Positions 1 through 49,007 of a stretch of DNA of 49,007 nucleotides are shown here, piece by piece (the first letter of the stretch is position 1; the number at the start of each line of letters is the position of its first letter). The position numbers were made by a program, and so were the translations under genes. The notes beneath the pieces are model-generated. The model was not told the DNA's origin. It did no database searches and was given only the letters and a program-made list of their open reading frames with translations. The stretch spans positions 1 to 49,007 of the forward strand of contig JACZXA010000006.1 of assembly GCA_022571865.1 (NCBI GenBank). Reading direction: 5' to 3'. The DNA is from Pseudomonadota bacterium. GTDB taxonomy: Bacteria > Pseudomonadota > Gammaproteobacteria > Pseudomonadales > Azotimanducaceae.

Positions 1-496
1 CGTTGCCTTCGGTGTCGATCCCGCATCCGATGATCTGAGCGGTCTGCGTTATGCCAAGATCTGCATCCTTGCGGATGCCGACTCCGATGGGGCGCATATC
101 GCGACACTTCTGTGCGCATTGTTTCTCAAACACTTCCGGCCGCTCATCGAGGCTGGCAACGTATACATTGCCATGCCGCCGTTGTATCGCATCGACGTTG
201 CCAAGGAGGTGTTTTATGCGCTCGATGAATCAGAGAAGGAAGGTGTGCTGGATCGGATTGCCGCTGAAAAAATTCGCGGTACCGTCGTCGTGCAACGGTT
301 CAAGGGTTTAGGCGAGATGAATCCCATGCAACTACGCGAGACGACCATGGATCCGGATACGCGCAGACTGGTGCAATTGACTCTGGATTCCTCGAAGAAA
401 ACCGATGAGATGATGGACCTGTTGCTGGCGAAAAAACGCTCCCAGGATAGAAGAGCGTGGCTCGAGTCCAAGGGGGATCTGGCCTCACTGGAGTAA
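1..496 (+). CDS. parE: DNA topoisomerase IV subunit B, C-terminal part (partial)
   Basis: The reading frame is open from the window edge and gives the last 165 codons of ParE. ParE is the ATPase subunit of topoisomerase IV, which with ParC unlinks daughter chromosomes. The TOPRIM-domain motif DADSDGAHI, the segment QRFKGLGEMNPMQLRETT and the ending LLAKKRSQDRRAWLESKGD match ParE closely. The GyrB-type long insertion is absent from the visible part, which favours ParE over GyrB. parC follows after a 250-bp gap filled with repeats. The N-terminal ATPase domain lies outside the window. Confidence 0.97.
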   Translation, partial: VAFGVDPASDDLSGLRYAKICILADADSDGAHIATLLCALFLKHFRPLIEAGNVYIAMPPLYRIDVAKEVFYALDESEKEGVLDRIAAEKIRGTVVVQRFKGLGEMNPMQLRETTMDPDTRRLVQLTLDSSKKTDEMMDLLLAKKRSQDRRAWLESKGDLASLE

Positions 497-519
497 GGGA
501 AGCCCACATACTCTTCTAT

Positions 520-730
520 GGGTGGGGTCAGGGTAGGGGGTCAGGTTAGCTTTGGCGGGTGTACGGGTGGGGTCAGAGTAGGGGGTCAGGTTAGCTTTGG
601 CGGGTGGAAAATCTTGGTACCTGATTAACTCCTCGATAAAATTAACCTGACCCCCTACTCTGACCCCTTTACGTACCTGATTAACTCCTCTCGATAAAAT
701 TAACCTGACCCCCTACTCTGACCCCTTTAC
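520..730. repeat. REP/RAYT-type repeat cluster: two direct and two inverted copies
   Basis: Two forward copies (524-561 and 569-606, 45-bp period, one difference in the first half) carry the core GGGGTCAGAGTAGGGGGTCA. Two reverse copies follow in tandem (617-672 and 673-730, the second with a 2-bp insertion). The 25-bp core at 569-593 is the exact reverse complement of 643-667 and 701-725, so long stems can form in DNA or in a parE-parC transcript. The GGGGTCAG-rich core resembles repeats linked to REP-associated tyrosine transposases, but no transposase is present. The cluster ends 16 bp before the parC start codon and occupies nearly the whole parE-parC gap. Confidence 0.85.
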
Positions 731-746
731 GCATTACAAGAGACTC

Positions 747-2993
747 ATGGCAATTACCGAATCCCCCGAGATCGAAACGCTTCCACTGAGGGCGTATACC
801 GAACGCGCGTACCTGAACTACGCCATGTACGTCATCAACGATCGAGCCCTGCCGCACATCGCCGACGGTCTCAAACCCGTTCAGCGGCGCATCATCTATG
901 CAATGAGCGAACTGGGTCTGAACGCCCAGGCTAAATACATGAAGTCGGCACGCACCGTTGGCGATGTACTGGGCAAGTTTCATCCACACGGTGACAGCGC
1001 CTGTTACGAAGCCATGGTGCTGATGGCGCAGCCGTTTTCGTTTCGCTATCCGTTGGTGGAGGGCCAGGGAAACTGGGGTGCGCCCGATGATCCCAAGTCG
1101 TTTGCAGCGATGCGTTACACCGAAGCGCGGCTTTCGAAGTATGCGCAACTGCTTTTAGGCGAAGCACGCCTTGGCACCGTGGACTTTACCCCCAACTTCG
1201 ATGGGACGCTGCAGGAACCGGAGTTGTTGCCTGCGCGCGTGCCGTTTGTATTGCTCAACGGCAGCACGGGGATCGCCGTCGGTATGGCCACTGACATCCC
1301 GCCGCACAACCTCAATGAAGTAGTCAGCGCCTGTATTCATATGCTTGATAATCCACGGGCGAAGGTGGCCGATCTGATGACCTACATCAAGGGCCCGGAT
1401 TTTCCATCCAGGGCCGATATCATCACCCCCGCGGCCGACATCAGAGAGATATACGAGACTGGGCGCGGGAGCATCAGGACCCGGGCCATCTACCGGAAGG
1501 AAAATGGCGAAATAATCGTCAGTGAACTGCCGCACCAGGCATCACCGGCGAAAATTCTCGAGCAGATTGCCCAGCAGATGCATGCGAAGAAGTTGCCCAT
1601 GTTGGCAGACCTCAGAGACGAGTCGGATCACGAGAATCCAACTCGCCTCGTACTGGTTCCTCGTTCCAACCGGGTCGATGTGGACCGGCTGATGAATCAC
1701 CTGTTCGCCAGTACCGATCTGGAAAAAAGTTATCGAGTCAATTTGAACATCATCGGCCTCAACCTGCGTCCGCAGGTGAAGAATCTCGCGGTGCTGATCA
1801 AAGAATGGCTCGTCTACCGGTCTGAAACCGTTCGCCGCCGGTTGCAGTACCGCCTTGAGAAGATCAACGAACGGTTGCACATCCTGGATGGACTGCTGGT
1901 TGCGTATCTCAATCTCGATGAGGTGATTCGCATCATTCGCGAGGAAGAAAGTCCCAAGGATGCGCTCCGAAAAAAATTCAAGCTGTCTGATATTCAGGCC
2001 AACGCCATTCTGGATTTGCGGCTGCGCCAGCTGGCTAAACTCGAAGAGATAAAGCTTAACACCGACAAAACCGAACTCGAGGAAGAAAAAGCCGATCTGG
2101 AGAAAACGCTCAGGTCAAAAGCTCGTCTGAAAACGCTGGTAAAAAAAGAACTTCTCGCCGACGCAAAGGAGTATGGCGATCCGCGCCGCTCGCAGTTTTC
2201 CGATGGTGACGCGGCCGTCGCCTTCAGAGAAGAGGATCTGATAAGTAACGAACCCATCACGGTGGTGTTGTCCGAGAAAGGCTGGGTACGTGCGGCCAGG
2301 GGCCACGATGCAGACCCGCAAGAGCTCAGCTATCGTGGGGGCGACAAGTACGGGCACGCAACTCGCGGCCGAACCAATGACATTCTGATCTTTCTCGATT
2401 CTTTTGGCCGCAGTTATTCCGTAGCCCCACACACCTTGCCGTCAGCGCGTGGACAGGGGGAGCCGCTCACCGGCCGGTTCAAACCCGCCGCCGGCGCGTG
2501 GTTTGTCGGTTTGGCAATGGGATCTTCAAGCACCCGCGTGCTACTTGCCTCGAACGCGGGATATGGCTTCATCGGGTCGCTCGATGAGATGACTACCAAG
2601 AACAAAGCGGGAAAAGCGTGCTTGAGCGTTCCGAAGGGCGGAACAGCGCTGCCGCCGGTTATGCTGAGTCTGGAGATGGGACAACGGGTTGTTACTGTTA
2701 CTAACACCGGCCGCATGCTGATATTCCCACTCGCAGATGTCCCGGAGCTTTCACGAGGCAAGGGCAACAAGCTTCTGAACGTTCCAAGTAAGGCGTTTAA
2801 AGCGGGCGAGGAGTTTCTGGTTGCGGTCGAGGTTATCGGCCAGCACGATGATCTCCTGGTGCTCGCAGGTCTTCGGCATCTGCGGATGAAATCGAAAGAT
2901 CTCGAGAACTACCTTGGTGAACGTGCTCGTCGGGGCCGTAAGTTACCGCGAGGGTTTCAGAGAGTGGATTCGCTTGCGGTGGAGTCCCGTTGA
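747..2993 (+). CDS. parC: DNA topoisomerase IV subunit A
   Basis: 748 codons encode the DNA breakage-rejoining subunit of topoisomerase IV. The winged-helix region with the catalytic tyrosine (Tyr124 in [11 protein letters not shown]) is near the N-terminus. The quinolone-pocket positions are the usual Ser84 and Glu88 ([10 protein letters not shown], equal to E. coli Ser80 and Glu84), so no classical resistance change is seen. The coiled-coil gate lies around residues 350-490, followed by a degenerate beta-pinwheel C-terminal domain. The length matches ParC (about 750) rather than GyrA (about 875). The 3' end overlaps the convergent AhpA-like gene by 37 bp. The ATG is only 16 bp past the repeat cluster. 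Confidence 0.98.
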
Positions 2994-4099
2994 GCGGTCA
3001 GCCTTGCTACCTGCAGGTCGATGAGATCGGCGTATGCGCGAGTCAATCCGGTTATCAGATAACACGCTTCGGTGGTGGTGAGTTCTTCCAGTAAAGGATT
3101 GTCGAGGCGCTGTGATATCAACCGCTCGTTGCGCGGTATGCGAATGAAAAACCGATCACTAACGGCGACGGTTCTATGCTTGGCGAGAGCGGATAGCAGA
3201 ACCGTGTCGAGCACCTCCGGGGCGGTGACCTCGAGGTTTTTGTGGCTGGGCAGAAGGAATTCATGCACCGCCAGTCGGTAGGTGCCGCGGCCAGCGTCTT
3301 CGTCCAGTAAGTGAACGAGTACAAAAGCCGCACACATCACCTGGAAGGCTCGGTCGGTGTCATCGTTGTGTTCGAATCCCACCAGAATGCCCGTGCCGGG
3401 AAGGTAGGCTGCGTGACCGTGATAGAGGTTTGCCACCCGTTCGGCCATCGTCAAGCCATAGGCGAGCTCGAGTTCGCGTTCTTGCAGGGTCATGCTGAGT
3501 TGGTTGTAGAGATTGATGGCTAGCAGGTAACGCGGCACGGAATCCGCCTCGTCGTCTGCAGATGGTTCAGAGATGGCGGAACCGTGCGTGAGCTTGCGAC
3601 TTGCGTTCAAGTTGCTAACCACGAGAACGACAAATGGGGATAACAATACAACCAACACCGATAGGAAATACCGTAGGGAGCGAGAGGGTGTGTCACCCAG
3701 CTCGAACGCGAGACGATCTACGCTCAGCTTGACGTAACCGACGATCACATCACCGGAAGTCACCATTTCGGTGTGGCTTATTCCAGCCGCCGGGGTTCCG
3801 CTGAGTGCCAGCACTTTATCGTCGACGGTATATATTCCGACTCCGACCACGGCGGATATTTCGGCTACCCGGTTGGTGAGCACGCCTAGGTGAATACGGT
3901 CCTGTTTCATGAGTGGCTCAACGGATAGGTATGCGAGGCTCTTGGCGACACTCGACCCGAATTGTTCCAGGCGTGCTTCACGCTCGTCGGTAAGCCCCCA
4001 GATCAGTACCAGGGTGAGAGCGGTGATCGCAGTTGCCGCCGCCGCCGCCCACAGCACCGGACTCGGTTTGACGAGTCTGGAGTAAGCCGTTAGCTTCAA
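2957..4099 (-). CDS. AhpA/YtjB (Smp) family inner-membrane protein
   Basis: 380 residues. A membrane segment spans about residues 16-36 ([20 protein letters not shown]). An extracytoplasmic loop runs to about 140, a second hydrophobic segment covers about 143-165 ([20 protein letters not shown]), and a soluble C-terminal part of about 215 residues follows. The topology and the position beside serB match the AhpA/YtjB (Smp) family, whose biochemical role is not established. The start is TTG at 4099 with GGAG ten bases upstream; GTG at 4057 is an alternative. Only 27 bp separate it from the divergent serB, so the two control regions must overlap each other's coding starts. Family assignment rests partly on synteny. 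Confidence 0.7.
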
Positions 4100-4126
4100 G
4101 TTAGCAGTACTCCGAAGGATGATTTC

Positions 4127-5368
4127 TTGGCCAGCGAGATAGTTTTGGTGAATGTGTCGGGCGAAGACAAGCCCGGCTTGATGGCCATGCTGACCTCCAC
4201 ATTAGCGCAATTTCAAGTACATGTACTCGATATCGGACAGGCCGTCATTCATGACGAGCTGAATCTCGGGATGTTGGTGCAGATAGACAAACGTACGCAG
4301 CGCGAAACCGTCCTTGCCGAGCTAAAATCCAGAATGCGGGAAATGGGTGTGAACGTGCGCTTCACCGACATTACCCGAGCGCAATACCAAGACTGGGTCG
4401 ACAGCCAGGGCAAGCCACGCTACATAGTCACGCTTCTGGCCGGTCATGTAGCCGCGAGTCAATTGGCGGCGGTGACTGAAATCATCCAGCGCCATGGCCT
4501 CAACATCGATACCATTCGGCGGCTTTCGGGACGGCTGCCACTGGCGAGCGTGACCGAGACGACTGTGCGGACCAGCATCGAAATGAGCCTGCGGGGCAAC
4601 CTGACTGATGGTGACAGCCTCAAGGAAGAACTCATGGCCGCGGCCGCGAAGCTGATGTTCGATTTCAGCGTTCAGCGCGATACGGTGTATCGTCGCAACC
4701 GACGCCTTGTGGTATTTGACATGGACTCGACGCTCATCAACGCAGAAGTGATCGATGAGGTTGCGAAGCGACACGGAGTCGGAGCCGAAGTGGCCGCGAT
4801 CACCAGGCGGGCTATGAACGGTGAGTTGGATTTCAACGAAAGTTTTAGACAACGGGCCGAGTTGCTCAAGGGATTGTCTTTGAGTGTGCTCAGAGAGGTT
4901 GCGAGCGCGGTATCGCTCAACGACGGTGCTCGCCGACTCATTCGAACGCTGAAGCACTTCGGTTACAAAACAGCCATCATCTCGGGCGGGTTCAAATATG
5001 TAGGGGAGCTACTGAAGGACGAGTTCGGCATCGACTACGTTTATGCCAACGAACTCGAAACCAGAGACGGCGTTCTGACCGGTAAGGTCCATGGTGAGAT
5101 CATCGACGCACAGCGCAAAGCGGAGTTGCTCGACGAAATTGCGCTTGCGGAGGGAATCTCGAAGCAACAAACCATTGCCATTGGGGACGGTGCCAATGAC
5201 CTGCCAATGCTGAACGCGGCGGGTCTTGGCGTTGCCTATCACGCGCAGCCGGTGGTCAAGAAAACCGCACAGCATGCCATCTCGAATTTCGGTCTCGACA
5301 GCGTGCTTTACCTGATGGGGTTCTCCGATCGAGACATAGAACAAGCTCTGGCTGACCCTGCGTCATGA
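4127..5368 (+). CDS. serB: phosphoserine phosphatase
   Basis: 413 residues. It catalyses the last step of serine synthesis, removing phosphate from O-phosphoserine. Two ACT-like regulatory regions occupy about residues 1-90 and 95-170, followed by a HAD hydrolase domain. Motif I is VFDMDSTLI (nucleophile and acid-base aspartates), motif II is IISGGF, and motif III-IV is AIGDGANDLPML. The two-ACT layout is the Pseudomonas/Mycobacterium type, not the shorter E. coli SerB. The start is TTG at 4127, preceded by GAAGGA with eight-base spacing. It converges on the FimX-like gene with a 35-bp gap. Confidence 0.96.
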   Translation: MASEIVLVNVSGEDKPGLMAMLTSTLAQFQVHVLDIGQAVIHDELNLGMLVQIDKRTQRETVLAELKSRMREMGVNVRFTDITRAQYQDWVDSQGKPRYIVTLLAGHVAASQLAAVTEIIQRHGLNIDTIRRLSGRLPLASVTETTVRTSIEMSLRGNLTDGDSLKEELMAAAAKLMFDFSVQRDTVYRRNRRLVVFDMDSTLINAEVIDEVAKRHGVGAEVAAITRRAMNGELDFNESFRQRAELLKGLSLSVLREVASAVSLNDGARRLIRTLKHFGYKTAIISGGFKYVGELLKDEFGIDYVYANELETRDGVLTGKVHGEIIDAQRKAELLDEIALAEGISKQQTIAIGDGANDLPMLNAAGLGVAYHAQPVVKKTAQHAISNFGLDSVLYLMGFSDRDIEQALADPAS

Positions 5369-5403
5369 GTTGTAAAGGGGGTAATCGACCGACAGATTGT
5401 CGC

Positions 5404-7497
5404 TCAGTCGTCCGTGCTGAAGTCGTAGTCCATATCGGCTGAGGGCTCTTGGAGATAGTGCCCCTGAATATAGTTTGCTCCGGCTTGCCAGAGCGCCGAC
5501 AGCACGTTGGCGCTTTCCACCATCGGAACGATAGTGAGCTTACCGGCAGATTGAAGCTTATGGATCATGCTGGTGATCTCGTCTTTCAGTTCGGGATTCT
5601 CCTTCAAGCGCTCGATATGTATGCGATCAAGCTTCACGAAGTCAACCGGTAAGTGGCGCAGGATCTCGAACGGCTTGTCGCACAATCCGAACCGTGAAAG
5701 CGAAGCTCGGCAGTGCAAGGCTTTCAAGCCTTCCACGAACTCCTGGGTCTGGCGCATGTAGTTGGTTGCATCCAACTCGGTGATCTGGAAGACCACGGCG
5801 TCGCTTGGCAGACGAGCGGCCTTGATCGCGACGCCGAGCCATTGAATGAATTCAGGATCCGCAAAGCTGTTGCTCGTCAGGTTGATGGTAAGCCGGGTGT
5901 TGTTGCCTTTTGAACGGTGAACCGAAAGCATCTTGATCGACTGGAGGATAACCCAGCGATCGATCTTTCCTGCCACCCCGTAGTCAATTGCGGTGCGTAG
6001 AAACTCTCCGGGCGCCATCTGGTTGCCACTGCGGTCGAGCATGCGCAAGAACACTTCGTAATGTTCATCGGAATCACCGCGCAGGCTGATGGTGGGTTGA
6101 AACAGTAGTATAAACTTCTGATTTTCCATTGCTTCGTTGATGAGACTCAATATTCGCGAGGCTTCTTCGTTCGGACCGTCTTCGTTTTCGGTTCTTGGTA
6201 GTTCTACGAGATTGCCGTCGAGGCATGCCGCTGAAAAGGCGGTCGCGAAGGCGGAGTTCAAGCACGTCTCGGCGCCTGTGTCGTTTCTTTCTTCGTAAAT
6301 GGCACCACCGAAGCGCACCGTAGGGCGCACCGTTTTTGAATTCACTTCCAACAGCAGGTCTTGCACCGCTTGCCGGTGGGTATCGAGTTTTGCCACGGCG
6401 TCCACACGGTCGGCGGCAAGAATGCTGATCGCGAACTGGTGGCTCGCGAGCTTCGCGAAAGGCACATCACCGACCGAGGAGCGTAGTGCGCTCTCGACTT
6501 CGCGAGCGATCTGTTCACCACCGAGGAGACCATGCTCGAGTTGAAGCTTGTCGAACTTGTCGATTACTCCGACGAACGTACAGCGAAAGCCTTCTTCGGT
6601 GCTCGCGAACAGTGCGGTGCTGTCGTTGAGGAAAGCGGGTAGCGGAGTTGCGTTGCCGTTGCTCCTGGTTGCGCCACCGGTGTCATCTGAAGGCTCACCT
6701 GTGGCGGGTTCAGTCGCCTTAGCGACCCGTACGGTGACCTGCAGGCAGTGTTCGCCTTCATATTCGGCGCTTGCCAGTGTCATGTTGCCGTGAATGGTAT
6801 TGCCGCTGTTACTTTTACCGGTGAATTCCAGAACCGCTTCCAGGGTGTCCGCATTTTCCTGGCCGTCGTTCCTGCGGAATTGTTTCAGTTCGGCCTTGAG
6901 CGCTTCTCCGCTTTCGGTATCCAGCAGATCGATGAGAGGTATTCCGAGCAGATCGTCGGCGTCTTCGAAGCCAAAAAGTTTGATATAACCGGCGTTTGCA
7001 TGGATATGCATGCCTTCGTGAACATAGGCAATGGCAGCTTTCGAACTTTTCAGAAGGAGCTGGCAGCGTCGTTCTGCCTCGTTGAGCGCACGTCGGGTTT
7101 CTTTGAGACGATCTGCCTGGCAGACATTATCGAGTTCGCGCTTGACCACCAGAACCAATTGTTTCGTCTCGGTGACATCCACGACGTCGGCGGCTCCCAG
7201 TGCCATGGCTTCTGCTGGCGAAAGAGGGCTTTCGTCGTTGTTGATGATAATGATGGGTACGTGAGGTGCCGCGGCCTTGAACCGGGGCAGGAGTTTTTCC
7301 AGATAAGGTAAGGCACCGTTGCAGAGCATGAGGTCCGCATCCGGGAGTGCTGCCTGTGCCATCGAGAGATCCGTAAGCTCCATTCGCGTGGCGATACCGG
7401 CATCGCGCAGCAGCGAATCGAATTGATGAGCCGCGTTCTCCGAAGATTCCGCAATCAATAAGCGCACGGGCGAGTGTTGGGGTTGCTGTGCCGACAT
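5404..7497 (-). CDS. fimX: FimX-like REC-PAS-GGDEF-EAL protein with degenerate catalytic motifs
   Basis: 697 residues, close to P. aeruginosa FimX (about 690). Order: a receiver-like domain (about 10-130, no clear phospho-acceptor Asp), a PAS domain (about 150-255), a degenerate GGDEF domain (about 295-440, with ASHQFAI at the signature site) and an EAL domain (about 455-685). In the EAL domain the signature reads EVF instead of EAL, while other EAL-family landmarks (ITELDA, VKLD, GHYLQ) remain. FimX binds c-di-GMP without needing to hydrolyse it and promotes type IV pilus assembly. The gene order serB-fimX-PilZ-like supports orthology. It is followed upstream by the PilZ-like gene with a 24-bp gap, a likely operon. 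No pilus genes are visible here. Confidence 0.85.
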   Translation of the reverse strand: MSAQQPQHSPVRLLIAESSENAAHQFDSLLRDAGIATRMELTDLSMAQAALPDADLMLCNGALPYLEKLLPRFKAAAPHVPIIIINNDESPLSPAEAMALGAADVVDVTETKQLVLVVKRELDNVCQADRLKETRRALNEAERRCQLLLKSSKAAIAYVHEGMHIHANAGYIKLFGFEDADDLLGIPLIDLLDTESGEALKAELKQFRRNDGQENADTLEAVLEFTGKSNSGNTIHGNMTLASAEYEGEHCLQVTVRVAKATEPATGEPSDDTGGATRSNGNATPLPAFLNDSTALFASTEEGFRCTFVGVIDKFDKLQLEHGLLGGEQIAREVESALRSSVGDVPFAKLASHQFAISILAADRVDAVAKLDTHRQAVQDLLLEVNSKTVRPTVRFGGAIYEERNDTGAETCLNSAFATAFSAACLDGNLVELPRTENEDGPNEEASRILSLINEAMENQKFILLFQPTISLRGDSDEHYEVFLRMLDRSGNQMAPGEFLRTAIDYGVAGKIDRWVILQSIKMLSVHRSKGNNTRLTINLTSNSFADPEFIQWLGVAIKAARLPSDAVVFQITELDATNYMRQTQEFVEGLKALHCRASLSRFGLCDKPFEILRHLPVDFVKLDRIHIERLKENPELKDEITSMIHKLQSAGKLTIVPMVESANVLSALWQAGANYIQGHYLQEPSADMDYDFSTDD

Positions 7498-7521
7498 GTC
7501 CCTATTAAAGCCAACGTATCC

Positions 7522-9339
7522 CTATTTGGATTCGCCGGGTTCCTGCTCACCGATTAATTCCGACAGATCGCCTATGTTGAGGTCGATTCGGGCGTTTTCC
7601 AAGTAACCATCCAGCATTCGAAATGTGAACTGGTTAAAACTTTCGGTTGTCAACACGCTGGCAGTGAGCTGTGCGGTCGTCTGAATTCCCTGGCGTTGTA
7701 CATGGATCTTGTTGTTTTTCTGGAAGGGTACCAGGGGCGTAATCAGCGTTGCAGGTTGATTGATGGGCGCGAGCGCCGGGAGCAGCAAAGCCCGGACATA
7801 GTCGGTAGGTCCACCGCGTTTTTTGATTACCCTGAGGGCGATCGGGATAGCCCGCGGGGAAAGCAGCTCAATGCCCATCGCGGCGCCCTGGTTGTTCTGG
7901 CGAATCCAGCGTACTACCGCAATACACCAGCGTGGATCAGACTCGTCTCGAAGCGCGAGTAACTCGCCGGTTTGCACGTTCCCAGGGAGCGGTTCATTCC
8001 AGCGAATTCGATAACCCCCGGGGCTCGTATCTACGGCGATGGTGTCATAGAAACAGAAACTCTGTTTCGCTGTCTGTTCGGGTCTTTCTTGGGGTTTTAC
8101 TTCGGGGTCAGGTTGTTGGTATTCCAGCAGAATGCGATTGGGATCGTCGATATTGGGGTTCGTCGGGATACGCACGCGCAAGTCGAAAGCATCGTCCCAG
8201 ACGTCCTTTTCGGCAAGCTGCGCCACCTCGAGCGTTTTTGTGTCGTCTACCAGGAACGGGTTGACCTCACGCTGTAAAATGGCGTCTGTGTCTGCAAGTT
8301 GATCGGTAAACTCAACCCCACCGGAGAGAAAGTAATGGGCGCCGCGAAGGCCCAGACAGATTTTCACGGATCCCGAGACCGGTGCCCGATTGAATGCGCG
8401 TGGTTTCATCACTCCCCAGGCGCCCACGAGATGGTTCAGAATATCGTCGGGCACGTAGTCGGGTATCTGTATGCCACCGTCGATTTCTTTCAAGTAAGCT
8501 TCGAGTTCATAAACCAGCACTTCGGACTGGATGCTTCTCGGTTCGTTGGGATTGTGCAACAGTTTGGAGTATTGAGGTCCTTGATCCGACTCCAGATCGA
8601 TGAGGAATAACGCTTCTTCGAAATTCTTTTCCAATGCCACCTGGGGCGTCCACACCTCGAGCGCGTTGAACACCAGAGCCAGATGCCGCTGGCGCAATTG
8701 GTTGGGTTTGCAGCAGGCCAGCAACAGCGAGCGCAGGTAACTGTCAGCGATCGTGGTGTTGGTTTCGGAATGGTTTTCGGGATCTTCCTGCTTGATGTCG
8801 TGTACCTCCAGCCGTTCTGCAAGGAGATACAACTGGTTCAGGTCCATCCACATTCGGTCCGGGGGAGACACGTAAAACTGCAAGGTGCGCAACAACGTTC
8901 GAGACAGATCCGACAACGCCCGATGGGTTGCGAATGGAATGATGTTTTTACCTAGAGCCGGATTCTTACCAAGCTCTTTCAGCGCTTGAACGATGACCAC
9001 TTTGTAGCCGGAGCAGAGATTGGTCGTGAGCCGCTGGGCGAGTCTTGCGATGGCGTCGCCCTGATTTCCGGAACTGACAGCGGATTTGTCGAGGCGTGCA
9101 CAGATGTAGTGAATGGTGGGGCGCACGTTCTCGAGAAGTTCCATTCGAACGGTGAAGTCGGTGTCGAGCCGCGTGAGCTCGAAAGTTGCTTGACGAAGCT
9201 GGGTGGCGGTATCGGCCGTGTTAGCCATGGGCAGATGGGCAACCCAGTCGGCCACCGCGGTGGGATGTGGATCACAAAACGACAACCTGTCCAGATCCGT
9301 ATCTGGAATCGTTATCTTGACCGACAAGCCTTCTCGCAT
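7522..9339 (-). CDS. Large protein with PilZ-like C-terminal region, in operon with the FimX-like gene
   Basis: 605 residues, no signal peptide and no membrane segment, so probably cytoplasmic. The first 330 residues look helical and have no family I can name. The C-terminal region (about 435-590) contains GYRIRWNEPLPGNVQTGELL and WCIAVVRWIRQ, the strand pattern of PilZ-type beta-barrels. The usual RxxxR and D/NxSxxG c-di-GMP motifs are not clear, so binding is uncertain. It is transcribed ahead of the FimX-like gene with a 24-bp gap, which points to c-di-GMP signalling or pilus control. The ATG at 9339 was chosen; TTG at 9327 is possible. The function is inferred from context. Confidence 0.6.
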   Translation of the reverse strand: MREGLSVKITIPDTDLDRLSFCDPHPTAVADWVAHLPMANTADTATQLRQATFELTRLDTDFTVRMELLENVRPTIHYICARLDKSAVSSGNQGDAIARLAQRLTTNLCSGYKVVIVQALKELGKNPALGKNIIPFATHRALSDLSRTLLRTLQFYVSPPDRMWMDLNQLYLLAERLEVHDIKQEDPENHSETNTTIADSYLRSLLLACCKPNQLRQRHLALVFNALEVWTPQVALEKNFEEALFLIDLESDQGPQYSKLLHNPNEPRSIQSEVLVYELEAYLKEIDGGIQIPDYVPDDILNHLVGAWGVMKPRAFNRAPVSGSVKICLGLRGAHYFLSGGVEFTDQLADTDAILQREVNPFLVDDTKTLEVAQLAEKDVWDDAFDLRVRIPTNPNIDDPNRILLEYQQPDPEVKPQERPEQTAKQSFCFYDTIAVDTSPGGYRIRWNEPLPGNVQTGELLALRDESDPRWCIAVVRWIRQNNQGAAMGIELLSPRAIPIALRVIKKRGGPTDYVRALLLPALAPINQPATLITPLVPFQKNNKIHVQRQGIQTTAQLTASVLTTESFNQFTFRMLDGYLENARIDLNIGDLSELIGEQEPGESK

Positions 9340-9502
9340 GAACCTGCGCCATGAGTACTACAAAGGCGAAGTATAGTGAAAACGCTCACGCCAAACAGTG
9401 AATTGGCACAGTTCGTACCGCTAGTCGGGGAAGGCCGGTATGCCAACAGATTGTCAACGGCGTTATCATGTTTGCATCTTCTTGAGAATATGACGGTCAA
9501 CC

Positions 9503-10069
9503 ATGGCAAGTTACTCTACCAACGAATTTCGATCCGGTTTGAAGGTTCTTCTCGAAGGAGATCCCTGTTCCATCCTCGAGAACGAGTTCGTCAAACCTGG
9601 TAAGGGCCGGGCGTTCAACCGCGTCAAGTTTCGTAACCTGAAAACAGGTCGGGTATGGGAGCGGACTTTCAAGTCGGGCTTGAGAATCGAAGCAGCGGAC
9701 GTGCTGGAGCTCGATATGGAGTATCTCTACACCGATGGCGAGTTCTGGCACTTTATGAAAACCGACGGCAGTTTCGAGCAGGTGGCGGCAGCGGAACCAA
9801 CGGTGGCAGACGTCAAGGACTGGTTGAAGGAACAGGAGATCTTTCAAGTTACCTTGTGGAACGATTCCCCCATTTCGGTTACCCCGCCGAACTTCGTAGA
9901 ACTTGAAGTCAGTGAAACAGATCCTGGCCTGAAGGGAGACACGGCCCAGGGTGCGACGAAGCCCGCCACGCTTTCCACCGGTGTCACGATCAAAGTGCCG
10001 CTATTCATCAACATCGGGGATATCCTGCGAATCGATACCCGTAAGGGCGAGTACGTCAGCCGCGCGTGA
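9503..10069 (+). CDS. efp: elongation factor P
   Basis: 188 residues, the full family length. EF-P binds ribosomes stalled at proline runs and stimulates peptide-bond formation. The KOW-like N-domain carries Lys34 in the loop KPGKGRAF, the residue lysylated by EpmA in enterobacteria; an Arg here would indicate the rhamnosylation branch. The C-terminal OB domain ends [17 protein letters not shown]. epmA overlaps its stop codon, so target and modifying enzyme are co-translated. The ATG at 9503 lacks a strong Shine-Dalgarno sequence. The 163-bp divergent gap to the PilZ-like gene probably holds both promoters, but no convincing -35/-10 pair was found. Confidence 0.98.
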
Positions 10070-10917
10070 ACGACTTCTGGCAACCCAGCTGCAGCCTGGA
10101 TGCGTTGAGACAAAGGGCTCAGTTGTTGCGAACACTGCGCGAATTCTTCGCCGCACGAGACGTGCTCGAGGTCCAGACCGCGACCCTCGGCTCCCGCACG
10201 GTCACGGACGTCGCTATCGAATCTTTGCGGGTTCGAGACGGCGCTTTCCTGCAGACCTCTCCGGAGTATCAGCTCAAGCGTCTGTTGGCCGCTGGTGCCC
10301 CATCGTTATACCAACTCGGGCCCGTCTTTCGTGCGGGGGAAGCCGGCCGGCTTCATAATCCGGAATTTACGCTTCTGGAGTGGTATCGGATCGGGTTCGA
10401 CCATCTACAGCTCATGGCTGAGGTGACCGAGCTGGTCGATCTCGTACTCGGTTCACAGCCGATTCGCACTTTGACCTATAAAGACCTGGTTGGAACGCTG
10501 TCGGGTGATCGAGATGTGCTGGACCTGAGGTGTGCCGATGCAATCGCGAAGCTGGGTCAGGGTCGGTTTTTTATCACCGAGTATCCGGCAGAGCAAGCGG
10601 CACTCGCCCGTCTCGACGCTGCCAGTGCGGAGATTGCAGCGCGATTTGAGCTGGTCATCGACGGGGTCGAGATCGCCAACGGCTACCATGAACTCGGGGA
10701 TGCCGCCGAGCTTCGGCAACGTTTTCAGGATGATCGGGCACACCGCACGCGCACCGGACTTTATTGTCCGGAGCTGGATGAACGGTTTCTTGCGGCGATG
10801 GAGTCTGGTTTACCCGATTGTGCCGGGGTCGCACTCGGTGTTGATCGATTGTTGATGTTGAAGCTTTCGGCTTCGAGCCTCGCGGAAGTCATGCCATTCC
10901 CAGTGACCATTGCTTGA
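10066..10917 (+). CDS. epmA: EF-P beta-lysine ligase EpmA (shortened form)
   Basis: 283 residues. EpmA resembles the catalytic core of lysyl-tRNA synthetase without its tRNA-binding domain and attaches (R)-beta-lysine to EF-P Lys34. Class II motifs are visible: [31 protein letters not shown] (motif 2) and the C-terminal [10 protein letters not shown] (motif 3). It is about 40 residues shorter than E. coli EpmA. The loss is in the middle, around residues 140-175, with the frame intact. The GTG start overlaps the efp stop (GTGA). EpmB, the lysine 2,3-aminomutase that makes the substrate, is not in the window. It converges on psd with a 15-bp gap. Confidence 0.93.
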
Positions 10918-10932
10918 CCCGCACGCGGTCAA

Positions 10933-11754
10933 TTAACCGATTAGCCGACCGATTGACTGCCCCATGCGTACCTTGATACCGGCGTGGAGGGTGCCGTCGA
11001 GCTCCATCCGGCCCGGTTCGAAACAGACGATTACCGTAGAACCGAGCAGGAAGCGGCCGATCTCGCAACCGCGCTCGAGTCGCAAACCGTGGGTGTTCTG
11101 CGTGAGTGACCGATACGGTGACTCAGGTCCGGGCCAGACGGTTTCGATACTTGCAACAACCAGCGCACCCACCAGGATGACCAGCATGTCGCCATGGCTG
11201 CTTTCGAAATGGCACACCAGCCGTTCGTTGCGACAGAAAAGATCCGAGATCGTCGCTTCGGTCTTTGCGTTTACGGAAAAAAGCTCCCCAGGTATGGCGG
11301 TCGTTCGAACAAGCCGGGCTGTGACAGGGAGATGCACGCGATGATAGTCATTGGGTGCGAGATATATCGTAATGAACGCCCCTTCATGAAATTGAGGGAG
11401 GTCCGCACCGGTTAGCGAACGAAGCGAATAATTGGTTCCTTTTGCTTGCATTAATTTGTCATGGGTCAGACGCCCAACCTGACTGATGGAACCGTCGGCG
11501 GGGCAAGCCACGCATAATGGGTCGTTTGGCATGGGGCGTGTGTCAGCGCGTAACTCGCGGGTGAAAAAATCGTTGAACGATTCGTAGTCATCCGGCGAAG
11601 AGCGCAGAGAGTCGCTGAGGTCCACGTTGTATGCGCTTGAGAAGGTGTGAATGAAAGTTCGACGTATCCAGGGTGTTTGGGAACGTGCGAAGCGTCCGGC
11701 CAGGCGTGAGAGACCATGTTGCGGAAGCAGGCGCTGTAAGGCTGCGAAGCTCAT
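10933..11754 (-). CDS. psd: phosphatidylserine decarboxylase proenzyme
   Basis: 273 residues. It makes phosphatidylethanolamine from phosphatidylserine at the inner membrane. The C-terminal motif FLLGSTVIV contains the LGST self-cleavage site, where the serine becomes the pyruvoyl cofactor and separates beta and alpha chains. Other conserved blocks are YESFNDFFTRELRADTRP and IYLAPNDYHRVHLP. The ATG overlaps the stop of the upstream rhodanese (ATGA), so the two form an operon. The length is slightly below the 280-320 usual for the proteobacterial group. Confidence 0.97.
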   Translation of the reverse strand: MSFAALQRLLPQHGLSRLAGRFARSQTPWIRRTFIHTFSSAYNVDLSDSLRSSPDDYESFNDFFTRELRADTRPMPNDPLCVACPADGSISQVGRLTHDKLMQAKGTNYSLRSLTGADLPQFHEGAFITIYLAPNDYHRVHLPVTARLVRTTAIPGELFSVNAKTEATISDLFCRNERLVCHFESSHGDMLVILVGALVVASIETVWPGPESPYRSLTQNTHGLRLERGCEIGRFLLGSTVIVCFEPGRMELDGTLHAGIKVRMGQSIGRLIG

Positions 11755-12620
11755 GGTCCGGTAATCGGCGTATCGTCCCGGTTACCCCATTCCGCCCACG
11801 ACCCGTGGTAGGCGCGGATTTTATCAAAGCCGCAGAGTCGTGCTATTAGATAGGAGAGCCCCGAACGATGATGAGTCTGGCAATGGGTGATGATCGACTT
11901 CTCACGTACCAGCCCATGCGCTCTAAGCAGTTGTTCGACGTTCTTCGTCAGTCGGAGATCGTTTGAGGGATCTTTGAGATCCATCCAGTCGAGGTGCACG
12001 GCCCCGGGTATGTGACCGGCCCGATTGGCCGTCCTGCGCAATCCGAGAAATTCCTCTTGCGAGCGCACGTCCCAGATAATCTGGTCAGGATCGTCGATGG
12101 CACTCAGCACGTCTTCGAGTTCGGCGATCGGCGCGTTGTCCAGCGTCAAACTGACGTTGCTGAATTCAGGCTGGGTACCGGAGCCCGATTCAAGCGGCAA
12201 CCCTGCGCCATGCCACGCCTGCAGTCCTCCATTGAGATACGCGCTGCGACGGTGGCCGATGATGTCGAGAGTCCAGATGAACCGCCCGGCCCAGCCACCG
12301 CCCTCGTCGTCATAGACGACGATGTCCAGGTCGGGGTCATAACCGAGACGGCCGAATAGCGCAGTCAAGCGCTCGACACTCGGTAGACGACCGGTTGCGG
12401 GGGGTGTGCCATCAACTAGCTCCCTCGGCTCGACGAGCACGGCCCCCGGCAGGTGCGCCTGATAGTACGCTTCACGCGAAGCGACATGCACCAGTAAGCG
12501 ATTCTTCTTGGATATGGTATCGAGCGCTTCGGGTTCAAGTAACTTGATGGGTGAAATGAGTACCGGCCTTGGATGTGACGGAGCAGCTATGTTACTAGTT
12601 CTTGTCCAGAAATTAGGCAA
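11751..12620 (-). CDS. thiosulfate sulfurtransferase (tandem rhodanese, RhdA/SseA type)
   Basis: 289 residues with two rhodanese domains, the first inactive and the second carrying the active-site loop HCQTHHRSG. The CQTHHRS loop matches the Azotobacter/Pseudomonas RhdA type, which differs from the CG(S/T)GVT loop of mercaptopyruvate sulfurtransferases. The conserved block YDDEGGGWAGRFIW lies in the first domain. It probably transfers sulfane sulfur from thiosulfate to an acceptor. The gene is translationally coupled to psd, an arrangement also known in Pseudomonas. The ATG at 12620 was used; the first 10-20 residues are poorly conserved and the true start could be slightly downstream. Confidence 0.9.
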   Translation of the reverse strand: MPNFWTRTSNIAAPSHPRPVLISPIKLLEPEALDTISKKNRLLVHVASREAYYQAHLPGAVLVEPRELVDGTPPATGRLPSVERLTALFGRLGYDPDLDIVVYDDEGGGWAGRFIWTLDIIGHRRSAYLNGGLQAWHGAGLPLESGSGTQPEFSNVSLTLDNAPIAELEDVLSAIDDPDQIIWDVRSQEEFLGLRRTANRAGHIPGAVHLDWMDLKDPSNDLRLTKNVEQLLRAHGLVREKSIITHCQTHHRSGLSYLIARLCGFDKIRAYHGSWAEWGNRDDTPITGP

Positions 12621-12676
12621 ATGTGCCTGGTGGAATTTCGTTCCGCAACCGCGTTGAGGGAGGGCATGCTCTAAGT

Positions 12677-12794
12677 GCGCCTACGCTCGACCCCTCGGGG
12701 GAGTCCCCCTCTCCACGAACTTGACCCTTCTTGGGTAATAAGAGGGGGCAAGTTCGCGTAATGAGGGCACCCCGGAGGGGCTGAGCGTAAGCGC
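12677..12794. repeat. 118-bp long imperfect inverted-repeat element (possible MITE)
   Basis: The outer arms 12677-12700 and 12770-12794 pair with three mismatches and one gap. Inside them, 12716-12732 and 12740-12756 pair with two mismatches around a 7-nt loop. The whole segment can therefore form one long hairpin. It sits between the divergent starts of the rhodanese gene (12620) and orn (12954), so a simple terminator role is unlikely. The 333-bp gap holds no other recognisable gene, and I saw no clear target-site duplication. Confidence 0.6.
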
Positions 12795-12953
12795 GAATAA
12801 GAGAATATCCAGCCTCACTGCGCTTACCCGCGGGTGATCTGTAATCCGCTACGACCGTCGATATTGAAATCTTCGCAGTTACCCACCACGTGCGGGTAGC
12901 GTGGCACGGATGGTGGCAACATAATGGGTCGCATACGTTGTTGGGAGAGCGAA

Positions 12954-13493
12954 GTGCCTGCGAATCTAATCTGGATGGATCTGGAAATGACCGGCCTCGA
13001 CCCGGACAAAGACGTCATCATCGAGATGGCCACCATCGTCACGGATAGCGATCTCACCATCATCGCGGAAGGTCCGGTACTGGCAATACGTCAACCCGAA
13101 GAGAAGCTTCTCGGTATGGACGAATGGAACCAGAAGCATCACAGCGGTTCGGGCTTGCTGGACCGGGTGCGCAAAGAAGGTGTACTCGAACGGGAAGCGG
13201 AAGCCCAGACCCTGGCTTTTATCGAGCAGCATGCCGAGAAACGCAGCGCCCCGTTGTGTGGCAACACCATCTGGCAGGACCGGCGGTTTCTTGCTCGTTA
13301 CATGCCAACTCTGGAGGCGTACCTGCACTACCGTATTATTGACGTAAGCAGTCTCAAAGAGCTTGCCGTACGGTGGCGTCCATCGCTACTGAAGGGCTTC
13401 ACGAAAAATAACGCGCATACGGCGCTGGCCGATATCACCGAATCCATCGAAGAGCTCAAGTATTACAAAGAGCACTTCATCCGCCTGGATTGA
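12954..13493 (+). CDS. orn: oligoribonuclease
   Basis: 179 residues. Orn is a DEDDh 3'-5' exonuclease that degrades 2-5 nt RNAs and, in Pseudomonas, the c-di-GMP product pGpG. That links it to the FimX region in function, although it is a general housekeeping enzyme. Catalytic residues are seen in WMDLEMTGL (Asp, Glu), the central Asp of [10 protein letters not shown], and the HTALADI segment (His, Asp). GTG at 12954 is chosen because GGGAG lies six bases upstream and the length then matches the family (about 180). ATG at 12924 would add ten unconserved residues. It overlaps queG tail-to-tail by 17 bp. Confidence 0.96.
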
Positions 13494-14619
13494 GACGACC
13501 TTCCAACGTTTGCAGAGCCCAGACGATGTGCTCGCGTACCATCTCGGATACGACTTCCGTGTTGAACGATGGCTCAAGGCGTTTTCGGAGCGCAGCCAAG
13601 ACCCGCTCCGTTGGTTCACCGTTACCGAGCGCGACGGCCAGATTGCGCTGCCATTGCTGATAGTTGATGCGCCTGATAGCGCTACCTTCGGTCTTTTCCA
13701 GGAATTCGGCTTCGGTCCACTCGAACAGGGTCAGGAGATCGGATCCATCGAGATTGTGACGGGGGCTGAAGTCTCCCTCCGCGGTATGTTTGGCGTAACG
13801 ATTCCACGGACAGAACAACTGACAATCGTCGCAACCGAATATTCGATTCCCCACCAGTGCCCGCAGCGATTCTGGAATAGCTCCCTGGAGTTCGATTGTC
13901 AGATAAGAAATGCAGCGGCGTGCATCGAGTTGTTTTGGCCCGACGATGGCGTTCGTCGGACACACGGTGATGCAGGCTTTACAGTTGCCGCAATGATCAA
14001 CCGTTGACGGCGCGTCCAGCGGGAGCGGTAAATTGGTGAAGATCTCGCCCAGGAAGAACCAGGAACCAGCGTTTCGGTTCAGCAATAAACTGTGTTTGCC
14101 AATCCACCCGAGGCCCGCCTTTTCTGCCAGGGCTTTCTCGAGGACAGGTGCGGAATCGGTAAACGCTCGATAGCGCACGTTCAGATCTGCGACTTCCAGG
14201 TTGATTCGTTCCGCAAGCTTGGCCAGGCGCCGCCGCACAACCTTGTGATAGTCGCGACCTAGCGCGTAGCGGGAGAGGTAACCTTTACTGTTGTCGTTGA
14301 GAATCCTCAACGGCTGAGTATCGGTTGGCAGGTAGTCCATGCGTGCGGCGATGACGCGGCAAGAGTTCTGCTCAAAGGAGTTTGAAGATTCAAAAAGCTC
14401 GTTGAAAAGAAGCTCGGGATGCAGACGCTTGTCGAGGTTGCGTTCCAGATACCCCATCTCACCGTTGAAATGTTTGTTCAACCAGTCGCGCACGTGAGGT
14501 TCATGGGTCGAAAGGTCCATGTCGGTAATGCCAATTTGTTGAAAACCGAGCTCATTTCCCCAGGTTTTGATCTGTATGCTGAGCTTCTCTAGGTCCAAAA
14601 CACGCGCCGTTTGTGACAA
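13477..14619 (-). CDS. queG: epoxyqueuosine reductase
   Basis: 380 residues with the chosen TTG start at 14619, matching E. coli QueG (379). The open frame extends upstream to 14763 but that part is unconserved and overlaps nnr. QueG is a cobalamin and iron-sulfur enzyme that converts epoxyqueuosine to queuosine at tRNA position 34. Two [4Fe-4S] motifs are present: [12 protein letters not shown] and, further on, [16 protein letters not shown]-like C-terminal segment follows. It is divergent from nnr with 91 bp between starts, and its 3' end overlaps orn. Confidence 0.95.
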
Positions 14620-14654
14620 TGATCCACCCCTGGAGTTGATGACATCAGGCCTGA

Positions 14655-14681
14655 TTACCTGTCCTCGCGGGCAAGTATAAT
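14655..14681 (+). promoter_or_regulatory. candidate sigma-70 promoter for the nnr operon
   Basis: A perfect -10 hexamer TATAAT lies at 14676-14681. The best -35 candidates are weak: TTACCT at 14655 (15-bp spacing) or TGATTA at 14652 (18-bp spacing). The predicted start is near 14688, giving a leader of about 23 nt before the nnr CTG. Confidence 0.55.
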
Positions 14682-14710
14682 GTGCGCGTCGATTAATTGG
14701 AGAACAACCC

Positions 14711-16255
14711 CTGTCACAGCTATATACCGCAGCCCAATGTCGTGAGCTTGATCGTCTCGCCATAGAGCAACATCACCTTTCGGGGTTCGAATTGATGGAA
14801 CGTGCCGGTCGTGCAACGTTTCGCGCACTGCTTGACCGTTGGCCCGAAGCTAAGTCGGTAAGCGTCGTTTGCGGCAAAGGGAACAACGCCGGTGATGGGT
14901 ACATCGTGGCGGGATTGGCCCGCGAGATTGGCATGCGGGTCCAGCTCTGCCAGCTGGGCAGCGCGGGTGTTCTCGCCACAGATGCGGCGCGAGCGCGCGA
15001 CTGGGCGCTCGGCCTGGGTGTTTCAATCGAGTCGCTGGCAGATCAGTTGGTGGGTGATGTGATCGTTGACGCGCTGCTGGGTACGGGGTTGACCGGAAAG
15101 TTGCGTGAGCCGTATGCGCAGGCGGTACGGCTAATCAACAAAAGTAAGGCCGGGGTAATTTCGGTCGACATTCCAACTGGCGTGAGTTCCGACAACGGCG
15201 CGGTCGTCGATGACGCTGTTCGCGCGGATGTCACTACCACGTTCATCGGGCGCAAGATTGGTCTGTATACGGGGCCCGGTGTGTCGTATTGCGGTGAGGT
15301 GTTTTATGAAGACCTGAATGTGTCGCCGGAAATATTCCGCGTCGTCGAGGGTTGCCCGATGTTGAGCTTCCCGATGCTCGAGGCGGTCGGTTACTTCTTT
15401 GCCCGCCGAGACCCGAATGTCTACAAACAGGCTCTGGGTCACGTGGTGGTGGTTGGCGGCGATTACAGTATGGGTGGGGCACCCCTCATGGCTGCGGAAA
15501 CCGCATTGCGGATGGGTGCCGGTATGGTGAGCGTCATCACCCGGGCGGAACACAGGCCAGCGATACTCGCGCGCAGACCCGAGCTGATGGTTGTGGACGC
15601 AAACGACCATGCCAACCGTGTTGAGTTGTTGGAGAAGGCAAGTGTGGTGGTCGTGGGGCCGGGTCTCGGGCGCTCGGACTGGGGCCATGGGTTGCTCAAA
15701 GAGGCGGTGGCGTCTGGTAAACCCATGGTGCTGGACGCCGACGGTCTGCACGGTTTTGTAGAATTATCCCTCCGCGCTCGCGGACCACTGATCATCACAC
15801 CTCATAATGCCGAGGCTGCGGCGCTGCTGAAATGTGATGTCGCCGAGGTTCAATCAGATCGCCCCGGGGCGGTACTTCGGCTGGCCGCCCGTATCGAAGG
15901 AACTGCCGTACTGAAAGGCGTCGGGACGCTGATTGCTGCACACAAGATCGGCACCGCACAGGGGGTTAACGGCCGTGATGAGGGGGGCGAAACCGGTGCC
16001 AAACCCCGGTTGCTTGGATGTTGCATGCACGGTAACCCGGGAATGGCCAGCGCAGGCATGGGGGACGTTCTGAGCGGTGTCATCGGTGGTTTGCTCGCAC
16101 AGCAACTCCCAGAGATAGACGCGGCGGTCCTCGGCGTTTGCCTGCACGGTTACGCGGGAGACCAGGCGGCGAAACAGCTGGGGCAACGTGGAATGCTCGC
16201 TACTGACCTGCTGCCTTTTATGGTCGATGCGCTCAAGGTGAGTTGCGGTGAATAA
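14711..16255 (+). CDS. nnr: bifunctional NAD(P)HX epimerase/dehydratase, probable CTG start
   Basis: 514 residues, nearly identical in length to E. coli Nnr (515). It repairs hydrated NADH and NADPH. The N-terminal epimerase domain (about 1-215) starts LSQLYTAAQCRELDRLAIEQ and has CGKGNNAGDGY. The C-terminal ADP-dependent dehydratase (about 230-510) has the NPGMASAGMGDVLSG motif. The conserved N-terminus begins upstream of the first TTG/ATG (14792/14795), and the only suitable codon is CTG at 14711, six bases after GGAGAA. No in-frame ATG, GTG or TTG lies between the ribosome-binding site and this CTG. It heads the nnr-tsaE-amiB-mutL-miaA-hfq-hflX run. Confidence 0.94.
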   Translation: MSQLYTAAQCRELDRLAIEQHHLSGFELMERAGRATFRALLDRWPEAKSVSVVCGKGNNAGDGYIVAGLAREIGMRVQLCQLGSAGVLATDAARARDWALGLGVSIESLADQLVGDVIVDALLGTGLTGKLREPYAQAVRLINKSKAGVISVDIPTGVSSDNGAVVDDAVRADVTTTFIGRKIGLYTGPGVSYCGEVFYEDLNVSPEIFRVVEGCPMLSFPMLEAVGYFFARRDPNVYKQALGHVVVVGGDYSMGGAPLMAAETALRMGAGMVSVITRAEHRPAILARRPELMVVDANDHANRVELLEKASVVVVGPGLGRSDWGHGLLKEAVASGKPMVLDADGLHGFVELSLRARGPLIITPHNAEAAALLKCDVAEVQSDRPGAVLRLAARIEGTAVLKGVGTLIAAHKIGTAQGVNGRDEGGETGAKPRLLGCCMHGNPGMASAGMGDVLSGVIGGLLAQQLPEIDAAVLGVCLHGYAGDQAAKQLGQRGMLATDLLPFMVDALKVSCGE

Positions 16256-16359
16256 ACGAGATACCCGCGCTTTGAGTTTCGATAGCGTCCTGTTGGACGC
16301 CTGTAACGGCGGGTTAATCGTCTCTCGCGGCTTGTCAAAAGCCCAAAGCGGCCTGCTGA

Positions 16360-16782
16360 ATGAGCCATAGCGTCTTTCTAAAGGACGAAGCTGCCACGTT
16401 GCAGTACGGAAACCGTCTGGCAAACAGGCTGCAACGCGATGCGTTGGTGTTATTGCGTGGTGATCTTGGTGCTGGAAAGACCACCCTGGTGCGAGGCATA
16501 CTGCGCGGATTGGGCTACAAGGGGTCCGTCAAGAGTCCAACGTATACTTTGCTTGAGCCGTACGAACTAGCACAGCAAACCGTATATCACTTTGACTTTT
16601 ATCGAATTGCGGACAGCAATGAGCTGGAATTCATCGGAATCGATGAGCTCATGGATGCCGACGCCATCAAACTGGTGGAATGGCCAGAGCATGCCGCAGA
16701 GAAGCTTCCCGATCCGGACGTGGAAATTCTGCTGGAGATAGACGGCGCAGGGCGACGTCTCGAGATTCGTGCGCGCAGCTAA
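16360..16782 (+). CDS. tsaE: tRNA N6-threonylcarbamoyladenosine biosynthesis ATPase TsaE
   Basis: 140 residues. TsaE supports the TsaB-TsaD complex that makes t6A at position 37 of ANN-decoding tRNAs. The P-loop GDLGAGKTTLVRGIL and the downstream SPTYTLLEPY and FDFYRI segments are diagnostic. The ATG at 16360 follows nnr after 104 bp in which no feature was recognised. The 3' end overlaps amiB by 14 bp, showing translational coupling. Confidence 0.97.
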   Translation: MSHSVFLKDEAATLQYGNRLANRLQRDALVLLRGDLGAGKTTLVRGILRGLGYKGSVKSPTYTLLEPYELAQQTVYHFDFYRIADSNELEFIGIDELMDADAIKLVEWPEHAAEKLPDPDVEILLEIDGAGRRLEIRARS

Positions 16783-18085
16783 CGGCTGGTTGTGGGTATG
16801 GGCAGCGTTGGGTTGCGTTTCAGCCGCGCATGCGGAACTTCTGGAAGGCGTACGAATGCACGAAGCACCCAACTATACCCGGGTCGTTTTTGACACCACC
16901 GGTCCCGTTGAATACGAACTTTTTGTGTTGACCAATCCTGATCGAGTGGTCATCGATCTGAAGAACACCCGTGTGGAGTCGGGCTTTGATCCGAGCGTGG
17001 TTGCCGTTGGCAGGGAGCGGTTGAAGGGATTGCGGTCAGCGGCGCGGGGCACCGGGTACCGCATTGTGCTGGACACCAGAGTCAAGCTCACCCCGAAGGG
17101 ATTCACCCTCAAGCCAGTTGCGCCTTATGGCCATCGCCTGGTCATCGATCTTTATTCGAGTACGCCGAAACCCGTGGTACCGGCAAGCGTCCCCGACCGG
17201 GACGGACGACGCGATGTGATCATTGCCATAGATGCCGGGCACGGTGGTGAAGATCCGGGTGCATCGGGCGTGGACAGGATTCAGGAAAAGAAGTTGGTCT
17301 TGAGCCTCGCCCGGAAACTCGCTTACCGCCTGAATCGGGCACCTGGGTACAGAGCCGTGTTGGTGCGCACCGGCGACTATTACATCGCTCACCGTAAACG
17401 CACTAAAATTGCGCGTGATGAGCGCGCGGATCTTTTTGTTTCCTTGCATGCCGATGCTTTCAAAAGCCCGAAGGTAAGCGGCGCGTCCGTTTATACATTG
17501 TCCGACCGGCGTGCGTCGAGCGAAACGGCCCGTTGGCTGGCGGACAAGGAAAATCGATCCGATCTCATCGGTGGGGTTGGGGAGGTCACCCTTGATGACA
17601 AGGATGATCTGGTCGCGCTGGTGTTGGTCGATCTGTCGATGGATGCGAATCTGGGAAAAAGCATCGAAGCGGGTCAGAGCGTGTTGAACAGGTTGAGTCG
17701 GGTCGCCAAATTGCACAGAACTCGAGTGGAGCAGGCAGGTTTTGCGGTGCTGACCTCCCCCGACATGCCGTCGATTCTTGTCGAGACGGGGTTCATTTCC
17801 AACCCCGCCGAAGCCCGCAAGCTGAATCAATCCAGCTATCAGGAACAGCTGGCCACGGCTTTGTTCGATGGCATTCGTGACTACATGGGGCACTCAGCCC
17901 CACCTGGCACGCTGATCGCCTGGCAACGTAATCAGGGCAAGGTCAACTACACCATCGTCCCCGGGGATACGCTTTCCGCCATCGCCAACCGCTACAACAC
18001 CAGTCCCCGGCGCATCCGCGAAGCCAACAACATTTCCGGGGACAACATACACGTTGGCCAGATTATCGTTATTCCCGCGGGCTGA
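16769..18085 (+). CDS. amiB: N-acetylmuramoyl-L-alanine amidase (AmiB-type) with LysM domain
   Basis: 438 residues. A signal peptide covers about residues 1-23 (WLWVWAALGCVSAAHA). An AMIN domain at about 24-125 targets septal peptidoglycan. The zinc amidase_3 domain runs at about 150-370, with AIDAGHGGEDPGA, a Glu in the IQEKKLV segment and SLHADAF supplying metal ligands. A single LysM motif at about 392-437 (YTIVPGDTLSAIANRYNTS) ends the protein. It cleaves septal peptidoglycan during daughter-cell separation. LysM plus AMIN is the AmiB pattern. The GTG start lies inside the tsaE end. Confidence 0.95.
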   Translation: MRAANGWLWVWAALGCVSAAHAELLEGVRMHEAPNYTRVVFDTTGPVEYELFVLTNPDRVVIDLKNTRVESGFDPSVVAVGRERLKGLRSAARGTGYRIVLDTRVKLTPKGFTLKPVAPYGHRLVIDLYSSTPKPVVPASVPDRDGRRDVIIAIDAGHGGEDPGASGVDRIQEKKLVLSLARKLAYRLNRAPGYRAVLVRTGDYYIAHRKRTKIARDERADLFVSLHADAFKSPKVSGASVYTLSDRRASSETARWLADKENRSDLIGGVGEVTLDDKDDLVALVLVDLSMDANLGKSIEAGQSVLNRLSRVAKLHRTRVEQAGFAVLTSPDMPSILVETGFISNPAEARKLNQSSYQEQLATALFDGIRDYMGHSAPPGTLIAWQRNQGKVNYTIVPGDTLSAIANRYNTSPRRIREANNISGDNIHVGQIIVIPAG

Positions 18086-18152
18086 ACGACTATCTGCGCC
18101 GGTGTGACACCCGAGAGTTAAAAAGATCGATCCCATCTGACACAATAAGCAG

Positions 18153-19934
18153 ATGACGCCCCGAATTCTCGAGTTATCCGAATTTGTTGCAAATCAGATT
18201 GCTGCAGGTGAAGTAGTCGATCGTCCGGCATCGCTCGTCAAAGAACTTCTGGAGAACAGCCTTGACGCGGGCGCCGGGCGCATCGAAGTTCACACAGAGT
18301 GCGGTGGCGTCAAACGGGTCCTGGTTCGTGACGACGGGCTCGGGATTCATCCCGATGATCTGGCATTGGCTCTCAGTCGACATGCCACCAGCAAGATATC
18401 GCGAGTAGAAGATCTGGCGAACGTGGCGAGTCTGGGATTTCGCGGTGAAGCTTTGGCCAGTATGGCTTCGGTCGCCCGGGTTGAAATTGCCTCCCGGGCA
18501 CAAGGCCAGGAAATGGGTTTCAACATTGAAGTGCACGGCGGCATGGAAGTGGCACACGGTCCGGTCGCGCATCCCTCGGGTACCACGGTTGAGGTCTTGG
18601 ATCTTTTCTACAACACCCCGGCGCGAAGAAAGTTCCTCAAAACCGAGCGTACCGAACAGAGTCATATCGATCAGGTGGTTCGTCGCATGAGTCTGGGTCA
18701 CTTCGCGGTTGGGTTCGAACTACGCCAGGGAACGGGGCGTGCACCGCTCGTATTGCCGGTTGGGAAACCGGAAGCTCGATTGGCGCGCGTGTTGAGTGAA
18801 CCGTTCGTTGCCCAATCGGTTGTTCTGGATGAACACCGAGGTGAGCTCAGACTGTCGGGGTGGGTGGGTTTGCCTACCCACTCCCGGGCGCAAACCGATC
18901 AACAGTATTTCTACGTCAACGGTCGGGCGGTTCGCGACAAGCTCGTGGCCCACGCAGTTCGCCAGGCATACCGTGATGTGATGTTCCACGGCCGGCATCC
19001 GGTATTTGTGCTCTATCTCGAAATCGATCCGGCGAGTGTGGATGTCAATGTACATCCCACAAAACACGAAGTGAGATTCCGTGATGCACGTTCCGTACAC
19101 GATTTCATCTTTGCCAGCCTGAATCGGACCCTGCGCGCCGTGCGGCCGGACAATGTGAGTTTCGCCGCTGATAGCCGCCCAGGTGGTAGCCCTGGCGCGA
19201 CCCCTCGCTCACAAGCTCTGGCGTTCGGTCAACCGGCTTCCGGGTCGGCGAACTACTCAAGCGTGCAGAGCGTCGCCGAGGCCGTTGCCCGGTATGGCGA
19301 TGAAGCAGGCAGGCTCGACCCGGCGACGCTCGGTTCGCGAGACGCGGACGTTCCCCCGCTTGGCTACGCAATTGCCCAGCTGCACGGCATCTACATCCTC
19401 GCCCAGAACAGCGATGGATTGGTTGTGGTGGATATGCATGCAGCACACGAACGCATTACCTACGAAAAGCTCAAAGCGCAAACGGTTAGCGAAGGAGTGG
19501 CCAGACAACGGCTGCTCGTGCCAATCGTCATCAACGTGAGCGAAGCCGAAGCCAACCTGGTGGACGATTTGGGAGATGAACTCAAGCCGTTTGGCCTGGT
19601 GATAGACCGGAGCGGTCCGCGGAGCGTGACGGTTCGGGAAGTTCCTGCGTTGCTCGCCCACACCGACGTTGAACAGTTGACGCGTGATCTGCTGGCTGAT
19701 TTTACCGAATACGGATCGAGTGAACGGTTGCAGGATGGCAAAGACGATCTCTTGTCTAGTATGGCCTGCCATGGTTCGGTCCGGGCCAACCGGCTGTTGA
19801 CGATTCCTGAGATGAATTCGTTGCTGCGCGAAATGGAGCAGACGGACAATGCGGGTCAATGTAATCATGGTCGTCCAACCTTTCTGGTGCAGTCGTTGCA
19901 GGACCTGGATCGGCTGTTTCTGCGCGGGCAGTAG
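18153..19934 (+). CDS. mutL: DNA mismatch repair protein MutL with endonuclease-type motif
   Basis: 593 residues. The N-terminal GHKL ATPase has IAAGEVVDRPASLVKELLENSLDAGA and RDDGLGI, and the GFRGEALASM block. A non-conserved linker follows at about 335-400. The C-terminal dimerisation domain contains DMHAAHERITYE near residue 428, fitting the DMHA(X)2E(X)4E nuclease motif found in MutL of bacteria without MutH. It is absent from E. coli MutL. A nicking role is therefore predicted. miaA starts immediately after the stop codon, so the two are coupled. Confidence 0.97.
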   Translation: MTPRILELSEFVANQIAAGEVVDRPASLVKELLENSLDAGAGRIEVHTECGGVKRVLVRDDGLGIHPDDLALALSRHATSKISRVEDLANVASLGFRGEALASMASVARVEIASRAQGQEMGFNIEVHGGMEVAHGPVAHPSGTTVEVLDLFYNTPARRKFLKTERTEQSHIDQVVRRMSLGHFAVGFELRQGTGRAPLVLPVGKPEARLARVLSEPFVAQSVVLDEHRGELRLSGWVGLPTHSRAQTDQQYFYVNGRAVRDKLVAHAVRQAYRDVMFHGRHPVFVLYLEIDPASVDVNVHPTKHEVRFRDARSVHDFIFASLNRTLRAVRPDNVSFAADSRPGGSPGATPRSQALAFGQPASGSANYSSVQSVAEAVARYGDEAGRLDPATLGSRDADVPPLGYAIAQLHGIYILAQNSDGLVVVDMHAAHERITYEKLKAQTVSEGVARQRLLVPIVINVSEAEANLVDDLGDELKPFGLVIDRSGPRSVTVREVPALLAHTDVEQLTRDLLADFTEYGSSERLQDGKDDLLSSMACHGSVRANRLLTIPEMNSLLREMEQTDNAGQCNHGRPTFLVQSLQDLDRLFLRGQ

Positions 19935-20873
19935 GTGGTCAGCGAACGCAGGGTGCTGGCGCTGATCGGACCCACGGCGGTGGGTAAAACAGAAATTGCC
20001 ATCGAGATAGCTCGACGGCTGCCCATATCGCTGATCAGCCTGGATTCGGTGATGGTCTACCGCGGTATGGATATCGGTACCGCAAAGCCAACGCCCGCGG
20101 TCCTGCGCGAATACCCCCACGCATTGGTGAATATCCGCGATCCAAGTGAATCCTATTCTGCCGCCGACTTTATCGCCGACGCGGATCGTGAGATTCGTGA
20201 TGCCTGGAAAGGTGGACGCATACCCCTTCTGGTTGGCGGAACGATGTTGTATCTACGCGCGTTTCGGGAAGGATTGGCACGCCTGCCCCGCGCCGATGCG
20301 CCGACCCGGGAGCAGATTCTCACCGATGCACTGCGTCTCGGTTGGCCGGCGTTGCATGAACGTTTGGCCGAAGTCGACCCGGTGGCAGCGGCGCAGATTC
20401 ATCCAAACAACCCACAGCGCCTGCAGCGAGCGTTAGAAGTTTGGGAACTCACGGGGAAACCTATTTCCCATTGGTGGCGCGATCAGGGATCCGTGGGAGC
20501 CGAACAACGGTTGGGTTGTGAACTCACCGAATTTGCCATCTTGCCCGACGATCGGCCTGCGTTGCAGCGCCGGATAGCCGAGCGTTTTGAGGGGATGTTG
20601 CAGGCGGGACTCGAAGCAGAGGTCGCGGCATTACGCAATCGCGGTGACCTGCATCTCGGTCTACCGGCCATCCGTGCGGTTGGCTACCGCCAGGTATGGG
20701 AATGGATGGATGGGTTGATTGACGAAGCCCAGATGCGGGAACGTAGCGTCGCCGCCACTCGCCAGCTCGCCAAGCGGCAACTCACCTGGTTGAGGAGCTG
20801 GTCCTGGCTTGCGACCTACAACTGGGGGGCTGCGGACGTGATCGCGGGCGAGATCTGCCTTGAAATCTCTTGA
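19935..20873 (+). CDS. miaA: tRNA dimethylallyltransferase
   Basis: 312 residues. MiaA transfers a dimethylallyl group to the exocyclic amine of A37 in tRNAs reading UNN codons. The P-loop GPTAVGKTEIAIEIA, SLDSVMVYRGMDIGTAKP and the AVGYRQVWEWMDG segment are characteristic. GTG at 19935 directly abuts the mutL stop with no intergenic base. The mutL-miaA-hfq order is conserved in gammaproteobacteria. Confidence 0.98.
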   Translation: MVSERRVLALIGPTAVGKTEIAIEIARRLPISLISLDSVMVYRGMDIGTAKPTPAVLREYPHALVNIRDPSESYSAADFIADADREIRDAWKGGRIPLLVGGTMLYLRAFREGLARLPRADAPTREQILTDALRLGWPALHERLAEVDPVAAAQIHPNNPQRLQRALEVWELTGKPISHWWRDQGSVGAEQRLGCELTEFAILPDDRPALQRRIAERFEGMLQAGLEAEVAALRNRGDLHLGLPAIRAVGYRQVWEWMDGLIDEAQMRERSVAATRQLAKRQLTWLRSWSWLATYNWGAADVIAGEICLEIS

Positions 20874-21128
20874 TGGGGTCGCCATAGTTGCTTCACCCCT
20901 AATAAACGCGGCTCAGTTGGGGCCGAAAGTCGAAACATCCAGGCGTTGCGTTTGCGATGTTGCGCACTGAAAAGAGACATACTAGGAAGATAGGCAACAG
21001 AAAGAGGGGTCAGGTAAACATAATAAAGAGATGCTGTTTCGACGATGTCTCGACAACAAGAAGGACAACGGCTTGCTCTGATAGTGGCGTCCATGCCGCG
21101 GTTCGGAAAGCCTCAAAAGGAGATTGCC

Positions 21129-21383
21129 ATGTCAAAAGGGCATTCGCTACAAGACCCTTATCTCAATACGCTGCGCAAGGAGCGGGTACCGGTATCCATT
21201 TACCTGGTTAACGGTATCAAGCTGCAAGGCCAGATCGAGTCATTCGATCAGTTTGTAGTATTGCTGCGTAATTCGGTCAGCCAGATGGTATACAAACACG
21301 CCATCTCGACGGTTGTGCCGTCGCGCAACATCCGACTAGCCAATGCAAATGTGGAAGAAGCAGAAGAAGAAGCCGAGAGCTAA
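21129..21383 (+). CDS. hfq: RNA chaperone Hfq
   Basis: 84 residues. Hfq forms Sm-like hexamers that pair small RNAs with mRNAs. [20 protein letters not shown], the Sm1 segment with FDQFVVLL and the Sm2 segment [12 protein letters not shown] are the classic proteobacterial sequence. The C-terminal tail is short and acidic (EEAEEEAES). ATG at 21129 is preceded by AAAAGGAGA. An in-frame ATG at 21045 would add 28 unrelated residues and is rejected. The 255-bp gap after miaA holds no gene; it contains a short GGGGTCAGGT piece at about 21006, reminiscent of the 520-730 repeat, and probably the hfq promoter. Confidence 0.98.
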
Positions 21384-21430
21384 CCCGGACCAGACAGTAT
21401 CCACCTCTTTTGCTGCGTCAGGGTATCTCA

Positions 21431-22738
21431 TTGTTTTTTGAACGCCCAGAAACGGGTCGCAGGGCCGTACTTCTTCAGGTCAACTTCAAGAGTGACGTGG
21501 GGAGTTTTGCGGTAACCGACTCGCCACACGAGTGCGTGGATCTCGCCCGCACGGCGGGCGTGGAGGTGGTCGAAACAGTCACGGCAAGCCGCACGAAGCC
21601 TCATCGGCGATCGTATGTAGGTGAGGGAAAGCTCGTTGAACTCGGTAACCGTCTGGCGGCGCTTGGAGCCGATCTGTTGCTCGTCAACCATGAGCTTTCC
21701 GCCAGTCAGCAGCGTAATCTCGAGCAATCTTTGAGCTGCCGGGTGATGACTCGCACCGAGTTGATCCTGTACATATTCGCGGAGCATGCCCGCACCTACG
21801 AAGGCCAGCTACAGGTAGAGCTCGCCCAACTCAAACATGCCCAGACCCGCCTGGTACGAGGTTGGACACACCTCGACCGCCAGAAGGGAGGCATTAACCT
21901 TCGTGGCGTGGGCGAAACCCAACTCGAGCTCGATCAACGGATGTTGGGTGAGCGAATGAAGACGGTGCGGAAAAAACTCGACTCGGTGGCACGGCGCCGC
22001 GGGCAGGGGCGGCGTCAACGCCGGCGCAGCAATATCAAGACCGTTGCCCTCGTCGGTTACACGAACACCGGGAAGTCGACGATCTTCAACGCGCTGACCA
22101 ACGCCTGCGTAAGTGTCGAAGACAAGTTGTTCTCGACGTTGGACACGACCATGCGTCGCCTCGCCATACCGGGCGTGGGTGAAGTGGTTCTCGCCGATAC
22201 GGTTGGTTTCATCCACCACCTGCCACATACGCTTGTCGAAGCATTCAAGGCAACCCTGGAAGAAGTTAGGGGTGCAGATCTTTTACTCCACGTGGTTGAT
22301 GCGGGCGATCCGGATGTCAATGAGCGCATTGCCGACGTCAAAGTCGTGCTCGAAGAGATCGGTGCTGAATCCATACCTGTGCGACTCGTGTTCAATAAAA
22401 TCGATACCCTGCCCGTCACATCGGTGGGAGGGCCGTGTTCTTCCGACGAAGTCGTTCGGGTCAGCGCGTTGGGAGGTATTGGCCTGGAAGATCTCATTCG
22501 TGTGATCGGTAATGATCTAGGTGTAACTTCGCCCACTGAAGTACTATTACCGGTGGAGGACGGCAGGATTCGAGCGTGGCTCTACAATCTTGGTGCGGTT
22601 ATCGCGGAGCAGATCAAAGAGGACGGTAGCGTTGCACTCACATTGCGGGCCGATTCTAATCTCTTGGAACGACTGAGGCAGGAGCCTAAAGTCCGGTTGC
22701 AGGGTATCGCGGGCCACCCTAGAATTTCGTCCCCTTAG
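21431..22738 (+). CDS. hflX: ribosome-dissociating GTPase HflX
   Basis: 435 residues from TTG 21431, which gives the family-like N-terminus FFERPETGRRAVLLQV; TTG at 21410 would add seven residues. HflX splits stalled or stressed 70S ribosomes. The N-terminal domain ends with the glycine-rich segment QKGGINLRGVGETQLELDQR. The GTPase domain has VALVGYTNTGKSTIFN (G1), DTVGFIHHLPHTLVEAFKAT (G3 region) and NKID (G4). It is 47 bp downstream of hfq and probably co-transcribed. Confidence 0.96.
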   Translation: MFFERPETGRRAVLLQVNFKSDVGSFAVTDSPHECVDLARTAGVEVVETVTASRTKPHRRSYVGEGKLVELGNRLAALGADLLLVNHELSASQQRNLEQSLSCRVMTRTELILYIFAEHARTYEGQLQVELAQLKHAQTRLVRGWTHLDRQKGGINLRGVGETQLELDQRMLGERMKTVRKKLDSVARRRGQGRRQRRRSNIKTVALVGYTNTGKSTIFNALTNACVSVEDKLFSTLDTTMRRLAIPGVGEVVLADTVGFIHHLPHTLVEAFKATLEEVRGADLLLHVVDAGDPDVNERIADVKVVLEEIGAESIPVRLVFNKIDTLPVTSVGGPCSSDEVVRVSALGGIGLEDLIRVIGNDLGVTSPTEVLLPVEDGRIRAWLYNLGAVIAEQIKEDGSVALTLRADSNLLERLRQEPKVRLQGIAGHPRISSP

Positions 22739-22795
22739 ACCCATTAACTATCGAGTCGGTTTCTCGAATCAAAACGTACACGGAGTACCCAGCAG

Positions 22796-23929
22796 ATGGC
22801 TTGGAATGAGGGCGGTGGCGGCGACAAAGACCCCTGGAGCAGTCGGGGCGACAAGGGCCCGCCGGATCTGGATGAAGCGTTCAAAAAGTTGCAGCGGCAG
22901 CTTTCGGGCATCTTTGGCGGCGGGGGCGGTGGCGGCACCCCGGGTAAGGGATTCAGCGCCGGTATGGCCGGCATTGCGCTGGTGATCGCTGGGATCGTCT
23001 ACGGGCTGTTAGGCATATACCAGATCGATGTTCAGGAACGCGGCGTTGTGTATCGATTCGGCAAAGTACTGGACACCGAGGTCCAGCAGGGTCTGCACTG
23101 GAATCCGCCCCTCATCGATGTTGTCCAAAAGGAAAATGTCACCCAGGTCAATTCCCATCGCCATCAGGCTCTGATGCTCACCGAAGACGAAAACATCGTT
23201 GAGGTAAGCATGACGGTGCAGTATGTGATCAGCAGCGCGACCGACTATCAGGTCAATGTGGAAAATCCCACCACCAGTCTGCAACAAGCGACAGAGAGTG
23301 CGCTCAGGCACGTCGTCGGTAGCTCGACGATGGATGCCGTCATTACCGACGGACGCGCGGATATCGCCCTGGAGGTACAGGAACGCTTACAGTCTTACCT
23401 GGATCGGTACGGCACCGGCATTCTGGTGATCAAGGTCAATATCGATGAGAGTGCCCCCCCGTCGCAGGTACGTGATGCGTTCGACGACGTCGTGAAAGCC
23501 CGCGAGGATGAACAACGTTACATAAACGACGCCAGCGCTTATGCCGAAAGCATCGTCCCGACCGCTCGAGGTGAAGCGCAGAAACAATTGGAGCAGGCGA
23601 ACGCCTATCGCGATCAGGTGGTTGCACGTGCAACGGGTGAAGCAAGTCGCTTCGAGAAGTTGTTGACCGAATATCAGCTCGCCAGGGAAGTGACTCGTGA
23701 CCGTTTGTACATCGATGCAATGGAGTCGGTGTTTGCGAACAGCTCGAAAATTCTCATTGATGTGGCAGGCGGTAACAATTTGATGTACCTGCCACTGGAT
23801 AAACTTGCTCAGGCCGGCGCATTTGTCGCAGCTCAGAATTCCCAAGAATCTATCCGCAGCATAACGGACGCTGTTGTGCGTGAACTCGACAATCGCACGG
23901 CCGGTGGCCGACCGCGAGACAATCGCTAG
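22796..23929 (+). CDS. hflK: FtsH protease regulator HflK
   Basis: 377 residues. A glycine-rich cytoplasmic head (about 1-55, GGGGGGG run at about 42-48) precedes one membrane segment (about 57-75). A large periplasmic SPFH/band-7 domain follows, with the coiled region EDEQRYINDASAYAESIVP. HflK and HflC form a cage around FtsH at the inner membrane and modulate its proteolysis. The ATG has GGAG upstream. hflC follows after 8 bp. Confidence 0.97.
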   Translation: MAWNEGGGGDKDPWSSRGDKGPPDLDEAFKKLQRQLSGIFGGGGGGGTPGKGFSAGMAGIALVIAGIVYGLLGIYQIDVQERGVVYRFGKVLDTEVQQGLHWNPPLIDVVQKENVTQVNSHRHQALMLTEDENIVEVSMTVQYVISSATDYQVNVENPTTSLQQATESALRHVVGSSTMDAVITDGRADIALEVQERLQSYLDRYGTGILVIKVNIDESAPPSQVRDAFDDVVKAREDEQRYINDASAYAESIVPTARGEAQKQLEQANAYRDQVVARATGEASRFEKLLTEYQLAREVTRDRLYIDAMESVFANSSKILIDVAGGNNLMYLPLDKLAQAGAFVAAQNSQESIRSITDAVVRELDNRTAGGRPRDNR

Positions 23930-23937
23930 GATCTGTT

Positions 23938-24807
23938 ATGAACTTACGCAATTTCATCTTCACTTTGATCGCGGTCGCCTTGATTCTACTGGGTGCAAGC
24001 AGCGTTTATACGGTTCATGAAACCGAGCGCGCCATCCTGCTGAAATTTGGTGCCGTCAGCTGGGCGGATGTACCGCCAGGACTGCATTTCAAGCTGCCGA
24101 TCGCCGAGGAGGTCAAGTTTTTCGACGGACGGGTGCTTACCCTGGATGCCCCCCCCGAGCGCTACTACACGGTGGAGAAAAAACCGCTGATCGTCGATTC
24201 GTTTGCGAAGTGGAGAGTGGTGGATGTCGAGAGATTCTACACTGCAACCTCGTTTGACCTGGTCCGTGCAAGGCGAATTCTCTCGGAGCGGGTGAACGAG
24301 GGGCTGCGCAACCAGATCAGCCGCAGAGACATGCACGAAGTCGTGTCCGGCGAACGCGATCAGCTCATGCAGGAACTCATGGAGGACCTCAACCTGGTCA
24401 TGAAGGACGCCGCGGGTATCGAAGTCGTGGATGTGCGGGTAAAACGTATCGATCTGCCAACGGAAGTGTCGGCGACCGTTTATGATCGCATGCAATCCGA
24501 ACGGCAGATTGAAGCACGCCAGTATCGAGCGCAGGGTGAAGAACTGGCGCTTGGCATCCGTGCCGACGCTGATCGGCGCACGGTAGTCATCGAGGCAATA
24601 GCCTATCGCGACGCCGAACAGACGCGCGGCGATGGTGATGCACGCTCGGCCGCTATCTACGCCAGCGCTTACAACAAGGACCCGGAGTTTTATACGTTCT
24701 ATCGAAGCATGAACGCGTATGTAAAAGTCTTCAGTAACAAAGGAGACATACTGGTGCTGGACCCTTCAAACGAGTTCTTCAGATATTTGAAGCAAGACAC
24801 GCAGTAA
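23938..24807 (+). CDS. hflC: FtsH protease regulator HflC
   Basis: 289 residues. It is a partner of HflK, with an N-terminal signal anchor (about 5-23, FIFTLIAVALILLGASSVY) and a periplasmic SPFH domain. The motifs VHETERAILLKFG, RRDMHEVVSGERDQL and the C-terminal FYTFYRSMNAYVKVF are typical of HflC. It is slightly shorter than E. coli HflC (334), mainly through loss of an inserted loop. RNA polymerase probably reads from hflK. Confidence 0.97.
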   Translation: MNLRNFIFTLIAVALILLGASSVYTVHETERAILLKFGAVSWADVPPGLHFKLPIAEEVKFFDGRVLTLDAPPERYYTVEKKPLIVDSFAKWRVVDVERFYTATSFDLVRARRILSERVNEGLRNQISRRDMHEVVSGERDQLMQELMEDLNLVMKDAAGIEVVDVRVKRIDLPTEVSATVYDRMQSERQIEARQYRAQGEELALGIRADADRRTVVIEAIAYRDAEQTRGDGDARSAAIYASAYNKDPEFYTFYRSMNAYVKVFSNKGDILVLDPSNEFFRYLKQDTQ

Positions 24808-24985
24808 CCGGGTAAAGGTCAGCTCGAAGGTGTGTCGGGCGAGTATCCATCCGACTCCGAAGCAACGGGCTGAAGGAATGCCGGGAGTCGGTTTCTGGAC
24901 AAGGTCTGGCAAGGGTTGCGATGCGGTAATGGTAGACGCGAGAAGCTCCCGCTGAATAATCGATAATTGAGCAGAGGCTCCCTGA
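24808..24985. other. hflC-hisZ gap; no small DUF2065 gene seen
   Basis: 178 bp without a convincing gene. An 8-bp stem (24851-24858 with 24884-24891) could form a weak hairpin with a 25-nt loop, but no T-run follows it. In many gammaproteobacteria a gene of about 60 codons for a DUF2065 membrane protein sits here; no hydrophobic reading frame is present in this one. Confidence 0.5.
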
Positions 24986-26155
24986 GTGGAACACCAAACT
25001 TGGCGTCTACCCGATGGGGTAGATGAATTGCTGCCGCCTGCTGCCTGGGCGCTGGAACAGATTCGTCGGACGGTTCTGGATGTATTTCATCACTGGGGTT
25101 TCGACTATGTGGAGCCGCCGCTCATCGAGTATCTGGATGCGTTGCTGGTGGGATCCGGGTACGACCTCGATCTGCAAACTCTCAAGGCAGTAGATCAACG
25201 CAGCGGTCGGTTGCTGGGTGTGCGCGCCGACATGACCTCCCAGGTCGCTCGCATGGATGCCCATAGTCTCAAAGACAACGAAGTACAACGACTGTGTTAT
25301 GCGGGAACCGTCGTACATGCCAATCCGCAAGCGGTCCTGGCATCACGCGTTCCCGTGAAAGCGGGTGCTGAAATTTTCGGTTCCCGCTCGCTTGCGGCTG
25401 ATGCCGAAGTGGTTGCTCTGCTGGTGGAAGTTCTGCATGCCGTGGGCGTGGCTGAGCCTGTCCTGGTGCTCGGCAACATGGGTATCTATCACAGCCTTGC
25501 TTGTGCTCTGGATGGCGCTTTGGATGAGAGGAGCGAGCGGGGACTGTTCGCGGCGGTGCAGAGTAAGTCGGAGACGGACATCGCGAATATCGTGGGGGAT
25601 TCACCGATTGCTGATATGTTGGTGCGCCTGCCAACGTTGATGGGTCCGGCGGATACCGTAGAGGATGTACGACTGGCGCTCGAGTCTGCGCCCGTTGCAG
25701 TGAAAGGTGCGCTGGATAGTCTCATCGAGTTTACCGAGATGGTGAAGCAGCGGTGCCCGGAGTTGGCATTGAGATACGACGTGGCCGAACTTGCGGGTTA
25801 CGGCTATCACAACGGACCGGTGTTTTCGGCCTACCAGGCCAAGCAGGGTCGTGCACTCGCTCGAGGGGGTCGATACGACGGTATCGGGGCCGCCTTCGGG
25901 CGCAATCGACCCGCGACCGGCTTTGATGTCAGCCTGAAGGAGCTCCTGAGTAACACCATCACCGCGTCGCCAACGATCTGGGCGCCCTGGGCAGAGGGAA
26001 AAGATAAGGCGGAACTCCTGTTGCGCATTGGCGAGTTGCGCGAAGGCGGTGAGAGGGTGGTGGTTGCACTATCCCCGCAGGAGACACCTTCGGCGATTTG
26101 TTCGAAGCAAATGCTGATCAACGATGGTCAGTGGTCCGTCATGGACATAGTTTGA
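24986..26155 (+). CDS. hisZ: ATP phosphoribosyltransferase regulatory subunit HisZ
   Basis: 389 residues. HisZ is a catalytically inactive histidyl-tRNA synthetase-like protein that pairs with short-form HisG in the first step of histidine synthesis. The start WRLPDGVDELLPPAAWALEQIRR and the class II-like ARGGRYDGIGAAFGRNRPATGFDVSL are diagnostic, and the tRNA-binding domain of HisRS is missing. GTG start at 24986 after AGGCTCCCTGA. A short-form hisG must be elsewhere. The hisZ-purA pairing is the Pseudomonas order. Confidence 0.95.
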   Translation: MEHQTWRLPDGVDELLPPAAWALEQIRRTVLDVFHHWGFDYVEPPLIEYLDALLVGSGYDLDLQTLKAVDQRSGRLLGVRADMTSQVARMDAHSLKDNEVQRLCYAGTVVHANPQAVLASRVPVKAGAEIFGSRSLAADAEVVALLVEVLHAVGVAEPVLVLGNMGIYHSLACALDGALDERSERGLFAAVQSKSETDIANIVGDSPIADMLVRLPTLMGPADTVEDVRLALESAPVAVKGALDSLIEFTEMVKQRCPELALRYDVAELAGYGYHNGPVFSAYQAKQGRALARGGRYDGIGAAFGRNRPATGFDVSLKELLSNTITASPTIWAPWAEGKDKAELLLRIGELREGGERVVVALSPQETPSAICSKQMLINDGQWSVMDIV

Positions 26156-27463
<1,308 letters not shown>

Positions 27464-27574
27464 AACGTGCCGCCGAGGCCGCCGCGCTGAATAGCGGGTA
27501 GGCCGCGCCACCGACTGCATCTGGCGGGACTCGGCGTTACACTGGAGAAGAGTCGTTGGAAAAGGTTAGTTACG

Positions 27575-27766
27575 TTGGATTCGAAATTATTGGAATTACT
27601 GGTTTGTCCGATCAGCAAGGCGTCGTTGACCTATCAGAAAGATGTCGATGAGCTATGGTGCAGGGCAAGCGGGTTGGCCTATCCGATTCGCGATGGAATT
27701 CCCGTGATGTTGGAGGATGAAGCTCGCGAACTCACGGCCGAGGAGATGGAGCAGCTTCGCGGCTGA
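27575..27766 (+). CDS. Trm112 family protein (YcaR-like)
   Basis: 63 residues. The N-terminal [16 protein letters not shown] and the C-terminal [23 protein letters not shown] are the conserved parts of the UPF0434/Trm112 family. Only one of the usual zinc-site cysteine pairs is partly present (CP and WC), as in E. coli YcaR. Its role in bacteria is unclear. It usually lies with lpxK and kdsB, but here stands alone before folE2. Start TTG at 27575; the AAAGG nearby is weak support. The 110-bp gap before it shows nothing else recognisable. Confidence 0.85.
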
Positions 27767-27807
27767 GCCTACTTCAAGGCGCCCGTATTGCCTGTTTTGG
27801 AGGGTTT

Positions 27808-27835
27808 TTGCTAGAACAGGGCGATTGGTTACAAT
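27808..27835 (+). promoter_or_regulatory. candidate sigma-70 promoter for folE2
   Basis: TTGCTA at 27808-27813 and TACAAT at 27830-27835 are separated by 16 bp. The predicted start is near 27842, 25 nt before the folE2 ATG. No Zur-like palindrome (as found upstream of zinc-regulated folE2 genes) was recognised between it and the gene. Confidence 0.5.
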
Positions 27836-27866
27836 GTTCGGCCGTTTGGTCGGTTAGGATGGGTGG

Positions 27867-28817
27867 ATGAACAAAGCGGAACTCGTTGCAATTAACTCGA
27901 TGCCCGATGTGGCAAGCCGCGAGCTGCACGCGCCCGCCGGTACCCTGGATTGGGTGGGGATGAGCGACATCCACCAGCCGTTGCTGGTTCGCGACGGTGA
28001 CAAGACCAAACAGGTGCAGTCGCGAGTGCAGGTATTTGTAGATCTTGGCGACCCGCTGGCCAAAGGTATTCACATGTCGCGGCTCTATCTGATTCTGGAT
28101 GAGCACGCGGAAACCCGGCCCTTGACCGCAGCCGGACTGAAGTTGCTGTTGTTGAGTATTCTGGAATCCCACCGCGATCTCAGCACCAAAGCCTTCGTTC
28201 AGTTTGATTTCGACTACTACCTTCGACGTCAGGCATTGGTGAGCGACAATTCCGGATGGAATTCCTACCCGGTCTCTGTCAAAGGAACGCTGATCGATGG
28301 GCAAATCACGCTGGAGGTGAAAATCAGCGTACAGTACTCATCCACGTGCCCCTGCTCGGCGGCTCTTGCGAGGCAGCTGATTCAGCATCAATTCGAAGAC
28401 GATTTTGGTCGGCAAGGGCAGGTGAGCGCAAAAGACGTCCATGCCTGGCTCGGTACCGATGAGGGAATCATCGCAACCCCACACAGCCAGAGAAGTGACG
28501 CACAGATACTCGTTCGGTTGCGCGACGGTCTGGTTGACTTCCCCATCACCGACCTCATCAACAAGGTGGAAGAAACCCTGCAGACGCCGGTGCAGACCGT
28601 GGTCAAGCGCGAGGATGAGCAGGAGTTCGCGCGCCTCAACGGACAAAACCCCATGTTCATAGAAGACGCCGGGCGCAAGCTCAAGAGCCAGCTCAGCAAC
28701 GACCATCGAATCACGGATTTCTGGGTACGCGTTGAACACCACGAAAGTCTGCATGCACACGACGCGGTGGGCGTTTTTACCAAGGGTGTGGAAGACGGCT
28801 ACCTGCCGATTCCGTAA
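27867..28817 (+). CDS. folE2: GTP cyclohydrolase FolE2 (type IB)
   Basis: 316 residues. FolE2 converts GTP to 7,8-dihydroneopterin triphosphate, the first step of folate and queuosine precursor synthesis. It does not need zinc, unlike FolE. The active-site cysteine is in STCPCSAAL, and the segments GIHMSRLY, HQFEDDFG and HESLHAHDAVG agree with the tunnelling-fold family. Whether a zinc-dependent folE exists elsewhere cannot be seen. ATG at 27867 follows GGATGGGTGG. The next gene starts 33 bp after its stop. Confidence 0.95.
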   Translation: MNKAELVAINSMPDVASRELHAPAGTLDWVGMSDIHQPLLVRDGDKTKQVQSRVQVFVDLGDPLAKGIHMSRLYLILDEHAETRPLTAAGLKLLLLSILESHRDLSTKAFVQFDFDYYLRRQALVSDNSGWNSYPVSVKGTLIDGQITLEVKISVQYSSTCPCSAALARQLIQHQFEDDFGRQGQVSAKDVHAWLGTDEGIIATPHSQRSDAQILVRLRDGLVDFPITDLINKVEETLQTPVQTVVKREDEQEFARLNGQNPMFIEDAGRKLKSQLSNDHRITDFWVRVEHHESLHAHDAVGVFTKGVEDGYLPIP

Positions 28818-28850
28818 GTGGCTCTGCCGCCGATCTTAAGGAGTCGACCC

Positions 28851-29975
28851 ATGACTGGCACGGTGGTGGTAAGCGGGGTGGGTCTATGGAAGCCCGAATA
28901 CTCCATCAGCAACGACGAGCTGGTGGCGAGCTATAACGCGTTTGCACGACGATTCAACACCGAGAACGCCGCAGCCATCGAAGCTGGCGAACTCACCTTA
29001 AAAGAATCCTCCAGCAGCGAATTCATCGAGAAGGCTTCCGGTATCAAAAGCCGCTACGTATACGAAAAGGAAGGTATTCTCGACATCGACCGGATGCGGC
29101 CCCGCATTCCCCTGCGCGCCGAAGACGAGATTTCCCTGCAGGCGGAGATGGCGCTCAACTCGGCACGTCGAGCGATGACGGCGGCGGGAAAAACGGGCGC
29201 GGATATCGACATGGTCATCGTATCGTGCGCCTACACTCAGCGCGCTTATCCCGCCATCGCCATCGAGGTCCAGAACGCGCTCGGTATCCAGGGGTTTGGC
29301 TTCGACATGCTGGTTGCGTGTTCCGCCGCCACCTTTGCTCTGCAACGCGCGCACGACGCCATCGCCGCCGGTTCCGCGCGCTGCGCGCTGGTGATCAATC
29401 CGGAGCTGACCACGCCACAGATGAATTTTCACGATCGCGACAGTCACTTCATATTCGGTGATGTCAGCACCGCCGTGGTGCTCGAATCCGCGGAAACGTG
29501 CACGGTTGATAACAGTTATGACATTCTAGGAACGAAAGCCATCACCGTATTTTCGAATAACATCCGCTCGAATTTCGGTTATGTCTCTTTTGCCGAGGAT
29601 ACCGAAGCCTTCGGAATCGATAATCTGTTTCACCAGAACGGACGTAAGGTATTCAAGGATGTCTGCCCGATGGCGACCGAACATTTACAACTGCAGATCG
29701 CCGCGGTTGGAATCGAAGTAGCAGACGTGAAACGCTGGTGGCTCCACCAGGCCAACATCAATATGAACCACCTCATCGCCAGACGTCTGCTCGGCCATGA
29801 TGCGACCCAGGACGAGGCGCCCATAGTGCTGGATACCTTCGCCAACACCGCGTCCGCGGGATCTATCATCGCTTTCAGTCTTTATCAGGACGACTTCGAG
29901 ACGGGCGACGTGGGCGTGATCTGCTCATTCGGCGCAGGTTATTCGATCGGTAGCCTGGTGTTGCGCCGGCGGTAG
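28851..29975 (+). CDS. 3-oxoacyl-ACP synthase III-like (KAS III) enzyme
   Basis: 374 residues. It has a thiolase fold with a Cys-His-Asn triad: Cys in MLVACSAATFAL, His in WWLHQANINMN, Asn in FANTASAGS. It is longer than FabH (about 320) because of an N-terminal insertion (about 22-70, NAFARRFNTENAAAIEAGEL), a pattern of a separate KAS III group found in gammaproteobacteria. It would condense an acyl-CoA with malonyl-ACP, but the substrate is unknown. ATG at 28851 is supported by AAGGAG seven bases upstream; the GTG at 28818 abutting the folE2 stop is less likely. It is probably co-transcribed with folE2. Confidence 0.88.
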   Translation: MTGTVVVSGVGLWKPEYSISNDELVASYNAFARRFNTENAAAIEAGELTLKESSSSEFIEKASGIKSRYVYEKEGILDIDRMRPRIPLRAEDEISLQAEMALNSARRAMTAAGKTGADIDMVIVSCAYTQRAYPAIAIEVQNALGIQGFGFDMLVACSAATFALQRAHDAIAAGSARCALVINPELTTPQMNFHDRDSHFIFGDVSTAVVLESAETCTVDNSYDILGTKAITVFSNNIRSNFGYVSFAEDTEAFGIDNLFHQNGRKVFKDVCPMATEHLQLQIAAVGIEVADVKRWWLHQANINMNHLIARRLLGHDATQDEAPIVLDTFANTASAGSIIAFSLYQDDFETGDVGVICSFGAGYSIGSLVLRRR

Positions 29976-29976
29976 G

Positions 29977-30157
29977 TAGCCTGGATTATTCATGAACAAG
30001 CTACTGTGGTCGCCGATAGCAGCGAAAACACAGGGCGTGCTCCCTCCGGGTGCTCGACGTGCTAACAAGCACGCCTCCGCGCCCTACGGTCCGCGCACCC
30101 TGTGTTTTTACTACTCTCGACAACCTCGCTACGCTTCTTCATGAATAGTCCAGGCTA
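29977..30157. mobile_element. 181-bp MITE-like element with 20-bp terminal inverted repeats
   Basis: The ends 29977-29996 and 30138-30157 are inverted repeats with 19 of 20 bases matching. The left end begins TAGCCTGGATTATTC. Nested inside, the AAAACACAGGG at about 30025-30035 pairs with the complementary CCCTGTGTTTT at about 30100-30111, so the whole unit is palindromic. It has no coding capacity and starts two bases after the KAS III stop codon, ending 18 bp before the CDF gene start. Because of its strong structure it may act as a terminator or separate the two transcripts. Confidence 0.75.
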
Positions 30158-30175
30158 GTACCCGAATAATCAGCC

Positions 30176-31120
30176 GTGGCAGGTTCGTCAAAAAAAGCGA
30201 TCTATGCAGCCTTGGTAGGCAACACCCTCATTGCGGTGACAAAATTCCTTGCCGCGGGGGTGAGCGGAAGTTCCGCCATGTTCTCCGAGGCCGTTCACTC
30301 GCTCGTGGATACGGGTAATCAGATACTTTTGCTTTACGGCTTGAAGATGGCCGATCGTCCGCCGGATGAGCAGTTCCCGTTCGGCCACGGCAAGGAAATC
30401 TATTTCTGGAGTTTTGTCGTCGCTATTCTGATTTTTGCTCTTGGGTCGGGCGTGTCCCTCTACCTGGGCTGGCAGCATCTCGGCCATCCGGACCCCATCA
30501 GCAATATCGGTTTGAACTACGCGGTGTTGGGAATCGCGATGGTGTTCGAGGGGGGAGCCTTGTGGATCGCCGTACGTGAATTCGGTCGCCACAAGGGGAG
30601 CCTCGGCTTTTTCGAAGCCGTGCGGCAGGGTAAAGACCCAACCATTTTTGTGGTGGTGTTCGAAGACACCGCAGCGATGTTGGGTTTGCTCGTTGCCATG
30701 GTCGGTTTGGGTTTGTATCAGCTAACCGGCAATCCGCTGTTCGATGGTGGCGCGTCGATGCTCATCGGCGTCATCCTCGGCATTACCGCGGCCTGGCTCG
30801 CCTATGAGAGCAAAAGCCTGTTGATCGGTGAGAGCGCGGTACCGGAGACGGTCGCCGCCATCAGAGGGGTGTTGGAAGCAGATGATCGAATCGTGTCCAT
30901 CAACGAGACGGCCACCCTGCATATGGGACCCGCGTACATCATTGTCACCATCAGTGTCGATTTCGTCGACGGTATTGATTCTTCGGAACTCGAAAGTGCT
31001 GTTACCGAGATCAGCAATGCCGTGAAGCGGTTGGACCCGGCGATTCAACGGGTGTTCATCGAAGCCGAACGCAGCGCGGATCACCATCGAGACTCTGGCG
31101 ACGTCTCTACCTCCCAATAA
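30176..31120 (+). CDS. cation diffusion facilitator (CDF) transporter
   Basis: 314 residues, with about six membrane segments and a soluble C-terminal domain (about 215-300). Segment 2 carries the metal-site motif SEAVHSLVDTGNQ, as usual. Segment 5 reads VVFEDTAAMLGLLVA, with Glu-Asp where classical CDF zinc transporters have His-x-x-x-Asp; this resembles the ZnT9-like branch. It would export a divalent cation (Zn, Mn, Fe or Co) by proton exchange. Start GTG at 30176 lacks a good Shine-Dalgarno. The upstream MITE-like element lies in the position where its promoter would be expected. Confidence 0.88.
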   Translation: MAGSSKKAIYAALVGNTLIAVTKFLAAGVSGSSAMFSEAVHSLVDTGNQILLLYGLKMADRPPDEQFPFGHGKEIYFWSFVVAILIFALGSGVSLYLGWQHLGHPDPISNIGLNYAVLGIAMVFEGGALWIAVREFGRHKGSLGFFEAVRQGKDPTIFVVVFEDTAAMLGLLVAMVGLGLYQLTGNPLFDGGASMLIGVILGITAAWLAYESKSLLIGESAVPETVAAIRGVLEADDRIVSINETATLHMGPAYIIVTISVDFVDGIDSSELESAVTEISNAVKRLDPAIQRVFIEAERSADHHRDSGDVSTSQ

Positions 31121-31121
31121 C

Positions 31122-31700
31122 ATGACACACGACATTACGATGGTCGGTTCCGGCATGGGTGGGATGTTCAGGGCTTGCGTTGGCGCATAAAGGCCATCGT
31201 GTCACCGTTTTCGAGCGGGACTCGGTGCCACCCGTTGGGGATGCTGACGGTTTGATGGGTAATTTGGTTCAGGATCACCATCCGGAACTCCGCTACTATT
31301 CTCAGAGCGTACCGAAGATGCGCTGCGTCCTATCTACGATGCGAGTCTGCGTGAAGACCGTAACGGGATAAGACGCGCCAAAGCCGCCATGGAGGGTGTC
31401 GTATTGAATACGCCGGATTCGCTGACGAAGTGGTTCCGGCTGGCTTTCGGTGATGCGATAAGTGCGGCCAGCAGGGAACAGATGCATGTCCTGCGGGGTG
31501 TCATGCGAACCTTCCAGCTGATGGAAAAACCCGGTGAATCCCTTCAAGACAGGCGTGTGAAAGCGACAATTTTTCGGTATTTGGTTCGAGGCCGGAAACG
31601 TAATGCTGCTGCTCGGCTCCAACCCGGACCGAGCTGGGTGGAAATGATTGATAAGTTGGGACCGATGGAGCCTGTAAGTCACGAGCGGATAGGCCCTTGA
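31122..31700 (+). pseudogene. degraded FAD-dependent oxidoreductase/monooxygenase gene
   Basis: Three fragments in two frames read as one broken flavoprotein. ATG at 31122 gives THDITMVGSGMGG, the start of a Rossmann FAD site, and then stops at about 31190. The next frame continues the fold from about 31165 with SGLALAHKGHRVTVFERD. From about 31294 the first frame resumes with LLFSERTEDALRPIYDASLREDRNGI and runs to TGA at 31700. The total (about 190 codons) is less than half of a normal family member, so internal deletions occurred too. It begins one base after the CDF stop. Its final TGA is part of the promoter of the next cassette. Substrate unknown. Confidence 0.8.
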
Positions 31701-31727
31701 CTCTGTAGTAACTACAGGTAATAAGGT
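31697..31727 (+). promoter_or_regulatory. MerR-family-type metal-responsive promoter
   Basis: TTGACT (-35, 31697-31702) and TAAGGT (-10, 31722-31727) are separated by 19 bp. The spacer contains the perfect dyad CTGTAG-TAA-CTACAG (31703-31717). An elongated 19-bp spacer with a central dyad is the hallmark of promoters controlled by MerR, ZntR, CadR or PbrR. The hexamers equal those of merT promoters as I recall them, and the dyad is close to PbrR/CadR-type operators. The expected start is near 31734. No merR-like gene is in the window, so the regulator would act from elsewhere. Confidence 0.85.
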
Positions 31728-31778
31728 AAAGACAGGGTTGGAATCAATTCACGGAATTTCCCGCGACGATGGTGTCCA

Positions 31779-32126
31779 ATGGAGTGCATGAAGCAACGAA
31801 GCAAAAGTAGCAAGGCGCTGGCGCAGCTCGCTGTGATCGTTTTCTGTTTGAATGCGACCTATGGTATTTGCTGTTTTGCGTTACCTACGGCGGATGCGAT
31901 GAATACCGCGGGGATGGAAATGCCCTGTCATCAAACCGATGGCGAAAGCGGCGCATCGTCCACTTCGGATGACTGTTGCTTGATGTGTATGCCGATGATG
32001 GCATCGATCGATATCAGAACCAGCAACGTATCCGCGGAGGTTACTCCTGCCGTCAGGGTGTCACCCGCAGTTACCGTAGGCGGTATTGACCCGCCTTTCA
32101 GGCCACCGACCTCTCGTCTTTCGTAA
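31779..32126 (+). CDS. secreted Cys/Met/His-rich small protein, first gene of metal cassette
   Basis: 115 residues. An N-terminal hydrophobic segment (about 15-32, LAQLAVIVFCLNATYGICC) looks like a signal or anchor. Then comes a metal-ligand-rich stretch GMEMPCHQ...DCCLMCMPMMA (about 45-75). Eight cysteines are present in all. The rest (about 85-115) is proline-rich. The layout recalls the Cys-rich small copper/metal proteins (DUF2946 or CopL type), but I cannot assign a family. It is the first gene after the MerR-type promoter. ATG at 31779 is used; ATG at 31788 is equally possible, since neither has a strong ribosome-binding site. Confidence 0.7.
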   Translation: MECMKQRSKSSKALAQLAVIVFCLNATYGICCFALPTADAMNTAGMEMPCHQTDGESGASSTSDDCCLMCMPMMASIDIRTSNVSAEVTPAVRVSPAVTVGGIDPPFRPPTSRLS

Positions 32127-32133
32127 GTTCCTC

Positions 32134-32155
32134 ATGTCCGTTTTTTGGCGGACAT
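32134..32155 (+). other. hairpin between first two cassette genes
   Basis: ATGTCCG (32134-32140) pairs perfectly with CGGACAT (32149-32155) around the 8-nt loop TTTTTTGG. No T-run follows, so it is not a standard terminator. It may protect or separate the downstream mRNA. Confidence 0.5.
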
Positions 32156-32180
32156 AGTCCACAAACAAACGAAAGGTGAA

Positions 32181-32519
32181 ATGATGTTTAACAGAATTAA
32201 TGTATTGGCGCTGCTTATAGCGCTTATCGCAACGCCTGCATTGGCACAAGACTATGTCATCAAGGTGAACGGCATCGTCTGTGAGTTTTGCTCGCTCGGC
32301 GTGACCAAAAAAATCTCCAAGCTGCCATTCATTGACCACAGCCGATACAACAAAGGTGTCAGGGTCGAGATCGAAGACCAGATGGTAACCATTGCTGTAA
32401 AAGAAGAAGCCGAACTCGACAAAAATGCCCTCTTCGGTGCTATTGAATCAGGTGGCTACAACCCGGTCGATATCTGGCTGCTGACACCTGAGGGCGAACG
32501 CGTCGACTACCAGCCGTGA
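32181..32519 (+). CDS. MerP-like periplasmic heavy-metal-binding protein
   Basis: 112 residues. The signal peptide is about 1-22 (VLALLIALIATPALA, cleavage before QD). The HMA domain carries the metal motif GIVCEFC (Cys34 and Cys37), replacing the usual GMTCxxC, and continues with VTKKISKLP. The protein is longer than MerP (91) by about 20 residues, at the C-terminus (DIWLLTPEGERVDYQP). It would bind a soft metal ion in the periplasm and pass it to the MerT-like partner. ATG at 32181 is preceded by GAAAGGTGA. The next gene overlaps its stop by four bases. Confidence 0.85.
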   Translation: MMFNRINVLALLIALIATPALAQDYVIKVNGIVCEFCSLGVTKKISKLPFIDHSRYNKGVRVEIEDQMVTIAVKEEAELDKNALFGAIESGGYNPVDIWLLTPEGERVDYQP

Positions 32520-33172
32520 GGTGCCTTCGGCTCGCACTCATGCTCTTGGTGAGTAGCTCGGTGTATGCCCATCAACCTGTGATGGATATGGCGCCTCGCT
32601 GGTCGGAAGGTTATGGCTTTCAGACCCGGATCGAGCAGTTCGACTCTAAAACCACCACCTGGGTGGAAGGCGTTTATACATTCAAACCTTCGGTACGCTT
32701 GACCTTCAAGCTACCTCATACCGACGGAGAAATGGGTAATCTGATCCTGGGCGTGCCACTCAAGAAATACGTGAACGAAGGGCCCAAGACATCCAATTGG
32801 GGGATCACGCCGTCGGTAAAACTGCCAACGGGTACTGGTAATGAGGGGGATTGGGATCTGGGTTTGAGTGTTTCCTATAGTGCGGAGACGCCATCCTTTT
32901 ACCAGTTCTATGACCTTTATGCCTGGGATGATCGTGTTGGCCTGGATGTCAACGTGGGTTTTGCTTTCCCGGGAAAAGGCAGCGGGTTGTTTGCACTCTG
33001 GGATGTTTCGGTGTTGAGCTCGAACCAGGGCGATCGGATTCAGACCGGTCCCGTTTTCGTGTATTTCAAAAAGAACCTCATGTTCCGCGCCGAACACAAA
33101 ACCCTCGTCTATGAACGTGACAGCGACTGGTCGGGCAGTTATTTCAGCGTTGCCGTCGGCTTGGTTTATTAG
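32516..33172 (+). CDS. predicted outer-membrane beta-barrel protein of the metal cassette
   Basis: 218 residues. A signal peptide spans about residues 1-18 (LRLALMLLVSSSVYA, then HQPVMDM). The mature part is made of alternating strand patterns rich in aromatic residues and glycine (for example GYGFQTRIEQF, WDLGLSVSYS, VGLDVNVGFAF) and ends in a C-terminal tyrosine (YFSVAVGLVY), as outer-membrane barrels do. No known family was recognised with confidence. The GTG start overlaps the MerP-like stop (GTGA), so it is translated with it. A metal-linked role is inferred only from the operon. Confidence 0.65.
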   Translation: MRCLRLALMLLVSSSVYAHQPVMDMAPRWSEGYGFQTRIEQFDSKTTTWVEGVYTFKPSVRLTFKLPHTDGEMGNLILGVPLKKYVNEGPKTSNWGITPSVKLPTGTGNEGDWDLGLSVSYSAETPSFYQFYDLYAWDDRVGLDVNVGFAFPGKGSGLFALWDVSVLSSNQGDRIQTGPVFVYFKKNLMFRAEHKTLVYERDSDWSGSYFSVAVGLVY

Positions 33173-33181
33173 GAAATAGCG

Positions 33182-33550
33182 ATGGAAAAACCACAGACTT
33201 GGAGCTGGGTGTTGCTGTTCACGACATCGGGCACACTGATTTGCTGCGCGATTCCAATCACGCTGGTCAGCATTGGACTCGGGGCCGTTGTCGCATCCAT
33301 GGCATCGGCCGCACCCTGGATCGTGACGTTGAGCCTGTACAAAGGGTGGATGTTTACGATCTCAGGGGCATTGATTGCGTTGTCCGCCTGGGCTGTATAT
33401 CGCCCGGGTCGTTCCTGCCCGGCCGATCGGGAGCTTGCGGCTGCCTGTGCACGCGCGGATGTCTGGAACCGGCGTTTTATCCGGGTATCCGCGGGTTTGT
33501 GGGGGATTGGTTTTTTTTCCGCCTTTGCGCTCCCGTACCTCAGTTATTAG
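33182..33550 (+). CDS. MerT-like inner-membrane metal transport protein
   Basis: 122 residues with three likely membrane segments (about 10-36, 48-72 and 98-118). Segment 1 has the vicinal cysteine pair Cys21-Cys22 (GTLICCAIPITLVSIGLG), where MerT has Cys24-Cys25. A second pair, Cys79 and Cys89, lies in the loop after YRPGR, matching MerT's Cys76/Cys82 loop. The ALPY ending resembles the MerT FPY ending. MerT moves mercuric ions from MerP to the cytoplasm. ATG follows AGGAAATAGCG. The gene ends the cassette, and no mercuric reductase follows. Confidence 0.75.
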   Translation: MEKPQTWSWVLLFTTSGTLICCAIPITLVSIGLGAVVASMASAAPWIVTLSLYKGWMFTISGALIALSAWAVYRPGRSCPADRELAAACARADVWNRRFIRVSAGLWGIGFFSAFALPYLSY

Positions 33551-33627
33551 CACGGTGGACCTTCCTGTGGTTAAGTATTGCGAGTGTGGTTCAGACCGTT
33601 AGCGGAGTACGTACAGAGTTTGGGATC

Positions 33628-33714
33628 TGGTGCCGAGGAGAGGACTTGAACCTCCACGGGGTTGCCCCCACTAGCACCTGAAGCTAGCGTGTCTACCAAT
33701 TTCACCACCTCGGC
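33628..33714 (-). tRNA. tRNA-Leu (CAG)
   Basis: 87 nt including an encoded 3' CCA. The acceptor stem GCCGAGG pairs with CCTCGGC. The D-loop, long class II variable arm, and TTCAAGT T-loop are intact. The anticodon stem-loop CTAGC-TTCAGGT-GCTAG places CAG at positions 34-36. The 3' end faces the 27.5-33.6 kb accessory region. In the Pseudomonas order a tRNA-Leu also lies next to rnr. Confidence 0.95.
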
Positions 33715-33730
33715 ATGAAGCGGGCGCGCA

Positions 33731-33760
33731 AATTTACTGAAGAGCCGTAGTAGTTGTCAA
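33731..33760 (-). promoter_or_regulatory. promoter of tRNA-Leu, stringent-type discriminator
   Basis: On the minus strand, a perfect -35 TTGACA (33755-33760) and TAAATT (33731-33736) are 18 bp apart. A GC-rich run GCGCGCCCGC follows the -10, which fits stable-RNA promoters under stringent control. The -35 lies 4 bp before the rnr ATG on the opposite strand. Confidence 0.75.
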
Positions 33761-33764
33761 TCAG

Positions 33765-35885
33765 ATGGTCCGTAAATCCAAACCACATAACACTTCCGGC
33801 AGGGTAACTGCGGGTGAGTTGCTCAACGTCCTCAAAAGAAGCCGGGAGCCCATGGGTTGGCATGAGCTTGTGGCGCGTTTTGCCGGAAAGGGACCCAAAC
33901 AGGGTCTACGTTTGTTGCTCAAAGGTCTGCAACGCACCGGCGAGATCCGCCAGGACCGCCGGGGTTTGTATCATCTGACAACGGATTCAGGGGGCGAGGT
34001 AGACATACTCGCTGGGTCGGCCAGGCAGTTGACGTTCCGTGGGGTATCGGTCGAACGGGGACGTCGTTTCCGGCTGCGTCCCGGTGACAAGGTTGCAGCC
34101 CGAATCCAGGGGGACAATGCCCGTGTGCTCACCGTGCTCGAGTATTCACCCACCCCGTTGGTAGGTGAACTTCGCCATCACGGTCATTACCCCTACGTAG
34201 AATCACTGAGCCCCGACTACAAGGGACGTATTTCTCTCATTGAAACCCCGTTGAACGGGCGAGATGGGGACACGGTTCTTGTCACCGTCGTCGGCGAGGA
34301 CAAGCACGGTCTCACTGGATTTGTCAGCGAGATCGTTTCAACCGCAAGGGGTGCGGCGCACGCTGCTGAAACCCTCCTCGCCAGTTACCGGGTGCCCATC
34401 GTGTGGCCTGACGGAGTAACCCACGCAGCCGCGCGGCTGCCGAAGCATGTACAGGCCACACGATATCCCGACCGCCGCCGGCTGGAGGAACTTCCGTTGG
34501 TCACTATCGACGGCGAGACAGCGCGGGATTTTGACGATGCGGTATTTGCCGAGAAAAGGGGGCGCGGTTGGCGTCTGGTCGTGGCGATTGCGGACGTCGC
34601 CCACTACGTGAAGCCGAACGGCGCGCTCGACCTCGAAGCCTGGGAGCGGGGGAATTCCGTTTACCTGCCGGATCGAGTCGTGCCAATGCTGCCAGAAGCG
34701 TTATCCAACCATCTGTGTTCGCTGCGTCCGCACGAAGCGCGCCTGGCGATGGTGTGCGACATGCGGGTTTCAGCATCGGGTAAGGTGACTCGCTTCGAAT
34801 TCTACGAGGCGGTCATTCGCTCCTGGGAGCGGCTGACTTACACCCGCGTCAACGAGTTTCTCACCACGGGCCGCCTCGATGTGGATGTGGCCGTACATCG
34901 TTCACTCACCGAACTGCATGAGTTGTACAAAACATTCACCCGGGCGCGGGATGAACGGGGTGGACTCGACTTCGACACCCACGAGGCGGTGCTCGAACTC
35001 GCCGACGATGAGGTTGTGGCCATTCACCCGGTGACGCGCAACGATGCTCATCGGCTGATTGAAGAAGCGATGATTGCCGCCAACGTGTGTGCGGCCCGGT
35101 TGCTGGAAAAAGCCGACGCGCAGGGCCTGTACCGGGTGCATGAGCCACCCCGCGGCGAAAAGCGTGAGCAACTGCGCCAGGCTTTTGCGTATGCGGGGGT
35201 GCGCATTTCCCGGGGCGAGCTGACGCCTGTGATCATCCGGGAGGCCCTGGCGGCTCTGGGCGAAAGACCGGATGCCTGGATCTTCGAGATGCTGGTGCTG
35301 CGTTCGATGAATCAGGCGTTGTATACCCCGGTCAACAAGGGCCACTTTGGGCTTGCGTTGTCAACTTACATGCATTTCACCTCGCCGATCAGACGTTATG
35401 CCGATCTCGTCGTTCATCGAGCGATCAAACACGTCATACGAAGCGAACCCACGTCGATGAGTGACGATTGGCTTATCGCTACGGGTGAACAGATTTCCAT
35501 GACCGAGCGGCGGGCCGACGAGGTTGGCTGGGGGGTCGACGGGTGGCTCAAGTGTGAATACATTGCCTCGAGGGTGGGTCAAAACTTCGCAGGTGTGGTG
35601 GTGAGCGTGACTGAATTTGGTCTTTTTATTGAGTTGTCCGGATTTTACGTTCAAGGCCTGGTGCATATATCGGAACTCGGGACCGATTATTTTCAGTATC
35701 GACCTCAGGCAATGAGTCTCGTTGGTGAACGTTCTGGCCGCAGCTTCTCGATGGGAGACGAATTGCAGGTAAAATTGATCGACGTGCAACCTTCCCTCGG
35801 CCGCGTCAATCTCGAACTCCTCCGTTCTGGAAGCGACAAACCGAAGCGGCGTGGTTCCCGCCTGGCCAGGCGCCGCAATCGATGA
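33765..35885 (+). CDS. rnr: ribonuclease R
   Basis: 706 residues. RNase R is a processive 3'-5' exonuclease able to degrade structured RNA. An N-terminal winged-helix part (about 15-75), cold-shock domains (about 85-240), the RNB catalytic domain (about 245-570) with IDGETARDFDDAVFAE and HFTSPIRRYADLVVHR, and an S1 domain (about 580-685) are seen. It is about 100 residues shorter than E. coli RNase R (813), with a short basic tail (KPKRRGSRLARRRNR). Its start is divergent from tRNA-Leu. rlmB follows 10 bp after. Confidence 0.95.
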   Translation: MVRKSKPHNTSGRVTAGELLNVLKRSREPMGWHELVARFAGKGPKQGLRLLLKGLQRTGEIRQDRRGLYHLTTDSGGEVDILAGSARQLTFRGVSVERGRRFRLRPGDKVAARIQGDNARVLTVLEYSPTPLVGELRHHGHYPYVESLSPDYKGRISLIETPLNGRDGDTVLVTVVGEDKHGLTGFVSEIVSTARGAAHAAETLLASYRVPIVWPDGVTHAAARLPKHVQATRYPDRRRLEELPLVTIDGETARDFDDAVFAEKRGRGWRLVVAIADVAHYVKPNGALDLEAWERGNSVYLPDRVVPMLPEALSNHLCSLRPHEARLAMVCDMRVSASGKVTRFEFYEAVIRSWERLTYTRVNEFLTTGRLDVDVAVHRSLTELHELYKTFTRARDERGGLDFDTHEAVLELADDEVVAIHPVTRNDAHRLIEEAMIAANVCAARLLEKADAQGLYRVHEPPRGEKREQLRQAFAYAGVRISRGELTPVIIREALAALGERPDAWIFEMLVLRSMNQALYTPVNKGHFGLALSTYMHFTSPIRRYADLVVHRAIKHVIRSEPTSMSDDWLIATGEQISMTERRADEVGWGVDGWLKCEYIASRVGQNFAGVVVSVTEFGLFIELSGFYVQGLVHISELGTDYFQYRPQAMSLVGERSGRSFSMGDELQVKLIDVQPSLGRVNLELLRSGSDKPKRRGSRLARRRNR

Positions 35886-35895
35886 TCATCACAAA

Positions 35896-36636
35896 GTGAG
35901 TCAAGTCTACGGTATTCATGCGGTACGGGCGTTGCTTGCGAATGACCCGCAGCGGGCGCGCGTGTTGTATGTACAACGAGGGCGTCGTGACCAACGGATC
36001 GGTAAGCTCATGGATCGCGCTCGGGAAGCGGGCGTGCGGATAGAAATCGTCGCTAAGCGCTGGTTGGATCGCCGCTGCGATGGTAGTCACCAGGGTGTCG
36101 CCGTCGACAGCGTCGAGCTTGCGCTTGCCGACGAATCGGTTCTTGAAACCGAGCTCGCGCGGTGGCAGAAACCTCCGTTGCTCCTGGTACTGGACGGCGT
36201 CACGGATCCGCGCAATCTGGGTGCATGCCTGCGCAGTGCGAACGCCGCCGGAGTCGATGCGGTGTTGTTGCCAAAACGTCGCAGTGCGCCGTTGAACGCG
36301 GCTGCGCTGAAGACGGCGGCCGGGGGAGCCGAATCATTGTTGCTGGTGGAAGTGACCAATCTGGCACGCAGGCTTGCCTGGCTGCGCGATCAGGGCATCT
36401 GGATTATCGGTGCCGGGGGTGAAGGCGAGCACTTGTGGACGACTGTCGATCTGACCATCGGTTGTGCCCTGGTGGTTGGTAGCGAAGACAAGGGATTGCG
36501 CGCGCTGACGGCCAAGTCGTGCGATGAGCTGGTGTACATTCCGATGCTGGGTGAGGTGTCGAGCCTCAACGTTTCCGTGGCTACGGGGATATTGTTGTTC
36601 GAGGCCGTTCGCCAACGAGGTCTTGCATCGGGCTGA
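35896..36636 (+). CDS. rlmB: 23S rRNA 2'-O-methyltransferase (G2251)
   Basis: 246 residues from GTG 35896, giving the conserved start SQVYGIHAVRALL. RlmB methylates G2251 in the peptidyl-transferase loop. It is a SPOUT-fold enzyme, with the N-terminal L30e-like substrate-binding domain (about 1-80) and the methylase core. Motifs LVLDGVTDPRNLGACLRSANAAG and SLNVSVATGILLFEAVR are diagnostic. The open frame extends upstream to 35851 inside rnr, but the extra residues are unconserved. It is co-transcribed with rnr. Confidence 0.95.
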   Translation: MSQVYGIHAVRALLANDPQRARVLYVQRGRRDQRIGKLMDRAREAGVRIEIVAKRWLDRRCDGSHQGVAVDSVELALADESVLETELARWQKPPLLLVLDGVTDPRNLGACLRSANAAGVDAVLLPKRRSAPLNAAALKTAAGGAESLLLVEVTNLARRLAWLRDQGIWIIGAGGEGEHLWTTVDLTIGCALVVGSEDKGLRALTAKSCDELVYIPMLGEVSSLNVSVATGILLFEAVRQRGLASG

Positions 36637-36651
36637 GCTCATCCCTACAAT
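36623..36651 (+). promoter_or_regulatory. candidate rpsF operon promoter
   Basis: TTGCAT (36623-36628) and TACAAT (36646-36651) are 17 bp apart and followed by a GC-rich CCCGCTCCGCC. The predicted start is near 36658, leaving a leader of about 120 nt before rpsF. The -35 lies inside the end of rlmB. The leader is long enough for S6-S18 feedback control, though the known binding fold was not identified with certainty. Confidence 0.55.
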
Positions 36652-36777
36652 CCCGCTCCGCCGTGAGATTGGGTTTACCAACACTTCGCCGGGGTACGCC
36701 CGCACGGTCCTTGCTTCACGCCGTACCACGCAAGGTGGAACGAGCGGAGGCGGTTACACCGAAGGGAGAACTATTCG

Positions 36778-37377
36778 ATGCGACATTACGAAGTCGTTTT
36801 TCTGGTGCATCCAGACCAGAGCGATCAAGTGTCCGGTATGATCGAACGTTACCAGGGGCTTATCGAACGTGGTAATGGGGTCGTCCATCGGCTGGAAGAT
36901 TGGGGTCGTCGGCAACTGGCGTATCCCATCTCCAAGATTCACAAAGCCCATTACGTGCTGATGAACATTGAGGTCAATAACGAAACGCTCGAAGAACTCG
37001 AGAGCGCTTTCAAATTCAACGATGCGGTGCTGCGCAACCTGATCATCAGGCGCAAGGTGGCAGTCACCGGCAACTCCAAGATCTATGAGGAAGAACTCAG
37101 AGAGCAGGAGAAGGATCGGGAACGCGATCTTCGTAATGAGGAAAGGTCTGCCGCGCGTTCCGCGGCGGCTGCCGCGAGTGCAGCGGAAAGCGTCGGGACC
37201 ACCGAAACCCACGCCGAAAAAATGAGTGGAGGCGCCTCCGAAGCAAAGGTCTCCGAAACGGAGGTCTCCGAAACGGAGGTCTCTGAAGCAGGGGTCTCCG
37301 AAGCAAAGGTCTCCGAAACGGTTGAGGAACAGCCCGCAGACGGAGAAGATCGGGCGGAAGAGGAGGATTCGAAGTGA
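36778..37377 (+). CDS. rpsF: 30S ribosomal protein S6 with long acidic repeat tail
   Basis: 199 residues. The core (about 1-100, [20 protein letters not shown] and [11 protein letters not shown]) is a normal S6 that binds S18 on the small subunit. The tail (about 101-199) is much longer than in E. coli S6 (131 total). It first has a charged coiled segment, then alanine-rich [10 protein letters not shown]-like sequence, then six 5-residue VSE(T/A)x units, and an acidic end ([17 protein letters not shown]). GGGAG precedes the ATG. The stop overlaps rpsR. E. coli S6 is also glutamate-tailed, but this tail is unusual in length. Confidence 0.95.
37234..37323 (+). repeat. 15-bp coding minisatellite in rpsF, six units
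   Basis: Six tandem 15-bp units, mostly GTCTCCGAAACGGAG-like, encode [30 protein letters not shown]. Units 2 and 3 are identical. Units are a multiple of three, so expansion or contraction would keep the frame. Confidence 0.9.
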
Positions 37378-37598
37378 GACGAAGATTTGCCCGCAAGAAG
37401 TTCAATCGACTCGACTCGGATGTAACGGAGGTCGATTACAAAGATCTCGATCTGTTGAAGCAGTACATCGGTGAGACAGGCAAGATCGTACCGAGCCGTA
37501 TCACCGGAACCGGTGCCAGGCACCAGCGAGTGCTCGCGCGCGAGGTGAAACGCGCCCGCTTTCTGGCGTTGTTGCCCTACACCGACCAACATGGATAA
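37374..37598 (+). CDS. rpsR: 30S ribosomal protein S18
   Basis: 74 residues, the usual size. Segments [50 protein letters not shown] define S18. The GTG start overlaps the rpsF stop (GTGA). No priB gene lies between rpsF and rpsR, unlike in enterobacteria. The position of E. coli Cys11 is Asn here. Confidence 0.97.
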
Positions 37599-37610
37599 GC
37601 GGAGTCGTAA

Positions 37611-38057
37611 ATGAACGTAATCTTGCTGGAACCTGTGGGTAACCTGGGTGATCTCGGCGATGAAGTAATCGTCAAATCTGGATTTGCGCGCAACTTCCTG
37701 ATCCCTCAAGGCAAGGCCGTACGTGCCACTCAAGCCAATCGCACCGTGTTCGAAGGCAAGCGTACCGAGATTGAACGGGTTGCCGGTGAGAAGTTGGAAG
37801 AAGCGCGATCTCGCGCCGTTGGTCTCGAAGGTATGGCGCTCACCATCATGGTGAAAGCGGGTGAAGAGGGTAAGCTCTACGGATCGGTTGGGACGCAAGA
37901 CATTGCAGACGCCATCGCCGCTGAGGGAGTGGTGGTCGAAAGAAGCGAAGTACGCCTGCCTGAGGGAATCATCAGAGCGATTGGGGAATATCAGGTCAAC
38001 GTGCAACTGCACTCGGATGTCAGCGTGCCGGTGGCACTGGCGGTGGTTGCCGAGTAA
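37611..38057 (+). CDS. rplI: 50S ribosomal protein L9
   Basis: 148 residues, full length. The N-terminal domain MNVILLEPVGNLGDLGDEVIVKSGFARNFLIPQGKA is the classic L9 rRNA-binding part. A long connecting helix and the C-terminal domain (VVVERSEVRLPEGIIRAIGEYQV) follow. It lies 12 bp after rpsR and completes the rpsF-rpsR-rplI operon. Confidence 0.98.
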   Translation: MNVILLEPVGNLGDLGDEVIVKSGFARNFLIPQGKAVRATQANRTVFEGKRTEIERVAGEKLEEARSRAVGLEGMALTIMVKAGEEGKLYGSVGTQDIADAIAAEGVVVERSEVRLPEGIIRAIGEYQVNVQLHSDVSVPVALAVVAE

Positions 38058-38078
38058 TCGTATTCACCCCGGGTGCGA

Positions 38079-38125
38079 CTCTGTGCGCACCTATCCACAG
38101 GTTCTGCCAAGGTCTGTGCACAGAG
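38079..38125. promoter_or_regulatory. inverted repeat around a DnaA-box-like 9-mer upstream of dnaB
   Basis: CTCTGTGC (38079-38086) pairs with GCACAGAG (38118-38125). The intervening 31 bases contain CTATCCACA (38091-38099), one mismatch from the DnaA consensus TTATCCACA. It may be an attenuating hairpin after rplI or a DnaA-responsive site for dnaB. The rest of the 227-bp gap holds no gene, and its promoter signals are weak. Confidence 0.4.
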
Positions 38126-38284
38126 ACGGTGATCCCAACCAAAGCGGCAATTCTGTCTAAACCGTTGAAATTGGTGCGAAATAAGTCGGGTTGGCATTTT
38201 CCTGCGGATACCATAGCTAACCGCCCACGATCACGCCTAGAATGTCCCTCGACTTGATGAGCAAGAGCTGTATTAGTACGGACA

Positions 38285-39697
38285 ATGTCCGAAATCGCAC
38301 CCCATCCAGAAGAGAATATTCGACCCGCTAGCGTCCGAACCTTGTTAAAAACCCAACCGCATTCGATAGAGGCCGAACAATCGGTGCTCGGCGGGCTGAT
38401 GCTCGATAACGATGCCTGGTTCAATGTCGCCGAGGTCATCTCGGAACAGGACTTCTACCGATCGCAACATCGGCTCATCTTCGAGTCAATGACGGATCTC
38501 GCCAACGACAACAACCCAATGGATGCGGTCACGGTCTCGGAACGGCTTCAGTCTCGTGGCGTGCTCGACAAAGCCGGTGGGCTCGCCTACCTCGGAGAGT
38601 TGGCTGAAGGTACTCCGGGTGCAAGCAATGTAGTGGCATACGCGCGCATCGTGAGCGAACACTCTACTTTGCGCCAACTCATCGGTGCTGCAAACCGCAT
38701 TGCGGAATCGGCGTTTGCCCCTGAAGGCAGACCAAGTCAAGAATTACTGGACATGGCAGAGCAGGAAGTCTTCCGTATCGCGGAAGGTCGCTTGCAAGAC
38801 GGAGGTCCGGAAAAGGTACCCGTGCTTCTCACCCGTGCGGTAGAGCGTATCGAGAAGCTCTTCACCTCGCGCAATCCCATCACTGGCTTACCGACGGGTT
38901 TTGACGATCTGGATAAAAAGACGGCCGGCCTGCAGTCTTCGGATCTCATTGTCGTCGCCGGCCGCCCCTCCATGGGCAAAACGGCTTTCGCCATGAACAT
39001 GGTGGAGCATGCTGTGATGGATGGCGGAGCTGCGGTGCTCGTATTCAGCATGGAGATGCCTTCCGAGCAGCTTATATTGAGAATGTTGTCCTCGCTTGGG
39101 CGCATTGATCAAACAAGGTTGCGCACGGGAGACATGCATGAAGACGACTGGCCGCGGTTTACTTCAGCCGTGAGCCAGTTGAAAGATAAACTTCTCTACA
39201 TTGACGACACTCCGGCGTTGTCGCCGAACGACATTCGCACCCGCGCTCGTCGAGTTTCGCGGGAATCCGGCGGTCTCGGTCTCATCGTGGTGGATTACAT
39301 CCAGCTCATGCGTGGATCTACCAAGGCGGAGAACCGCACTAACGAAATCTCGGAGATCTCGCGTTCGCTGAAGGCCATCGCCAAAGAACTGCGTTGTCCG
39401 TTGATTGCAATATCACAGCTCAACAGAGCGTTGGAAAATCGCCCGAACAAGCGACCACTCATGGCGGATCTCAGAGAATCGGGCGCCATTGAACAGGATG
39501 CGGATCTCATTCTGTTCATCTATCGCGATGAGGTTTACAACCAGGATTCCGAAGACAAGGGCATTGCGGAGATCATCATCGGCAAGCAACGCAATGGTCC
39601 CATCGGCACCCTGCGATTGTCATTCATCGGCAACCTCACAAAGTTCGAGAACCTGGCACCCGATCGTTATAACGACTACCAGCCGTTCAACGAATAA
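38285..39697 (+). CDS. dnaB: replicative DNA helicase
   Basis: 470 residues. DnaB is the hexameric 5'-3' helicase at the replication fork. An N-terminal collar domain (about 20-130, PHSIEAEQSVLGGLMLDNDAW), a linker helix, and a RecA-like motor with Walker A GRPSMGKTAFAMNM (about 226), Walker B LIVVDYIQLM and the arginine-bearing RESGAIEQDADLILFIYRDE segment are complete. No intein or insertion is present. radA starts 16 bp after. Confidence 0.98.
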   Translation: MSEIAPHPEENIRPASVRTLLKTQPHSIEAEQSVLGGLMLDNDAWFNVAEVISEQDFYRSQHRLIFESMTDLANDNNPMDAVTVSERLQSRGVLDKAGGLAYLGELAEGTPGASNVVAYARIVSEHSTLRQLIGAANRIAESAFAPEGRPSQELLDMAEQEVFRIAEGRLQDGGPEKVPVLLTRAVERIEKLFTSRNPITGLPTGFDDLDKKTAGLQSSDLIVVAGRPSMGKTAFAMNMVEHAVMDGGAAVLVFSMEMPSEQLILRMLSSLGRIDQTRLRTGDMHEDDWPRFTSAVSQLKDKLLYIDDTPALSPNDIRTRARRVSRESGGLGLIVVDYIQLMRGSTKAENRTNEISEISRSLKAIAKELRCPLIAISQLNRALENRPNKRPLMADLRESGAIEQDADLILFIYRDEVYNQDSEDKGIAEIIIGKQRNGPIGTLRLSFIGNLTKFENLAPDRYNDYQPFNE

Positions 39698-39713
39698 CAC
39701 GTTGTAAGGACCG

Positions 39714-41075
39714 ATGGCGAAGACCAAAACCAAAACAGCCTACGTGTGCAAAGAGTGTGGCGCCGAGCACATGAAATGGCAGGGTCAGTGTGCAACCTGC
39801 AGCGAGTGGAATTCTCTTGGGCGGGTGAGTATCGGTCCGATCGCCGAAGCCGTTGGCTACCGCGGTACGACCACGGAGGTCACCCGACTCGCCGAGGTAA
39901 AGGCCGAGGAGTCTGAACGTCTGAGAACCGGCTTCGGTGAGCTCGACAGGGTGTTGGGTGGCGGTTTGGTACCGGGCTCCGTGGTGCTCATCGGGGGCGA
40001 TCCGGGCGCAGGTAAGAGTACGTTGTTGTTACAGGTATGCAGCCAGCTCGCTCTGCACCATCCGGTCCTGTTCGTTTCGGGCGAGGAGTCCTTGCATCAG
40101 CTCGCGCTTCGCGCTCGACGTCTGGAGCTGCCCGTGGATAATCTCCAGGTAGCCGCAGAGACGCGTGCGGAAAGCATCGCGTCGATGATTGGCGAGAACG
40201 CCCCGAAGGTCGTGGTAATCGATTCGATTCAGGTGATGCAGCTCGACACGGTCGACGGCACGCCGGGAAGCGTTACCCAGGTTCGGGAATGCGCAGCTTT
40301 TTTCACCCGGATCGCCAAGCAGACGGGCACGGTTGTCATCCTGGTCGGGCACGTCACCAAAGAAGGTAGCCTCGCCGGACCCAAAATGCTCGAGCATATG
40401 ATTGATTGTTTCATGATGCTCGATAGCCTCCCGGGTAGCCGTTTTCGAACCTTACGTGGGCAGAAAAACCGCTTCGGTGCGGTGAACGAAATCGGCGTGT
40501 TTGCGATGACCGAACGAGGGATGAAGGAAGTAGCCAACCCATCGGCGATCTTTCTGCAAAGAGGCAACATCGACTCTCCCGGTAGCGTCGCCACCGTGAT
40601 ATGGGAGGGAACCCGGCCGTTGCTGGTAGAAATACAAGCGTTGGTGGACCAGATACAGACGGGTTATCCGAAGCGTGTCGCGGTGGGCCTCGACCAGCAG
40701 CGGCTCGCCATGCATCTGGCTGTGTTACATCGTCACTGCGGCATTGCCCTGGCAGATCAGGATGTCTTCGCCAACGTGGTTGGCGGTGTGCGGATTTCGG
40801 AAACCGGTGCGGATCTGGCGACGCTGCTTGCGGTACTGTCATCGTTCAGGAACCGAATATTACCGAAAGATCTCATCGTTTTTGGAGAGATTGGCCTTAC
40901 CGGCGAGGTGCGCCCGGTCACGAATGGCCAACAGCGATTGAGTGAAGCCAAGAAACATGGCTTTCGCCAGGCCATTGTGCCATATGCCAATCGGCCGAAG
41001 AAGGTGCTCGATGGCATGGTGGTTCACGGGGTGAAGAGTCTGAACTCGGCACTCGACGTTATCGCCTCCATATAA
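39714..41075 (+). CDS. radA: DNA repair protein RadA
   Basis: 453 residues. An N-terminal C4 zinc finger (CKECGAEHMKWQGQCATC), a RecA-like ATPase with Walker A GGDPGAGKSTLLLQ (about 96), the RadA-specific GQKNRFGAVNEIG, and a C-terminal Lon-protease-like domain (about 280-450). RadA drives branch migration in recombinational repair and is a DnaB-type helicase in natural transformation. The dnaB-radA pairing occurs in several gammaproteobacteria. Confidence 0.97.
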   Translation: MAKTKTKTAYVCKECGAEHMKWQGQCATCSEWNSLGRVSIGPIAEAVGYRGTTTEVTRLAEVKAEESERLRTGFGELDRVLGGGLVPGSVVLIGGDPGAGKSTLLLQVCSQLALHHPVLFVSGEESLHQLALRARRLELPVDNLQVAAETRAESIASMIGENAPKVVVIDSIQVMQLDTVDGTPGSVTQVRECAAFFTRIAKQTGTVVILVGHVTKEGSLAGPKMLEHMIDCFMMLDSLPGSRFRTLRGQKNRFGAVNEIGVFAMTERGMKEVANPSAIFLQRGNIDSPGSVATVIWEGTRPLLVEIQALVDQIQTGYPKRVAVGLDQQRLAMHLAVLHRHCGIALADQDVFANVVGGVRISETGADLATLLAVLSSFRNRILPKDLIVFGEIGLTGEVRPVTNGQQRLSEAKKHGFRQAIVPYANRPKKVLDGMVVHGVKSLNSALDVIASI

Positions 41076-41166
41076 CCTTCAAAGCCGACTGGTCGTCACC
41101 TGGATGCCCGGGGTCGACCCAATGTGCTCGAGGGTGCGTCACTCGCTCTGGAACAGGGAGAACAAC

Positions 41167-43392
41167 ATGAAGGAGTTGAAAACGGCCATCGCTACGCTGG
41201 TGTTAATTTCGGCCGCCGCCAGTGAGGCAGCGGTGGAGAACCTGACTGGCTTCGCTGATACCGAACGACAACTCGCATTGGAATCGTTTCTGGTGGATAG
41301 CTTGTCGGCAACGGAGCTCGATGCGTGGAGCAAACGCCTTTCTGCACACGCGCATCATGCCGGTTCACCCTACGGCAGAGAAAATGTCCGGTTCATCGCT
41401 GAGCTATTTCGATCGTGGGGATACGATGTCGGGATAGAAACGTTCGATATTTTGTTGCCAGTACCAAAAGAACGTGAGCTCATTCTGGAAGGGCCGGACG
41501 GCTACCGTGCAACGTTGATGGAAGATATTCTGGAGGAGGACGCAAGCTCAGCCGGGCGGTCTGAAGTGTTGCCGCCTTACAACGCCTTTTCGACGGACGG
41601 CGATGTCCAGGGGGAGCTCGTGTTCGTCAATTACGGGATTCCGGAAGATTACGAGATGCTCGAGCGTTACGGTATCGACGTCACCGGCAAGATCGTCATT
41701 GCCAAATACGGAAAATCCTGGCGAGGCATCAAACCAAAACTTGCGGCCGAGCATGGGGCAATCGGAGCGATCATCTACTCCGATCCCGCGGATGATGGTT
41801 ACACCCAGGGTGATGTTTATCCGACCGGCCCGTTCAAAAATGACAGTGGTGTGCAACGTGGCTCGGTGATGGATATGCCCTTGTATCCGGGTGACGTGCT
41901 CACGCCCGGGAAACCCGCGATCAAGGGAACACGGCGTTTGCGAATAGCCGATGCACCTACCATTACCAAGATACCGGTGTTGCCGATCTCGTATCGTGAC
42001 GCCGAGCCGCTGTTGCGAGCGCTTGGGGGCGAGGTCGTTCCAGGGTGGAGTGGAGCTCTGCCGATCACCTATCACATCGGTCCGGGACCTGCCCGGGTGA
42101 GGCTGAAGCTCGTCTTCGACTGGCAGCGCATTACTATTGAGAACGTGATTGCGCGTCTCGAAGGGGCGTCCTATCCCGACGAATGGATCATCCGGGGGAA
42201 TCACCACGACGCCTGGAATCATGGCGCTTCAGATCCGATCTCCGGGCTGGTTGCGTTGTTGGGCGAGGCAAAAGCCGTGGCAATGTTAGCCGCCGAAGGC
42301 AAACCACCGGCGCGGACCATCATATATGCGGCCTGGGATGCGGAAGAACCGGGGCTCATCGGCTCGACGGAATGGGTGGAGAAACATCGACGTGAACTGA
42401 ACAGCAAAGCGGTAACTTATCTCAACACCGACGGTAACGGTCGCGGTTTTGTCTCCATCGGTGGCAGTCATACGCTCGAAGGTTTTTTTAATGAGGTACT
42501 GGCCTCCGTAATCGACCCGCAAACCAAGGTATCGCTTGCCGAGCGCCGTCGGGCGATGTTATCGGTGACTGGAGACGAAAAACAACGTAAGGAACTCGAC
42601 AGTCGCAAGGATCTGCGCATAGCTCCGTTGGGTTCGGGTTCGGACTACACGCCGTTTCTACAGCACCTTGGAATCACGTCGGCTAATTTCGGTTTTGGTG
42701 GCGAGAGTGCTCATGGCAGCTACCACACGCTCTACGACACCTACGAACACTACACCCGTTTTCGCGATCCGGGTTTTGTCTACGCAGTAACCTTGGCCGA
42801 GCTCACCGGGCGCACCACACTCAGATTGGCGAACGCCCGGGTGTTGCCTTTTCGATTCACCGGGCTTGCCGACAGTCTGAAACTGTATCTGAGCGAACTT
42901 GAAATGCTGGCAAAAGAGCAGCGTGACGAGGCAAAACGAATCAACAGGCTCCTTGAGCAAGATACCTACCGTCTAGCGCTCGATGCCAACAAAACCCTGG
43001 GTGCTCCGAAGGCTTTACCCAGAGTGCCATTTTTCAACTTTGCACCGCTCTTGAACGCGCTTGTGCGCGTCGAGGACGCGGCAACGGACCTTGACAAAGC
43101 GCTCGACGAGGGCGATTTCGATAATGTAGACCTCGCGGTACTCAACAAGCACCTCTATCAGAGCGAGCGCAAGTTGACCTCGACCGACGGCTTACCCGGT
43201 CGTGACTGGTATCGGCATCAGATCTACGCGCCTGGTTTTTATACGGGTTACGGGGTGAAAACCCTCCCGCGAGTTCGGGAAACCATCGAAGCCAAACTCT
43301 ACGACGAGGTGGATCATCAAATTGCAGTGACCGCCGAGGTATTGGAAGCGTTTGCCATGTACCTCGATGAAACGCGAGCGTTGCTCCCCTGA
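41167..43392 (+). CDS. secreted M28 family peptidase, PSMA/glutamate carboxypeptidase II-like
   Basis: 741 residues from ATG 41167, which has GGGAG six bases upstream; ATG at 41104 is less likely. A signal peptide spans about 1-19 (AIATLVLISAAASEA). Order: a PA-like insert (about 95-320), the M28 zinc peptidase core, and a C-terminal transferrin-receptor-like dimerisation domain (about 590-735). Di-zinc ligands fit GNHHDAWNHGASDP (His, Asp), WDAEEPGLIGS (Glu-Glu), LNTDGNG (Asp) and HTLYDTYEHY (His). It likely trims peptides, perhaps with acidic C-termini, in the periplasm or outside. It has its own gene unit between radA and the convergent ettA. Confidence 0.88.
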   Translation: MKELKTAIATLVLISAAASEAAVENLTGFADTERQLALESFLVDSLSATELDAWSKRLSAHAHHAGSPYGRENVRFIAELFRSWGYDVGIETFDILLPVPKERELILEGPDGYRATLMEDILEEDASSAGRSEVLPPYNAFSTDGDVQGELVFVNYGIPEDYEMLERYGIDVTGKIVIAKYGKSWRGIKPKLAAEHGAIGAIIYSDPADDGYTQGDVYPTGPFKNDSGVQRGSVMDMPLYPGDVLTPGKPAIKGTRRLRIADAPTITKIPVLPISYRDAEPLLRALGGEVVPGWSGALPITYHIGPGPARVRLKLVFDWQRITIENVIARLEGASYPDEWIIRGNHHDAWNHGASDPISGLVALLGEAKAVAMLAAEGKPPARTIIYAAWDAEEPGLIGSTEWVEKHRRELNSKAVTYLNTDGNGRGFVSIGGSHTLEGFFNEVLASVIDPQTKVSLAERRRAMLSVTGDEKQRKELDSRKDLRIAPLGSGSDYTPFLQHLGITSANFGFGGESAHGSYHTLYDTYEHYTRFRDPGFVYAVTLAELTGRTTLRLANARVLPFRFTGLADSLKLYLSELEMLAKEQRDEAKRINRLLEQDTYRLALDANKTLGAPKALPRVPFFNFAPLLNALVRVEDAATDLDKALDEGDFDNVDLAVLNKHLYQSERKLTSTDGLPGRDWYRHQIYAPGFYTGYGVKTLPRVRETIEAKLYDEVDHQIAVTAEVLEAFAMYLDETRALLP

Positions 43393-43446
43393 CCAGCTAC
43401 GCGGCACCAGCTACGCGGCACCAGCTACGCGGCACCAGCTACGCGG
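43392..43446. repeat. 14-bp tandem repeat, 3.9 units
   Basis: Four copies of ACCAGCTACGCGGC, the last missing one base, fill the whole gap between the convergent peptidase and ettA stops. It starts at the last base of the peptidase stop codon. Units are identical, which points to recent slippage. Confidence 0.9.
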
Positions 43447-43447
43447 A

Positions 43448-45127
43448 CTAACGCGTCAGCCGTTTGTACTTCATTCTCTTCGGCTCGGTGTCGGCCCCTT
43501 GTGCGGCGAGACGCCTTTTGTGGTCGGCTTCGTAGTCGGAGAAATTGCCAGCGAACCACTCCACGTGGGATTCGCCTTCGAAGGCGAGTATGTGTGTCGC
43601 TATGCGGTCGAGAAACCAACGGTCATGGGAGATCACCAGCACGGTCCCGGGGAAGTTGAGCAGGGCCTCCTCCAGGGCACGTAAGGTTTCGACATCGAGG
43701 TCATTGGTCGGCTCATCGAGCAGCAGCACGTTGGCGCCTCGGCGCAGGAGTTTCGCCAGGTGCACTCGGTTTCTTTCACCGCCTGACAAGTCCCCCACCC
43801 GTTTTTGCTGATCCCCGCCTTTGAAGTTGAACCGTGAAACGTAACTCCGCGATGATATCTCGTAGGAGCCGACGCGAATGATATCCTGCCCATCGGATAT
43901 CTCTTCCCAGACAGTTTTGGTTGCCGACAGCACGTCTCGACTTTGATCGACATAGGCGAGAGTTACCGTCTCGCCGAGTTCGATAACGCCATCGTCGGGT
44001 TGTTCGGTGCCGTCCAACATATTAAAAAAGGTCGACTTACCGGCGCCATTGCCGCCGATGATTCCGACGATTGCTCCTTGAGGAATGCTGCATTCGAGAC
44101 CCTCGATCAGCAGCCGGTCAGCGAAACCTTTGGTGATGTTTTTGACGTCGATGACCTTCTCCCCGAGTCGCTCTCCGGGAGGGATGTATAGTTCGGCCGT
44201 TTCGTTTCGAGCCTGGGTCTCTTTCGACATCAATTCTTCGAATCGAGTCAACCGCGCCTTGCCCTTTGACTGGCGGGCTTTGGGGTTGGCGCGTACCCAG
44301 GCGAGCTCGGCTTTGATCGAACGTTGGCGCGCGCGATCTTGAGAGGCTTCCTGGCCGAGCCTTGCTTCCTTGGCTTCGAGCCAGGCGCTGTAGTTACCTT
44401 CGAAAGGGATTCCGCGACCGCGGTCGAGTTCCAGAATCCAGCCCGCGACGTTGTCGAGAAAATATCGATCATGAGTGACCGCCACCACGGTGCCGGGGTA
44501 TTCGGCCAGAAATCGTTCCAGCCAGGCAACGCTCTCGGCGTCCAGATGGTTGGTGGGCTCATCGAGCAGCAGCATGTCCGGGTTCGAAAGTAATAGCGCT
44601 CCTAACGCGACGCGGCGTTTTTCGCCGCCGGAAAGGTGCGTGACGGCAGCGTCCCATGGCGGTAAACGCAGTGCATCGGCGGCAATTTCGAGAGTGCGGT
44701 CGAGATCCCAGCCATTGACGGCGTCAATTTGTGTCTGCAGATCGCCCTGCCGCTCGAGGAGCTCGTTCATCTGCTTCTCATCCATCGGCTCGGCGAACTT
44801 CTCCGAGATGGCGTTGAATTCGGTTAAGAGCGTGACGATTTCAGCCACACCTTTTTCTATGTTGCCACGAACGTCCAGGCTCTCGTCGAGCTCTGGCTCC
44901 TGAGGCAGGAAGCCTACCTTGATCCCTTTTTGCGGCCGTGCCTCCCCATCGAAGTCCTGATCGAGACCCGCCATGATGCGCAGCAGACTGGACTTGCCGG
45001 AACCGTTCAAACCCAGCACCCCGATTTTTGCGCCGGGGAAGAACGACAGCGAAATGTTTTCCAGAATGGTTCGCTTCGGGGGGACGGTCTTGCTGACCCC
45101 CTGCATGGTAAACACGTATTGCGCCAC
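43448..45127 (-). CDS. ettA: energy-dependent translational throttle protein EttA
   Basis: 559 residues. EttA is an ABC-F protein that binds the ribosomal E site and senses the ATP/ADP ratio. Two ABC domains carry [16 protein letters not shown] and [16 protein letters not shown], with signatures [13 protein letters not shown] and [14 protein letters not shown]. The inter-domain linker (PtIM, about 240-325) and the short first-domain arm are present. Length and pattern match EttA more than Uup or YheS. It is divergent from glyA with a 181-bp gap. Confidence 0.97.
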
Positions 45128-45308
45128 GAATTTTTCCTCGGGATCGGGTGAAAGGGAGTTTGGGGAACGCGCACACTATAGAAAGGCCTCACGCGATTCA
45201 ATTACGATCGGCACCGAAAATTCACGATAGCGATGAAGCGTTTTCGTAACGAGCCTCATGATAGCTACGCTACAATGACTGTTTTCCACCAAGTCAATCG
45301 GGAACCAG

Positions 45309-46592
45309 ATGTTTGCATCGGACGCCAAGCTTGAAGAATTCGACGAGGACCTTGCCGCCGCGATCAATCAGGAGAACCGCCGACAGGAAGAACACGTCGA
45401 ACTCATCGCCTCTGAGAACTACGCCAGTCCGCGGGTCATGGCGGCCCAGGGCACCACGTTGACCAACAAGTACGCGGAAGGTTACCCGCACAAGCGTTAT
45501 TACGGCGGGTGCGAATTCGTCGATAAGGTGGAACTGCTCGCCCTGGAGCGAGTGAAGGCGTTGTTTGGTGCCCACTACGCGAACGTGCAACCCCACTCGG
45601 GTTCCCAGGCGAACGCGGCGGTGTATCTCGCTTTGCTGAATGCCGGGGATACGATTCTCGGCATGAGCCTCGCCGATGGGGGTCACCTGACCCATGGTGC
45701 GTCGGTCAATTTCTCGGGACGGTTGTACAACTCCGTGCAATACGGCCTCGAGGCCGAGAGTGGTGAGGTGGATTACAATCAGGTCGCGACACTCGCCAAG
45801 GCGCATCGGCCCAAGTTGATCGTCGCCGGTTTTTCCGCATACTCGCGCCGGATGGACTGGCAGAAGTTCCGCGATATCGCCGATTCGGTCGGGGCGTTGC
45901 TCATGGTGGATATGGCGCATGTTGCAGGGTTGATTGCCGTCGGGCTTTATCCCAATCCCGTTGGGATCGCCGATGTCACCACAACGACGACCCACAAGAC
46001 ACTGCGAGGTCCGCGCGGTGGGGTGATCCTCGCGAAGGAAAACGCGGATATCGAGAAGAAACTGAACTCGGCGCTTTTTCCGGGATCTCAGGGTGGCCCT
46101 TTGATGCACGTGATCGCGGCCAAAGCAGTCGCGTTCAAGGAGGCGCAAGGCGAGGAGTTCAAGGTCTATCAGACCCAGGTGTTGGCCAATGCTCGGGTCA
46201 TGGCAGAGGGTTTCGTCTCACGGGGTTACCGGGTGGTTTCCGGGGGCACGGACAATCACCTATTCCTTCTCGATCTCATCGACAAGGAGATCACCGGTAA
46301 GGCGGCCGATGCAGCGCTTGGCCGTGCCAACATCACCGTCAACAAAAACGCGGTCCCAAACGATCCGCGCTCACCCTTTGTCACCAGCGGATTGCGGATC
46401 GGTACCCCGGCGGTAACGACACGCGGCTTCAAGGAGGCGGAGTGCGAAACTCTCACTACCTGGATGTGTGATGTGCTGGATGATCTGGAAAACGACAATA
46501 TGATCTCGAGCGTGCGCCAGAAAGTGTTGGAACTTTGTCGCAAGTTTCCCGTTTATCAAGGAGCCTGTCTTGAAGCTGAGTCTGTGGAGTAG
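45309..46592 (+). CDS. glyA: serine hydroxymethyltransferase
   Basis: 427 residues. It converts serine and tetrahydrofolate into glycine and 5,10-methylenetetrahydrofolate. The PLP lysine lies in [15 protein letters not shown], and the conserved [36 protein letters not shown] and [11 protein letters not shown] blocks are intact. A possible -10 TACAAT (45271-45276) has no good -35. The gap upstream to ettA shows no other feature. nrdR follows after 30 bp, in which a 14-bp perfect palindrome (46601-46614) sits. Confidence 0.98.
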
Positions 46593-46622
46593 TTTGAACC
46601 ACCCCGGCCGGGGTCGTTAAGC

Positions 46623-47081
46623 GTGCACTGTCAGTTTTGCGGCGCTGACGACACCAAGGTGATCGATTCACGCCTGGTAGCGGAAGGGGATTCCGTTCGG
46701 CGCCGGCGTGAGTGTCAAACTTGCGGCGAACGATTCACCACGTTTGAGAGCGCGGAGCTCGTGATGCCGCGCATCGTCAAACGCGACGGCAGCCGGGAAC
46801 CCTTCAACGAGGACAAGCTGCGCCACGGTTTGCAGAAAGCACTGGAGAAGCGTCCGGTGAGTATCGAAGAGATTGACAGTAGCTTGAACCGAATCACGCA
46901 CCGGTTGCGATCCACCGGGGAACGTGAGTTGCCATCGATCAGGGTTGGCGAGGAGGTCATGAGTGAACTGCGCAAGATCGATCACGTGGCTTACGTGCGA
47001 TTTGCCTCTGTTTACCTGGATTTTCAGGATATCAGCGAGTTTCAGGACGAGATCCAGAAACTCACCGGGGATGGTGATTAG
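46623..47081 (+). CDS. nrdR: transcriptional repressor NrdR
   Basis: 152 residues, the usual size. A zinc ribbon at the N-terminus ([28 protein letters not shown]) binds NrdR boxes, and an ATP-cone (about 49-139) senses nucleotides. It represses ribonucleotide reductase genes. GTG start at 46623. No NrdR box was recognised in this window. The nrdR-ribD order is conserved in gammaproteobacteria. Confidence 0.97.
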
Positions 47082-47108
47082 CACCAGCCCAGAGATGCGG
47101 CCGCGCCG

Positions 47109-48200
47109 ATGATCCGGGAATCCGATCTGATCTACTTGCGCGCATCTGTCGAGTTGGCCGAAGGCGGACTCTATTCCTGCACGCCCAACCCCAGGGTCGG
47201 TTGCATCATCGCACGCGACGGACTGATCCTGGGACGTGGTTGGCACGTCCGCGCCGGCGAAGCGCATGCGGAAGTCAACGCGATGAATGATGCGCTCAGC
47301 CGGGGATTTTCCGACCTGAGCGGCGCGACTGTTTATGTGAGTCTCGAGCCTTGCGCGTTTCATGGCCGCACGCCTCCTTGCAGCGAAGGTCTCATCCGCG
47401 CCAAGGTGGCACGGGTGGTCGCGGCGATGCGTGACCCACATCCAGAGGTTCTTGGCCGGGGTTTTACCGAGCTGCGCGATGCGGGGATCGGGGTAGATGT
47501 CATCGAACTGCCGGAAGCCGGTTTGCTCAATGCGGGGTACAGCAAACGGATGATCAGCGGTCGACCCCTGGTGCGGCTCAAGGTGGCAACCAGCCTGGAC
47601 GGCCGAACGGCCATGGCCTCAGGTGAAAGCCAATGGATCACCGGAGTCGCCGCGCGAGCCGATGGTCAGTACTGGCGAGCTCGTAGCTGCGCTATCGTGA
47701 CAGGCATAGGCACGGTTCTGGCTGATGATCCCAGGCTCACGGTGCGCGATGAGGGATTTATGGTGGACGGTAACATCAGGCAACCGGTTCGCGTGGTTCT
47801 CGACACGAAACTGCGCACACCCCCGGAAGCTGCACTGCTACATGCAGATGGTGAGGTACTGATGGTTCACGGCGAAGGTGCTGAGCCGCGGCTCGCCGGA
47901 GTTGAGCACGTTGCCGTGGGGAAAACACGGGTCGATCTCGACAGGTTACTCGAGAAGCTCGCCGAACGCGGCTGCAACGAGGTGCTTGTTGAAGCGGGTG
48001 CCACCCTGTTGGGATCTTTCATCAGCGCGCGACTTTGGGATGAACTCATCGTCTATCTCGCCCCCAGGTTCATGGGTAGCGAAGCGAGACCGTTGGCGTA
48101 TTTACCGTTGGGCACCATGGACGCGGTGGTTGACGCTAGAATATCCGATTGCACGCAGTTGGGCGACGATCTGAGGATCCGTCTGCTCCCTGCGGATTGA
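47109..48200 (+). CDS. ribD: bifunctional riboflavin deaminase/reductase
   Basis: 363 residues. The N-terminal deaminase (about 1-145) has the zinc motifs HAEVNAM and EPCAFHGRTPPCSEGLI. The C-terminal reductase (about 148-360) has LKVATSLDGRTAMASGESQWITG. Together they carry out steps two and three of riboflavin synthesis from the GTP-derived pyrimidine. ATG at 47109, following nrdR after 27 bp. The usual followers ribE, ribBA and ribH are absent: nusB starts 16 bp after ribD ends. Confidence 0.97.
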   Translation: MIRESDLIYLRASVELAEGGLYSCTPNPRVGCIIARDGLILGRGWHVRAGEAHAEVNAMNDALSRGFSDLSGATVYVSLEPCAFHGRTPPCSEGLIRAKVARVVAAMRDPHPEVLGRGFTELRDAGIGVDVIELPEAGLLNAGYSKRMISGRPLVRLKVATSLDGRTAMASGESQWITGVAARADGQYWRARSCAIVTGIGTVLADDPRLTVRDEGFMVDGNIRQPVRVVLDTKLRTPPEAALLHADGEVLMVHGEGAEPRLAGVEHVAVGKTRVDLDRLLEKLAERGCNEVLVEAGATLLGSFISARLWDELIVYLAPRFMGSEARPLAYLPLGTMDAVVDARISDCTQLGDDLRIRLLPAD

Positions 48201-48216
48201 GATTTAAAGGATACCA

Positions 48217-48651
48217 ATGAGCTCTAGTTCCTGGGCCAGGCGCCACGCCCGACGAGCGTTGGTGCAAGCCGTTTATCAATGGCAGATGACCGACGCCGAC
48301 ACGCAGACGGTGGAAGCGCAATTCGAAGACGATGGTAGCCTCGCCAAGGCCGACCGCGAATTTTTTCGAGAAATGCTGCGGGGTGTGCTGCAGGGTAGCG
48401 ATGAGCTCGATGCGTGTTTCCAACCGCACCTCGACCGCAAACTGAAGGAACTCGACAAGGTGGAGCTTGCGCTGTTGCGTCTGGGCACTTTCGAGCTGAA
48501 GGAACGGTTAGAGGTACCATTCCGGGTGGTCATCAATGAATATGTCGAGCTCGCCAAAACGTTTGGCGCGGAAGATAGTCACAAGTACATCAACGGTATT
48601 TTAGACAAGTTATCAAACGTATTGCGGGCAGCAGAGCCACGAAGCTCGTGA
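48217..48651 (+). CDS. nusB: transcription antitermination protein NusB
   Basis: 144 residues, all-helical. NusB with S10 binds boxA in rRNA leaders to prevent premature termination. The N-terminal ARRHARRALVQAVYQWQM and the C-terminal VVINEYVELAKTFGAEDSHKYINGILDKL are the conserved signatures. ATG at 48217 has AAAGGA upstream. thiL overlaps its stop (GTGA). Confidence 0.97.
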   Translation: MSSSSWARRHARRALVQAVYQWQMTDADTQTVEAQFEDDGSLAKADREFFREMLRGVLQGSDELDACFQPHLDRKLKELDKVELALLRLGTFELKERLEVPFRVVINEYVELAKTFGAEDSHKYINGILDKLSNVLRAAEPRSS

Positions 48652-49007
48652 ACGAATTCGAGCTGATCGACCTGATGGTGGCCGAACTCGGTGATGCCGC
48701 AACCGGTGTCGTGTTGGGCCCGGGTGACGACGGCGCGGTAACTCGAGTGCCGGAAGGCTGCGAGCTCGTTTCGTCTATCGATGTGCTGGTGGCCGATGTG
48801 CATTTCCCGGCAGCCGCAGCCGCAAGGCTGGTGGGATACCGGGCGATCATGGTGAGCCTATCGGATCTTGCTGCCATGGGAGCGGAGCCGGGTTTTGCCC
48901 TCGTAGCGCTGACCCTTCCAGAGGCGAACGAGTTCTGGGCGGTTGAGTTCGCAAAGGGGATTGCCGGCGCGGCCAACAAGGTCGATATCAAGATTGTCGG
49001 GGGTAAC
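48648..49007 (+). CDS. thiL: thiamine-monophosphate kinase, N-terminal part (partial)
   Basis: First 120 codons, cut by the window end. ThiL phosphorylates thiamine monophosphate to the active pyrophosphate. The segments NEFELIDLM, LGPGDDGAV, SIDVLVADVHFP and VGYRAIMVSLSDLAAMGAEP are typical of this PurM-like family. GTG start overlaps the nusB stop codon, so the two are translationally coupled. Confidence 0.96.
   Translation, partial: MNEFELIDLMVAELGDAATGVVLGPGDDGAVTRVPEGCELVSSIDVLVADVHFPAAAAARLVGYRAIMVSLSDLAAMGAEPGFALVALTLPEANEFWAVEFAKGIAGAANKVDIKIVGGN

Follow-up and report, generated by a model that had tools for sequence, protein, structure and literature searches.

Short upstream open reading frames (ORFs) whose nascent peptides sense metal and arrest the ribosome are known chiefly from copper operons. 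In Rhodobacter capsulatus, translational control of cutOG by the upstream ORF cutF has been tested experimentally; rising metal leads to more stalling and turns the downstream genes ON, and the proline tail of CutF alone gives no strong stalling (PMC9973294). CutF-like ORFs have been defined as encoding fewer than 150 amino acids (aa), with PP within the last 15 residues and an N-terminal export signal, and the main text of that study makes no mention of MerT, HMA or mercury (PMC9973294). The design of CruR in Bordetella pertussis, a DUF2946 protein, has likewise been tested experimentally; there copper relieves the arrest, and Rho termination takes place in a 162-nt gap (PMC9426467). Arrest of CruR in vitro occurs at RAPP, while the P and A sites are occupied by the two proline codons (PMC12992588). 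The spacing between the Cys motif and the proline motif is 45 residues in both CutF and CruR (PMC9973294, PMC9426467).

The window analysed here is the whole stretch of 49,007 nt (contig JACZXA010000006.1, positions 1 to 49,007, assembly GCA_022571865.1) from a marine member of the Azotimanducaceae (Pseudomonadales). The genome that holds it was searched over 4.56 Mb and is 93% complete; below, C with a number denotes other contigs of this genome, and L or G with a number denotes related loci or genomes. Four genes follow one another on the forward strand, namely a lead ORF of 115 aa (31779 to 32126, with an alternative ATG at 31788), a gene for an HMA protein of 111 aa (32184 to 32519, with a second in-frame ATG at 32181), a barrel gene (32516 to 33172), and a MerT-like gene (33182 to 33550). 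A first-pass annotation described all four as tightly packed, which is correct for the last three (the HMA and barrel genes share 4 nt at their junction, and 9 nt separate the barrel gene from the MerT-like gene) but not for the lead, which ends ~55 nt before the HMA gene (50 to 97 nt across homologous loci). Overlapping or tightly packed genes can be served by one gate through translational coupling, and given this overlap and the 9-nt gap, a single ribosome-entry gate ahead of the HMA gene could serve all three. A CDF gene at 30176 to 31120 was considered as a member of the operon and dropped, since it is not adjacent to the other inspected cassettes. We consider it likely that the four genes form a metal-induced operon for an envelope soft-metal relay, which combines MerR transcriptional control in trans with CutF-like translational control in cis.

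Conservation of the four genes in other genomes had been set beforehand as a test, and it was borne out by a genome-collection scan and whole-genome searches for the cassette. The order lead-HMA-barrel-MerT is present in 15 complete sets including the window, mostly in Pseudomonadales (L025-L030, L032, L033, L043-L045, and L076-L078; the lead of L045 was recognised by position and alignment). L040 and L031 make up one further set, whose parts seem to lie on two contigs of a single genome, and L079 was left out of the count as probably the same genome as L033. Because the gene order is kept in these relatives, the arrangement is not a product of chance. Of 392 genomes of the order, 9 have the barrel gene, and among 369 genomes sampled from the class there was no further case.

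The lead has an apparent export signal, MPCH and CCxxC motifs, and a C-terminal FRPP, and inspection of the lead alignment reveals a hydrophobic N-terminal stretch ending in YGACC-like sites. Residues N25, C31, P49, C50, C66, C70, R108, P109, and P110 are invariant among 13 aligned leads. The codons of CCxxC (C66, C67, and C70; 31974 to 31988), a proposed metal site, stand at a fixed distance from those of RPP (R108-P110; 32100 to 32108), the motif at which the ribosome is proposed to arrest, 5 codons short of the stop. In 16 of 16 leads, 37 residues separate the last Cys of CC/CYxxC from the Arg of RPP, and in all 16 a tail of 5 residues lies between RPP and the stop. The distance from PC[H/Q] to CC ranges from 15 to 40 among the same leads, and their length from 107 to 140 aa (n = 16 homologues, some starts uncertain). 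A constant C-terminal ruler with a variable middle would follow from the requirements of a nascent chain within the ribosome tunnel.

Comparison with the known upstream ORFs reveals both likenesses and differences. The leads are shorter than 150 aa and have PP within the last 15 residues (16/16), and they share with CutF the short, apparently exported, Cys-rich product, the C-terminal proline motif, the short gap, a stem predicted to mask the Shine-Dalgarno (SD) sequence of the next gene, and metal genes downstream. Unlike CutF, which precedes a multicopper oxidase, the lead precedes HMA, barrel, and MerT-like genes, its masking strand lies inside its own last codons, and a MerR operator is added in the window's genome. 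As in CruR, a constant spacing separates the Cys motif from a C-terminal R..PP, and the ORF heads a metal operon; CruR, however, has RAPP, a 162-nt gap and Rho termination, and matches of the leads to DUF2946 (PF11162) are weak and restricted to 2 of 13 (best E 0.009, below the gathering score; 0.68 for L078). The CopL model (NF033807), whose members head copper oxidase genes, is approached by the cassette leads of L078 (2.6e-6) and L076 (1.3e-5), with a best cassette score of 28.1 bits against a cut-off of 40, and by lead relatives in copper operons (L101, 6.7e-8; L100, 0.003), all under the 40-bit cut-off. The window lead matches no family model, which counts against the proposed operon model, as does the spacing of 37 rather than 45 residues. 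R-[AG]-P-P is not found near the C-termini of the leads, which carry [F/Y]RPP instead; this places the Arg one position off relative to RAPP, a further point against the model, as is the lack of strong stalling by the proline tail of CutF alone, and as the motif differs from the demonstrated one, ribosome arrest is presumed here.

Residues of the tail lie past the arrest point and cannot aid stalling, so their conservation would be best explained at the level of RNA. The last lead codons, TCGTCTTTCGT (32114 to 32124), are predicted to form the 5' arm of an 11-bp helix with ACGAAAGGTGA (32169 to 32179), the 3' arm, which contains the SD of the HMA gene. Between the arms, an inner hairpin (ATGTCCG...CGGACAT, 32134 to 32155) is predicted 3' of the lead stop, and a local hairpin at this place is predicted in 13 of 13 folded loci, although the sequences differ. 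Pairing of the lead 3' end with the HMA SD region is predicted at 14 of 16 loci, comprising 11 of 13 in the first set, where the register varies (shuffle p 0 to 0.10 per locus among these), and 3 of 3 loci found later (p 0.037, 0.01, and 0.047 versus shuffles). The mean pairing score over the first set of loci is 8.7, compared with a maximum of 4.9 in 300 shuffled sets. For 41 ordinary gene pairs taken from the contigs that carry the loci, the mean is 3.3 (Mann-Whitney p=1.6e-6 versus the 16 loci, which is no strict probability because these loci are related to each other). Covariation over 13 loci scores 0.254, compared with 0.170 +/- 0.024, and 0 of 500 shuffles reach this score, a comparison that relatedness can inflate. 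In a plain MAFFT alignment of the 13 loci, 76% of helix cells are paired, versus 40% to 51% for slid helices. Counting against the model, the pairing was not found in the predicted folds of L025 and L040, and its register is shifted in L028, L030, and L077.

Masking the first 19 nt lifts the predicted SD accessibility from a mean of 0.12 to 0.42 (0.05 to 0.66 in the window), a rise that is partly trivial, as the 5' arm is removed when covered by the ribosome edge at nt 19. Rfam has no family at the lead-HMA gap (a tRNA was the sole match), and no intrinsic terminator in this gap is among the listed terminator-like sites. The lead had at first been taken for a metal-rich secreted protein that forms part of the metal route; its rulers and the SD pairing suggest that it is a cis-acting upstream ORF of the CutF/CopL kind, through which translation of the three following genes is gated.

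Upstream of the lead, the MerR-type promoter with a long spacer and central dyad was correctly recognised in the first-pass annotation. It spans 31697 to 31727 and consists of TTGACT (31697 to 31702), a 19-bp spacer (31703 to 31721) with the dyad CTGTAGTAACTACAG, and TAAGGT (31722 to 31727). The dyad is a perfect one of 15 bp (CTGTAGT-A-ACTACAG, 31703 to 31717). With zero mismatches allowed, the operator pattern occurs at 2 sites in 4.56 Mb, each upstream of one copy of this cassette type, and the same element lies upstream of the cassettes in G007 and G001. The second copy in the window's genome (C203; HMA-barrel-MerT) and the G001 copy are without a lead and keep the MerR operator; the cassette can thus exist without a lead, which is a point against the model.

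As annotated, neither merA nor a regulator gene lies near the cassette in the window. The search for a merR-type gene elsewhere in the genome yielded an orphan candidate on C104, with a 15-bp dyad of this type (CTGTAGTTACTACAG) ~50 bp upstream of its MerR domain, and the regulator therefore probably acts in trans, encoded by a MerR gene elsewhere in the genome. Another such dyad, on C297, adjoins a GDCCVxC-MerT locus whose own MerR gene seems to be damaged. The cassette of G007 is flanked by a homologous MerR gene in divergent orientation, with the same operator between them, and ArsR-like, CusA/CzcA-family, and CDF-like genes lie beyond. The C104 and G007 candidates resemble CadR/PbrR/MerR regulators, also in the dyad promoter with its 19-bp spacer, but their top NCBIfam scores (CadR/PbrR, 128 to 132 bits) fall below the 151-bit cut-off, and the MerR, CueR, and ZntR models follow closely, none above its cut-off. 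The nearest solved structure is that of a MerR-family regulator (5gpe), which we take to be of the PbrR type. Beyond the window, C203, G007, and G001, this operator was not seen upstream of the remaining cassettes, so that double control would be confined to the clade of the window, which also counts against the model.

The HMA protein, predicted to be periplasmic and MerP/CopZ-like, carries GIVCEFC and matches Pfam HMA (PF00403) at E=9e-4 with its CEFC present (20 bits, gathering score 24.8). The barrel of the window has no family match itself; however, three relatives match PF13557 (best 7.6e-11), an AlphaFold2 model has 12 strands (pLDDT 82.6), and the best solved Foldseek matches of this model are FapF and the COG4313 channel 4rl8, so that alignment and models together suggest an outer-membrane barrel. 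The MerT-like protein has the expected CC (C21 C22) and C-x9-C (C79, C89) and is predicted to be a three-helix inner-membrane protein; PF02411 (MerT) is matched by 20 of 26 relatives (best 7e-6), whereas the window copy reaches 0.087 and 13.3 bits against 32.9. Structure prediction bore out the barrel and the three main helices, the latter at modest confidence (pLDDT 73), but the MerT-like model had no significant match in the PDB. Like MerT/MerP mercury transport, the set combines a predicted three-helix protein, with CC in its first helix and two paired Cys in a loop, with a periplasmic HMA partner; it differs in the C-x9-C form of the loop pair, an HMA protein nearer to CopZ, an added outer-membrane barrel, and the lack of MerA. 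A MerP/MerT-like set across two membranes without a reductase, as originally described, is consistent with a search for merA in the rest of the genome, which found no MerA over the cut-off. The best match (386 bits, cut-off 454) is a housekeeping flavoprotein, judging by its sequence start and neighbours. A MerT-HMA-barrel operon and GDCCVxC were also sought in the literature, with nothing relevant found.

The layout of the locus (gene order, motifs, fixed spacings, covarying SD pairing, and shared operator) is strongly supported by sequence; stalling, its metal dependence and polarity, the metal itself, and the direction of transport we infer. In the proposed operon, a MerR-family activator encoded elsewhere would bind the dyad in the over-long spacer and, when holding metal in the cytoplasm, switch transcription on. 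Translation of the lead ORF would then produce a nascent chain that resembles CutF, CopL, and CruR in being Cys-rich and exported. In free mRNA, the last lead codons would pair with the HMA SD, so that the HMA gene, and through the overlap and tight packing the barrel and MerT-like genes as well, would be poorly translated. Slowing or stalling of a ribosome at [F/Y]RPP near the C-terminus would place its leading edge over the 5' arm and free the SD. Metal at CCxxC, ~40 residues from the peptidyl-transferase centre and thus near the tunnel exit or the translocon, may tune the stall, with the polarity of CutF, where more metal means more stalling and the genes are ON. The barrel in the outer membrane, the periplasmic HMA protein, and the MerT-like protein would then hand metal from one to another.

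A more tentative possibility, which we hold to be less than likely, is that the two layers act as a two-compartment coincidence detector, in which transcription needs metal-bound MerR in the cytoplasm and translation needs metal at the nascent lead (translocon or periplasm), and the barrel-HMA-MerT relay gated in this way would move metal between both membranes without a reductase. If the proposed operon model is true, a mechanism known from copper genes also governs mercury-type transport genes, and the lead, with its 37-residue ruler and covarying SD mask, would bring a new class of transport genes under metal sensing by nascent chains. The locus would be a compact and testable case of transcriptional control by MerR joined to control of translation, and it hints at a role for small Cys-rich proteins ending in PP, which would otherwise be taken for secreted proteins without an assigned function.

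As to the metal, a copper cassette, in which the lead senses Cu(I) and the HMA, barrel, and MerT-like proteins move copper, is plausible though somewhat short of probable, and it is compatible with the proposed operon model. Lead relatives found by profile search head copper operons: in L099 and L100 they lie upstream of multicopper oxidase genes (CopA-type with an adjacent CueR in L100) and in L101 upstream of cusBA, and L100 and L101 have a PFRPPI ending in common. These relatives at copper genes favour copper for the lead. The HMA protein is nearer to CopZ (9e-5) than to MerP (0.003; 17.9 bits for TIGR02052, cut-off 92.55) among NCBIfam models, with both below their cut-offs, and the apparent mature N-terminus of the barrel, HQPxMDMAPRW, with its invariant His followed by QP.[x]MDM, is nearly unchanged over 17 relatives. 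Against copper, the MerR candidate is nearer to CadR/PbrR and MerR than to CueR, and the regulator scores favour Cd, Pb, or Hg.

A lead of opposite polarity, from which metal would relieve the stall and turn the genes OFF as in CruR (PMC9426467), so that the cassette imports a scarce metal, is unlikely. An outer-membrane protein with a carrier would suit uptake, but the 50- to 97-nt gap with its masked SD resembles CutF rather than the longer, Rho-terminated gap of CruR, and a promoter of the MerR type implies that excess metal induces the genes, as is characteristic of the family. Very unlikely is a lead that works as a periplasmic metal-binding protein, as a sponge or a donor to the HMA protein, with incidental SD pairing. 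The apparent signal peptide, the nearly invariant MPCH and CCxxC, and co-conservation with the other three genes would be expected of such a protein, but the exact 37- and 5-residue rulers and free middle suit a tunnel or translocon ruler rather than a folded carrier, the tail is conserved past the arrest point with codons that pair and covary with the SD, and the C203 and G001 copies do without a lead. The least probable reading, a worn-down mercury operon whose MerT and MerP supply imported Hg(II) to a MerA encoded elsewhere, has in its favour the MerT/MerP-like proteins, the GDCCVxC partner that relatives have, and a genuine merA adjoining the distant relative L046, but the set is conserved rather than decayed, the genome (93% complete) has no MerA over the cut-off, the regulator is nearest to CadR/PbrR with MerR about equal and all below cut-off, and the G007 cassette adjoins a CusA/CzcA-family efflux set.

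More diverged relatives of the cassette were also recovered. C96 carries a more distant MerT-HMA set with a different putative barrel. L080 is without detectable lead-SD pairing, and in its predicted fold the SD is paired with intergenic sequence. Judged by eye, the diverged loci L039, L051, L080, and L081 begin with a Cys-rich ORF that carries PP close to its C-terminus. MerR, GDCCVxC, glutaredoxin-like, or RND genes are frequent neighbours of the distant sets L034, L035, L037-L039, L046, and L050-L052.

The genome to which the window belongs (G000) contains a second HMA-barrel-MerT copy on contig C203 (L041:6653-8088), with 63-70% identity to the window cassette in the barrel and MerT. The MerR operator there lies directly upstream of these genes, without a lead ORF, and the copy in the relative genome G001 (L047) likewise has the operator upstream and no lead ORF. 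The lead-less state of both copies looks like lead loss. At the diverged loci L039, L051, L080, and L081, the first gene of further MerT/HMA/barrel or HMA/barrel sets is a Cys-rich ORF that carries QPPP, HPP, DPP, or RPP close to the C-terminus, and the lead control proposed for the window is perhaps paired with other barrel types in these sets. Several loci share a GGTGTCnnAT-like box close to the start codon of the lead, immediately 5' of many lead starts (for example, window 31769-31780).

Another G000 contig, C297, carries a GDCCVxC gene and a MerT-like gene of more classical type (L083:4761-5835), which share the operator dyad with a MerR ORF. The frame of this ORF diverges from the family past the DNA-binding part, and judging from its reading frame the regulator gene seems damaged.

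Genes for tRNAs are frequent insertion sites. A tRNA-Leu (CAG) gene (33628-33714, minus strand) is directly downstream of the window cassette, and the cassette may have been acquired. Immediately 5' of the cassette (31123-31700) are FAD oxidoreductase-like ORFs, apparently split among different frames, possibly a pseudogene. Elsewhere in the window, an ORF resembling ribosomal protein S6 (36778-37377) has a long, acidic, repetitive C-terminal extension.
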